A DNA stretch of 47,020 nt, from assembly GCA_016787605.1 (NCBI GenBank), contig JAEUUE010000092.1, forward strand, positions 1 through 47,020, in the 5' to 3' direction. The DNA comes from Cyclobacteriaceae bacterium (GTDB taxonomy: Bacteria > Bacteroidota > Bacteroidia > Cytophagales > Cyclobacteriaceae). The position numbers and the translations under genes are program-made. This document shows, piece by piece, positions 1 through 47,020 of this stretch. Under the pieces are notes generated by a model. That model ran no database searches. It was not told the DNA's origin and saw only the letters and a program-made list of their open reading frames with translations. Numbering within the stretch: the stretch's first letter is position 1; every line of letters starts with the position of its first letter.

Positions 1-633
1 CATGGCTTCGAACAGTCGCCCATCAACATCATCTCGTCCGCCAATGAGTCGGGGAAACACCAGATCACGCTGTACTTCAAGGATGAGGTAAACAAAGTGG
101 AAAACCTGGGCCATACGGTTCAGCTGGATTTTGCAGAAGGCAGCACCATCGTCCAGGACGATACGACTTTTGCCTTCAAGCAGTGTCACTTCCACACTCC
201 TTCAGAGCACCTGGTCGACGGAATGACGTTTCCGATGGAGATGCACATTGTCAACATCATGCCTAACGACGACAAGGCGGCTACACCGCAATACCTGGTG
301 ATCGGCGTGTTGTTCAAGGAAGGAAAAGAAAACCCGTTCATCAACGATTTCCTGGCGGCCATCCCCAAGGAGGAACACGCCGCCACTTCAGTCAAGGCTG
401 GGACAGTGAAACTCTCCGATCTTTTTGGCGCCATACCTAAGGAAATCAAGGGGAACTACTACAACTACCGGGGCTCACTGACCACGCCACCCTACACGGA
501 ATCGGTACGCTGGTACATCGCCAAGCACGTGTTTGAGGCTTCGGCGGCCCAGATTGAAGCCATCAACAAAGTTGAAGGCAACAATGCCCGCCACGTCCAG
601 GCCCTCTACGGCCGGACGGTCAATTCGAAGTAG
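1..633 (+). CDS. Alpha-type carbonic anhydrase, 5'-truncated by window edge
   Basis: The reading frame is already open at base 1 and gives 210 residues, so the true start and any signal peptide lie outside the window. The enzyme would interconvert CO2 and bicarbonate, usually in the periplasm for this family. Visible family marks are QSPINI near the start, the CHFHTPSEH segment with two zinc-binding histidines, the third zinc histidine in MEMHIVN, and the C-terminal YRGSLTTPPYTE segment that forms the active-site wall. A GTG at 97 is internal, because the QSPINI motif lies before it. The gene converges on the DUF885 gene and overlaps its 3' end by 14 bases. Family assignment is secure; physiological role is inferred. 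Confidence 0.93.
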   Translation, partial: HGFEQSPINIISSANESGKHQITLYFKDEVNKVENLGHTVQLDFAEGSTIVQDDTTFAFKQCHFHTPSEHLVDGMTFPMEMHIVNIMPNDDKAATPQYLVIGVLFKEGKENPFINDFLAAIPKEEHAATSVKAGTVKLSDLFGAIPKEIKGNYYNYRGSLTTPPYTESVRWYIAKHVFEASAAQIEAINKVEGNNARHVQALYGRTVNSK

Positions 634-2443
634 CTGCGCCTCGCTGAACCCGGGCGATCCAGGCGTTGATCTTCTTTTCCAGCAGTTGAAGAGGAAGGCT
701 GCCGGAATTCAGAACCTGGCTGTGAAACTCCCGGATGTTGAATTTCTCGCCCAGGGCCGATTCCGCCCGGGTACGAAGTTCGCGGATCTTGAGTTGGCCG
801 ACTTTATAGCATAGGGCAGCGCCGGGAGTGGCCATGTACCGCTCCACTTCCACGGTAATTTTTTCCAGCGACTCCGCCTCGTTTTCCAGCGAGTATTGAA
901 TGGCCTGCTCGCGTGTCCAGCCCTGCGCATGGATGCCGGTCTCCAGTACGAGTCGTATCGCCCGGTGCATTTCCATGCTCAACATGCCAAGGTATTGGTA
1001 CGGATCTTCATATAAGCCGAGTTCCTTGCCCAGCGACTCGGCATACAGGGCCCAGCCCTCCACAAAAACGCTGATGCTTTCCGGGTGTAGAAACTCCGGT
1101 AACTCGGCGTTCTCCTGCTGCAACGTCAACTGGTAATAGTGGCCGGGTACGGCTTCGTGAAGGAAAAGCGCCTCGTCGGCATAGGTGTTGTAATTCCGGA
1201 CATCCCGAATCGGCACATAGAAGATGCCGGGTCGCGACCCATCTTTGCTTCCGGGTAGAAACTCCGCGCTGGCGGACGCTTCGCGAAATGCTTCCGTTCG
1301 CCGCACTTCAAAGCCGCCTTTTGGCTTGAGTTCAAAGAGCTCGGGCAATTTCTGTTCGACGCGGTCACGAATCTTGTTAAAGTTGGCAATCACCTCCTCG
1401 GGTTTCCGGAAGGGCATCAGTTTGCGGTTCGACCGCACGTGATCGAAGAACGCTTTGAGGTCGCCGTTGAAGCCGATCTGCTTCCTGACCGCTTCCATCT
1501 CACCCCGGATGCGGGCCACCTCCTGTTTTCCCAGCTCGTGAATTTCGGCCGCCGTCATATCGGTCGTGGTGAAGTACTTGATGAGGTATTGAAAGGTCTC
1601 TGGACCGTTAGGAAGGGCCAACAGGCCATCCGTAGCCCGGCCGGCCGGCAAGTAGGTGTCGCGCAAGAAGGTCTGCAGCTGCTTGTACTTGGGCGCGACT
1701 TTGTTGGTCACCATATCCGTGTAGGCCCCTGTCAGTCGCTCGCGTTCAGCCTCCGGAATGGCAGCAGGCATTTGAGCGATAGGTTGGAAGAAGAGGTGAT
1801 CCTTGACAGGCGCCGTGGCAAACCCCTCGATTTGCGGAATCATTCGTTCGATCAGGACTTTGGGAAGGACGAGTCCTTTCGACAGGCCTTCGCGCATCTT
1901 GACCATGGCCGTATCCAGGAAGGGAAGGAAGGCGTCCACGCGACGCAGCCACCGGTCATAGTCTTCGACGGTTTGGAACGGCTGAAGGCTTTGGCCGCCG
2001 GCCAGTTGAGAGAAGTAGAGGTGAAGCGACTGGATCTGGAGCAAGGGCATGAGCTCGAAGTTGGGCATGTCGTACATGGGCGAAGCCACCGTCACCAGGG
2101 AATTGGTCAGCCCTTCCAGTTTCAGTTCGCAATCCCATTTCATTACCTGAAGGCTCATCCACTGGGATTCGCTGAGGCGGGTGGAGTCGTACCGGGCAAT
2201 CTCCTCAAGGAAGCGTTGGTAGTTCTGAATGAGTTCCTGCTTGTAGGGTGTCGAGATGTAATTCGCCACCTGGTCATTGTAGGCCGTGAACCCTGCTTTG
2301 GTGGCTTCTATCGGGTTGATGCGCTTCTTGAATTCATAGAATTCGTGAAACAACGTGTCGACGGGCTTCACCTCGGCAACCGGTTTCTGCGACCCGGTGC
2401 ATGCGGAGATGACGAGTGCCAGGAAAACAAAGCGAATGATCAT
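620..2443 (-). CDS. DUF885 family lipoprotein, putative metallopeptidase
   Basis: A 607-residue protein. I chose the ATG at 2443 because it directly precedes a lipoprotein signal (MIIRFVFLALVISAC); an upstream in-frame start at 2473 would bury this signal. The C-terminal half carries HEAVPGHYYQ at about residues 429-438, the HExxPGH signature of DUF885 proteins, which resembles gluzincin zinc-binding motifs and suggests a peptidase anchored in a membrane facing the periplasm or the outside. Substrate is unknown. It is the last gene of a minus-strand series of exported proteins, 75 bases after the multiheme cytochrome gene. Peptidase activity is an inference from the motif. Confidence 0.88.
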   Translation of the reverse strand: MIIRFVFLALVISACTGSQKPVAEVKPVDTLFHEFYEFKKRINPIEATKAGFTAYNDQVANYISTPYKQELIQNYQRFLEEIARYDSTRLSESQWMSLQVMKWDCELKLEGLTNSLVTVASPMYDMPNFELMPLLQIQSLHLYFSQLAGGQSLQPFQTVEDYDRWLRRVDAFLPFLDTAMVKMREGLSKGLVLPKVLIERMIPQIEGFATAPVKDHLFFQPIAQMPAAIPEAERERLTGAYTDMVTNKVAPKYKQLQTFLRDTYLPAGRATDGLLALPNGPETFQYLIKYFTTTDMTAAEIHELGKQEVARIRGEMEAVRKQIGFNGDLKAFFDHVRSNRKLMPFRKPEEVIANFNKIRDRVEQKLPELFELKPKGGFEVRRTEAFREASASAEFLPGSKDGSRPGIFYVPIRDVRNYNTYADEALFLHEAVPGHYYQLTLQQENAELPEFLHPESISVFVEGWALYAESLGKELGLYEDPYQYLGMLSMEMHRAIRLVLETGIHAQGWTREQAIQYSLENEAESLEKITVEVERYMATPGAALCYKVGQLKIRELRTRAESALGEKFNIREFHSQVLNSGSLPLQLLEKKINAWIARVQRGAATSN

Positions 2444-2518
2444 GGTGGTTAATTGTGTGCTCGAAATATACATCGGAAACCCGAAGGATGGGTACTAACG
2501 ACTGGCCACGTAGAGCTA

Positions 2519-4729
2519 TCAAATGCCCAGGCTTTTGAAAATGCCCTGGTAGTCGGGGTTGTTGGGATCCTGGCGGCGCAACACGGCGGCATGCCGCATC
2601 GCTTTCTCCGGCTGGCGTTGCTGCAAGTAAAGAACCGCGAGCGCATAGTTCAGGTTGTTGGCGAAAGGTTCGAGGTCATAGCCCCGAAGTAGTATTCGCT
2701 CGGCCTCTTTGCTATCGCCCCGTTGCTGGAGGAGCAAGCCATAGTTGTAGTACAAGCCCGGGAACCGTGAGTTCAGACGAAGAGCCCTCCGGAAGTTCTC
2801 TTCCGCAGCCTTTTCGTCCTGCATCTCGTAGCAGAGCAAGCCGAGGTTATAGTAAGCGCGGTCATTCTTGGGGTCAACCGCCACGGCTTCCTTCAGCGTT
2901 TTCAGTGCCTCGTCGTTTTTCCCGAGCGCATTGTAAGCCGATGCCAGGTTAAAGCGAGCGTAGTTCATCAGGCTGTCTTTCTGCAACCCCCGAACATAGT
3001 GGGCAATAGCTCCAGCGTGATCTCCTCCCTGCAGCTCGTAGTCGGCGAGCATGACATTACCGACGGCGAAATCGGTCTGATAAGAAAGGTATTGCCTGTT
3101 TTCGGCATCGGCCTTCTGGTAATAAGCCAGCCAGGCAGACGGAATCCGGTCTTTGGGTAGCTGGTGGAAAAGGTCGGCGGCGGCGATCCGTACGGCCCGG
3201 ACTCCGTCATTCAGGCAGGGGGCGGCAGCCTGCATCCAGGCATCCGGAGGAAAGGACTGAAGGGCGCGAAGGGTATAGTACCTGACGATCGCCTGCTTGT
3301 CGGTCAGCGCCGCCTGGAGTGCGGCCAGACTTTCCGGAGCCGGGAGGCGACCCAGGTAAGTGGCGGCGGTAGCCCTGGTGATGGCCGGCTGCGACCGATC
3401 GGCGAGCAGCCGGGCAAGATGGGCTCCGCTCTTTTCGTCCAGCTGACTTCCCGGAACGAGGTCATCCGAAAAATGATACGCGCGTTTTGGCCCGTACCAG
3501 TCCACGACGGCTTTCGCGGCCCAGGAAGCCGACTGGTTGGTGTGGCAGCCATTGCAGGCGTTGGGCGTGCCGAAGGAGACGGATTGATCGGGGCGCGGGA
3601 TCCGGAAGCTGTGGTCACGCCGCACGTCGTTACCCATGTACGTTTGTGTGGTCATGTGACAACTGACGCATTGCGACGCCTCCGTGTTCAGCGCATGAAA
3701 GGTATGTTCCTTCGTGTTGTATTTGGGTACATGGCAGCTCATGCACAGGTCGTTGCCGGTCTTCACGAGTTTACCGCTATGCGGTTGGTGACAATTGCTG
3801 CAGCGAATGCCGAGGTGGTACATCTTGCTTTGGGCAAACGAGCCGTACTCATAGTCCTCATCCCGGATTTGCCCGTCGGCATGATAGAATTCCGTGCTGA
3901 TCACCTGGGGGATCAGGTCATCGAGGAGTTCATCGGTCCGTAACAGCTCGGCACTGATGTCGGCCTTACGCGCATGACAGGGGGCGCAGGTATTGAGTTG
4001 TTGCCTGGGCAGCGTATCGCGGCTGTAGTATAGGGCTGAATTGGGCAATCGGGCACCCTGGCTGTAGTCCGGCGATTGTACGTAAGCGATGTGTTTGCTT
4101 CCGGGGCCGTGGCAGCTTTCGCAACCCACGTTGATGTCGGTCCAGGTGGTCTGGTAGGAATCGGAAGTGAAGGCGTAGTTCTTCCTGAGGTTGGTCGAGT
4201 GACAGGTGGCGCACATCGTGTTCCAGTTTTGCCCGTTCCCGGTCCAGTGCAGCCAGTCGTGCGGAGGAATCTTTTGCCCGGCGTATTGGTGAAACCATCT
4301 GCCATCGCGTGAATTCCAGCTGGCGCGTGCCGGCTGCAGACGTCCGCCACTGAATTCAATCAGGTATTGCTGCAGCGGAAAATATCCGAAGGTGTAGCGA
4401 ACCTCATAGTCGTGATTCTTGCCGTCGTCGCCCTGCGTGTTGATGAAGTACTTGCCATCCCGTTTGAAGAACCGGCTGGTCACGCCGTCCGCCACGAGTG
4501 TTCGGTTATTGAAGTCTCCACGGACGGTGGAGTCGGCCGCCTCCTGCATGGCCAGGAAGTGGTCGGATTGCTGCCAGTCCTGGAATTGCTTCGTGTGGCA
4601 CGACTGGCAGGAAGCCGACCCTGCGAACGTCGGGGATCCCAGATCCGCAAAGGGAGGTTCTTTCTTTGGCGCCTGGCATCCCAACAGCAGCCCGACAGCT
4701 ATCAGGGTGATTACCGATACACGAGGCAT
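2519..4729 (-). CDS. Octaheme cytochrome c lipoprotein with HEAT-like and TPR repeats
   Basis: A 736-residue protein. The ATG at 4729 gives a clean lipoprotein signal ending in LLLGC (Cys18); a longer frame to 4924 would run into the upstream gene. Eight CxxCH heme-binding motifs begin at about residues 41, 173, 203, 248, 310, 329, 354 and 392. Residues 435-530 look like two or three HEAT-like helical repeats, and 555-725 contain about five TPR units. Heme would be attached covalently in the periplasm; the repeats suggest a docking scaffold. It could carry electrons or be a cytochrome c554/NrfB-like oxidoreductase, and the sequence alone does not decide. It lies 55 bases after the TPR lipoprotein gene, probably in the same transcript. 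Confidence 0.9.
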   Translation of the reverse strand: MPRVSVITLIAVGLLLGCQAPKKEPPFADLGSPTFAGSASCQSCHTKQFQDWQQSDHFLAMQEAADSTVRGDFNNRTLVADGVTSRFFKRDGKYFINTQGDDGKNHDYEVRYTFGYFPLQQYLIEFSGGRLQPARASWNSRDGRWFHQYAGQKIPPHDWLHWTGNGQNWNTMCATCHSTNLRKNYAFTSDSYQTTWTDINVGCESCHGPGSKHIAYVQSPDYSQGARLPNSALYYSRDTLPRQQLNTCAPCHARKADISAELLRTDELLDDLIPQVISTEFYHADGQIRDEDYEYGSFAQSKMYHLGIRCSNCHQPHSGKLVKTGNDLCMSCHVPKYNTKEHTFHALNTEASQCVSCHMTTQTYMGNDVRRDHSFRIPRPDQSVSFGTPNACNGCHTNQSASWAAKAVVDWYGPKRAYHFSDDLVPGSQLDEKSGAHLARLLADRSQPAITRATAATYLGRLPAPESLAALQAALTDKQAIVRYYTLRALQSFPPDAWMQAAAPCLNDGVRAVRIAAADLFHQLPKDRIPSAWLAYYQKADAENRQYLSYQTDFAVGNVMLADYELQGGDHAGAIAHYVRGLQKDSLMNYARFNLASAYNALGKNDEALKTLKEAVAVDPKNDRAYYNLGLLCYEMQDEKAAEENFRRALRLNSRFPGLYYNYGLLLQQRGDSKEAERILLRGYDLEPFANNLNYALAVLYLQQRQPEKAMRHAAVLRRQDPNNPDYQGIFKSLGI

Positions 4730-4784
4730 GTAGAAAACCTGTTTGAAATGATTGGGGTCTCCGAGGTTCACGGCCGGCCGGGCT

Positions 4785-5723
4785 TCATTTTTTCCACCGG
4801 AATAGTTCCGCCTCGGCGGCGATGAACCCGAATGCTCCAAAGTTCTTTCCGGCCACGACCTGTTCAAAAATAGATTTGGCTTTCGCTGAGTCGCCGTTGT
4901 AGAGATACCAGTTGCCCACCCCATAGCCCTGCGTGGCCAGGGTCAGGCTGGCCTGTTCAGGGTCGGTGGCCGATACCTGCAAGACGGAGTCCGGGGAGAG
5001 TTTTCCCTGGTACATAAGGCACCGTTTGTAGTAGGAATCGTTCTCGACAATGTTCATTCCTTCATAGACGTTGCCCAGGATGGACGATGCGAGGTCGGTT
5101 TTGCCCTGCCGGCGGTAGGTCATGTACAGCCAGTCGACACAGGCTACCATCAGGTCGTCGTTGTCGCAGGTTTTGAGGCATTCAATGTAGGCCTGTTCTG
5201 CCTGTGCAAAGTTGCCTTTCAGGTAATGCGCCAGGCCCAGGTGATAGAGGATATTGAACTGGGTAGACGACAGCGGTTTGTTGATGGCATTCGGCAAGCC
5301 ATCGGGTTCCACGTCGAGGGGGAAACCGGGCATCAGGCTGTTGGCCTGGTTAAGGTCTTCGATGGCCCGGTCAAACAGGCGCATGGAAATATAGCGGTGC
5401 CCCCGGTGGCGGTACAGTTTGGCGCTGCTGGGAAACCTGGCGATTCCTTCGGTGAGAACATCCACTGATTCCTGGTAGCGCGAGAGGTAGCCCAGGCGAC
5501 GGCCGTACCAGATATAGTTATCCTCGGATGGGTCTGCCTCCCAGTTCTTTCTGGCCACTTCGAGGTTGGAATCCAGCCGTGCCTGGACCTCGGCCGGGCG
5601 TTCCGGCTCGAAGTAGGGCGTACCAAGCAGGGAGATGACAACCGGGGAGGCTTCCTTCTTTTGTTCCCCCGGGCCGCAAGCCGCAACTATGGCGAGGGTG
5701 AACAGCCACATCAATCTTTTCAT
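4785..5723 (-). CDS. Tetratricopeptide-repeat lipoprotein
   Basis: A 312-residue protein starting with a lipoprotein signal (MKRLMWLFTLAIVAAC, Cys16). The rest is helical with TPR-like units: a sequence about 'solving' positions in series (YxxRGHRYISM, LYHLGLAHYLKGNFAQAEQAY) and further repeats to the C-terminus. No catalytic motif is visible, so a scaffold or binding role outside the cytoplasm is likely. It starts 3 bases after the amidohydrolase stop codon, which points to translational coupling, and precedes the octaheme cytochrome gene. The function is not recognised beyond the repeat class. Confidence 0.82.
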   Translation of the reverse strand: MKRLMWLFTLAIVAACGPGEQKKEASPVVISLLGTPYFEPERPAEVQARLDSNLEVARKNWEADPSEDNYIWYGRRLGYLSRYQESVDVLTEGIARFPSSAKLYRHRGHRYISMRLFDRAIEDLNQANSLMPGFPLDVEPDGLPNAINKPLSSTQFNILYHLGLAHYLKGNFAQAEQAYIECLKTCDNDDLMVACVDWLYMTYRRQGKTDLASSILGNVYEGMNIVENDSYYKRCLMYQGKLSPDSVLQVSATDPEQASLTLATQGYGVGNWYLYNGDSAKAKSIFEQVVAGKNFGAFGFIAAEAELFRWKK

Positions 5724-5726
5724 GGG

Positions 5727-7310
5727 TCAATTCATGCCCGGCTGCTTCAATACAAAGCCGGCCTTGGTTTTTTCGGTGTCTACAATCTTCTTGACATCCG
5801 CCAGCAACTTCTTGGCATCATAAATGATCCCGTCTTTAATGGTGTACTTGACGCCGCCCACTCGCTTCACGGTGTTGTCGTCCATGAGTTTGATGGCGCC
5901 CACGCCGTAAAGTACCTGGAGGTTCTCGAGCGGGTTCTGGTCAACAATGACAAAGTCGGCAAGCTTGCCGATTTCCACGGTGCCGATTTCCTTGTCCATG
6001 CCGAGAGCCTGCGCGCCATAGAGGGTGGCTGAGCGGATCACTTCGAGAGGATGGAAGCCGGCTTCCCGGAGCAGTTCAAGTTCACGGATGTACCCGAAGC
6101 CGTACAATTGGAAGATAAAGGCGTTGTCGGAACCCGCGGTGACGCGACCGCCGCGGTTCTTGTATTCATTCACGAATGTCATCCAGAGCCGGAAGTTCTC
6201 CTTCCAGGCAAATTCTTGTTCCGTTCCCCAGGAAAACCAATAGGATCCGTGGGCGATGCGGCTGGGTTGGTAAAATGCCCAGAGTTGAGGGAGTGTATAG
6301 GTCTCGTGCCACTCCTGGCGCCGCGCCCGGTGCAGGTCGCGGGATGCTTCGTAGGTGTCGAAGGTGGGGTCGAGGGTGAAGTCCATCTTCAGCAACGTAT
6401 CCATCACAGCATTCCATTTGGGAGTAAACGGCGCGGCCGCCTGCTTCCAGAGTCGTCCGGCTTCTTCAAAGCGGTGCTGTTCGTTCGAGTAGTTGTAGTT
6501 CAGCGGGTAATTCTGGATCGAGGAGGAGGTGAGCATGGCTTCGGGGAGCCCGTACCAGTGTTCCATGGTGGTGAGGCCTGCCGTGGCGGATTGAACCACA
6601 TTCCAGCGGGCGACGCCCAGCTGGGCATGGTGGCATGCGCTTCGCAAACCCAGGCGCTTGTTCTCACGAAGTGCAGCGTCCATGATTTCCGGGGCGGCGC
6701 CAAAAAACTTGATCCCGTCGGCGCCTTTCATTTTGTTTTCGTTGACCCACGCCCGGGCCTGTTCCGGCGTACGGATGGGCTCCTTGGCGCCAGAGCCAAA
6801 TGTGACATAGGCCTTGATGCGCGGAGCCGTAATCAGGTTTTGTTCGCTTTTCTTTTTTTGGTCGAGCACCCAGTCGATGCCGTTGCCGCTTCCGGGGTCA
6901 CGAATGGTGGTTATCCCGTGAGCCATCCATAGTTTGAACACATACTCGGCGTCGGGCGCCTGTCCTCCGCCGATGTGACCGTGCATGTCAACAAAACCAG
7001 GCAGCAGGTACATCCCTTCAGCGTTCAATTCTTTCCCGCCGGGTTCAAGTTTTGGGCGGCTGGAGGAGCTGGCCATACCGGGTGTGGGCAATCCGAGGCT
7101 TGCGATGCTGACAATCCGGTTCTGCTTCACCACGATGTCCACCGGCCCAACGGGCGGAGCCCCGGTGCCATCGATGAGCATGACGCCGCGGATAATGAGT
7201 TGAGGAAACGGACCGTCTCCCTCTTTGATTTCAGGTGCCTTCTTGACGCCTTCCTGGGCGTACAAGGTCAGGCTGGTAAGAAACAGAATGCCAGTGAGGA
7301 GTTTTTTCAT
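5727..7310 (-). CDS. Exported amidohydrolase (imidazolonepropionase-like)
   Basis: A 527-residue protein with an N-terminal signal peptide (MKKLLTGILFLTSLTLYAQ). Members of the amidohydrolase superfamily hydrolyse C-N or related bonds at a metal centre in a TIM barrel. The first metal-binding pair is HGH at about residues 110-112, just after LLPGFVDM; further metal-ligand candidates are the HH of SACHHAQ and the Asp in TAGSDNAF, followed by the family's C-terminal GTVEIGKLADFVIVD strand. Substrate is unknown; exported members often act on cyclic dipeptides or similar amides. It is probably cotranscribed with the TPR lipoprotein 3 bases downstream. Confidence 0.88.
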   Translation of the reverse strand: MKKLLTGILFLTSLTLYAQEGVKKAPEIKEGDGPFPQLIIRGVMLIDGTGAPPVGPVDIVVKQNRIVSIASLGLPTPGMASSSSRPKLEPGGKELNAEGMYLLPGFVDMHGHIGGGQAPDAEYVFKLWMAHGITTIRDPGSGNGIDWVLDQKKKSEQNLITAPRIKAYVTFGSGAKEPIRTPEQARAWVNENKMKGADGIKFFGAAPEIMDAALRENKRLGLRSACHHAQLGVARWNVVQSATAGLTTMEHWYGLPEAMLTSSSIQNYPLNYNYSNEQHRFEEAGRLWKQAAAPFTPKWNAVMDTLLKMDFTLDPTFDTYEASRDLHRARRQEWHETYTLPQLWAFYQPSRIAHGSYWFSWGTEQEFAWKENFRLWMTFVNEYKNRGGRVTAGSDNAFIFQLYGFGYIRELELLREAGFHPLEVIRSATLYGAQALGMDKEIGTVEIGKLADFVIVDQNPLENLQVLYGVGAIKLMDDNTVKRVGGVKYTIKDGIIYDAKKLLADVKKIVDTEKTKAGFVLKQPGMN

Positions 7311-7343
7311 AGGATGGTGGTAGCAAATTGAAAACTACCAAAA

Positions 7344-7362
7344 AACTCCCGATTTGCGAGTT
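7344..7362 (-). terminator. Weak hairpin with T-tract after NTF2-like gene
   Basis: AACTC at 7344-7348 pairs with GAGTT at 7358-7362, extended by A/T pairs on both sides. Read on the minus strand the stem is followed by TTTT. It lies in the 68-base gap between the NTF2-like gene and the amidohydrolase, so it could separate their transcripts. The stem is short and the call is uncertain. Confidence 0.35.
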
Positions 7363-7378
7363 GTTTTTTTCAGGACGG

Positions 7379-7801
7379 TTAATCCTGGACGACAATCGTT
7401 CCCTGGCTCCGGATCACGGTCCAGCGGTCGCCGCTCTTCTGCCAGACACGGATGAACTTGGATTGCCCGATCACGTGGCCCGACTTGGCTTTGTTCAACT
7501 GTTTCCCCGAGGTAATGGCAATGGAACCGTAAACGGCAGCCTTGACGTCCTCCATGCTAATGGTAATGTGCGGACTTCCGGACAAATGAAACTCAACGAG
7601 TTTTGGCTTGTCTACCGTTTGACCGGAGGCAAGGACGCCCTGGTAGCGATCATCGTAAATCTTCAGGATGGTTGCCGTATCCTTCGTGATGATGGCTTGT
7701 AACCGCTGGTCCTCCATTTTCAGCAAGGTCTGTTCCGGGGTTTCCTGTCCCCAGCAGGGGAGTATGGAAATACACAACAGGCAGGCGAATAGTGATTTCA
7801 T
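7379..7801 (-). CDS. Exported NTF2-like/SnoaL-like (DUF4440-type) protein
   Basis: A 140-residue protein with a signal peptide (MKSLFACLLCISILPCWGQ). The mature part starts with the typical long helix (LLKMEDQRLQAIITKDTATILKIY), then DDRYQGVLASGQ and a C-terminal WQKSGDRWTVIRSQG strand pair, the layout of small NTF2-like domains such as DUF4440. These domains bind small molecules or act as steroid-isomerase-like enzymes; no catalytic residues can be assigned here. It lies 68 bases upstream of the amidohydrolase on the same strand, with a weak hairpin between. Confidence 0.8.
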   Translation of the reverse strand: MKSLFACLLCISILPCWGQETPEQTLLKMEDQRLQAIITKDTATILKIYDDRYQGVLASGQTVDKPKLVEFHLSGSPHITISMEDVKAAVYGSIAITSGKQLNKAKSGHVIGQSKFIRVWQKSGDRWTVIRSQGTIVVQD

Positions 7802-7882
7802 GGGGTGAGTGATTTAGCGTGATCAAATTTACCGATATTGGTGGACCAGCTGTTGGTCTTTTTTCGTTTTAGTTCCTGATTT

Positions 7883-9430
7883 ATGTCAACTGATAAGTTT
7901 ATTTCGGCGATAAATAGCTCGTATTCGCCGACGGGCGCTTCCATTTATCTCGGTGCCGGCGTTTTTCAGGGTTCCATTGTCCCCGAGGCCAGGGTTAATC
8001 TCCCGTTGCGGATGATGAATCGCCATGGCTTGGTAACCGGAGCCACGGGGTCTGGCAAAACCCGGACGCTCCAACTGATCGCGGAGCAGCTTTCAGCGGC
8101 CGGTGTTCCGGTATTCATGCCGGATATGAAAGGGGATTTGTCGGGGATAGCGGCCGAGGGGGTGGCCAACGACAAGATTACGGAGCGTGCCGGGGCCCTG
8201 GGCATTACCTATTCTCCATCAGCCTTTCCGGTGGAGCTGTATTCCCTTAGCGGAAAATTGGGTGCCCAGATGCGCGCCACGGTAACGGAATTCGGGCCGG
8301 TCTTGCTCAGCAAGGTGCTTGAGTTGAATGATGTGCAGAGCAGCGTGCTGATGATCCTCTTCAAATATGCCGATGACAAGGATCTTCCCATTGTGGATCT
8401 CAACGATCTCAAAAAGGTGTTGAATTACTTGTCGGAAGGAGCGGGGGCGGCCGAGATCAAGGAGGGTTACGGCAAGATATCGACGGCCACCGCCGGAACC
8501 ATTCTCCGCAAGATCGTCGCGCTGGAGCAGCAAGGCGTGCATCAGATCTTCGGGGAGAAGTCATTTGATATTGGAGATCTACTGGAAAAAGTGGACGGGC
8601 GCGGCGTGATCAGTATCCTCAACGTGTCGGACGTTCAGCAGCAACCGGCGATATTCAGTACGTTCATGCTGGCGTTGCTCGCCGAGATTTACCAGGGGCT
8701 TCCAGAAGCCGGCGACCTGGACAAGCCCAAGCTGGTGTTTTTCCTCGATGAGGCCCACCTGCTCTTCAAGGATGCCCCGAAAGCGTTCATGGATCAGATT
8801 GAACAGGTCATCCGACTTATCCGGTCCAAAGGGGTGGGGGTATTCTTTTGCACCCAGGTCACCCAGGATGTTCCTGCCACGGTGCTTTCCCAGTTGGGCA
8901 ACCGCGTGCACCACGTCATCCGTGCATTTACCCCCAACGATGTGAAAGACCTGAAAGAAACCATACGCACTTTTCCCAAGTCGGCATTTTACGATATGGA
9001 GCAGCAGTTCACCCAGTTGGGAATCGGGCAAGCGTTCATCACCGTCTTGAATGAAAAGGGAATCCCGACGGAAACGGTGGTCACTCATTTGGTTCCACCG
9101 TCCTCGCGCATGGGCCCCTTATCCCCGACGGAATACCAGCAACTCCTGGATCAATCGACGATGTTTGCGAAGTACAAAGACACCGTAGACCCCCGCAGCG
9201 CGTTTGAAATACTCAACGAACGCGTGCAGGCAATCCGGCAGGAGCAGGAACAAGCGGCGCCGGCTTCTTCGCCGAGGACGGCAAGCCGGCCAGCCCGGCA
9301 GGAGAAGAGCACCTTTGAACAGGTCATGACTTCCCCGGTAGCCAAACAGGTGGGCAGGGAGCTGGTTCGCGGGGTATTTGGTATGTTGTTCGGCTCAGCG
9401 CCGCGCCGAAGTTCCCGACGGAAGTGGTAA
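7883..9430 (+). CDS. HerA-type helicase-like ATPase (DUF853 family)
   Basis: A 515-residue cytoplasmic protein. The Walker A motif GATGSGKT is at residues 53-60, preceded by the family's N-terminal strands and followed by PVFMPDMKGDLSG. A Walker B motif lies in LVFFLDEAHLLF in the second half, and the VIRLIRSKGVGVFFCTQ segment matches the HerA/FtsK-like sensor region. The C-terminal 80 residues are low-complexity (alanine, serine, arginine) and end in a basic tail. Family members (YjgR-like, DUF853) are related to HerA and FtsK hexameric motors, but their role is poorly known. Single-gene unit; the next gene converges on it 28 bases away. Confidence 0.92.
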   Translation: MSTDKFISAINSSYSPTGASIYLGAGVFQGSIVPEARVNLPLRMMNRHGLVTGATGSGKTRTLQLIAEQLSAAGVPVFMPDMKGDLSGIAAEGVANDKITERAGALGITYSPSAFPVELYSLSGKLGAQMRATVTEFGPVLLSKVLELNDVQSSVLMILFKYADDKDLPIVDLNDLKKVLNYLSEGAGAAEIKEGYGKISTATAGTILRKIVALEQQGVHQIFGEKSFDIGDLLEKVDGRGVISILNVSDVQQQPAIFSTFMLALLAEIYQGLPEAGDLDKPKLVFFLDEAHLLFKDAPKAFMDQIEQVIRLIRSKGVGVFFCTQVTQDVPATVLSQLGNRVHHVIRAFTPNDVKDLKETIRTFPKSAFYDMEQQFTQLGIGQAFITVLNEKGIPTETVVTHLVPPSSRMGPLSPTEYQQLLDQSTMFAKYKDTVDPRSAFEILNERVQAIRQEQEQAAPASSPRTASRPARQEKSTFEQVMTSPVAKQVGRELVRGVFGMLFGSAPRRSSRRKW

Positions 9431-9458
9431 CACCACCAGGGCATTGCATGATTGGCGC

Positions 9459-10355
9459 TTAAACCGCAGCGGCCATCAGGTATTTCTTCGGCGTCACACC
9501 AAACTTCTTCTTGAAGGCCGCGATGAAATGGCTCGGGTTGGTGTATCCCACCTGGTAGGCCACCTGGGCAACCTGGAATTTCCGCGAGTCCAGGAGCATG
9601 CGCGCGTGGTCAAGCTTATGGTCCAGCAGGTAACCATAAACCGTGTTCCCATAAATTTCCTTGAAGCCGGCCTTCAATTGGTATTCGTTGAGACCCGCCA
9701 ACCGCGCCAGCTCCTTGATGGTGGGTGGATTATCTTCGTGGGCAAGAAGATGCTCCTTGGCATGCTTGATCTTCCTCACCAGGTCTTCATTATTGAGAAA
9801 GGGACAATTCTCTGTATCCGGCTTCCGTTCGGAAAAGTAGAGCGCAAGAAGCTCCAGGATTTTCCCCTGGTAGTATAACCGGTTGGCGTTGGCGCTCAGC
9901 TGGATGTTGATCAACTGATTCAGCTCTACCAGGAGGTTGGAGGGAATGTCCCGCTCATCATAGTATTTCTGTTTGATGTTTTCGGGCTTAAGGAAAGGGA
10001 GTGGCTCGTGGATGAACAGTTCGTGCAGCTTCTCCAGCGTAATGCTCATCAGCACCATCCGCGTGCGGGGTGCGAGGCGCAGCCGAAAGGGAAGGTCCTG
10101 GTCGGGATTGAAGAAGAAGTAGTTCCGGCGACCCAGGATTTCCCGCTGGTAGTGAGGACCGAATTCGAAGAAAGCCTGTCCCTCCAGGCAGAAGTAGAAG
10201 TGGATGATCGACTTCCGGATGAGACTGGGGGCGGCGATGAACTCCTCTCCCGCGTTTTCCATGACCGCCAGGGATTGTTCTGGCGATTCCAATAGGGTCC
10301 GAATTGGACTGATGGGGGTATTTACATCCACAGGCTGGTCTTTTTTGCGATACAT
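9459..10355 (-). CDS. AraC-family transcriptional regulator
   Basis: A 298-residue regulator. The C-terminal 100 residues hold two helix-turn-helix motifs (IKELARLAGLNEYQLKAGF and VAQVAYQVGYTNPSHFIAAF) followed by KKKFGVTPKKYL, a typical AraC/XylS DNA-binding domain. The N-terminal part (FYFCLEGQAFFEFG ... FNPDQDLPF) is an effector-binding domain like that of PchR-type regulators that respond to iron chelators. It diverges from the TonB-dependent receptor and HmuY-like genes, and the 154-base shared region contains an inverted repeat that could be its binding site. A role in controlling iron or heme uptake is therefore likely but inferred. Confidence 0.93.
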   Translation of the reverse strand: MYRKKDQPVDVNTPISPIRTLLESPEQSLAVMENAGEEFIAAPSLIRKSIIHFYFCLEGQAFFEFGPHYQREILGRRNYFFFNPDQDLPFRLRLAPRTRMVLMSITLEKLHELFIHEPLPFLKPENIKQKYYDERDIPSNLLVELNQLINIQLSANANRLYYQGKILELLALYFSERKPDTENCPFLNNEDLVRKIKHAKEHLLAHEDNPPTIKELARLAGLNEYQLKAGFKEIYGNTVYGYLLDHKLDHARMLLDSRKFQVAQVAYQVGYTNPSHFIAAFKKKFGVTPKKYLMAAAV

Positions 10356-10362
10356 CTAAACG

Positions 10363-10370
10363 CAAAAATA
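10363..10370 (-). promoter_or_regulatory. Putative -7 element for the AraC-family gene
   Basis: On the minus strand this reads TATTTTTG, matching the Bacteroidota -7 consensus TAnnTTTG. It is only 7 bases before the ATG at 10355, so transcription would begin almost at the start codon and give a leaderless mRNA. No TTG is found 19 bases upstream, so the element is a weak prediction. Confidence 0.4.
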
Positions 10371-10415
10371 CCCTTGGAAGTTATTTAAATCCTGCCAAAA
10401 GTCATGTTTTCGCCC

Positions 10416-10459
10416 AATAATGCCGCATAATGTCTGATTTAAGTCAGCAAGGCATTATT
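10416..10459. promoter_or_regulatory. Inverted repeat in the AraC / receptor intergenic region (candidate operator)
   Basis: AATAATGCC at 10416-10424 is repeated perfectly inverted as GGCATTATT at 10451-10459. Inside lies a shorter near-palindrome, CTGA-tttaag-TCAG (10434-10447). ATAATG also recurs at a 10-base step on the left arm. The position between a regulator and the divergent transport genes suggests an operator for the AraC-family protein; a Fur-like site is the alternative. Confidence 0.5.
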
Positions 10460-10509
10460 TCTCCTGATCTGGGTATTTTGTGGAACCGGGGTCGCTAATC
10501 TTTGCGACC

Positions 10510-12660
10510 GTGAAATTCCTGCCAGCCCTCTTACTTGCCTTCGGTATTGTCTCCGCGCATGCGCAGGAGGCCGACACCCTAGCCCCTCAGCGACTGGAAG
10601 AGCTGGTCATCACGGCCACCCGAACGGAACGGACGATGGGTGCCCTTCCGATGCCCGTGATGCTGGTGCCCAAAAACCAAATCCGCACGATGGGCTCCCT
10701 GCGCCTGACGGAAGTCCTCACTGAGCAAACCGGCCTTGCCGTGGTGCCCCAGGTGAACGGCCAGGGCTCGGGTATCCAGATTCAGGGACTCAATCCCGAC
10801 TATACCCTGGTTCTCCTCAATGGCGAACCGTTGATCGGTCGTTACACAGGGTCACTCGAACTCAGCCGGATCGCCGTCGGGAATATCAAGCAGATTGAAA
10901 TTGTCAAGGGACCGTCATCCAGCCTGTACGGTTCAGATGCACTGGCCGGAGTGGTCAACATCATCACGGAGCGACCGGAAGGGACGCGCGGCCATCTCTA
11001 CTCACGCTATGGTACCAACAACACGCTCGATATGTCGGCCGAATACGGGACCACCCACGGCCGATGGAGCCTTTACGGTTTTGTCAACCGCTACTCCACC
11101 GACGGCTACGATCTTTCCCCTCAGAATTACGGGAAGACCGTCTCTCCCTTTTTCAGCTATACCGGTAACCTCCGGGTGGGCTATTCCTTTTCTCCGCGCA
11201 CGGAGCTGGTGGTCTCCGGCCGGTACTTCCGGGAGAAGCAGCAGTTCGATTTTGAAGTGCTCAGCAGTAACAATGAGAAGATCCGAACCAGCGGCGACGG
11301 GCTCACTTCCGATTGGAACTTCAACCCGGTTCTCACTCACCGCCTGAGCGATCGGGCCAAACTGACGGCCCGTTTTTATGCCACGGGCTACCAGACGGAA
11401 ACCCGGTTGGTCAACCCGGCCACCGACACGGTCTACTACACCGACAATTTTCGCCAGGGGTTCATGCGGCCGGAAGCTAATCTCGAATACTTCGCCGGGA
11501 AGCAGCATGCGCTCACCTTCGGGGCGGGAGCCAACCTCGAATCGGTCGAAACGGGCCGCTATGGCGACGCTGTGGCCCGGAACCAGGAAACCACTTACGG
11601 TTTTGTCCAGGACGAATGGACACCTTCCGAACGACTGAATGTCATTGGCGGATTGCGGTTTGACTACAACAACATCTATGGTTCCCAGTTCAGCCCCAAG
11701 CTTTCCCTTCGGTATGAACTGAGCAAGAGCATTTCGCTCAAGGGATCCTATGGCGTAGGGTTCAAGGCCCCCGACTTTCGCCAGTTATACCTGAATTTCA
11801 ACAACACGGCGGCCGGTGGCTACAGCGTGCTGGGCACGGAAGTCGTCGAAGGCCGCCTTGCCGAGATGAATGCGCAAGGACTGCTTTCGGGTTACCTGAT
11901 CGATCCCTCACAACTCGGCAACCTGGAGGCCGAACGGTCTCACGCGTTCAACGTGGGAGGGCGAGCTACCGTGTTCAGGAAGCTGACGGCAGACCTCAAC
12001 TTCTTCTACAATTCCATCGACAACCTCATCGAAACGCAGGCGGTGGCGGTAACCACGGCCAATCAGACCATCTACAGCTACCGCAACATCAAACGCGTAT
12101 TTACACAGGGACTCGAAGCCAACCTGAGTTACCCGTTGACCCAAAGGATATCCTTGTCATTGGGTTACCAGTTGCTTTATGCAAAGGATGCGGATGTGGT
12201 AGATCAGGTGGAACAAGGCCAGGTCTTCTGGAGGGACCCCGAGACCCTCGTGACGCGTCGCCTGAAGCCCGAAGAGTATTTCGGTTTATACAACCGCTCC
12301 CGGCACATGGGCAACTTCAAGATCTTCTATTCCCACAAAGGATGGGAAGGCAGCGCGCGTGTCATCTATCGCGGCCCTTACGGCATGGGTGATATCCGCG
12401 GCAATATCCAGGGCGAAGTGCTCCCGCCTTCCGACATCAATGGAAATGGTATCCTTGATGTCTATGATCATTTTGTCAGCGGCTATGCCCAGGTAAATCT
12501 CTCCGTGGCCCGCAGCCTGGAATCTGGCCTCCGTCTCCAGGTGGGTGTCGACAACCTGCTGGACTATACCGATCCGATTTACATCCCCAACCTCCCCGGC
12601 CGGCTTTTGTACGCCAGCGTGGGGTACACCTTTCACAGGAAAACCAAAACGAACAATTAA
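10510..12660 (+). CDS. TonB-dependent outer-membrane receptor, probably for heme (HmuR-like)
   Basis: A 716-residue protein starting with GTG at 10510, which begins a good signal peptide (MKFLPALLLAFGIVSAHAQ). A second GTG at 10480 would add ten residues before it and overlaps a TATTTTG that may be the -7 element. After the signal comes a TonB-box-like stretch (LEELVITATRT), a plug domain with IEIVKGPSSSLYGSDALAGVVNII, and a 22-strand barrel ending in ASVGYTFHRK. FKAPDFRQLYLNF and GNLEAERS resemble the FRAP and NPDL boxes of heme receptors. The HmuY-like gene follows after 7 bases, which supports heme as ligand; vitamin B12 or a siderophore is possible. Confidence 0.9.
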   Translation: MKFLPALLLAFGIVSAHAQEADTLAPQRLEELVITATRTERTMGALPMPVMLVPKNQIRTMGSLRLTEVLTEQTGLAVVPQVNGQGSGIQIQGLNPDYTLVLLNGEPLIGRYTGSLELSRIAVGNIKQIEIVKGPSSSLYGSDALAGVVNIITERPEGTRGHLYSRYGTNNTLDMSAEYGTTHGRWSLYGFVNRYSTDGYDLSPQNYGKTVSPFFSYTGNLRVGYSFSPRTELVVSGRYFREKQQFDFEVLSSNNEKIRTSGDGLTSDWNFNPVLTHRLSDRAKLTARFYATGYQTETRLVNPATDTVYYTDNFRQGFMRPEANLEYFAGKQHALTFGAGANLESVETGRYGDAVARNQETTYGFVQDEWTPSERLNVIGGLRFDYNNIYGSQFSPKLSLRYELSKSISLKGSYGVGFKAPDFRQLYLNFNNTAAGGYSVLGTEVVEGRLAEMNAQGLLSGYLIDPSQLGNLEAERSHAFNVGGRATVFRKLTADLNFFYNSIDNLIETQAVAVTTANQTIYSYRNIKRVFTQGLEANLSYPLTQRISLSLGYQLLYAKDADVVDQVEQGQVFWRDPETLVTRRLKPEEYFGLYNRSRHMGNFKIFYSHKGWEGSARVIYRGPYGMGDIRGNIQGEVLPPSDINGNGILDVYDHFVSGYAQVNLSVARSLESGLRLQVGVDNLLDYTDPIYIPNLPGRLLYASVGYTFHRKTKTNN

Positions 12661-12667
12661 ATAAACT

Positions 12668-13309
12668 ATGAAAATCAACCGCTTCATACTGGTACTTTTC
12701 AGTGCAGTGCTCATTACCCTGGCTTCCTGCCAGAAGGATGATCCGGCTCCCGTCACCATCAGTGCGTCTACGGTGACCAACCTTCCCGCCGATCCGCCCA
12801 GCGGCGGCTATGATCCGATGTCGGGCCAACCGATCGGAGTGACGAAAAAGTTTACCCTTTTCAGCTTCAAGACCGGCGCCATTGTGGCCAACGCCGACAG
12901 CGCCACGGCGAACTGGGATTTGGGTTTCAATGGCACGACGATCATTGTCAACAGCGGAACCTCTGGCCCGGGTACGGCCGGCGCACAGGTAGTTACCGGT
13001 GTGTTCGATGAAATCCTGGAGGCTCCGGCCAGCGGCTATGGTACCGATAATAAGACTACGGTGCCGGCCACCTATGCCATCCCCCGCGGCTCGGGCAACG
13101 GTTGGTACAACTATAACCCTTCCACCAATGTGATCAGCCCGATTGCGGGCCGAGTGATCGTGGTGAAGACGTCGGAAGGCAAGTATGCCAAGATGGAAAT
13201 CCTGAGCTATTACAAGGACTCTCCGGCAGCGCCCTCCAGCGGCGATATCGACCGCCATTACACGTTCCGGTACGTGTACCAGTCCGGAGCCAGCAGCACG
13301 TTTGAGTGA
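12668..13309 (+). CDS. HmuY-family heme-binding lipoprotein
   Basis: A 213-residue lipoprotein with signal and lipobox LASC (Cys21). Family marks include WDLGFNGTTIIVNSGTSG in the middle and SGNGWYNYNPSTNVISP with a conserved C-terminal RTYTFRYVYQ-like strand (here HYTFRYVYQ). HmuY proteins sit on the cell surface, take heme from host or environmental proteins and hand it to the HmuR receptor. The gene follows the receptor by 7 bases and ends in a strong hairpin, so the two form a two-gene operon. The exact heme ligands (two histidines in Porphyromonas HmuY) cannot be assigned from sequence; some relatives bind heme differently. Confidence 0.87.
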   Translation: MKINRFILVLFSAVLITLASCQKDDPAPVTISASTVTNLPADPPSGGYDPMSGQPIGVTKKFTLFSFKTGAIVANADSATANWDLGFNGTTIIVNSGTSGPGTAGAQVVTGVFDEILEAPASGYGTDNKTTVPATYAIPRGSGNGWYNYNPSTNVISPIAGRVIVVKTSEGKYAKMEILSYYKDSPAAPSSGDIDRHYTFRYVYQSGASSTFE

Positions 13310-13326
13310 TCCTATCCAAGTTTGAG

Positions 13327-13357
13327 ACGTCCTGAATCCTTGGTGGGTTCAGGACGT
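13327..13357 (+). terminator. Terminator hairpin after hmuR-hmuY-like operon
   Basis: A perfect 10-base stem, ACGTCCTGAA (13327-13336) with TTCAGGACGT (13348-13357), is followed by TTTTCATTT on the plus strand. It lies 17 bases after the HmuY stop and may also help stop the converging DUF1684 transcript. Confidence 0.78.
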
Positions 13358-13363
13358 TTTCAT

Positions 13364-13978
13364 TTAATGATAGGATTTTTCTCCGGCCCGGATCGCCACG
13401 TTCATTAAGTTCTCCCGTGGTGGTAGGGGACAGGAGTAATTTTCATTGTAAGCACAATAGGGATTGTACGCCTTATTGAAGTCCAGTTCAATGCTCGTGG
13501 CCGCAGGGACTTTTTTCAAGTCCAGGTAGCGTCCGCCCCCGTAGGTTTCCTTTGCGCTCGTTTCATCGGCGAAGGCCAGGAATAGTTTTCCCCGGTTCGG
13601 GCCCATATCCATTACTTCGAGAATCAGCAGTTTGCATTCCGTTCCTTCCAGTTCGAACATTGCCCAGGCATAATCCAGGTAACGCGCCTGCTCGCCCGTG
13701 CTGGTCTGAAGAATCCGCACTTGCTTTTGTTGCACCGGCTCCAGGGAGGCGAGTACACGAAACTTCAGATCGGGCGGATAATAGACCAGTGGCTTAATGG
13801 AGTCTTCGATGGCGCGGAAGGGAGACTCCGGGTCCCTCCGCAGGAAAGCTTCCTTCTTTTCCCGTTCGGAGTTGATGAAGGCGGCGTACTCATCCGGGGA
13901 AGGCCCGGAAGATGTTGAAAAATAGACCATGGCCCCGATTGCCACAAGGAGGAGTATGGGTATGAGATAGCGTTTCAT
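13364..13978 (-). CDS. DUF1684 domain protein, membrane-anchored or exported
   Basis: A 204-residue protein with an N-terminal hydrophobic segment (IPILLLVAIGAMVYF), a signal anchor or uncleaved signal. The rest matches DUF1684: SEREKKEAFLRRDPESPF near the N-terminus (the family's conserved RxxKdxff...SPl pattern) and the C-terminal DFNKAYNPYCAYNENYSCPLPP with its two conserved cysteines. The function of DUF1684 is unknown. It starts 11 bases after the radC gene stop, so the two may be cotranscribed. Confidence 0.87.
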   Translation of the reverse strand: MKRYLIPILLLVAIGAMVYFSTSSGPSPDEYAAFINSEREKKEAFLRRDPESPFRAIEDSIKPLVYYPPDLKFRVLASLEPVQQKQVRILQTSTGEQARYLDYAWAMFELEGTECKLLILEVMDMGPNRGKLFLAFADETSAKETYGGGRYLDLKKVPAATSIELDFNKAYNPYCAYNENYSCPLPPRENLMNVAIRAGEKSYH

Positions 13979-13989
13979 GCGTCGGGCGG

Positions 13990-14691
13990 CTAAAGCATGC
14001 CCTCATCCGCAAAACTAAAATACTTCGGGCCACAAACGATGAGGTGATCGAGCAATTGAATCTCCAGGAATTTGCCCGCTTCTTTGAGTTTGCGCGTCAG
14101 GTCGATATCGCTTTGGCTGGCGGTGCGGTTGCCCGAGGGGTGATTATGCGCCACGATGATCCCGCTGGCAAGGTGATCCAGGGCGCTCTTGAAAATCACC
14201 TTGGGATCGGCGACGGTACCACTCACACCGCCTTCGCTGATGCGATGCTTCCGGATAAGCCGGTTGGCCCGGTTGAGCAGGAGCACCCAGAATTCTTCAT
14301 GAGGGAGGTCCATCAGGTCGCCGCACAGCAGGTCGTAAGCCTCCCGCGATGAGCCCACTTTAGGTTTTTCTACCGGGTCGGAATCCTTTCTGCGCCGGCC
14401 GAGTTCCATGGCGGCCACGATGGTAATAGCCTTGGCCGGGCCGATTCCCTTAATCCGCGTAAGATCTTTCGGTTTCAGTTTGGCCAATTCCGGCAACTGA
14501 TGCTCGACGCAATCCAGGATGCGTTTGGACAGGTCGAGGGCGCTGGATTTTCCCGACCCGGTGCCTATGAGAATGGCAAGCAATTCGGCATCCGACAACA
14601 CCGAGGTTCCCTTGAGCAGGAGTTTCTCCCGGGGTCTGTCGTCAGGTGACCAATTCTTGATCGGCAGGGGTTGTCCGTCGCGGATTTCCAT
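13990..14691 (-). CDS. radC: RadC family JAB/MPN protein
   Basis: A 233-residue protein. The ATG at 14691 is preferred over a TTG seven codons upstream. The N-terminal part has a helix-hairpin-helix segment (LTRIKGIGPAKAITIVAAMELG), and the C-terminal JAB1/MPN domain carries the metal motif AHNHPSGN with SQSDID following. The name comes from an old radiation-sensitivity mutant that was later traced to another gene, so a direct repair role is doubtful; the fold suggests a metalloprotease-like or nucleic-acid function. It precedes the DUF1684 gene by 11 bases. Confidence 0.93.
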   Translation of the reverse strand: MEIRDGQPLPIKNWSPDDRPREKLLLKGTSVLSDAELLAILIGTGSGKSSALDLSKRILDCVEHQLPELAKLKPKDLTRIKGIGPAKAITIVAAMELGRRRKDSDPVEKPKVGSSREAYDLLCGDLMDLPHEEFWVLLLNRANRLIRKHRISEGGVSGTVADPKVIFKSALDHLASGIIVAHNHPSGNRTASQSDIDLTRKLKEAGKFLEIQLLDHLIVCGPKYFSFADEGML

Positions 14692-14785
14692 GGGGTGGAT
14701 TCTTTCCGCCAAGTTGGGAGGCAGCCGTCGCGAAAACTGAGACCTTCAGGAAGGAATACCGGACGAAATTTTAGGCAATAAAAAA

Positions 14786-14813
14786 CCCTCCCCCGCCGGT
14801 AGGCGAGGAAGGG
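14786..14813 (-). terminator. Rho-independent terminator of rpsT
   Basis: On the minus strand CCCTTCCTCGCC pairs with GGCGGGGGAGGG across a TACC loop and is followed by TTTTTTATT. It starts 19 bases after the rpsT stop codon. The stem has one or two mismatches but is GC-rich and the T-tract is clear. Confidence 0.88.
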
Positions 14814-14831
14814 AAAAATGGGGGTTCTGGC

Positions 14832-15086
14832 TCAGGCCAGGCCGTTGACTTTCTTGGAAAGCTGCGATTTCTGGTTGGCGGCCTTTTTCCAGTGGATAAT
14901 GTTCTTCTTGGCCAGCTTGTCAATCATGGAGGTAACTTCCTTCAGGAGGGCCTGCGCCTCGTCCTTCTTGGTGGTGGCCATGAGTTTCTTGATCTGGGTG
15001 CGCGTGGTTTTATGCTGATAGCGGTTGCGTACGCGCTTCTTTTCGTTGGCCCGGATGCGTTTTTCGGCGGATTTGTGATTTGCCAT
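14832..15086 (-). CDS. rpsT: 30S ribosomal protein S20
   Basis: An 84-residue, lysine- and arginine-rich protein that begins MANHKSAEKRIRANEKKRVRN, the standard start of bacterial S20, with the usual family length. S20 binds 16S rRNA early in 30S assembly. The gene stands alone with its own promoter (15107-15136) and terminator (14786-14813). The rest of the protein, including MIDKLAKKNIIHWKKAANQKS, follows the family pattern of a three-helix bundle. Confidence 0.98.
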   Translation of the reverse strand: MANHKSAEKRIRANEKKRVRNRYQHKTTRTQIKKLMATTKKDEAQALLKEVTSMIDKLAKKNIIHWKKAANQKSQLSKKVNGLA

Positions 15087-15106
15087 GTGTCTTTTAAAAA
15101 GGACTG

Positions 15107-15136
15107 CAAAAATATACCCTTAATCGGTAATTACAA
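15107..15136 (-). promoter_or_regulatory. Bacteroidota-type promoter of rpsT
   Basis: On the minus strand TTG (15134-15136) is followed after exactly 19 bases by TATTTTTG (15107-15114), matching the consensus TTG-N19-TAnnTTTG of the housekeeping sigma factor in Bacteroidota. It ends 20 bases before the rpsT ATG, leaving a short leader. Confidence 0.85.
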
Positions 15137-15162
15137 AAAGGCGCCTAAAAATGCCCGAAACC

Positions 15163-16776
15163 CTATTGAGCCGTTGCCGACCCCTCAAATAGGAGATCGC
15201 CGTCCGGGTCCAGGATAACGGAAACCACCTTTCCGGGGGGCCGGAGAGTCAGGGTCTGCTGCCTGCTTTCCATAGTCACAACTTGGTCCCAGGTGCCGCC
15301 CCCGGCCAACTGGAACCGTACCTTCAGGGGAAACCGGAAAGCCTGTGCCTGTTCCTGGTCGATACGGAGTTCTATGCGGGAGTTGGCGCTCTTGCCCTTC
15401 CAGGTCACCCTTAGTTTGGGGTGTCCTCCGCGATACACCCACTGATCGAAGAACGGCCGGAGATCACGCCCGGCAGCTTGCTCCATTTCTTGTTGAAAGT
15501 TAGGGGTAAGCACGTTGCCATTGCGGTAGCGGGCATAGTAACTGCGAATGCCTTTCCAGAAAGCTTCGTCGCCGATTTCCCGGCGCAACATGTGAAGGAC
15601 CCAGCAACCCTTCTGGTAGACGTTAGTGTTGAGCACCTTGTTGATGTCCAGGATGGTGGTATCGACCACGGGGTTGGGGTTCTTGCGGTAATACTGAATC
15701 ACCCGCTCGCGCTCTTTGGTCATCTCTGCCTTGAAGGACTCAAAACCGAAGGTGTATTCGAAATACAGGTTGGCAAAATAGTTGGCGAAACCCTCGCTGA
15801 GCCATACATGATGCCAGTCACTTTCGGTGACGGCGTCACCAAACCACTGGTGGGCCGCTTCATGGGCGATGAGATGATCTAACGGACGCGAACCGGTGAC
15901 CGAGCCTTCACTGTAGAAAATGTTGCCCGCATTCTCGAGTCCGCCCCACCGGGTCTTTGATTGTACATGGGCCAGCTTTTCGTAGGCGAAGGGTCCGATC
16001 TGCTGCTGGAAATACCGGAAGACGGACACCCCCGGTTTGAAATCGTGAAATCCCTCTTGTCCATTCTGTGGGAACACCCAGATGGATTGCCCAATGGTGT
16101 CTACCGGTTGCTCTTCTTTCACAGAAAAACGCGCAGCTCCCATCGCCATCAACTTCACGGCGACAGGTGCCCGCTCACTATAATGAGTCAGCTTTCTGCC
16201 TTTTGGAAGCGAGGTCTCTTCCACCTTACGCCCAGTAGCAATCACCTGGTAGTGAGCCGGCGCCACCACAACCCACTGCAGGCTGGCTTTGTCGGAGGGA
16301 TGGTCGATGCACGGCAGCCACTGGTGGCCGCGATCGGGCCAGTGGTCGGCGAAGAAGGTGCGGTCGCCAAACTTGTTCTTACTGATGATCAGCCCGTCCC
16401 TGGGAATGCCGTCGTATCGGATAGCTATTGTAATCCGCTCGCCGGCCTCGGCGCTCTTGGCAAGCGTGATCATCACTCTATCGTCAGACTGTGAAAAGCG
16501 TAGCACCTGCTCACCGGCGTAAACTGACCGGACCGTCATCCCCGATCCGTCCGGGCCTGGTCCGGCCAGGTCGAGGAAGAAGGATGGAACGGGTTTGGTG
16601 AAGCGTATCGTGATGTAAGCCTCGCCTGAAATCCGATCGGTGGTGTCGTTGAGTTCGACGCGGAAAACATAGTGTTCGATGTCAAGGCCGTCCTGGCGGG
16701 GGTAGGGATCTCGGGCCTGAGCGATTGTCACGAAAACCGTCAGGGCCAGAAGGTGAAGAATAGGAGTTGATCGCAT
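15163..16776 (-). CDS. Exported M1 family zinc aminopeptidase
   Basis: A 537-residue protein; the ATG at 16776 starts a signal peptide (MRSTPILHLLALTVFVTIAQA), while an upstream frame to 16878 would add an unlikely leader and overlap the divergent gene. The M1 signature is complete: substrate-binding WGGLENAG at about 277-284 (variant of GAMEN), then HEAAH at 305-309 with the third zinc ligand Glu 18 residues later in WLSEGFANYF. It would trim N-terminal residues from peptides in the periplasm. It is shorter than PepN-type enzymes because the C-terminal helical domain is reduced to a small beta-rich domain, as in cold-active or exported M1 forms. Confidence 0.93.
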   Translation of the reverse strand: MRSTPILHLLALTVFVTIAQARDPYPRQDGLDIEHYVFRVELNDTTDRISGEAYITIRFTKPVPSFFLDLAGPGPDGSGMTVRSVYAGEQVLRFSQSDDRVMITLAKSAEAGERITIAIRYDGIPRDGLIISKNKFGDRTFFADHWPDRGHQWLPCIDHPSDKASLQWVVVAPAHYQVIATGRKVEETSLPKGRKLTHYSERAPVAVKLMAMGAARFSVKEEQPVDTIGQSIWVFPQNGQEGFHDFKPGVSVFRYFQQQIGPFAYEKLAHVQSKTRWGGLENAGNIFYSEGSVTGSRPLDHLIAHEAAHQWFGDAVTESDWHHVWLSEGFANYFANLYFEYTFGFESFKAEMTKERERVIQYYRKNPNPVVDTTILDINKVLNTNVYQKGCWVLHMLRREIGDEAFWKGIRSYYARYRNGNVLTPNFQQEMEQAAGRDLRPFFDQWVYRGGHPKLRVTWKGKSANSRIELRIDQEQAQAFRFPLKVRFQLAGGGTWDQVVTMESRQQTLTLRPPGKVVSVILDPDGDLLFEGSATAQ

Positions 16777-16795
16777 AGGTTGCCAAAATAACCCC

Positions 16796-17761
16796 ATGAG
16801 GCGAACCAGAAAAATGAAATTGATCCTGGCGGCAGCCGCATCCATGGGTTGGGGCTTCTTCGGCCACGAAACCATCAACCGGCTGAGTATTTTTTCCTTG
16901 CCGCCGGGGATGATCGGATTCTACAAGCGTCACGCCGATTACCTGGTGGAGGCTTCGGTGAACCCCGACAAAAGGAGGTATGCCATAAAGGAGGAGGCCC
17001 CGCGCCACTACATCGACCTGGACAGCTATGGAGACAGTGCCCGGTCGTTGCCGAAATATTGGGGAGCGGCACGGGCGCGCCTGGGAGAAGACTCGCTGAT
17101 GAAGCATGGGATTGTGCCATGGCATATCGCTTTCATGACTGAGCAACTGAGAGAAGCCTTCTTCGTCCGTGATCCGGATCGTATCCTTCGCTTGTCGGCG
17201 GAGCTGGGGCATTATGTGGCGGACGCCAATGTGCCGTTGCATACGACGCGGAATCATAATGGCCAGCTGACCAACCAGCATGGCATCCATGGATTCTGGG
17301 AGTCGCGGTTGCCCGAATTGTTTTCCAAGCAGTACAACTTTTTTGTGGGGCGTGCCTCCTATGAAGACGATGTTGCCGGTCGTGCCTGGGAGGCCGTCTT
17401 CCATGCGCATGCTGCCGTGGATTCCGTGCTCACAGAGGAGCGGTTGCTGTCGATCAATCACTCCTCCATCAAATACAACTACGAGACACGCGGAAAGCAA
17501 ACGATCCGTGTCTTCGGTGCTGACTACTCGCGCCTGTACCACGAGCGGCTTCGCGGAATGGTTGAGCGACAGATGCGCCGGAGCATCCGGATGACGGCCG
17601 ATTTGTGGTACACGGCCTGGGTGGATGCCGGGCAGCCTGATCTTCGCCAACTCCTGGAATACCGGCCCACGGAGGAGGAACTCCGAAAGCGAAAGTTGGA
17701 GTGGGAGGGGTGGAAGGCCAGAACCTATCAAGCCCGTGAGCATGAAAGCGGCGGCAATTAG
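16796..17761 (+). CDS. P1 nuclease / zinc-dependent phospholipase C-like exported protein
   Basis: A 321-residue protein; ATG at 16814 is an alternative start six codons in. After a short signal the sequence WGFFGHETIN matches the start of mature S1/P1 nucleases, in which the N-terminal Trp itself binds zinc. Further metal-ligand candidates are the His/Asp of APRHYIDLD, the LGHYVADANVPLH segment and H-x3-W in GIHGFWES. The family cleaves phosphodiesters (single-stranded nucleic acid or phospholipid head groups). C-terminal residues are charged helices. It diverges from the M1 aminopeptidase with only 19 bases between the start codons, so promoters must overlap coding ends. Substrate class is not decided by sequence. 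Confidence 0.82.
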   Translation: MRRTRKMKLILAAAASMGWGFFGHETINRLSIFSLPPGMIGFYKRHADYLVEASVNPDKRRYAIKEEAPRHYIDLDSYGDSARSLPKYWGAARARLGEDSLMKHGIVPWHIAFMTEQLREAFFVRDPDRILRLSAELGHYVADANVPLHTTRNHNGQLTNQHGIHGFWESRLPELFSKQYNFFVGRASYEDDVAGRAWEAVFHAHAAVDSVLTEERLLSINHSSIKYNYETRGKQTIRVFGADYSRLYHERLRGMVERQMRRSIRMTADLWYTAWVDAGQPDLRQLLEYRPTEEELRKRKLEWEGWKARTYQAREHESGGN

Positions 17762-17824
17762 GCGCAAGGCTTGGAATTATGGGGGAAAATCCAAATATTC
17801 GAAAAACTTAACCTCACCAAGCCT

Positions 17825-18295
17825 ATGGGTTTTTTCAACGATCCGAACCGCATCCCGGAGAATTACGGCCTGAAAACGGCTGCCGGTCTCATCGTCTACT
17901 TCCTGGCCATGCAGGTCATCGACAAGCATCACCATGTGGAGTTGCGGCTTCTCAACCTGATTATCCTGTGCGTGGGCATTTACTATGCACTGAAAAAATT
18001 CAAGAACACGCATGAGCACCACATGAATTACTTCCGGGGCCTCATTGTAGGTGTAGCCACCAGTGCCATCGCCTCGGTAGTCTTCGGTGCCTTCTTGTTC
18101 GTTTACATGAAAATCAACCCGTCGTTACTGCAATCCATCCAGGAGAACGAACCGATGGGTCATTACCTAAATGAATACATTTCCGCCTTCATCGTGGCCC
18201 TGGAGGGTGTCTTCTCCGGCCTCCTGGTGACCTTCGTCTTGATGAACTATGTCGACTCGGACGAGGTCAACGACCCGGCCGGCGAAAGCAACTGA
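17825..18295 (+). CDS. DUF4199 integral membrane protein
   Basis: A 156-residue inner-membrane protein; the ATG at 17825 is preferred, since earlier codons from 17771 are not hydrophobic or family-like. Four hydrophobic segments are visible: TAAGLIVYFLAMQVI, LLNLIILCVGIYYALKKF, FRGLIVGVATSAIASVVFGAFLF and AFIVALEGVFSGLLVTFVLM, with the YFRGxxxGV pattern common in DUF4199. The role of this family, which is common in Bacteroidota, is unknown. A strong terminator follows. Confidence 0.83.
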   Translation: MGFFNDPNRIPENYGLKTAAGLIVYFLAMQVIDKHHHVELRLLNLIILCVGIYYALKKFKNTHEHHMNYFRGLIVGVATSAIASVVFGAFLFVYMKINPSLLQSIQENEPMGHYLNEYISAFIVALEGVFSGLLVTFVLMNYVDSDEVNDPAGESN

Positions 18296-18314
18296 CACGT
18301 ACTGCCTGAAATAG

Positions 18315-18344
18315 AAAACCCCCGATTCTCCGGGGGTTTTTTGT
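18315..18344 (+). terminator. Rho-independent terminator after DUF4199 gene
   Basis: AAAACCCCCG pairs with CGGGGGTTTT around an ATTCT loop, followed by TTTTGTTT. It lies 20 bases after the stop codon and just before the pepP-like gene, whose promoter must overlap or follow it. Confidence 0.9.
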
Positions 18345-18375
18345 TTAACTTGCCTGGGCTAATTCCTGATGAACT

Positions 18376-19674
18376 ATGCGTTATGACCCCATCGATCCTT
18401 CCTTGTTTGTGACCAACCGCAAGCGGCTTGTCCGTGAGCTGAAACCAGGTGCCCTGGTGTTGCTGAATTCCAGCGACACCATGCCTACCACCGCAGACGG
18501 TACCATGCCCTTCCGCCAAAACAGCGACCTGTTCTACCTCACCGGCATCCAGCAGGAAGAAACGATGTTGCTGCTTTGCCCGGGCTTCAGGGACGAAAGC
18601 AAGCGGGAAATTCTCTTCCTCCGTGAACCCAACGAACACCTGGAGAAGTGGCATGGCCATAAACTGACCAAGGCGGAGGCCACCGCGATTTCGGGAATCA
18701 AGACGGTGATGTGGCTGTCGGAATTCGAGGGGATGTTCCATCACCTGATGGTCATGAGCAGCGCGGAACTGGTCTACCTCAATACCAACGAACATTACCG
18801 GGCCGAAATCGTCGTCCAAACACGCGATGCGCGGTTTATCCAGTGGTGCCAGGAGCGTTACCCTCTTCACACGTATCAGCGCCTGGCGCCGATCATGGCG
18901 AAACTGCGTACCGTCAAGCAGCCCCAGGAACTAAAAATCATGCAGAAGGCCTGCGACATTACGGAGAAAGCATTCCGCAGGGTGCTGAAATTTGTGAAGC
19001 CGGGAGTGATGGAGTACGAGGTGGAAGCAGAGTATACCCATGAGTTCATCCGGCATGGTTCGCGGGGCCATGCCTACACGCCTATCATTGCGTCCGGAAA
19101 GAATAATGTGATTCTCCATTATATCGACAACGATCAGCGTTGTGCGAAAGGCGACCTGCTCCTCCTCGACGCGGGGGCGGAGTATGCCAGTTACAACGCC
19201 GACCTCACGCGCACCATTCCGGTAAGCGGCCGGTTCAGCAAGCGCCAGAAAGATGTTTATAATGCCGTGTTACGCGTCCTGCGCAAAGCGATGGGCATGA
19301 TGAGCAGCGGAATGGTGTACTTCGACTACCATCGAGAAGTGGAAAAGCTGATGCAGGGCGAGATGCTGGGCCTGAAGCTCATTTCCAAGAACGATATCAA
19401 AAATCAAAAACCCGGCCAGGAGGCGTTCCGGAAGTACTACTACCACGGCACGTCACACATGCTCGGGCTCGACGTTCATGACCTGGGCGATATGCACGCC
19501 CGCATGGCGGTGGGATCGGTGTGGACGGTCGAACCGGGAATCTACATCAAGGAAGAGGGGTTCGGCATTCGTTTGGAGAACAACGTAGTCATCCAGCGAA
19601 ACGGTATCGTTGACCTGATGAAGAACATTCCGATCGAAGCGGATGAGATCGAGGAAATCATGAACAGCAAGTAG
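18376..19674 (+). CDS. pepP: Xaa-Pro aminopeptidase (M24B, PepP-like)
   Basis: A 432-residue cytoplasmic metallopeptidase that removes the N-terminal residue before proline. The N-terminal 170 residues form the creatinase-like domain; the C-terminal pita-bread domain carries the dinuclear metal ligands: Asp in LLLLDAGAEY, Asp in NADLTRTIP, His in HGTSHMLGLDVHD, Glu in VEPGIYI and Glu in GIRLENNVVI. Length is normal for PepP. Start is ATG 31 bases after the upstream terminator. The DUF4198 gene follows after 4 bases and RidA overlaps that gene, forming a three-gene operon. Confidence 0.95.
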   Translation: MRYDPIDPSLFVTNRKRLVRELKPGALVLLNSSDTMPTTADGTMPFRQNSDLFYLTGIQQEETMLLLCPGFRDESKREILFLREPNEHLEKWHGHKLTKAEATAISGIKTVMWLSEFEGMFHHLMVMSSAELVYLNTNEHYRAEIVVQTRDARFIQWCQERYPLHTYQRLAPIMAKLRTVKQPQELKIMQKACDITEKAFRRVLKFVKPGVMEYEVEAEYTHEFIRHGSRGHAYTPIIASGKNNVILHYIDNDQRCAKGDLLLLDAGAEYASYNADLTRTIPVSGRFSKRQKDVYNAVLRVLRKAMGMMSSGMVYFDYHREVEKLMQGEMLGLKLISKNDIKNQKPGQEAFRKYYYHGTSHMLGLDVHDLGDMHARMAVGSVWTVEPGIYIKEEGFGIRLENNVVIQRNGIVDLMKNIPIEADEIEEIMNSK

Positions 19675-19678
19675 GTCA

Positions 19679-20482
19679 ATGAAGAGAGCCTTCGTCATCG
19701 GTCTGATGGGTGTTGCCCTGGGCATGGCCAGTGTGGCTCATGAATTCTGGCTGTTGCCGAAGAAGTTCCGATTCAAGGTGGGCGAAGAAATGCAGGTGGC
19801 TTTCCTCGTGGGTGAAAATTTCCAGGGGGAGCCCTGGAACCTGGCTCGACACAAAGTAGAACGCCTTGAAGTGCACACCGGGATCACGGTGAAGAAGCTG
19901 GCAGATAAAGTCAGGCCGGATAAAGGGAAGAACCTGTCCTATACGTTTGACCGGGAAGGAACGCATTTGCTCGCCCTGGAAAGCAACTTTGCTTTCCTCG
20001 AGCAGCCGGCTGACTCTTTCAAGATGTACCTGGAGGAGGATGGCCTGGAGAACATCCTGGACGAGCGGAGGCGAACAGGCCGGTCTGGTGAGCGTGCCCG
20101 GGAGTTCTACAAGCGTTTTGCCAAAGTCATCGTACAGTGCGGCACCAAGCTGGACAACTCGTTTCGTCGCAGCGCCGGATTCCGCTATGAGATCTTTCCG
20201 CTGGCCAACCCGGTGTCGCTTAAGCCCGGCGATTACCTCGATTGCCAGGTGATGTGGGAGGGTAAGCCCGCTCCCCATGCCATGGTGAAAGTCTGGAGTC
20301 ACGTAGGCAATCGTATCTTCCTCCAAAATATTTACACCGAGAAAGACGGCACGATTCGCTTTCCGGTGAGCAGCCCGGGCCCCTGGATGGTCAGTTCGGT
20401 GAAAATGATCCCTTCCGAACAGGAGGGCGCCGACTACCAGAGTTTTTGGGCCAGCCTGGTTTTTGACATTCAATCCCCATGA
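19679..20482 (+). CDS. DUF4198 family exported protein
   Basis: A 267-residue protein with a signal peptide (MKRAFVIGLMGVALGMASVAH). The motif HEFWLLP at the cleavage site and the beta-rich body, including YEIFPLANPVSLKPGDYLDCQVMWEGKPAP, match DUF4198, related to the NikK-type or CbiK-like periplasmic domains near metal transport. The HEFW histidine close to the mature N-terminus suggests metal binding, by analogy only. It sits in the operon pepP-DUF4198-ridA, 4 bases after pepP, and its stop overlaps the next start as ATGA. Confidence 0.83.
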   Translation: MKRAFVIGLMGVALGMASVAHEFWLLPKKFRFKVGEEMQVAFLVGENFQGEPWNLARHKVERLEVHTGITVKKLADKVRPDKGKNLSYTFDREGTHLLALESNFAFLEQPADSFKMYLEEDGLENILDERRRTGRSGERAREFYKRFAKVIVQCGTKLDNSFRRSAGFRYEIFPLANPVSLKPGDYLDCQVMWEGKPAPHAMVKVWSHVGNRIFLQNIYTEKDGTIRFPVSSPGPWMVSSVKMIPSEQEGADYQSFWASLVFDIQSP

Positions 20483-20907
20483 GCGATACATTCATTTCTT
20501 CCGACAAGGCGCCAGAGCCTGTCGGTCCTTATCCGCATGCCCGCCGCGTGGGCAACCTGTTGTTTCTCTCCGGTGTGGGTCCCCGCCAGCGCGGATCCAA
20601 AGACATTCCCGGAGTCACGCTGGACGACCAGGGTGTGGTGGTCATTTCCGATATCGAAATTCAGTGCCGGTCGGTGTTTGAAAATGTGCGGCATGTGCTG
20701 GAAGCCTCCGGCGCCCGGTGGGAAGACCTGGTGGACGTGACGGTGTTTCTCACCGACATGAAGCGCGATTTCCCGACCTATAACCGCATCTATAAGGAAT
20801 ATTTCCCTGACCCTGCCACGCAGCCGTGCCGCACCACCGTGGAAGTGGGGGCGTTACCGACGCCGATCGCGATTGAGTTAAAGTGCATAGCGGTGGTTGG
20901 TCGATAG
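20479..20907 (+). CDS. ridA: RidA/YjgF family enamine/imine deaminase-like protein
   Basis: A 142-residue protein of the family that hydrolyses reactive enamines and imines made by PLP enzymes. KAPEPVGPYPHARRVGNLLFLSG is the family start (split here: PEPVGPYPHA then LLFLSGVGP), and the catalytic Arg is present in QPCRTTVEV followed by PTPIAIELKCIA. The longer N-terminal half (PRQRGSKDIPG) resembles 2-aminomuconate deaminase-type members, so a special catabolic substrate is possible. It overlaps the DUF4198 gene by ATGA. Its stop codon lies inside a heptamer repeat. Confidence 0.9.
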   Translation: MSDTFISSDKAPEPVGPYPHARRVGNLLFLSGVGPRQRGSKDIPGVTLDDQGVVVISDIEIQCRSVFENVRHVLEASGARWEDLVDVTVFLTDMKRDFPTYNRIYKEYFPDPATQPCRTTVEVGALPTPIAIELKCIAVVGR

Positions 20908-20957
20908 TCCATAGTCGATGGTCTATAGTTGTGAACTGACCATTGACTATCGGCCAA
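20897..20957. repeat. Heptamer repeats folded into an inverted repeat between convergent genes
   Basis: Units GTCGATA, GTCCATA, GTCGATG and GTCTATA follow each other from 20900 to 20927; after about 15 bases related heptamers continue in the opposite orientation. The outer arms TTGGTCGATAGTC (20897-20909) and GACTATCGGCCAA (20945-20957) form a 13-base stem with one G-U wobble. The ridA stop codon is inside the left arm and the next gene's stop begins 4 bases after the right arm. No T-tract follows. Confidence 0.85.
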
Positions 20958-20960
20958 GGG

Positions 20961-22217
20961 CTATTTGAGCTTGTATTTCAGCACTACAATATCCTGCCAT
21001 TCGGCATCCGGTTTGGGCCGATGATTCTCGTCATACGCACCCCATTGACTGTTGGCCACGTAATAGAAGTCGTTACCCAAAAGGGTACCCTGGGTGGGCT
21101 CGTTAAGTTCATGCCGACCCTGGTCGATAATGTCGGCGCGAGTAATCGTGTCCAGCGTGCTATTCAGTTGGAAGCGCATGACTCGCAGCGGGTACGTGCC
21201 GTTCTGGAGAGCGAGCAAGGTGCCCTGGTGGAACAGGAGCCCATCGATTCCTTTCAATGAGTTTTCCGGCGTCGAACCGATTTTAATCAGCTTGCGTGTA
21301 GCCATTTCCAGGCGAAAGGGGCCTTTGACGTAGTCGGCAATGAAAACATATTTGCCATCGTCGCTGAACGTCAGCCCCTGCATACTCCAGAAAGTTTCAT
21401 CTGTCAAGAACCTGTCCAGGGCACCCGATTTTTCATTGACGATATAAACTTCATTGGTGCGGGAGTCGGAGACGAGTACCTGGCCGTTTGGACCGATGGC
21501 AAGGTCGCCTAGGACATGGCCGGTCCCTGGAGCCTCGTACTGCGCAAGCAGCTTTCCTGTTTCAAGATCGAAGCGGTACACCCGGGAAGGCAGCAGGCTG
21601 TCGTAACCATCCATTTCCTCCAGGGGAGATGAGCAGGCCCACAACGACTGGCGTTTCAGGTCCACACGGAGCCCAAGAACCGCCGTGAGCCCGTGTTCAC
21701 CGGGTTTTGTAAAGTCACGGGCATTTCCGTTGGCATCGATCGCTACGATCTTCCGTTTGTGCACGCTCCCGACATATGCAGTTCCCGTATTTAGATTCAC
21801 GCTCACCGACTCTACGTGGAGGCTGCGGTCGGTCAGCACAAACGCCGTATCGGAAGAGGCAACCACTTTCTGAAGATCTTTTTGGAGCTGCAGCAATTGC
21901 TGAAAGTCACTCCGATCCCTCACTGAAGCGAGTTCCGGGATTTCCAGCTTGTAGCCGGCGTTGATGTACAAGGCCTTACGCAGGTACGGGATGCTTTCAT
22001 CTGGTTTGCCGGTGAGCGCCGACATCACCCCCAGTTGGTAGAGGATACCCTGGTGGTAGGGATGGTAGGCATGCGCCTTGACCAGGTGATCATAGGCCGC
22101 CGCATAGTCTTTGTTGGCAACCGCCTGGCGTGCTTCCGCCACGTGACGGCCGACTTCGGGATTTTGACCGATGGCCACCGGGCCAATCAGCAACAGGGAA
22201 AAGAGGATACGGATCAT
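20961..22217 (-). CDS. Exported TPR plus six-bladed beta-propeller (SMP-30/royal-jelly-like) protein
   Basis: A 418-residue protein; ATG at 22217 starts the signal peptide (MIRILFSLLLIGPVAIGQ), preferred over a TTG two codons earlier. Residues 20-105 have two TPR units (VANKDYAAAYDHLVKAHAYHPYHQ). The rest is a beta-propeller like SMP-30/gluconolactonase proteins: TAYVGSVHKRKIVAIDANGN, GHVLGDLAIGPNGQVLVSDS, LTFSDDGKYVFIADY, each a blade. Such propellers often act as lactonases or binding domains; the metal ligands are not certain. Signal peptide suggests a periplasmic or surface location. It converges on ridA. Confidence 0.82.
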   Translation of the reverse strand: MIRILFSLLLIGPVAIGQNPEVGRHVAEARQAVANKDYAAAYDHLVKAHAYHPYHQGILYQLGVMSALTGKPDESIPYLRKALYINAGYKLEIPELASVRDRSDFQQLLQLQKDLQKVVASSDTAFVLTDRSLHVESVSVNLNTGTAYVGSVHKRKIVAIDANGNARDFTKPGEHGLTAVLGLRVDLKRQSLWACSSPLEEMDGYDSLLPSRVYRFDLETGKLLAQYEAPGTGHVLGDLAIGPNGQVLVSDSRTNEVYIVNEKSGALDRFLTDETFWSMQGLTFSDDGKYVFIADYVKGPFRLEMATRKLIKIGSTPENSLKGIDGLLFHQGTLLALQNGTYPLRVMRFQLNSTLDTITRADIIDQGRHELNEPTQGTLLGNDFYYVANSQWGAYDENHRPKPDAEWQDIVVLKYKLK

Positions 22218-22325
22218 CCCCAAAGGTAAAAACCCCCTGGGTGAGCGTGGGCACTATTCGTTGACGAAATATGGCTGTTTGGCGATGTTGGAGACGGGTC
22301 GCGGTTGGAGGCCGACCAACGCCCG

Positions 22326-22652
22326 TTATACGGCAAAGCTCTCCCCGCAGCCGCAGGTGCGCGACGCGTTCGGATTGATGAACTGAAACCCTTTGCCATT
22401 CAGGCCATCAGAAAAGTCGAGGGTGGTACCGAGGAGGTACAGCAGGCTCTTCTTGTCGACGAGAATCTTGATGCCCTTGTCTTCAAAGACCTGGTCCACG
22501 GGCTTGATCTCGTCGTCGAAATTCAGGTCATACATCAGGCCCGAGCAACCGCCGCCCTTGACCGACACCCGCACGTTGTTGTTGGGGGCCAGCCCGTCCT
22601 TGGCACGGAGCTCAATGATTTTTTCTTTCGCTTTTTCGGTAACGGTGATCAT
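22326..22652 (-). CDS. A-type iron-sulfur carrier (HesB/IscA/ErpA family)
   Basis: A 108-residue protein with the three conserved cysteines of A-type carriers: VKGGGCSGLMYDL and the C-terminal TCGCGESF. These proteins receive an Fe-S cluster and pass it to target enzymes in the cytoplasm. Length and start (MITVTEKAKEKI) are normal. The gene follows the 135-residue unknown gene by 11 bases on the same strand, so the unknown protein may be linked to Fe-S metabolism. Whether it is IscA, ErpA or SufA cannot be told here; the symbol is left empty. Confidence 0.94.
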   Translation of the reverse strand: MITVTEKAKEKIIELRAKDGLAPNNNVRVSVKGGGCSGLMYDLNFDDEIKPVDQVFEDKGIKILVDKKSLLYLLGTTLDFSDGLNGKGFQFINPNASRTCGCGESFAV

Positions 22653-22663
22653 GGATTTCTCAA

Positions 22664-23071
22664 TTAACTGATCGGGTTCAACACGACGCTGAAGACAGTG
22701 ATCGTGTTCCGATCGCGGCCGTAATACAACTTCTCCAGCGCCTCCAGGATGTTCCCGGCACGGAAGTAGGAGGTGTGCAGTTCATGCTCGCCGCGGGCCA
22801 CCCACTGGATGGTATACGAATTTTCCTTCTCCTTGTAGTTCTTAACGTAGTCGAGCATCTTCCGCAAGGCATCTACCTTGTCGGCGGCCTTTTCGGAATG
22901 AAACAGGAACGACTGGCTGTGTCGGGGGTTGATAGTAATGAGGTCGAGCTTGACCATGCCCTCGAAGGTGCTGAATTCAAAGACCAGGTCGGCCGTCCGC
23001 AAACCCAGGTAATCCTTGATTTGCTGCTGGATCTTGGCGGCCTCCACATGCGTATCGCTCGTCGTCTCCAT
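22664..23071 (-). CDS. Conserved-looking protein of unknown function (135 aa)
   Basis: I do not recognise this family. It has no signal or membrane segment and looks like a compact alpha/beta protein: an N-terminal helix (HVEAAKIQQQIKDYLGL), a beta strand pair (DLVFEFSTFEGMVKLDLITIN), a basic helix (KAADKVDALRKMLDYVKNYKEK), then strands and a helix (HTSYFRAGNILEALEKLYYG) and a final strand (TITVFSVVLNP). It is 11 bases upstream of the IscA-like gene and probably cotranscribed with it. It starts on an ATG at 23071; the divergent mce gene begins 96 bases away. Codon use resembles its neighbours. Confidence 0.72.
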   Translation of the reverse strand: METTSDTHVEAAKIQQQIKDYLGLRTADLVFEFSTFEGMVKLDLITINPRHSQSFLFHSEKAADKVDALRKMLDYVKNYKEKENSYTIQWVARGEHELHTSYFRAGNILEALEKLYYGRDRNTITVFSVVLNPIS

Positions 23072-23166
23072 CCTGTACCTTTGTAATTGGTGTGAAAACC
23101 TTGGGAAACCGGGAAAAGTTTCCTCCTTTAGGCAAAAATAGCAAAGAACCTGTAAACCGCCCCCTT

Positions 23167-23568
23167 ATGAACAAGCTGGAGCATATCGGAATCGCCGTTC
23201 GCAACCTGGAAGAGTCCAACCGCCTTTTTACCCGACTGCTGGGTGTGGAACCGTACAAAATGGAAACCGTGGAGCGGGAAGGCGTCCGCACCTCCTTCTT
23301 CCGGGTCGGCGACGTGAAAATTGAATTGTTGGAATCTACCCGACCCGGATCGGCCATCGATACCTTTATTGAGAAGCGCGGCGAAGGCATCCATCACCTC
23401 GCCTTTGATGTCCATGACGTGCAGCAAAAGATTGTTGAATTCACCCATGACGGCTTCAAGGTCCTGACCGACAAGCCGCTCCCGGGCGCCGACAACAAAG
23501 TGATTGCCTTTCTTCATCCGAAGTCGACTAACGGCGTGCTGGTCGAGATTTGCCAGGACAAAGACTAG
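23167..23568 (+). CDS. mce: Methylmalonyl-CoA epimerase
   Basis: A 133-residue vicinal-oxygen-chelate enzyme that interconverts (2R)- and (2S)-methylmalonyl-CoA on the propionate/succinate route. Metal ligands are visible: His in LEHIGIAV, His in GIHHLAFDV and Glu in VLVEICQ. The ATG at 23167 gives the usual MNKLEHIG start; an upstream in-frame ATG at 23092 would add 25 atypical residues. The stop codon TAG shares the palindrome CTAG with the stop of the converging small lipoprotein gene. The partner mutase is not in this window. Confidence 0.94.
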   Translation: MNKLEHIGIAVRNLEESNRLFTRLLGVEPYKMETVEREGVRTSFFRVGDVKIELLESTRPGSAIDTFIEKRGEGIHHLAFDVHDVQQKIVEFTHDGFKVLTDKPLPGADNKVIAFLHPKSTNGVLVEICQDKD

Positions 23569-23717
23569 GGATTAGGACCTTTCTTCGGGTGCAGGCCATA
23601 TTGGGTCTGGTTGTAATACTTCCATTTTCTCTTTCCAATGGCAGTGTCGGAATACGACTTGGGTCCACAGGCGAGGAAGAGAACGGAGGCAAGAAGAACT
23701 AGCGCAAGCGTCTTCAT
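23565..23717 (-). CDS. Small lipoprotein (50 aa)
   Basis: A short frame encoding a lipoprotein signal (MKTLALVLLASVLFLAC, Cys17) followed by about 33 polar residues including GKRKWKYYNQTQYGLHPK. An ATG six codons upstream (23735) is an alternative. The clear lipobox makes it likely to be real, although small. The longer frame that extends upstream to 24008 runs antisense to thiL and is a shadow. Its stop overlaps the mce stop. Function is unknown; small basic lipoproteins of this kind are common in Bacteroidota. Confidence 0.65.
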   Translation of the reverse strand: MKTLALVLLASVLFLACGPKSYSDTAIGKRKWKYYNQTQYGLHPKKGPNP

Positions 23718-23829
23718 GGTTTTGCATTTTGCCATGAATACCGCGCCCCGGGGGCAGTAGACGGAATCTGCCGTTATCCCCGTATTTTTGCCGCCGAGTT
23801 GCTTTTCCTGTCGACCAACACCACTACCC

Positions 23830-24858
23830 ATGAGCACCACCCGCACGGATATTTCTACGCTAGGCGAATTTGGCCTGATCGACCACATCCACCAGGGCGT
23901 TACCCTGAGGAACGCCACGTCCCTCAAGGGAATCGGTGATGACGCCGCCGTGATTGACGCCGGCGAGGAGGTGATTCTCCTGTCTACCGACATGCTGGTG
24001 GAAGGCATCCACTTCGACCTGGCGTATACGCCGCTCCAGCACCTGGGCTATAAGTCGGTTGCGGTCAACGTTTCCGACATCGCCGCCATGAACGGGAAGC
24101 CGGAGCAGGTCGTCGTATCGATCGCCCTCAGCAACCGTTTCTCCGTGGAGGCTGTCGACGCCCTGTACGACGGCATCAAGGCCGCCTGCGAAAGCTACGG
24201 CGTTGACCTGGTGGGTGGCGACACCGCCGCCTCTCCTTCCGGGCTGATCATCAGCATCAGCATCCTCGGCCGGACGAAAAAAGGCAATGAGGTGTACCGC
24301 AGCGGCGCCAGGGAAAATGATGTCATCTGCGTCACCGGCGACCTGGGCGCGGCTTATATCGGTCTGCAGATTTTGGAGAGGGAAAAAGAGGTCTTTCTGG
24401 CCGACCCGAACATGCAGCCCGACCTGGAGAAGCACGAATATGCGGTGGGACGCCAATTGAAACCCAAAGCGCGGATGGATATCATCCACGAACTGGCCGA
24501 CCTGGGCATCAAGCCTACGGCGATGATCGATGTGTCGGATGGATTGGCTTCTGACTTGCTTCATATCTCCAAGAATTCCAATGTCGGTGTCCGGATTTTC
24601 GAAGACAAGATTCCCATCGACGAGGACGCTTTCAACACCGCGGTGGAATTCAAGCTTGACCCTTTCACCTGTGCGCTTAACGGCGGGGAAGACTACGAAC
24701 TGCTCTTCACCATCCGGCAGCAGGATGTGGAGAAGCTGAAGAAGCACTATGACATCCAGATGATCGGGTACATCCATTCCGACCCGAAACAGAATGTGCT
24801 GATCACCAAGAACGAGAACGTGGTCCCGTTGAGAGCACAGGGGTGGGTGCACTTCTAG
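23830..24858 (+). CDS. thiL: Thiamine-monophosphate kinase
   Basis: A 342-residue enzyme that phosphorylates thiamine phosphate to thiamine diphosphate, the last step of the pathway. Family motifs are visible in order: GIGDDAAVID with metal-binding aspartates, LLSTDMLVEGIHFD, SVAVNVSDIAAMNG, VGGDTAAS, VTGDLGAAY, MIDVSDGLASDL and GGEDYELLFT. ATG 23830 starts the family-like MSTTRTDISTLGEFGLID; an earlier in-frame codon at 23788 would add 14 atypical residues. No TPP riboswitch is seen in the short upstream gap. A 7-mer repeat array begins right after its stop. Confidence 0.96.
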   Translation: MSTTRTDISTLGEFGLIDHIHQGVTLRNATSLKGIGDDAAVIDAGEEVILLSTDMLVEGIHFDLAYTPLQHLGYKSVAVNVSDIAAMNGKPEQVVVSIALSNRFSVEAVDALYDGIKAACESYGVDLVGGDTAASPSGLIISISILGRTKKGNEVYRSGARENDVICVTGDLGAAYIGLQILEREKEVFLADPNMQPDLEKHEYAVGRQLKPKARMDIIHELADLGIKPTAMIDVSDGLASDLLHISKNSNVGVRIFEDKIPIDEDAFNTAVEFKLDPFTCALNGGEDYELLFTIRQQDVEKLKKHYDIQMIGYIHSDPKQNVLITKNENVVPLRAQGWVHF

Positions 24859-24943
24859 GTCGATGGTCGATTGTCCATGGTCCATGGGCTGGTCGCACCT
24901 TAGTACGTCAGCACCTTAACACGTCAACACCTTGGCCCGTTAG
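24859..24943 (+). repeat. Adjacent 7-mer and 8-mer degenerate tandem arrays
   Basis: Directly after the thiL stop, four heptamers (GTCGATG, GTCGATT, GTCCATG, GTCCATG) cover 24859-24886. From 24896 to 24943 six octamers follow: CACCTTAG, TACGTCAG, CACCTTAA, CACGTCAA, CACCTTGG, CCCGTTAG. The last unit contains the stop codon of the minus-strand gene that ends at 24940. The same octamer consensus returns before queE. Confidence 0.85.
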
Positions 24944-25305
24944 TCCTCCGGATAGGGGATAAACACAAAGCGAGTAAAGTCGCGGTCAATCACGAACAGG
25001 CAGCAGAATTCGTCCGGGTCTTTGTAGGTCTTTTTGAAATCCTCCTCCTTTTCTTTTGCCACCAGTTCCCGCTGAACGAACTCGTCCAGGAAAGAGGCAT
25101 AGTAGTTCCATTTTAGCCCGAGTTCATCCTTGCCCAGGAGCAGCTGACCGATGGGCTGTTGGTCGGCGCAGATCGGGAAAATGGGGTATTCAAACTCGGC
25201 TTTGCGAATCTGGTAGGAAGCTTCTTTCAGCGTGTCGGACACCCTCGCGAAGTCGGCCGTGATGGTGCCCAAATATTTGCCATCCAGTTCGGGATCGTTG
25301 GTCAT
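24940..25305 (-). CDS. Conserved-looking cytoplasmic protein of unknown function (121 aa)
   Basis: Not recognised. No signal peptide or membrane segment; the protein is rich in charged and aromatic residues. It starts MTNDPELDGKYLGTITADFARV and has a helix-rich centre (NYYASFLDEFVQRELV, KEKEEDFKKTY), then strands CCLFVIDRDFTRFVFIPYPED at the end. The pattern suggests a small alpha/beta domain. Its stop codon falls within the octamer array at 24896-24943, so its last codons may have been shaped by the repeat. It diverges from the ankyrin gene. The gap between their starts is 95 bases. Confidence 0.68.
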   Translation of the reverse strand: MTNDPELDGKYLGTITADFARVSDTLKEASYQIRKAEFEYPIFPICADQQPIGQLLLGKDELGLKWNYYASFLDEFVQRELVAKEKEEDFKKTYKDPDEFCCLFVIDRDFTRFVFIPYPED

Positions 25306-25400
25306 GGGAATTTGCCGTTTGCGTATCGCTGGCCCCGCAAATCACGGAAACACCGACGTCCGGCGCAAGGGGCCGTTGAACCAAACAAACCCTCTACCAT

Positions 25401-25919
25401 ATGAACCGCTCACAATTCCTGCAGCGGACCGTCATCGGCGGTGCCGCTGCCCTCACCTTTCCACTTCTTTCACGCGGCCAGCAGACCCAGGAACGGCCGC
25501 CGGCGATCAACCTCGATATCGTGAAAGAGTTTGTCACTGTTTCTCACGGCAAGTTCGACCGATGCAAAGAGATGTTGGAAAACGATCCTCAGCTCCTCCA
25601 TGTGTCGTACGACTGGGGTGGCGGCGACTTTGAATCAGGCATTGAGGCGGCGGGTCATGTGGGCAACCGGGAAATCGCCGAGTATCTCCTTGGAAAAGGC
25701 GCCCGCTACAATGTGTACCTGGCCTCCATGCTGGGCCATCTCGAGACGGTCAGGAATGTGCTGACCTTCAACCCTGGGTTGCTGAACTCCAAGGGTCCGC
25801 ATGGCTTCACAATGCTGCATCACGCCAACAAGGGAGGCGATCCTTCAAAAGCCGTTGTGGATTACCTCGTTTCACTTGGAGCGAAGGAGACGAAGATAGA
25901 TTTCTACGCTAAACGCTGA
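25401..25919 (+). CDS. Exported ankyrin-repeat protein
   Basis: A 172-residue protein. The N-terminus (MNRSQFLQRTVIGGAAALTFPLLSRG) resembles a Tat signal but lacks the twin arginine, so Sec or Tat export is uncertain. The body has about three ankyrin units: HGKFDRCKEMLENDPQLL, GNREIAEYLLGKGARYN, GHLETVRNVLTFNPGLLN and GFTMLHHANKGG. Ankyrin repeats bind proteins; no enzyme domain is present. The gene stands alone, and repeats of about nine bases follow its stop. Confidence 0.85.
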   Translation: MNRSQFLQRTVIGGAAALTFPLLSRGQQTQERPPAINLDIVKEFVTVSHGKFDRCKEMLENDPQLLHVSYDWGGGDFESGIEAAGHVGNREIAEYLLGKGARYNVYLASMLGHLETVRNVLTFNPGLLNSKGPHGFTMLHHANKGGDPSKAVVDYLVSLGAKETKIDFYAKR

Positions 25920-25920
25920 C

Positions 25921-25960
25921 CCTTTGCGCCTTATAGCGCCTTGGCGAGCTTCGCGTTAGA
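25921..25960 (+). repeat. Degenerate repeat array (about 9-base period)
   Basis: Four related units around CTTxGCG lie directly after the ankyrin gene stop: CTTTGCGC, CTTATAGCGC, CTTGGCGAG, CTTCGCGTTAG. The array is shorter and more irregular than the 7- and 8-mer arrays elsewhere in the window but sits in the same kind of place, between two convergent genes. Confidence 0.55.
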
Positions 25961-25976
25961 TCAATTCATTTTTCCT

Positions 25977-26567
25977 TTAACCATTCACCTTCCGCCACTC
26001 CAAAGCGAACTGCTGCAGTTCCGGGAAGAACAACTTGAACTCCCTTTCGAAGTCGGCGTAACTGGTCCGCAGGTCGTGGATTGCCTGCTCCATCTTCGAT
26101 TCAAAAGTTGCCCGGCGCGACATGCCGGTGAGAGCCCGCTGGATACCTTCTACCTGCGCGTAGTTCAGCAACCAGTTACCGCGCGTCATGTAGGTGAGCA
26201 GGTGCTTGACCGAATCGGGCAGAATCGGCTCATGGCGCATCATGAGCTGGTAAGCCCGTTGACTGTAAGCCTCGAGGGGTTCATCCGCGTAGTCCGACCA
26301 TCCGGAGGCCAGGAAGTGATCATAGAAGATATCCACGATGACCGAAGAGTAATGCCGGTACGTGGGCCACAGGCGCGCCTTGCTTTGTTTGACCACCGGG
26401 TGCCGGTCGGTAAAGGCATCAATGGCCCGGTGAAGTTCCACCCCCCGCGCAATGCCTTCGCCAAATTGCGTCTTCAAATCCCTGCCTCTGACAAAGTCGC
26501 CAATGAAGTTGCCTACCATCAAGGCTTCGTCGTTTCCTGACAGGTGTAAATGAGCAAGGAAGTTCAC
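25977..26567 (-). CDS. ACP phosphodiesterase-like protein (AcpH/DUF479)
   Basis: A 196-residue protein that starts with GTG at 26567 (MNFLAHLHLSG, the family's usual MNFLAHxxL start). AcpH removes 4'-phosphopantetheine from acyl carrier protein. Motifs seen: GNFIGDFVRG, GVELHRAIDAFTDRHPVV with conserved His and Asp, and IVDIFYDHFLA. These residues are the HD-like metal set of the family. Length matches. Some Bacteroidota members may act on other substrates, so enzyme identity is by family only. Confidence 0.88.
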   Translation of the reverse strand: MNFLAHLHLSGNDEALMVGNFIGDFVRGRDLKTQFGEGIARGVELHRAIDAFTDRHPVVKQSKARLWPTYRHYSSVIVDIFYDHFLASGWSDYADEPLEAYSQRAYQLMMRHEPILPDSVKHLLTYMTRGNWLLNYAQVEGIQRALTGMSRRATFESKMEQAIHDLRTSYADFEREFKLFFPELQQFALEWRKVNG

Positions 26568-26659
26568 ACGGCAAAATACGAAGCACTTTTCTTCTTCCTC
26601 AGGAGTTTCGTTCTTGGTGCAGGACCATTTATTTCTGAATTTCGTGCGTAATTCCAGTC

Positions 26660-27046
26660 ATGGACACCCTCCACCGCCTTCGTACCCTCATTGCCCTCGC
26701 TGCCGCCGACGGAGAGTTGGGGGAAAAGGAGCGTCATTTTATTCTTTCCATCGGACTCGCCAATCACCTGATGGTGGCAGAAGTGCTGCCGCTCTTCGCG
26801 CTACCGGCCACTTCGGCCAAGGATGTGGTGCTGACGCGCAATAAGGAAGAGTTGCTTCTGGAGCTGGTGCAGTTGATGCAAATCGACGGCAAGATATACC
26901 AGGCAGAAATGCGGTTTTGCGCTCATGTGGCCGCGCGGCTGGGCTTTCGCGAGGAAGCCATCTTTGAACTTATGCTCCGGGCCCATGAGTTTGCGGCCGA
27001 CAAGCAAAAATTGGTTCAGGCCTTGGGGGACTACGGGGCGGTGTAA
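26660..27046 (+). CDS. TerB-like small acidic helical protein
   Basis: A 128-residue, all-helical cytoplasmic protein. The pairs LIALAAADGELGEKERHFI and LVQLMQIDGKIYQAEMRFC are the duplicated 'A.aDG.i...E..' motifs of TerB domains, whose acidic residues bind metal in tellurite-resistance TerB. No other ter genes are near, so tellurite resistance is not implied; stand-alone TerB proteins are common and of unknown role. It starts on an ATG at 26660, 92 bases from the divergent AcpH-like start. Confidence 0.78.
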   Translation: MDTLHRLRTLIALAAADGELGEKERHFILSIGLANHLMVAEVLPLFALPATSAKDVVLTRNKEELLLELVQLMQIDGKIYQAEMRFCAHVAARLGFREEAIFELMLRAHEFAADKQKLVQALGDYGAV

Positions 27047-27072
27047 CCGCCGGAATCAAGTGACGTCTGACC

Positions 27073-28959
27073 TTAGGTGTGCAGGCCGATAAAGTGCCAT
27101 CGGTAGAGGAACAGTACGTGTATTATGGCGCAGGCGCACACCACCGAATAATAGATTCGGAAGGAGAGGATCCCGCGTCGGGTTTGCCATAGCCGAACGG
27201 TGGCGATAACCATCAAGGATACAGCGACGGGTAGCAGGTATGACCACTCCTGCACGAGACGGAATACGTCGGGAACACCGAAGTAGAAGTCGTTAATGTT
27301 TCGGGCAAGATACATGAAGCCTCCAAAAAAGTGAACCATGATGAGTGTCAATACCAGTAACCCAGGAAGCAGATACGCCTGGGGAACCAGTACCTGCGAG
27401 GCGTAGCCTTCTATCTTTCTCCTCCGAATGAGCACCCACAGGCGGTAGAGGGGTACAAACAGGAAAGTCAGGATGAAGACGAGGACAAGTACATAGTATT
27501 CGTTGATCAGAACGGGATCATCGTACCAGGCCACCGGGGTGAGACTGACCGGAAGATAGAAGCCGGCCAGATTGATGTTGGTGTAAAGGCGGGCGATGCT
27601 GCCCGATTCGTCGCGTTGAAAGACAAGGTATTGTTCCGGAGCGGATTGATTCTGGAAAGTCAATGAATCCACCGGACGATAGTGCCTCCAATCGCCATTC
27701 TGGTAGGTGACCAGATCGCCCTGTTCTGAAATCTTTAATTCAAGCTTCCCCTGATACAAGGCCAATAAGTCTTCCACCGAGGTGTGGTTATAGCGTTCAC
27801 TACGGTACACGCCGGCAAATTCACGAACGTCCAGGGTCATGGGCTGACGCAAGCCACCGCCGGCATGGCCAGGAAACAGGTGTGGAAAAAATGCACTTCG
27901 GAACATCTCCAGGAAATTGTCAGTCTGTGTGTTGGTGGAGATGAAGAGACCAAGGTTTTGGTCCGGGAAGACAATGAACTCAGACAGGAAGCCGGTGAAG
28001 GCGCCGCCTTTCGCCAGGCCCTTGGCGCCGTACAAGAACTGCTCTTCCATACCAAGCGTGTAGCCCATTAGATCGGGATGACTGGTGAAGTGCTGTTGCT
28101 TTAGTCGTTCAAAGGATGTAGGGTTCAGGAGTCTCCCGGTTGGTTTCAGGAACTCAATCAGCAATTTCCGCATGTCGCTTGCACAGGACAGGGCGCTTCC
28201 TGCCGGGGTGGCGTGCCGCGGGTAACAGGCCACGGCCTCGAATGTGTCGCGCGTTCGATAACCGGTGGCGTAGGCCTCGAGTTGTGGGTAATCATCCGGA
28301 AGGAAGTAGGTGGTATGCCGCATGCCCAATCGATCAAAAATGTTCTTCTGGACGTACGCGGTGAAAGACATGCCGCTGACACGCTCCACAATATGGCCTG
28401 CCAACGCATAGCCGTAGTTCGAATAGTTGATCTCCGTACCTGGCGATTGAAAAGAGGAGGGCATGAGAGCCTTCAGGTGATCACCCAGCGGCTGGATTTC
28501 TTTTTCGCTCCGGGCCAGGTAGCCAATTAAGCGGTCATTGAATCCCGCTGTATGCGTCAGCAGGTCGGTCAGCGTAATCGGCCTGCCCGGTGGATCCACG
28601 GCGAACCCGTCCAGGTACTGATTGACATCCGCCAGCAGATCGAGCTTACCTTCATCGACCAGTTGCAGGACGGCAATAGCCGTGAAGAGCTTCCCCACAG
28701 AACCGAGCTGAAACAAGGTGGTCGTATCGGCCGCTTGATTACGTTCCACCTGTTTCAACCCAAACGATTTGATATACGAGGAATCCCCAATCACGAGGGC
28801 TACTGTCCCGCCAGGAATCAGTTTTTCATTCAACCCCTGTTGGAAGAGCGAGTCGCACTTCCGAACCGCCGTTTGAAAGTCGGATTGCGAAAATGCGCCC
28901 AGGTACATGGCCAGGAAGGCCGTGAGGAGGGCAGGGCGTCTCGATACTATGTATTGCAT
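27073..28959 (-). CDS. Serine hydrolase (class C beta-lactamase/PBP-like) with four C-terminal membrane segments
   Basis: A 628-residue protein with an N-terminal signal (LLTAFLAMYLGAFSQ). The extracytoplasmic domain has the catalytic SVGK (Ser87, Lys90) and the YSN motif at about 179-181, as in class C beta-lactamases, esterases and D-aminopeptidases. Residues 330-480 form a beta-rich linker, then four hydrophobic segments follow (YYVLVLVFILTFLFVPLY, LLPGLLVLTLIMVHFF, YLLPVAVSLMVIATV, YYSVVCACAIIHVLFLY), anchoring it in the inner membrane. Bacillus and Bacteroidota have similar anchored forms of unknown substrate. It diverges from lepA with 122 bases between. Confidence 0.9.
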   Translation of the reverse strand: MQYIVSRRPALLTAFLAMYLGAFSQSDFQTAVRKCDSLFQQGLNEKLIPGGTVALVIGDSSYIKSFGLKQVERNQAADTTTLFQLGSVGKLFTAIAVLQLVDEGKLDLLADVNQYLDGFAVDPPGRPITLTDLLTHTAGFNDRLIGYLARSEKEIQPLGDHLKALMPSSFQSPGTEINYSNYGYALAGHIVERVSGMSFTAYVQKNIFDRLGMRHTTYFLPDDYPQLEAYATGYRTRDTFEAVACYPRHATPAGSALSCASDMRKLLIEFLKPTGRLLNPTSFERLKQQHFTSHPDLMGYTLGMEEQFLYGAKGLAKGGAFTGFLSEFIVFPDQNLGLFISTNTQTDNFLEMFRSAFFPHLFPGHAGGGLRQPMTLDVREFAGVYRSERYNHTSVEDLLALYQGKLELKISEQGDLVTYQNGDWRHYRPVDSLTFQNQSAPEQYLVFQRDESGSIARLYTNINLAGFYLPVSLTPVAWYDDPVLINEYYVLVLVFILTFLFVPLYRLWVLIRRRKIEGYASQVLVPQAYLLPGLLVLTLIMVHFFGGFMYLARNINDFYFGVPDVFRLVQEWSYLLPVAVSLMVIATVRLWQTRRGILSFRIYYSVVCACAIIHVLFLYRWHFIGLHT

Positions 28960-29007
28960 AGTACCAGAACGAGGGCCTCGCGAAATTGGTTGTGCCGATC
29001 CCTCGGA

Positions 29008-29035
29008 CTGTCTGCTACAGGGTAGCCGCAGACAG
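29008..29035. other. Hairpin between divergent serine hydrolase and lepA genes
   Basis: CTGTCTGC (29008-29015) is repeated inverted as GCAGACAG (29028-29035) across a 12-base loop. It lies just upstream of the lepA -7 element and could be a protein-binding site or an mRNA leader structure. No T-tract follows on either strand, so it is not a standard terminator. Confidence 0.5.
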
Positions 29036-29046
29036 GGAAATTTGGC

Positions 29047-29054
29047 TACTTTTG
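29047..29054 (+). promoter_or_regulatory. Putative -7 element of lepA
   Basis: TACTTTTG fits TAnnTTTG and lies 27 bases before the lepA ATG, leaving a short leader. The matching TTG 19 bases upstream is absent, so the promoter would depend on other contacts or is weak. Confidence 0.5.
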
Positions 29055-29081
29055 CACCTCATTTAGGCTGATTACCGGGGA

Positions 29082-30866
29082 ATGGAAAATATTCGCAACT
29101 TCTGCATCATTGCTCACATCGATCACGGGAAGAGCACGCTGGCTGACCGCCTGCTGGAATTTACCGGGACCTTGACCGACCGGCAAATGCAGGCCCAGGT
29201 GCTGGATAATATGGATCTGGAGCGCGAAAAGGGCATTACTATCAAGGCCCACGCGATCCAGATGAACTACAAGCACAAGGGAAAGGACTACATCCTTAAC
29301 CTGATCGACACCCCTGGCCACGTGGACTTCTCCTATGAGGTGTCGAGGTCGATTGCCGCGTGTGAAGGGGCCTTGCTCATCGTCGACGCCGCCCAGGGCA
29401 TCCAGGCGCAGACCATTTCCAACCTCTACCTGGCCCTGGAGCATAACCTCACGATTATTCCCATCCTGAATAAGATCGACTTGCCGGCGGCCATGCCGGA
29501 AGAGGTAACGGACCAGATCGTTGACCTGATCGGCTGTACCCGGGAGTCGGTCCTGAAAGCAAGCGCCAAAGAGGGCACGGGCATCGAAGAAATCCTGGAA
29601 GCAGTCGTGGACCGCGTCCCTGCTCCCAAGGGCGATCCCGAGGCTCCGCTGCAAGCCATGATTTTTGACTCGGTGTTCAATTCGTTCCGCGGCATTGAAG
29701 TGTACTTCCGTGTCTTCAATGGCAGCATCAAGAAGAATGACCGTATCCGTTTTGTGAACGTCGGCACAGAGCACAATGCCGATGAAATCGGCGTGCTTAA
29801 GCTGGACAAGCATCCCCGCAACGAAATCAGCGCCGGCAATGTAGGCTACCTGATCTCGGGCATCAAAGTGGCCAAAGAAGTAAAGGTGGGGGACACCATC
29901 ACCAAGGTGGAGAACCCGGGACCGGCTATCAAGGGATTCGAAGACGTGAAGCCCATGGTATTCGCGGGAATCTACCCGGTGGACACCCATGAGTTTGAAG
30001 AGCTGCGGGCATCCATGGAGAAACTTCAGCTGAACGACGCATCCCTGGTGTGGGAGCCCGAGACTTCGGCGGCGCTTGGCTTTGGATTCCGTTGCGGCTT
30101 CCTTGGTATGCTGCATATGGAAATCATCCAGGAGCGACTGGAGCGGGAGTTCGGAATGACGGTCATCACCACGGTGCCTTCCGTTCAATTCCGCGCGCTG
30201 CTCACCAACGGTAAGGTGATTGAAATCAATGCCCCGTCGGAGATGCCCGACCCCACGCAACTGGAGATGATCGAAGAGCCCTACATCACCGCCCAGATCA
30301 TCACCAAGGCGGATTACATCGGCGCCATCATCGGCTTGTGCATGGACAAGCGGGGCATCATCAAGAACCAGATGTACCTGACGAGCGACCGGGTGGAGTT
30401 GACGTTCGACATGCCCCTGGCAGAGATTGTCTTTGATTTTTACGACAAGCTAAAAACCATTTCACGCGGCTATGCCTCGCTCGACTATCACCTGATCGGC
30501 TTCCGGGAGAGCGATATGGTCAAGCTCGATGTTCAGTTGAACGGCGAGAAGGTGGATGCGCTTTCGGCGATCGTTCACCGCGACAAGGCCTATGAGTGGG
30601 GTCGCAAACTCTGTGAGAAACTGAAGGAACTGATTCCTCGTCACATGTTCGAGGTGGCGATCCAGGCCACCATCGGGCAGAAGATCATCGCCCGCGAGAC
30701 GGTAAGCGCCATGCGCAAGAACGTGTTGGCCAAGTGCTACGGCGGGGATATTTCGCGTAAGCGGAAGCTTTTGGAGAAGCAGAAGAAAGGTAAGAAACGC
30801 ATGCGCCAGGTCGGCTCGGTGGAAATTCCGCAGGAGGCGTTTATGGCGGTATTGAAAATTGAATAA
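29082..30866 (+). CDS. lepA: Elongation factor 4 (LepA)
   Basis: A 594-residue translational GTPase that acts on stalled or mispositioned ribosomes. The G1 motif is in [18 protein letters not shown]3 in [14 protein letters not shown] and G4 in ILNKIDLP. The C-terminal LepA-specific domain is present, including [17 protein letters not shown] and a lysine-rich end ([20 protein letters not shown]). Length is normal. The start [17 protein letters not shown] is the family's. folD follows after 3 bases, so the two are cotranscribed. Confidence 0.98.
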
Positions 30867-30869
30867 GCC

Positions 30870-31763
30870 ATGACGGAGACCGCCACCAAGTCGTACACGC
30901 TGATCGACGGCCGCAAAATCGCCGGCGAGATCAAACAGGAGATTACCCAGAAGGTGATCGAGCGGAAACAGGCCGGAAAGAAAATTCCGCACCTCGCGTT
31001 CATCCTGGTGGGCGACGACGGGGCCAGCCAGACCTACGTGGATCACAAGGTCAAGGCGTGCAAGGATGTCGGCTTTCACTACACCATGATGCGCTTCGCC
31101 GATACCATTTCCGAGGAGAAACTGAGCAAGCACATCGTAGCGGTCAACAACGATGACGATGTCGACGGCTTTATCGTTCAGCTCCCGCTGCCCCCGCACA
31201 TTTCCGTAGAGCACATCACCGACAAGATTCGCCCCGACAAGGATGTCGACGGGTTTACCAACCGCAATTTCGGGAGCATCGTCTCCAAGGTGCCGCTGCT
31301 GATGCCCGCTACTCCGTTCGGGGTTATCGAATTGCTCCGCCGCTACAATATCGAGACGGAAGGCAAGCATGCGGTGGTTGTTGGTGCCAGCCGGATCGTA
31401 GGCGCCCCGCTCAGCATGATGCTCGCCGAGCATGGCCATGCGACGGTCACGATCTGTCACAAGTACACCGTCAACCTGAAAGCCTATACGCAGATGGCCG
31501 ACATCCTGCTGGTGGGCGTCGGAAAACCCGGCCTGATCACCGCCGACATGGTGAAGGAGGGAGCCGTCGTCATTGATATTGGTACTACGCGCGTGGAAGA
31601 TCCTTCCAAGCCGACGGGCTATTCCATGAAAGGCGATGTGGATTTCAAGAACGTCGCACCGAAGTGTTCCTTTATCACCCCGGTGCCGGGCGGCGTAGGC
31701 CCTATGACCATTGCGTCGCTGCTCCTGAATACCCTCCGCGCGACCGAATTGAGCCACCCGTAA
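30870..31763 (+). CDS. folD: Methylenetetrahydrofolate dehydrogenase / methenyltetrahydrofolate cyclohydrolase
   Basis: A 297-residue bifunctional enzyme of one-carbon metabolism. The catalytic lysine is in ASQTYVDHKVKAC, the substrate loop in VQLPLPPHI, DVDGFTNRNFGSI precedes the NADP-binding VVVGASRIVGAPLSMML, and the C-terminal PVPGGVGPMTIASLL closes the active site. A short N-terminal extension (MTETATKSYTLIDGRKIA) is common in Bacteroidota. It follows lepA by 3 bases and is separated from queE by the octamer array. Confidence 0.97.
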   Translation: MTETATKSYTLIDGRKIAGEIKQEITQKVIERKQAGKKIPHLAFILVGDDGASQTYVDHKVKACKDVGFHYTMMRFADTISEEKLSKHIVAVNNDDDVDGFIVQLPLPPHISVEHITDKIRPDKDVDGFTNRNFGSIVSKVPLLMPATPFGVIELLRRYNIETEGKHAVVVGASRIVGAPLSMMLAEHGHATVTICHKYTVNLKAYTQMADILLVGVGKPGLITADMVKEGAVVIDIGTTRVEDPSKPTGYSMKGDVDFKNVAPKCSFITPVPGGVGPMTIASLLLNTLRATELSHP

Positions 31764-31789
31764 CGTTTTTCCGGAGGCGCTCGTCCGGC

Positions 31790-31869
31790 CACCTCAGCAC
31801 CTTAGTACTTCAACAACTCAGCACGTCGGCACCTCAACACCTCAACACGTGAACACCTTAACACTTCCC
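31790..31869 (+). repeat. Octamer tandem array, ten degenerate units, entering queE
   Basis: Ten consecutive 8-base units: CACCTCAG, CACCTTAG, TACTTCAA, CAACTCAG, CACGTCGG, CACCTCAA, CACCTCAA, CACGTGAA, CACCTTAA, CACTTCCC (consensus CACCTCAA). Only two adjacent units are identical. The array runs up to 3 bases before the ATG at 31873 and includes the GTG at 31849, the two possible starts of queE. The same consensus occurs at 24896-24943. Confidence 0.9.
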
Positions 31870-32454
31870 CTCATGGAGGATTTCCTCACGCTGCAGGGCG
31901 AGGGGTATCACCAGGGAAAGGCAGCCTACTTTCTCCGCCTGGGGGGCTGCGACGTGGGCTGCGTATGGTGTGACGTGAAGGAGTCCTGGCCGGCAGAGGC
32001 TCACCCTCCCGTAGCCGTTACTGAGATGGCCGAGCGGGCCAGGCAAAGTGGCGCTCCCCTGGCGGTGGTAACCGGGGGCGAGCCTACCATGTACAACTTG
32101 CAGGCGCTAACCGATGCGCTTCATGCCAAGGGATTGCACACGCACCTGGAGACGTCCGGCGTTAATCCCATTACCGGTTCATGGGATTGGGTATGCCTGT
32201 CGCCCAAGAAGTTCAGAAAGCCGGATCCTTCCAGTTACGGGAAGGCGGACGAGTTGAAGGTTATCGTTTTTCATCCCAGCGACCTGGCATGGGCCGAACA
32301 GGAAGCTGCGCGCGTGAACCCGGCATGCCGATTGTACCTGCAGCCGGAATGGTCCAAAGAAAAAGAGATGGTTCCCCTGATCGTGGAATACATCAAGAAG
32401 CATCCCCGGTGGCGGATTTCTCTTCAGGTGCACAAGTACTTAAACATCCCCTGA
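31849..32454 (+). CDS. queE: 7-carboxy-7-deazaguanine synthase (QueE)
   Basis: A 201-residue radical-SAM enzyme of queuosine synthesis that converts 6-carboxytetrahydropterin into 7-carboxy-7-deazaguanine. The cluster-binding cysteines are in GGCDVGCVWCDVKESW (CxxxCxxC), preceded by LQGEGYHQG, and VVTGGEPTMYN follows. The start is ambiguous: GTG at 31849 lies within the octamer array and gives LTLPLMEDF, close to the LPxME start of relatives; the ATG at 31873 would give a 193-residue form. Without an annotated start, either could be used. queD lies 3 kb downstream. Confidence 0.93.
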   Translation: MNTLTLPLMEDFLTLQGEGYHQGKAAYFLRLGGCDVGCVWCDVKESWPAEAHPPVAVTEMAERARQSGAPLAVVTGGEPTMYNLQALTDALHAKGLHTHLETSGVNPITGSWDWVCLSPKKFRKPDPSSYGKADELKVIVFHPSDLAWAEQEAARVNPACRLYLQPEWSKEKEMVPLIVEYIKKHPRWRISLQVHKYLNIP

Positions 32455-32489
32455 AGCGTTTTAACTCCGGGTGCGTATCTTCACGCAGT

Positions 32490-34403
32490 ATGAGGCGGAT
32501 GCTTTTCCTTTTTTTTCTGTGCTCAGCACTTGCCGCCGCCGGTCAGACGGGCCTCAGCACCACCAACAAGAAAGCGATTGAACTTTACGCCGAGGCAGAC
32601 AACTACCGGGTAAGGGGGCAATACCGCGAGGCGCTGGAACTGCTCAACCAGGCGATCGCCAAAGACCGGAATTTCGTCGAGGCCTATTTCCGGCAGGGCA
32701 TTATTCTCAAAGCCGTTCACGATTACACGCAGTCGAACAAAGTATTTTTGATCGGGCTATCCCTGACGCAGGATCCCAAGAAGCAAAAAGGATTTTTCTA
32801 CGAGTTGGGCGAGAACTACCTCCTGGAGGGCAATTATGCCAAAGCGCAGGAAGTGCTGGACCGCTACCTGGAATCCGAGATCCTGAACAAACCCAAGATG
32901 GACCAGGCCTTGCTGTGGAAACGCAATGCCCAGTTTGCGCTGCGCAACCAGAAGGTTAACTCCGGGTTTCAGCCACGCCGGTTGCCGGATACCGTGAACC
33001 GGTTTGCCATGCAGTACTTCCCCGTGATGACCGCTGATGAGCAAGAACTGATCTTTACGCGCCGGGTCGGGGGCGGACAAAATGATGACGAAGACCTGGT
33101 CGTCTGCCGCAAGGACAGCCTGGGCCGGTGGCTTCCCCCCGTGTCCATTTCTCCCAACATCAACTCGCCGATGAATGAAGGCACCTGCACCATCTCGGCC
33201 GACGGGCGGCATCTTATTTTCACCTCCTGCCTGGGCCGGCGTGGCTACGGCAGTTGCGATCTTTTTGAGAGCCGGAAGGTGGGTGAGGAATGGAGCCGGC
33301 CGGTCAACCTGGGTCCCGAGGTGAACTCAGCGGCATGGGAGTCTCAGCCTTCACTATCGTCGGATGGGCGCACACTCTATTTCGTTTCCGACCGCCGGGG
33401 CGGGTTGGGGAATAAGGACATCTATGTGTCCTACAAGATGGAGAATGGCCGCTGGACTAAGGCGGAGAACCTGGGTCCGAATATCAATACGCCGTATGAT
33501 GAGATTTCGCCCTTTATCCATGTCAACGGCCGTACGCTCTTCATCGCCTCCAACGGCAAGCCGGGGTTTGGCGGCTACGACATCTACCGCAGCGAATATG
33601 AAAACGGGGCATGGACGGCGGCGGAAAACTTCGGAAGCCCTGTCAATAATCACGAGGATCAGTTCTCCTTGTTTATTACCCGCGACGGCCAGCGCGGATT
33701 TTATTCTCATGAGGACAACCTGAAGGCCAATTCCTCGATGCTTTATGAAATGCAGGTTCCGCCCGACATGCAGTTGAAGTATAAGAGCAACTACGTGAAA
33801 GGGATCGTTCGCGACGCGCAGACCAAGATGCCGCTGGGCGCGAGGGTGGAGCTATTCAACATTAACAAGAACGAGCTGACATCGGTGGTCCAGGCCGATT
33901 CCATCAATGGCGACTACCTGATCGTGCTCACCCAGGGTGCCGACTATGCCCTGTACGTATCACACCCAGGATATCTTTTCAAGAGTCTGAATTTCAACTA
34001 CGAAGTACAGGATCAGCTCACTCCGGTGGCGCTGGACGTGTGGCTCGATCCCGCCAAGGCAGGAGCGTCCGCCGTACTCAACAACATCTTCTTTGATCTC
34101 AATAAGTACGATCTCAAGGAAAAGTCGGTGACCGAGCTGGAGAAGGTGGTCAGGTTTCTCACCGAGAATCCGACGCTCCGCATTGAGATTGCCGGCCACA
34201 CCGACAATGTGGGAACCGCAGCCTATAACCTCCAGTTGTCGCAAAAGCGGGCCCAGGCGGTATCGGCTTACCTGGTGGCTCATGGTATTGAGCCTTCACG
34301 GCTGACCCAAAAGGGTTATGGAGCTGAGAAGCCGCTGGTGCCCAATGATTCAGAAGAAAATCGGCAGATCAACCGCCGGATCGAGTTCCGTTTGCTGCGC
34401 TGA
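32490..34403 (+). CDS. OmpA-family outer-membrane protein with TPR and PD40/WD40-like repeats
   Basis: A 637-residue protein; ATG 32490 opens a signal peptide (MRRMLFLFFLCSALAAAGQ). Residues about 25-160 form TPR units (YRVRGQYREALELLNQAI). About 180-410 hold PD40/WD40-like blades (DGRHLIFTSCLGRRGYGSCDLF, DGRTLYFVSDRRGGLGNKD, NGRTLFIASNGKPGFGGYDIY). A carboxypeptidase-regulatory-like domain lies near 430-510, and the C-terminal OmpA domain (IFFDLNKYDLKEKS, IAGHTDNVGTAAYN, RRIEFRLL) binds peptidoglycan. This architecture is common in Bacteroidota, including gliding and type IX secretion-linked proteins; no partner genes are near. Confidence 0.92.
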   Translation: MRRMLFLFFLCSALAAAGQTGLSTTNKKAIELYAEADNYRVRGQYREALELLNQAIAKDRNFVEAYFRQGIILKAVHDYTQSNKVFLIGLSLTQDPKKQKGFFYELGENYLLEGNYAKAQEVLDRYLESEILNKPKMDQALLWKRNAQFALRNQKVNSGFQPRRLPDTVNRFAMQYFPVMTADEQELIFTRRVGGGQNDDEDLVVCRKDSLGRWLPPVSISPNINSPMNEGTCTISADGRHLIFTSCLGRRGYGSCDLFESRKVGEEWSRPVNLGPEVNSAAWESQPSLSSDGRTLYFVSDRRGGLGNKDIYVSYKMENGRWTKAENLGPNINTPYDEISPFIHVNGRTLFIASNGKPGFGGYDIYRSEYENGAWTAAENFGSPVNNHEDQFSLFITRDGQRGFYSHEDNLKANSSMLYEMQVPPDMQLKYKSNYVKGIVRDAQTKMPLGARVELFNINKNELTSVVQADSINGDYLIVLTQGADYALYVSHPGYLFKSLNFNYEVQDQLTPVALDVWLDPAKAGASAVLNNIFFDLNKYDLKEKSVTELEKVVRFLTENPTLRIEIAGHTDNVGTAAYNLQLSQKRAQAVSAYLVAHGIEPSRLTQKGYGAEKPLVPNDSEENRQINRRIEFRLLR

Positions 34404-34405
34404 AG

Positions 34406-35368
34406 TTACTCTTCGCGTTTCATCAGGTAGTTATTCACATAGTCCGTGGCGCCTTCCTCCAGGGTATGGAATGGCTTGGTGTAGCCGATGGACCGCAGTT
34501 TGTCCATACTGGCCTCTGTGAAATACTGGTACTTGTCGCGGATGTCTACCGGCGTATCGATGAATTCGATTTGCTCCGGTTTGCCCATGGCTTTGAATAC
34601 GGCACGCACCAGGTCGAGAAAAGTCCGCGCCTTGCCGGAGCCCAGGTTGTAAATGCCGGAGTTCTTGCGGTGATGCATCAGCCAATAGCAGACGTCCACC
34701 ACATCGAGGACATAAACGAAGTCGCGCATCTGCTCGCCGTCCCGGTAGTCGGGGTTATGCGAGCGGAATAGTTTCATCTTGCCGGTCTTGAGAATCTGGT
34801 TGTAAGCGTGCCAGATGACCGAAGCCATGCGTCCTTTGTGGTACTCGTTCGGGCCGTAGACGTTGAAGAATTTGAGGCCGGCCCAGAAGAAGGGTTTTTC
34901 GTTTTGCTGAAGCGCCCACACGTCAAAATCCTGTTTGGATTGCCCGTAGGGATTCAGGGGCTTGAGGCGGGGGATCAGCGATTCGTCGTCGGAGTAGCCG
35001 AGCTCGCCCAACCCGTAGGTGGCTGCTGAGGAGGCGTACACCAGCGGTATCTGGTAGCGGATGCAACGCGACCAAAGGTCTTTGGTGTATTGGGTATTGT
35101 ACCGGTTAAGTTTCTCCTTGTCGAATTCCGAGGTGTCGGTGATGGCGCCGATGTGGAAGACGAACTCCACCAGCTCCTGGTTGGCATCCAGCCATTCGAA
35201 GAAGGATTCAATGGCGACTTTTTCCTTGATAAAGAGACCTTCCAGGTTCTTGCTTCTTACCGGATCCTGGAAGGAGTCGACGGCCACAATCGCCTTGAAG
35301 TTTTCCTGGTTCAGTTTGCGAACCAGGCAGCTGCCGATAAAGCCGGCGGCACCGGTGACAACGATCAT
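34406..35368 (-). CDS. hldD: ADP-L-glycero-D-manno-heptose 6-epimerase
   Basis: A 320-residue short-chain epimerase that makes the heptose precursor of lipopolysaccharide core. ATG 35368 starts directly with the NAD-binding MIVVTGAAGFIGS; a TTG seven codons upstream is less likely. The catalytic set is in YASSAATYG and NPYGQSKQDFDVW (YxxxK type), and FNVYGPNEYHKGRMASV is HldD-specific. Length matches the family. Its stop is 2 bases from the stop of the converging OmpA-type gene. The lpxB gene nearby also serves lipid A/LPS synthesis. Confidence 0.93.
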   Translation of the reverse strand: MIVVTGAAGFIGSCLVRKLNQENFKAIVAVDSFQDPVRSKNLEGLFIKEKVAIESFFEWLDANQELVEFVFHIGAITDTSEFDKEKLNRYNTQYTKDLWSRCIRYQIPLVYASSAATYGLGELGYSDDESLIPRLKPLNPYGQSKQDFDVWALQQNEKPFFWAGLKFFNVYGPNEYHKGRMASVIWHAYNQILKTGKMKLFRSHNPDYRDGEQMRDFVYVLDVVDVCYWLMHHRKNSGIYNLGSGKARTFLDLVRAVFKAMGKPEQIEFIDTPVDIRDKYQYFTEASMDKLRSIGYTKPFHTLEEGATDYVNNYLMKREE

Positions 35369-35418
35369 TTCGGGTACTGTTTGCTGCAAGTTAATGTATA
35401 TTTGCGGCTCGTCGTCCT

Positions 35419-35838
35419 ATGGTATACCTCAGCCGCCAAGAACATTTTAACGCTGCGCACAAACTGAGCAACCCCGCCTGGTCCCGGGAAGAGAACCAGG
35501 AGGTCTTCGGTCCCTGCGCCAACGAAAACTGGCATGGTCACAATTTTGACCTGATTGTCACCGTCAAGGGTGATCCCGACCCCGAGACTGGCTTTGTGGT
35601 CGACCTGAAGAAACTCAGCAGGCTGATCCGTGCGGAGGTCATCGAGAAACTGGACCATAAGAACCTGAACCTGGACGTTGATTTCATGAAGGGCAAAATG
35701 GCGAGTACCGAGAACCTGGCCATCGAGATCTGGAAGATCCTTGCCCCGGCCATTCCCGCACTCTCCTCACGGGCCCGACTTCATTCCATCAAACTGTTCG
35801 AGACTCCCCGCAATTTCGTCGAGTATTTCGGCGACTAG
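35419..35838 (+). CDS. queD: 6-pyruvoyl-tetrahydropterin synthase / 6-carboxytetrahydropterin synthase (QueD-like)
   Basis: A 139-residue enzyme. Zinc-binding histidines are in FNAAHKL and NWHGHNFDL, and the catalytic Cys is in FGPCANENWHGHNF; DHKNLNLDV holds the catalytic Asp-His pair and ENLAIEIW the conserved Glu. This long loop before HGH resembles eukaryotic PTPS, typical for Bacteroidota QueD. The product is substrate of QueE, whose gene is 3 kb upstream, so a queuosine role is likely. It starts 50 bases from the divergent hldD. Confidence 0.92.
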   Translation: MVYLSRQEHFNAAHKLSNPAWSREENQEVFGPCANENWHGHNFDLIVTVKGDPDPETGFVVDLKKLSRLIRAEVIEKLDHKNLNLDVDFMKGKMASTENLAIEIWKILAPAIPALSSRARLHSIKLFETPRNFVEYFGD

Positions 35839-35858
35839 CGTCCACCCGATTAGCTGTC

Positions 35859-36974
35859 ATGCGGTACTACATCATTGCTGGCGAACGTTCAGGCGACCTT
35901 CACGGAGGGAACCTGGTCAAGGCTTTGCGGCAAAAGGATCCCGCGGCCGTCATCCGGGGATTCGGTGGCGAAGACATGAAGGAGGCGGGCATGGACCTGG
36001 CGGTCCATTACAACCAGTTGGCCTTCATGGGTTTCATCACGTTGCTGGCGAATTATGGAACGATCCGGCGGATGCTCAAATTCTGCAAAGAAGATATTCT
36101 TGCGTTCCAGCCGGATGTGGTGATCCTCATCGACTACGGGGGGTTCAACCGCCGCATTGCCAAATTCACGAAACCGAGAGGGATCAAGACCTTCTATTAC
36201 ATACCGCCCAAAGTGTGGGCGTGGTACCAAAGCCGGGCCCGCGAACTGAAGCAGACCATCGATCGGATGTTTGTCATCCTCCCGTTCGAGAAGGAGTTCT
36301 ACAAATCGTATGGGATGGAGGTGGATTATGTGGGCAATCCCGTCCTGGATGCGGTCAAAGCATTTTCTCCCGATCCCGGGTTCCGTTCCCGGCACGGTTT
36401 TGATGCCGGCCGACCGGTGGTGGCGTTACTTCCCGGCAGCCGGAAAATGGAGCTCAAGCGAATTATTCCCGTGATGACCCAGTTGGTAGACCGGTTCCCG
36501 GAATTTCAGTTCGCGATTGCCGCCGTGAGCAGCCTCGATGGCCGGCTCTATGAACCCTTGCGCAGCCATCCCCGGGTTACCTGGGTGGCGGATGACACCT
36601 ACAACCTGTTGAACATTGCCTCGGCTGCTGTGGTGACCTCAGGCACAGCCACCCTGGAGACGGCCCTCTTCAAGGTTCCCCAGGTGTGCGTGTACAAAGC
36701 CGGATGGCTGGAAATGCAAATCGGGAAGGCCGTGGTCCAGGTGAAGCACATTTCCCTCGTCAACCTGATCGCCGGAAAGGAAATCATCCGGGAGCTCATC
36801 CAGGAAGATGCTTCGGTTGACGCGGTGGCCGGGGAATTGAAGCAGTTGGTGAGTCCGGGCCCTTACCGCGATGCCATGCTGACGGCCTATGCGTCTATCT
36901 ACTCCACGCTGGATACCGGTTCGGCATCCGAAAACGCCGCCCGCCTGATGACGGATTACCTTCGGAAATCCTAG
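35859..36974 (+). CDS. lpxB: Lipid-A-disaccharide synthase
   Basis: A 371-residue glycosyltransferase (GT19) joining lipid X and UDP-diacylglucosamine on the inner membrane. The start MRYYIIAGERSGDLHGG is the family's; also VILIDYGGFNRRIAKF, TFYYIPPKVWAW, VDYVGNPVLD, VALLPGSRKMELKR and TSGTATLETALFKVPQVCVYK. Length is normal. It follows queD by 20 bases. The stop TAG is shared as CTAG with the converging kelch-like gene. Confidence 0.96.
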   Translation: MRYYIIAGERSGDLHGGNLVKALRQKDPAAVIRGFGGEDMKEAGMDLAVHYNQLAFMGFITLLANYGTIRRMLKFCKEDILAFQPDVVILIDYGGFNRRIAKFTKPRGIKTFYYIPPKVWAWYQSRARELKQTIDRMFVILPFEKEFYKSYGMEVDYVGNPVLDAVKAFSPDPGFRSRHGFDAGRPVVALLPGSRKMELKRIIPVMTQLVDRFPEFQFAIAAVSSLDGRLYEPLRSHPRVTWVADDTYNLLNIASAAVVTSGTATLETALFKVPQVCVYKAGWLEMQIGKAVVQVKHISLVNLIAGKEIIRELIQEDASVDAVAGELKQLVSPGPYRDAMLTAYASIYSTLDTGSASENAARLMTDYLRKS

Positions 36975-37996
36975 GGCGGGAGCTTTTCGAGGTCAAGCGC
37001 ATACATCCTTCGATCCAGCCATCGCTGATGCCGGAAGAAAACATCGCGCACTTGCGGATTCTTTTTCATCCCGGCGAGGTAGTAAAGTCGATTCTTATGA
37101 ATGTAGGCCAGCCCGTGAGTCCAGGGTACGTTGGTGCGCCATTGCTTCCAGTCTCCGGTGCGGGGGTTCCAGCGGATGAGAAACCCCTTGTCCTGATCAA
37201 GTCCCAGCAAATACAGCATGCCGTTGAGTTCTGCCACCGCACCAACCTGCACGGGTAGTTGGGTAACGCTGTCCCACTCGTTCAATGCAGGATCGTACCG
37301 GATCACGTCTGTGGCCGGTACGGGCAGGTTTCTCGGTCCGAAGGCATAGAGTTTTTCCCCGGCAAAGGCGCCGATCCGAAAGTGAGGCCCGAGAAGCGTA
37401 TCGAGGACATCAAATCGCAGGGTGGCGGGATCAAAGACAAGAAAGTAGGCGGTCGGAACCACCACCCGTTGGGGAATCCATGGATTGTTGCGCGTGCTGG
37501 GCTCCAGGTCCAGCTTGAAGGAGCTGCCTAGCAGGTACACTTTTTCATTGGAAACCACGGCGCCTCCCGGCACAGGGGCTGTTCCGTCGACGGGGTAATA
37601 GGAAACGGTAAGTTTTTGCAAGTCCAGCACCTCGATTTCCTCGCCCATCGTGATCACCTTCCCGAACGTGGGAAGGTAGGCGCAGGTAATCCAACCCTTG
37701 CTGTGAAGTTTGCGGAGCTGCTGATCGGGGAATTCGATTTTCTCCCAGCTGTTGGTTTCCAGTGAGAAGAGATGGTAGTCTTTCCAGTCCCTGACGATGA
37801 TGGAACGTCGCGTAAGGGCGCCTCCGAATTCAGTGCCGACAAGGGCGGGGGATTTGCTCAGTTCATCGAAGCGAACCTGGGGTTGCGCCAGGACGGCTAA
37901 CGAAGGCAAGATCGTGAGAATCACCCACGACAGCCAACGCGGGTCAGGCCACCTTGAGCTTGCTGTACCGTGACTTGCTGAACTTCTCTTCGGCAT
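36971..37996 (-). CDS. Kelch-like beta-propeller protein, exported
   Basis: Up to 341 residues. The hydrophobic [18 protein letters not shown] is a signal peptide. ATG 37996 puts the first 17 codons within the clpX 3' end (53-base overlap); a GTG at 37924 would begin inside the signal and avoid overlap. The body has kelch-like units ([78 protein letters not shown]). Role unknown; the propeller may bind glycans or proteins outside the cell. It is last in the tig-clpP-clpX series on the minus strand. Confidence 0.78.
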
Positions 37997-39179
37997 AGGC
38001 GCGGTTGATCACCAGCTTGTCGGTTCCTTTCTCTGAGGGAAGCTCAAACATGGCATCGTTGATGATGGCCTCGCAGATGGAACGCAGTCCGCGGGCGCCC
38101 AGCTTGAAGTTCATGGCCTTCTCGACAATGAAATCGAGGGCGCCTTCCTTGAATTCCAGCTCGATGCCTTCCATCTCAAACAGTTTCTTGTACTGCTTCA
38201 CCAGCGCATTCTTCGGTTCAACGAGAATCTTCTTCAGCGCGGTGGCGTCCAGGGGATTCAGGTAAGAGACAACCGGTAAGCGGCCGATCAGTTCGGGAAT
38301 CAGGCCGAAAGCCTTCAAATCCTGGGCGGACACAAACTGCAGCAGGTTGTCGTTGTCGATGTCGCTGGGATGCAGGCCGTCGGTGGAAGCGAATCCGAGC
38401 GGCCTTGTATTCAGGCGGCGTGAGATGAGCCGCGGCAATCCTTCAAAGGCGCCGCCGCAGATAAACAGGATGTTGTCCGTATTGACCGTGATCATCTTCT
38501 GATCCGGGTGTTTGCGTCCGCCTTGCGGAGGTACATTCACTTGTGTTCCTTCCAGGAGTTTGAGCAGAGCCTGCTGCACCCCTTCGCCGCTAACGTCGCG
38601 GGTGATGGAAGGATTGTCCGACTTCCGGGCAATCTTGTCGATCTCGTCGATATACACGATGCCGCGCTCGGCGGCCTCCACGTTGTAGTCGGCCGCCTGC
38701 AGCAGACGGGTGAGGATGCTCTCCACGTCTTCTCCCACGTAGCCGGCCTCCGTGAGCACGGTGGCGTCGGCAATGCAGAAGGGTACCTGGAGGATACGCG
38801 CCAGGGTTTTGGCCAGGTAGGTCTTGCCCGTTCCCGTTTCCCCGGCCATGATGATGTTCGATTTTTCGATCATCACGTCGGACACCTCCGACTTTCGCTG
38901 CATGAGGCGCTTGTAGTGGTTATAGACCGCCACCGAAAGCACCTTCTTCGCCTGGTCCTGGCCGATGACATATTCGTCCAGGAACTTCTTGATTTCTTTC
39001 GGCTTGATCAGCTTGAAGTTGGGGGTGTTCCCCGCCTCCACCTTGTTTTTCTTTTCTTCCTGGAGGATCTGGGTGGCCTGGGTTACGCACTTGTCGCAGA
39101 TGTGGGCATGGATGCCCGAGATCATCAGGTCCACGTCCTTCTTGCTTCTTCCGCAAAACGAGCACGTTACTTCAGCCAT
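37944..39179 (-). CDS. clpX: ATP-dependent protease ATPase subunit ClpX
   Basis: A 411-residue AAA+ unfoldase that feeds substrates to ClpP. The N-terminal zinc domain has CSFC and CDKC. Walker A is GETGTGKT (usual ClpX form GPTGSGKT), Walker [12 protein letters not shown], and pore loops GYVGED and GGRKHPDQ are present, as is the C-terminal ClpP-contacting region. Length is normal. It follows clpP by 75 bases on the same strand. The stop lies within the alternative start region of the kelch-like gene. Confidence 0.97.
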
Positions 39180-39254
39180 GTTCTATCCGGGGATAAGATC
39201 GAAATTCAAAGGTACTGACTATTTACCCAATTGGCCAACCTCCGGGCAAGGGGG

Positions 39255-39926
39255 TTACTTCTTCTTGGAGAGCACCTCGTCGATGAGCCCATATTCTTTG
39301 GCCTCGGTCGACCGCATCCAATAGTCGCGGTCAGAGTCCTTTTCGATCTTTTCGAAGGTTTGGCCGCTGTGTACCGCCAGGATTTTGTACAGATCTTCCC
39401 GGATTTCCAGGGTTTGCTTGAGGGAGATCTCCATGTCTTTGGAAGTGCCCTGCATGCCTGAGGAAGGCTGGTGGATCATGATACGGGCGTGGGTCAGGGC
39501 CGAGCGCTTCTTGGGTGCGCCGGAGGCCAGGAGTACGGCGCCCATGGAGGCGGCCAGGCCGGTGCAGATCGTGGCCACATCCGGGCTCACGTATTGCATG
39601 GTGTCATAGATGCCGAGACCGGCATAGACCGAGCCGCCCGGGCTGTTGATGTACATGATGATGTCTTTCTTATGGTCGGCCGACTCCAGGAACAGCAGCT
39701 GGGCGGTGATGAGGTTGGCGATCTGGTCGTCGACGCCCATGCCCAGGAAGATGATCCGGTCGGAGATGAGGCGGGTAAATACGTCAATGGCCCGGAAGTT
39801 GCCGGGGCGTTCTTCGATGACGTATTGGGTCATGTTTTCAATCTTCTGCGCGTAGCTGTCGACGGTGTTGCCGCTCATTCCAAGGTGGTGGACGGCATAC
39901 TTTCTGAATTCATTGTGCTTATCCAT
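39255..39926 (-). CDS. clpP: ATP-dependent Clp protease proteolytic subunit
   Basis: A 223-residue serine protease. ATG 39926 is preferred over a TTG four codons upstream. The active-site Ser is in [11 protein letters not shown] (about 127) and the His in [11 protein letters not shown] (about 152); IYINSPGG-like [11 protein letters not shown] is conserved. The N-terminus is about 25 residues longer than E. coli ClpP, probably a propeptide or extended axial region. It precedes clpX by 75 bases. A terminator separates it from tig upstream. Confidence 0.97.
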
Positions 39927-40038
39927 AGCTTGCTTCAACGTGGTTACTTTGTTTAGGACGCATTCGGGTAAGAATTAGTTTACCCAAATGTCGATTTATA
40001 ACATCCAATGTTAGAGAATAAATCCCCGATAAAAAAGA

Positions 40039-40063
40039 ACTCCCCGGGGATCGCCCGGGGAGT
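40039..40063 (-). terminator. Rho-independent terminator of tig
   Basis: A perfect 10-base stem, ACTCCCCGGG with CCCGGGGAGT, is followed on the minus strand by TCTTTTTTATC. It lies 12 bases after the tig stop, so clpP must have its own promoter in the 110 bases that follow. Confidence 0.92.
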
Positions 40064-40075
40064 CTGTGGGGAGCC

Positions 40076-41422
40076 TTAGTGCACGTGTGCCTCGGCGGCT
40101 TTCTTGAACTCGTCAAGGGTCACCTTTTTCTCGGTGATCGTGATCTTTTCCCTGACCGCCTTCATGATCTTTTCGTAGCGTACCTGGTTGTACACCCGCA
40201 TGAAGTTCTCTCCCTTGCCGTCCTGGCCGGAGAGGTAGTTGTCGGCAATGGCGTCAAACTTGTCGCCAAGCTGCTCGATGATGGCGGGGCCGCCGAACTG
40301 CTGGGCGATGAGGTGCTTGGCGCGGTCGCGCACTTCGCCTGATTCCACATTGACCTTCAGTTCTTCCGCGATCTTGTTCTTGATGAGATCCCATTTGAGG
40401 CCTTTCTTGTAGGCTTCGAATTCCTTCCCGAGCACTTCGTCGGTGATCTTGCCCTCCCCGGTAGCCTTCAGCCAGGACTTCAGGAAGTTGTCGGGCATGT
40501 TCACCTTCGTATGGTCGACCAGCGCATGTTCGATTTCATGATCGAGGAGGTGGTTGCTTTCCCGCTGGTAGTTTTCGCTGATGGTCTCGCGGATCTTGTT
40601 GACGAATTCTTCCTCGCTCTTCACCACATCTTTGCCGAACACCTTGTCGAAGAGCTCCTGGTTCATCTCCGCCGGTTCCATGTGGCTGATGTTGGTAACT
40701 TTCAGGGTATATGTTCCCTTCAGGTTACCGGCTTCTTCCTCGGTCACGTTCATGATCTGCGAAAGCACAGCGGCATCATCCGTCAGTTTTTCCACATCGA
40801 AGCTTACCGTATCGTCCTTCTTGAGTCCGACAAACTTCTTTTGTTCGTTCTTGGCCAGCTTGGGAATCTGGAGGTAAGAGGATTTGGCGGTTCCGTCCGG
40901 TGAAGTAACTTCTCCGAAGAGGTTGTCGTCGGCGGTGCTTACTTCCGGGTTGGTCACGTTGCCAAAGCGGCGCTTCATGTCGCCAATAGTTTCCTGGACG
41001 ATCTTGTCGTCCACTTCAATGACATAGGAGGTGACCTTTACCTTGGGGGTGAGGTCAATGTTGAAATTCTCGACCAGGCCGATCTGGAACTCGAATTCGA
41101 AGTCCTTCTGATTATCCCAGTCGATCTGGCGGGCCTTCTCATGGTTGGGAAGCGGGTCGCCGAGAACGGTCAGCTTTTTTTCCTTGATATAGTCGGAGAC
41201 CGAATGGGAGAGGAGGTGATTGACTTCTTCGACCAGAATGGTGCGGCCGTACATTTTACGGACCACACCGGTGGGTACTTTTCCCTGGCGGAAGCCTTTG
41301 ATGTTCATCTTCCGCGAGTACTCTCTTACTTTTTCCTCCACTTTGGGAAGATAGTCGGTCTCGGCCAGCTGGATACGGATGATGCCCTCGGTGGGTGTCG
41401 CTTGATCAAGTGTAATGTTCAC
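40076..41422 (-). CDS. tig: Trigger factor
   Basis: A 448-residue ribosome-associated chaperone. The ribosome-binding signature GFRQGKVP is at residues 43-50 in the N-terminal domain. The middle PPIase domain is degenerate (no clear FKBP active site), as is usual in Bacteroidota, and the C-terminal domain is helical. The start codon is GTG (41422) and gives the family-like MNITLDQAT. It has its own terminator; the tRNA-Leu cluster begins 106 bases upstream of its start. Confidence 0.94.
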   Translation of the reverse strand: MNITLDQATPTEGIIRIQLAETDYLPKVEEKVREYSRKMNIKGFRQGKVPTGVVRKMYGRTILVEEVNHLLSHSVSDYIKEKKLTVLGDPLPNHEKARQIDWDNQKDFEFEFQIGLVENFNIDLTPKVKVTSYVIEVDDKIVQETIGDMKRRFGNVTNPEVSTADDNLFGEVTSPDGTAKSSYLQIPKLAKNEQKKFVGLKKDDTVSFDVEKLTDDAAVLSQIMNVTEEEAGNLKGTYTLKVTNISHMEPAEMNQELFDKVFGKDVVKSEEEFVNKIRETISENYQRESNHLLDHEIEHALVDHTKVNMPDNFLKSWLKATGEGKITDEVLGKEFEAYKKGLKWDLIKNKIAEELKVNVESGEVRDRAKHLIAQQFGGPAIIEQLGDKFDAIADNYLSGQDGKGENFMRVYNQVRYEKIMKAVREKITITEKKVTLDEFKKAAEAHVH

Positions 41423-41482
41423 TGTTATGGAGTTTAACTACTAATTCCTTTCAATCTACTGGGTCATGGGCCCCGCTATGGT

Positions 41483-41524
41483 TACTGTTTACCGGTCACC
41501 GGCTACTGGTCACCGGTCACTGTT
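41483..41524 (+). repeat. Heptamer tandem array next to the tRNA-Leu cluster
   Basis: Six consecutive 7-base units: TACTGTT, TACCGGT, CACCGGC, TACTGGT, CACCGGT, CACTGTT (consensus YACYGGT). The array ends 4 bases before the first damaged tRNA copy. The consensus differs from the heptamers at 20900 and 24859, but the period and the degree of degeneration are the same. Confidence 0.8.
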
Positions 41525-41528
41525 CAGT

Positions 41529-41655
41529 GCGGATGGAGGGACCCCGACAAAAGCCCTCCGGGCTTCATCGGGGCAGGCTCGAACCCCCACGCCTTTCGGC
41601 ACCAGATCCTAAGTCTGTCCCGACCGCAGTCGGGGTGCCATTACGCCACATCTGC
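41529..41655 (-). pseudogene. tRNA-Leu(UAG) copy interrupted by two palindromic insertions
   Basis: Read on the minus strand this follows the intact tRNA-Leu at 41809-41888 base by base except for two inserts and an A in the acceptor arm (GCAGATG). One 36-base insert (41542-41577) lies in the T-loop; its palindrome is CCCCGA...TCGGGG around an AAGCCC/GGGCTT inner stem. The second (41618-41635, TCCCGA...TCGGGG) replaces seven bases of the D-arm. The anticodon loop with UAG and the variable arm are unchanged. With the D-arm broken the transcript is unlikely to work as a tRNA unless the inserts are spliced out, for which there is no sign. Confidence 0.75.
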
Positions 41656-41720
41656 AGCACTTTTTCTTTTCAATCCTCCAGGCCGTCTGCCATGAAGCAC
41701 CTGATCCGTATCACCTGTCC

Positions 41721-41775
41721 GGATGGAGGGACCCCGACACAAATCCTTCGGATTTGATCGGGGCAGGCTCGAACC
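41721..41775 (-). pseudogene. 3' fragment of tRNA-Leu with T-loop palindrome
   Basis: GGATGGAGGGA and CTCGAACC, the 3' acceptor and T-arm of the tRNA-Leu, flank a 36-base insert (41732-41767) at the same T-loop site as in the copy at 41529-41655. The outer stem CCCCGA...TCGGGG and the final CAGG are the same, but the inner stem is AAATCC/GGATTT instead of AAGCCC/GGGCTT, so the hairpin is kept by paired changes. The rest of the tRNA is missing and replaced by another small hairpin (GTTA-TCC-TAAC). Confidence 0.7.
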
Positions 41776-41808
41776 AGTTATCCTAACAGTTCGCTCCATA
41801 AGCACTGT

Positions 41809-41888
41809 GCGGATGGAGGGACTCGAACCCCCACGCCTTTCGGCACCAGATCCTAAGTCTGGCGCGGCTGCCATTACGCCACATCCGC
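41809..41888 (-). tRNA. tRNA-Leu (anticodon UAG)
   Basis: On the minus strand an 80-base tRNA folds fully: acceptor GCGGATG with CATCCGC, D-arm GCG...CGC, anticodon arm CCAGA-CTTAGGA-TCTGG with anticodon TAG (reads CUA), a long variable arm TGCCGAAAGGCGT typical of tRNA-Leu, and T-arm GGGGG-TTCGAGT-CCCTC. CCA is not encoded. It is the only intact copy in a cluster of damaged copies, so it is probably the working gene. Confidence 0.95.
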
Positions 41889-41915
41889 CTAATAACATGG
41901 GATGCGATGGTAATG

Positions 41916-41964
41916 GATCCTAAGTCTGCCCCGACGGGTCGGGGTGCCATTACGCCACATCCGC
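41916..41964 (-). pseudogene. 5' fragment of tRNA-Leu with D-arm palindrome
   Basis: The minus strand reads GCGGATGTGGCGTAATGGCA, then a 16-base palindrome CCCCGACCCGTCGGGG (41929-41944), then CAGACTTAGGATCC: the 5' half of the tRNA-Leu down to the anticodon loop. The insertion site is the same as that of the second insert in the copy at 41529-41655. The 3' half is missing. Confidence 0.7.
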
Positions 41965-42007
41965 ATGTGACCCTCATAATCTCTTTTCGTCGAATGCGTT
42001 CCCTGGC

Positions 42008-42055
42008 CGGCTGCCATGGAGTTTACCCTGAGCTTGTCGAAAGGGCCACATCCAC
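42008..42055 (-). pseudogene. 5' fragment of tRNA-Leu with a different D-loop insert
   Basis: The minus strand reads GTGGATGTGGC, then 27 foreign bases (42018-42044) containing CCTTTCGACAAGCTCAGGG, then ATGGCAGCCGG. The insert replaces GTA of the D-loop. It belongs to a different repeat than the CCCCGA/TCGGGG elements; a similar CCCTTCGACAAGCTCAGGG word occurs as a dispersed repeat in many bacterial genomes. The upstream flank ATGTGAC is shared with the fragment at 41916-41964, which points to duplication. A further trace (ACATCCGC at 42081-42088) may be one more remnant. Confidence 0.6.
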
Positions 42056-42176
42056 ATGTGACAAACATCCTATCGGGGCTACATCCGCAGGAAACCCCTT
42101 TTCAACAATCTTTTTGCGAAAAGGAGTGCAAATTTAGAGATTATTCGTTACCATAGAAGTCCAAAAGACTATCATC

Positions 42177-44399
42177 TTGGTGACTTCGGCTGTTACGGAT
42201 TCTGTGGAGGAGAAAAGGGAGATCATCAACCGCTACCGGCGGTTGCTTCGCAAGAGCAAGCCGGTACTCAAGGGAAATGATGCCAAGCTCATCAAGAGGG
42301 CGTTTACCCTGGCCCTGGAGGCGCATAAAGACATGCGCCGCAAGTCGGGCGAGCCGTTCATCTTTCACCCGTTAAGCGTTGCCGAGATTTGCGTTGAAGA
42401 GATTGGCCTGGGAACCACCGCCATCATCGCAGCCCTGATTCACGACGTCGTCGAGGACACCGACATCGAACTGGCCGACATCGAGCGGATGTTCGGAAAA
42501 AAGATCGCCAAGATCGTCGACGGTCTCACCAAGGTCAGCGGCGTATTCGAATACGGAACGTCGCAGCAGGCGGAGAACTTCCGCAAAATGCTCTTCACGC
42601 TTTCAGAAGACGTGCGCGTGATCCTGATCAAGCTGGCCGACCGGCTGCACAACATGCGCACCCTCGAGAGCATGCCGCGCAACAAGCAGCTGAAGATCGC
42701 TTCCGAGACTATTTACCTGTATGCCCCGCTGGCGCACCGGCTGGGGTTGAATGCGATCAAGACGGAACTCGAAGATCTCTACCTCCGGTTTACGGATGGG
42801 GCGGTGTACAACGAGATCAACAACAAGATCGATGAGTCCAAGGCGACGCGCAACAAGTTCATCAAACAATTTGTGGCGCCCATCAAGGAGGAGCTGGACC
42901 GGCTGAAAGTGGATTACGAAATCAAGGGCCGCCCGAAATCGATCTTCTCCATCTATAACAAGATGCGCAAGCAGAATATCCCCTATGAGGAGGTGTATGA
43001 CCTGTTTGCCATCCGCATCATCATCGATTCCCCCCTGGAGCAGGAGAAAAGCTTTTGCTGGCAGGTGTACTCCATCGTGACGGATTATTACACGCCCAAT
43101 CCGGACCGCCTGCGCGACTGGATCAGCACGCCCAAGGCCAACGGGTATGAGTCGCTGCACACTACGGTGATGGCCAAGAACGGCCATTGGGTGGAAGTGC
43201 AGATCCGGACCAAACGGATGGACGAGATTGCCGAAAAAGGATATGCGGCGCACTGGAAATATAAAGACAGCATCAGCAACCAGGAGTCCAACCTGGAGAA
43301 ATGGCTGGTGCGGGTGCGCGAGACGCTGGAGAAGCAGGATACCACGGCGCTCGAATTTGTCGACGATTTCCGCGGCAACCTGTTTACCGAAGAGGTCTTC
43401 GTCTTCACGCCGAGGGGCGAACTCAAGACCCTTCCGGCGGGAGCCACGGCACTGGATTTTGCTTTCGACATTCACACCGACATCGGAGCCAAATGCATCG
43501 GGGCCAAAGTCAACCAGAAACTGGTGCCGATCAACCACGCGCTGAAAAACGGCGATCAGATCGAGATTCTTACCTCCTCCAAGCAGAAGCCGAATGATGA
43601 CTGGCTCCGGTTTGTGGTGACCCAGAAGGCCAAAGCCAAAATCAAGGACCTGCTGAAGGAGGCCAAACGCAAGCTGGCCGACGAGGGGAAGGAAGTGCTG
43701 CAGCGCAAGATGAAGCAGCTGAAGATCGATTCGACTAACCAGGTCTTTGAGGCCATGCGCACGTTCTTCAACGTGAACTCGCAGCTAGACCTGCATTACG
43801 CAGTGGCCACCGGTCGCATCGGGCTGTCCGAACTTAAACGCTTCAAGGAATACAAACCGGAGTCCCCGCGCCCCAAGGTGGAAGAAATTCGGCGAGAGGG
43901 AGAGCCACACGCCCGGAAACCACACGAAGACATTCTGCTCATCGGCGAAGACATGGATGTCGTGGAATACAAACTGGCCAAGTGCTGCACGCCTATCCCC
44001 GGCGACGAAGTCTTCGGCTTTGTCACCATGAACGAAGGCATCAAGATCCACCGCACCAATTGTACCAACGCCCCTGAACTCCTGTCCAATCACGGTCACC
44101 GGGTTATCAAGGCTAAATGGACTTCGCAGCATGAAGTTGCCTTCCTGACGGGTCTGAAAGTGGTGGGGACCGACCGGGTGGGGCTGATCAACGACGTTTC
44201 CAAGATCATTTCGGAGGAACTCAAGGTGAACATGAGTTCGATTGCCTTTCGAAGCAACCAGGGCATTTTTGACGGCGAAATCATGCTTTATGTCAATGAC
44301 ACCCGCCACCTCGACTTGTTGATCAAGAAGCTGGAAAAGGTGGAGGGGGTGGTCAAGGTATCGCGCTTTGACTCCGCCACGATGAGCCGGCCGCAGTAG
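42177..44399 (+). CDS. Bifunctional (p)ppGpp synthetase/hydrolase (Rel/SpoT)
   Basis: A 740-residue stringent-response enzyme. The HD hydrolase domain is intact (FHPLSVAE at 63-70, HDVVEDTD at about 89-96). The synthetase domain carries [27 protein letters not shown] and EVQIRT. A TGS domain ([24 protein letters not shown]) and a C-terminal ACT domain ([24 protein letters not shown]) follow. The start is probably TTG at 42177 or GTG at 42180; no ATG is near, which may keep expression low. The intact HD set suggests both activities. The tRNA-Leu cluster lies directly upstream. Confidence 0.95.
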
Positions 44400-44427
44400 A
44401 CGGTTATCTCCTATATTTACACCCGGT

Positions 44428-44892
44428 ATGCCGCTGAACCAGAAGCTTTACGACGAAGTAAGCACCATCTTTACCGCCTACCTGGAAAACAAGGAGCTGA
44501 GGAAGACACCGGAACGGTACGCCATCCTGGAAGAAATCTATTCCATTCCCGGCCATTTCGATGTGGAGTCTCTTTATGTCAACATGAAGAACAAGGGCTA
44601 CCAGGTGAGCCGGGCAACGGTATACAACACCCTCGACTTGCTCACCCAGTGCGACCTGGTGACCAAGCACCAGTTTGGCCAGAACCAGGCCCAGTATGAG
44701 AAGAGCTACGGCTCGCGGCAGCATGACCACCTGATTTGCCTGGATTGCAACAAGGTGGTCGAGTTCTGCGACCCGAGAATCCAGACCATCCAGAATACCG
44801 TGGAGGAGCTGATGCAGTTTGAAGTTGTTCACCACTCCTTAATTTTGTACGCCAACTGCAAGAAGGTAAACTGCGAAAACAAAAAGTCATGA
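44428..44892 (+). CDS. Fur-family metal-dependent transcriptional regulator
   Basis: A 154-residue regulator. The N-terminal winged helix contains [14 protein letters not shown] and [13 protein letters not shown]. The metal/dimer domain has HDHLICLDC (His99, His101, Cys104, Cys107) and C144/C149 for structural zinc, and HHSLILY. Fur and PerR differ by a few residues (an oxidisable His and Asp in PerR) that cannot be decided with certainty; PerR-like members are common in Bacteroidota. It is 28 bases after rel and overlaps the STAS gene by ATGA. Confidence 0.93.
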
Positions 44893-45230
44893 ATTTTGCA
44901 CAGGAAATCCGATCCAATACCCTGATCCTGCGAATTTCCGGCGATTTGATCGGGGAAGATAAAGACACGCGACTGGTGGAAGCCGTCAATGAGGCCGTCA
45001 GCCACCAGGTGCTCACCTGCATTATCGACATTTCCGCACTGCGGTACATCAATAGCAGCGGGATTGGCGTGTTGATCACCCTGCTGACCAAGTTCCGCAA
45101 CAAGGGCGGCGAGGTCTACCTGATGAATCCGTCGGAGAGCGTCAAAAAACTCCTGGCCATCACCAAGTTGAATGCCATCTTCCAGGTGATCCGGAATGAG
45201 GAAGAGGTGATCACGGGCACCCGGAAATAG
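44889..45230 (+). CDS. STAS-domain anti-sigma-factor antagonist-like protein
   Basis: A 113-residue single STAS domain like SpoIIAA/RsbV. The conserved phosphorylation site is present in [14 protein letters not shown] (Ser57 is the likely site), after [10 protein letters not shown]. Such proteins switch sigma factors or other partners depending on phosphorylation by a kinase. No anti-sigma kinase or sigma gene lies in the window, so its partner is unknown. It overlaps the Fur-family gene by ATGA and lies 46 bases before purA. Confidence 0.9.
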
Positions 45231-45276
45231 GTCCTCATGGAAATGGCAGACCGAATACATTATTGATCCATCACGC

Positions 45277-46551
45277 ATGAAAGTGGACGTACTCCTGGGC
45301 CTCCAGTGGGGGGATGAAGGGAAAGGAAAAATTGTGGATGTCCTGGCGCCCCGTTACGACGTGGTGGCCCGCTTCCAGGGAGGCCCGAACGCCGGTCATA
45401 CCCTTGAATTCGACGGCATCAAGCATGTGCTGCACCAGATTCCCTCGGGAATCTTCCGCCCGAAGACGCGCAACGTGATCGGGAATGGCGTGGTACTGGA
45501 TCCCATCGTTTTTCGGTCAGAGATCGAGAAATTGTCCCGTTTTAACCTGGATGTCAGGTCCAATCTTTTCATTTCCAAGAAGGCTACGCTGATTATTCCC
45601 TCGCACCGGTTGCTGGATCAGGCCCAGGAAAAAGCAAAAGGCGAAGGCAAGATCGGGTCCACCCTTAAGGGGATAGGTCCCTCGTACCAGGACAAGATTG
45701 GCCGGCAGGGACTCCGGATCGGTGATATCTTGTCGAGTTCCTTCAAAGAGAAATTCCAAAAGCTCGTGGATGTCCACATGGATATCCTTAAGCATCACGA
45801 CGTGACTTTCAATTGGCCGGAAATGGAAGGTCAGTTCCTGGAGGCCGTTGAGTTTCTCAAGACGTTTCAACTGATCGACAGCGAGTATTTCCTCAACCGT
45901 GAACTGACCCAGGGCTCATCGATCCTTGCCGAAGGGGCCCAGGGATCGTTGTTGGATATCGATTTTGGGAGCTACCCGTTTGTGACCAGTTCAAATACGG
46001 TGACGGCCGGGGCTTGTACGGGCCTGGGTGTAGCGCCCCGCCACATCGGGGAAGTGTATGGCATCTTCAAAGCCTACAGCACCCGGGTTGGCAGCGGTCC
46101 TTTTCCGACAGAGTTGTTGAACGAGGAGGGCGAAGCGATGCGTAAGGTGGGCAATGAGTTTGGGTCCACGACCGGCCGTCCGCGACGGTGCGGGTGGATT
46201 GACCTCCCGGCGCTGAAGTACTCGATCATGATCAACGGGGTAACCCAGTTGTTGATGATGAAGGCCGACGTGCTCAGTATTTTTCCTACGATCAAGGCCT
46301 GTACCCGCTACCAGCTGGCCGACGGCACGGTGACCGAGCAGGTGCCTTATGAGCTCACCCATGAGAGGATCACCCCCATTTACGAGGAGCTAAAAGGGTG
46401 GCATTGCACCCTGAAGGGCCTTGGGGAAAAGGAATTGCCCAAAGAATTGATCGACTATGTGGTCTTCCTGGAGGGCCGCCTGGGGGTTCCTATCTCGCTG
46501 ATTTCCACCGGTCCAGACCGTACGGAGACCATCCACCGGTTCCGGAAGTAG
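45277..46551 (+). CDS. purA: Adenylosuccinate synthetase
   Basis: A 424-residue enzyme that uses GTP and aspartate to convert IMP to adenylosuccinate on the way to AMP. The GTP-binding QWGDEGKGK (about 9-17), FQGGPNAGHT, GIGPSYQDKI, EGAQGSLLDIDFG, TVTAGACTG and STTGRPRRCGW (the IMP/aspartate region) are all present. Length is normal. It is the last gene before the rRNA promoter. PurA is a known target of (p)ppGpp in other bacteria, and rel lies upstream. Confidence 0.98.
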   Translation: MKVDVLLGLQWGDEGKGKIVDVLAPRYDVVARFQGGPNAGHTLEFDGIKHVLHQIPSGIFRPKTRNVIGNGVVLDPIVFRSEIEKLSRFNLDVRSNLFISKKATLIIPSHRLLDQAQEKAKGEGKIGSTLKGIGPSYQDKIGRQGLRIGDILSSSFKEKFQKLVDVHMDILKHHDVTFNWPEMEGQFLEAVEFLKTFQLIDSEYFLNRELTQGSSILAEGAQGSLLDIDFGSYPFVTSSNTVTAGACTGLGVAPRHIGEVYGIFKAYSTRVGSGPFPTELLNEEGEAMRKVGNEFGSTTGRPRRCGWIDLPALKYSIMINGVTQLLMMKADVLSIFPTIKACTRYQLADGTVTEQVPYELTHERITPIYEELKGWHCTLKGLGEKELPKELIDYVVFLEGRLGVPISLISTGPDRTETIHRFRK

Positions 46552-46584
46552 CCCACAGGCTCTAAAAATCTTCAAAATCAGGCA

Positions 46585-46614
46585 TTGCTTAATTGATTTT
46601 GCCTGTTACCTTTG
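46585..46614 (+). promoter_or_regulatory. Bacteroidota-type promoter of the rRNA operon
   Basis: TTG at 46585-46587 and TACCTTTG at 46607-46614 are exactly 19 bases apart, a full match to TTG-N19-TAnnTTTG. It lies about 300 bases before the 16S start, as expected for an rRNA leader. Confidence 0.88.
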
Positions 46615-46619
46615 CACTC

Positions 46620-46916
46620 CCATTTGTAAAAGGGCCTTTCTGGAGCGCAGAAAGGGGCTGATAAGGCCAGATTTCTTTGGAAGTCGCGATGACCCGAAAC
46701 GCCGGGGTTAAACCTGGCGCGAGGAGTCAAACGTTCTTTGAATACAATGAGATTGATAGCGGACCCGCTTATACTCGATAGAGGGTATGAGCGAGTTGAT
46801 TCTGGGTTTGTTTTATGAGAATAAGGCAGACCCTAGACCAATGAAGCCAGAGAATTGAATAATGCAACGGATTCTGAATCCTGCGAAGGTGGAGGGAGAA
46901 GTTGTGAAGGATTAAT
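46620..46916 (+). other. rRNA operon leader
   Basis: About 300 bases without a gene between promoter and 16S. A hairpin with stem CGCCGGG/CCTGGCG lies at 46700-46719. GTTCTTTGAATA at 46733-46744 resembles the boxA-like antitermination element seen in Bacteroidota rRNA leaders and spacers. The rest presumably pairs with the 16S 3' flank for RNase III processing, which cannot be seen here because the window ends. Confidence 0.65.

Positions 46917-47020
<104 letters not shown>

Follow-up and report, generated by a model that had tools for sequence, protein, structure and literature searches.

The window analyzed here, a stretch of 47,020 nucleotides of a Cyclobacteriaceae bacterium (contig C151 of a 3.98 Mb genome assembled in 191 contigs), contains one intact tRNA-Leu (UAG) gene surrounded by three degraded copies of itself, which carry four GC hairpins. 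These copies are probably relics, or derivatives devoid of an ORF, of tRNA-targeting GIY-YIG homing elements, which would restore the tRNA and mark the place of their insertion with a hairpin. A GIY-YIG nuclease ORF is enclosed by this kind of arrangement in relatives of the microbe, and hence the hairpin appears to mark an element that targets tRNA genes.

The tRNA-Leu Locus of the Window

The intact tRNA-Leu (41807..41888, minus strand) was detected by ARAGORN and by Rfam (RF00005, 56.4 bits at 41808–41888). All three copies lie on the same strand. Copy 1 (41527..41655) is a full-length copy with hairpins in both the T loop and the D arm, recognized from the direct repeats D1, D3, and D5 and from a BLAST match of tRNA positions 28–67 at 100%. 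Copy 2 (41717..41789) corresponds to the 3′ part, as seen from the sequence and the repeats (its end was judged by eye), and on its upstream side the letters of the anticodon loop are enclosed in a palindrome (CGAAC..TTAGGAT..GTTCG, by eye). Copy 3 (41916..41964) corresponds to the 5′ part and has an ortholog in the nearest relative, being identified by sequence, repeats, relatives, and BLAST. It is adjoined by a near-complement of the tRNA 5′ end (41897..41915, no strand assigned, ends approximate and set by eye), where a one-T length change between this genome and the nearest relative is matched on both arms (by eye). Two further short repeats similar to the tRNA 5′ end, GCCACATCC and GCTACATCC, are located at 42045..42095 (repeat family D4, 94 and 78%, no strand assigned). 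The D loop of the intact gene has one T fewer than the genes of the relatives and its own copies share this loss, which suggests copying or conversion between gene and copies.

The four hairpins are found exactly where a preliminary description of this DNA had placed them. The two in the T loop (41542..41577 in copy 1 and 41732..41767 in copy 2, minus strand, from sequence and pattern search) are both 36 nt long with CAGG at the end on the plus strand, and read on the tRNA strand as CCTG, CCCCGA, an inner hairpin, and TCGGGG. The one in copy 1 (CCTG-CCCCGA..TCGGGG) is, compared to the intact gene, a clean insert between the G and the T of GTTCGAG^TCC, with no nucleotide lost. Their inner stems (AAGCCC/GGGCTT versus AAATCC/GGATTT) differ in two pairs, both compensated, in agreement with what had been described. 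The two in the D arm, which have no strand assigned, are located at 41618..41635 in copy 1 (from by-eye comparison with the intact gene) and at 41929..41944 in copy 3 (from sequence, pattern search, and the ortholog in the nearest relative). They do share their junctions, AGTCTG before and TGCC after the hairpin on the plus strand, but are not the plain insertions formerly proposed, each one replacing the same 7 nt of the gene (GCGCGGC, read on the plus strand). The hairpin at 41618–41635 begins with T, so that its outermost pair is T-G.

A short tandem repeat at 41480–41520 (GGTTACTGTTTACCGGTCAC and a copy) adjoins copy 1, and the same kind of repeat bears the hairpin elsewhere in the genome. 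Neither a nuclease ORF nor a GIY-YIG remnant was found at the window locus. A group I intron of the tRNA-Leu was considered and rejected, given that no intron family of Rfam was matched at gathering score in the window. At the contig end (46917–47020) the window contains the start of a 16S rRNA gene.

Conservation in Relatives

The locus is flanked by a trigger factor gene (40076..41422, minus strand; TIGR00115 at 172.3 bits, slightly below its cut-off of 180.2) and by a gene on the plus strand (42177..44399) which we take to be RelA/SpoT-like and which served as synteny anchor, since it was found in 36 of 39 genomes. The tRNA-Leu lies beside it in 27 of the 30 loci scanned, a neighborhood that is thus old. 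Partial tRNA-Leu (UAG) copies were detected by BLAST in only three of these 27 loci (our genome, G023, and G033), all three with hairpins and without an ORF, and the remaining ones are empty orthologous sites, the copies being present or absent depending on the genome. G023 is the nearest relative by the flanking relA-like protein (86% identity), and its ortholog of copy 3 has the same junctions with TCCCGATAGACATCGGGA in place of CCCCGACGGGTCGGGG. The paired positions have therefore changed together, and the proposal that pairing is kept while the sequence changes is borne out at this D-arm junction. In G033, which belongs to another family of the order, the hairpin is CCTGCCTGTCGGCAGGCAGG, at GTGCG^TCTACC.

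Small GIY-YIG Nucleases Beside tRNA Genes

In G023 (Ala, Leu-CAA, and Ser) and G006 (Pro and Arg) a small ORF separates the marked copy from the intact tRNA, and all five of these ORFs matched the Pfam family PF01541 (GIY-YIG) with E-values of 7.7e-15 or better. The nucleases have about 80–95 residues and a single domain. One ORF was searched against solved structures, and its best sequence relatives there were UPF0213 proteins (PDB 1zg2 and 1ywl), which are single-domain GIY-YIG proteins of similar size, followed by SLX1. A search of 24 genomes provided 70 loci (L257–L326), comprising matches in frames under about 300 residues together with some UvrC-like ones. A model built from five seeds was matched by 57, and the other 13 (UvrC-like and others), none of them with a tRNA, were excluded. 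Thirty-six of the 57 have a tRNA at a distance of up to 700 bp (less than 60 bp in 28 cases), and these are always on the strand of the tRNA (36/36). The remaining 21 have no tRNA within 700 bp; 13 of these make up a branch of the protein tree devoid of tRNAs, and some others are at contig ends. The catalytic residues Y, Y, G, R, and E are conserved in 38/38, 37/37, 38/38, 35/38, and 36/37 sequences, respectively, and related nuclease pairs from different genomes had pN values of 0.19–0.30 versus pS values of 0.65–0.98, with synonymous differences near saturation.

Adjacency to tRNAs is clustered in the phylogeny. A protein tree (60 proteins, 80 columns, many forks unresolved) required seven changes of tRNA adjacency, compared to a mean of 18.0 in shuffled data, and none of 500 shuffles was as low; the 13 rows without tRNA form one single branch. 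One row (L282) carries a wrong tRNA name, ARAGORN having taken its marked copy for a tRNA. Tree neighbors often share tRNA identity (Phe, His, Val, and Leu-CAA), and there are also mixed groups, Thr with Met and Pro with Arg. Hairpin words are shared by tree neighbors as well, TGCTGAC..GTCAGCA in a Phe and a Ser element and CCTGCCCGACTGAC.. in Leu elements.

Element Anatomy and Hairpin Marks

Two layouts were recognized. In the first one, the intact tRNA and its terminator are followed by the ORF, a marked 3′ part of the tRNA, and the same terminator; in the second one, a promoter and a marked 5′ part precede the ORF, the promoter again, and the intact tRNA. In 32 of 39 adjacent loci (the 36 above and three of G023 located via their tRNAs) the far side of the ORF holds a partial copy of the tRNA in question, and no partial copy was detected in the other seven. 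With a hairpin defined as a perfect stem of at least 6 pairs, at least 4 of them GC, 26 of 32 partial-copy windows contained one, versus 31 of 640 control windows from the same loci (seven loci skipped).

The position of the mark is diverse. It is found in the T loop, at GTTC^GATTC, in Leu, Glu, and Arg elements; in Gly, Pro, and Val elements it takes the place of the anticodon arm, in Asp that of the T loop region, and in the Ser element it splits the anticodon loop. The two fixed sites of the preliminary description are thus just the examples that the window offers, the site being the T loop, the D arm, or the anticodon arm or loop depending on the tRNA and on the lineage of the nuclease. 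The analogy drawn there with the insertion of Rickettsia palindromic elements (RPE) into working genes has to be abandoned too, as the hairpins sit in inactive copies adjoining an intact tRNA.

Distribution Across the Phylum and Tandem Arrays

An alignment of the small GIY-YIG proteins (22 rows, threshold 1e-10) has matches in at least 91 of the 148 genomes searched in the phylum. T9SS/OmpA-like matches in our own genome, which stay under their curated cut-offs, and the taxa accompanying the hits also point to Bacteroidota. When the best locus per genome was taken (30 loci among the matches listed), 28 of 30 were adjacent to a tRNA; the other two, L327 and L338, are both near a contig end. One of the 30 (L328) is the Pro locus of our own genome, already counted above as L284. 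Including 20 more regions, which were hand-picked, many of them for their array look, and three of which (L357, L359, and L366) duplicate places already covered, 46 of the 50 loci are tRNA-adjacent, all 46 on the strand of the tRNA. Hairpins were present in 28 of 37 partial-copy windows versus 49 of 740 controls (10 loci skipped and the three duplicates omitted), counts in which the windows can include terminator hairpins and the best stem is not always the mark. Partial copies below the hairpin threshold amounted to six of 32 in the first set and nine of 37 in this one. One locus of the phylum adjoins a tmRNA. In L372 (G072:C44) two tandem GIY-YIG ORFs were observed beside a tmRNA gene, with repeated spacers that are alike.

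There are also tandem arrays of three and eight units. In the one-contig genome G172, three units are spaced by 317 bp, each one consisting of promoter, positions 1–28 of tRNA-Pro, TCCCGACAGGTCGGGA, and the ORF. The flank upstream of the first unit differs from that of the others, and it is the promoter region shared by the later units that precedes the intact tRNA. An insertion at the position of the hairpin that supplied a replacement 5′ part would leave such a pattern. The array of eight units (L360, G094:C34:6300–10500) has spacers resembling tRNA 3′ ends, and ARAGORN calls no tRNA in the locus.

A pattern scan over contigs of other genomes gave six matches, three of which are marked pseudo-tRNA loci, from a Bacteroidetes MAG (L144, Gln), Bacterium BMS3Abin03 (L148, Gln), and a Patescibacteria MAG (L145, Val, GTTCAAG^TCC). 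The other three (L143, L146, and L147) were discarded, being not tRNA-like and without any tRNA found by ARAGORN. No GIY-YIG was detected in the DNA examined around L144, L145, and L148; either the nuclease was lost or another agent was at work.

Pseudo-tRNAs in the Genome of the Window

We have surveyed 33–34 tRNAs of the genome, besides reading its nuclease loci, with a tRNA list that lacks the Pro gene on C93 detected by ARAGORN. Nine pseudo-tRNA loci were found. Six are clear, hairpinned partial copies beside the intact gene (Leu-UAG, Leu-CAA, Thr-UGU, Pro, Arg-CCG, and Arg-CCU), and three are weaker or remote: Gly-CCC rests on a 13-nt match, Ala-GGC has a 59-nt insert folding into small stems, and the Asn copy is about 24 kb away from its intact gene. 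A GIY-YIG ORF lies between marked copy and intact tRNA at Thr-UGU (with one internal stop) and Pro, both matching PF01541, and the Pro hairpin is tagged with CCTG and sits in the T loop, as those in the T loops of the window do. The other seven loci, that of the window among them, have no GIY-YIG ORF, so that the link between the window and the nuclease goes through shared anatomy.

At two Arg loci the halves of a pseudo-tRNA stand on either side of the intact tRNA, which thus splits the arms of the hairpin (L038, C134 at ~79.1–79.4 kb, and L161, C136 at ~3.6–3.8 kb). Stem changes in the pseudo-tRNA-Arg of C134 are compensated (by eye). We considered these nested loci as split tRNAs and set the idea aside, because in C136 the outer anticodon stem lacks its 5′ strand (by eye). 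On C169 (L028, positions 1–2600) there are hairpinned tRNA-Leu (CAA) copies and a tandem duplication with a hairpin as junction, and an ORF for a Y1_Tnp (RAYT-like) protein ends ~120 bp from them.

The CCTG Hairpin Family and Alternative Origins

The preliminary description had made its idea of a mobile structured element depend on the hairpins occurring elsewhere in the genome, and pattern searches do find further copies, including some in other tRNA copies; it was right in regarding them as a repeated family. We relied on pattern searches instead of a covariance model because the loops are too variable. The motif CCCCGAC..TCGGGG has 13+16 matches in the 3.98 Mb genome versus 0+1 for the reversed control (perfect palindromes count on both strands), 29 versus 1 in all, and this outer motif is therefore not due to chance. 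The sequence CCTGCCCCGA was found at 17+14 sites (2+5 for the reversed one), 30 of which were taken as loci. Twelve are closed elements, with G before and T after in all 12 (using the outer arm where nested) and no duplication, and some are nested in others. Only four are in tRNA copies (two in the window, Leu-CAA on C169, and Asn on C172); among the other eight, seven are in short tandem repeats (e.g., GGTGACC or CTCGG) and one elsewhere, so this hairpin can spread without a tRNA. The hairpins at G^T within GGTGACC/CTCGG tandem repeats are on C117, C120, C134, C138, and C173 (L056, L058, L060, L062, L063, and L075), and two of those in tandem repeats enclose a second, nested hairpin.

In another genome, G026, there are 27 matches of CCTGCCCCGA..TCGGGG; in the ten contexts inspected none is in a tRNA, and most are not at G^T. 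No partial copies adjoining 30 tRNAs were found in this genome (20 loci examined of 41 tRNA matches); one of its tRNA-Pro genes (L259) has nonetheless a nuclease and a marked copy. In BMS3Abin03 (G041, L167–L196) most of 25 copies of CCTGYCCCGA..TCGGG lie inside a second palindrome, cattcccactg..agtgggaat, forming a composite repeat.

One could think of the hairpins as REP-like elements mobilized by a Y1 (RAYT) transposase, with CCTG as foot and G^T as target. Duplicated tRNA copies would then have been hit on account of their being dispensable, and the nuclease would be incidental. A four-nucleotide tag followed by a hairpin, the G^T context of all 12 closed elements, the lack of duplication, and the nesting are what such elements would give, and the genome has four Y1_Tnp matches (three over the cut-off), one of them in the ORF ending ~120 bp from a hairpin cluster. 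Bacteroidetes enzymes of subclass 2.6 are described, in the part of that work available to us, as having atypical structures without GTAG (PMC6006769). Nevertheless, we consider this origin unlikely: CCTG adjoins a stem of at least 6 pairs at three of the four Y1 loci and the CCCCGA family is at just one of them, the tag is CCTG or none, neither GTAG nor CGTC, and the hairpins of marked tRNA copies differ in sequence according to the lineage of the nuclease and in many cases stand in place of an arm.

Replication errors are a further candidate, as tRNA genes stall forks, and template switching could produce tandem and inverted copies, with quasi-palindrome correction keeping the pairing without any function. 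The inverted pieces beside copies 2 and 3 with their matched length changes, and the tandem duplication having a hairpin as junction, fit such a process. It would leave unexplained the nuclease ORF on the strand of the tRNA (36/36 and 46/46) and the enrichment of GC hairpins, and we regard it as quite improbable. As for the hairpins being cut out of the transcript, the interrupted copies then being working tRNAs with tiny introns, removing the T-loop hairpin of copy 1 would indeed give an unbroken T arm, but we regard this reading as extremely improbable. It was rejected, as was the RPE-like one, because 7 nt, some of them from the D stem, are lost to the D-arm hairpins, because truncation is common among the copies at other loci, and because there is an intact gene next to them; the lack of an Rfam intron match in the window also speaks against introns.

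A Proposed Model of Self-Rescuing Elements

We favor the origin of the window copies from tRNA-targeting GIY-YIG elements. In complete elements, a one-domain GIY-YIG gene is flanked by an intact tRNA and by a partial copy of it, with all three on a single strand. A GC hairpin is usually present in the partial copy, either interrupting a loop or standing in place of an arm. The nuclease would cut a tRNA gene, and repair from a copy of the element would bring in the ORF along with a substitute 5′ part and its promoter, or a substitute 3′ part and its terminator. One intact tRNA would thereby be rebuilt, and the displaced half would remain as the marked copy. The hairpin would prevent this marked copy from being cut or from working as a tRNA, and repeated events would lead to tandem arrays. 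In the window, the ORF would have been lost, leaving marked halves on both sides of the rebuilt tRNA. The hairpin may protect the remnant from the nuclease, may keep the nuclease message away from tRNA processing, or may be a product of the repair. One argument against this explanation is that an active nuclease would be expected to cut the intact tRNA next to it as well.

On a broader scale we suggest, tentatively, a phylum-wide group of intron-less, self-rescuing mobile genes living on tRNA (and apparently tmRNA) genes. They would borrow the promoter or terminator of the tRNA and repay the host with a replacement half-gene. The displaced half would become a pseudo-tRNA disguised by its hairpin and overlooked by the nuclease and by tRNA processing alike. 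The small CCTG hairpins could come loose and spread at G^T sites without the nuclease.

Comparison with Known Systems

The nearest experimental parallel, from the part of the report that we could access, is SegB of phages T4/T6, a free-standing GIY-YIG homing endonuclease beside tRNA genes that cuts tRNA-containing DNA and drives the tandem amplification of the segB-tRNA unit (PMC13096335). It resembles the elements described here in the location of the nuclease next to tRNA genes and in the tandem units of nuclease and tRNA. That same part of its description includes no hairpin-marked partial tRNA copy. Unlike this phage system, the small GIY-YIG elements have a one-domain ORF and are found on bacterial chromosomes, associated to many different tRNAs and once to tmRNA.

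Mitochondrial homing genes, such as that of Allomyces atp6, carry a replacement piece of the target gene. There, as proposed here, the insertion comes with a gene fragment that makes the host gene whole again, and the piece it displaces stays behind; the targets are protein genes versus the tRNA genes of our elements. We know of no hairpin mark in these homing genes.

Among small repeats, REP elements are short tagged palindromes of 20–40 nt, as are the hairpins here, but the sections of the RAYT literature that we consulted (PMC3733652; PMC6006769) describe GTAG/CGTC tags, which are absent here, where the tRNA-linked hairpins accompany a GIY-YIG ORF. RPE are, as far as the accounts we could consult go, also palindromes inside genes, located in frame in protein genes, whereas the window hairpins are in inactive tRNA copies. 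Cyanobacteria reportedly have small dispersed repeats, which Elhai et al. are said to have treated as very small mobile repeats and which would thus be similar to our hairpins. To our knowledge, no GIY-YIG or tRNA-rescue anatomy is associated to them.

The portion of the GIY-YIG superfamily survey that was examined describes no tRNA-linked elements (PMC1564403). We recognized no description of such elements in bacteria in the literature searched, a collection that omits most subscription papers and preprints, and this family of small, putatively tRNA-invading nuclease genes is widespread and apparently undescribed. As tRNA genes are essential, a selfish gene living inside them must avoid killing its host, and the solution seems to be readable from the sequence in many genomes of the phylum, and in the arrays, as a replacement half-gene plus a hairpin-marked remnant. 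Such elements would account for the broken tRNA copies found near tRNA genes and provide a source of tRNA duplication, and they would be a testable model for how a nuclease of ~80–95 residues picks among tRNA genes.
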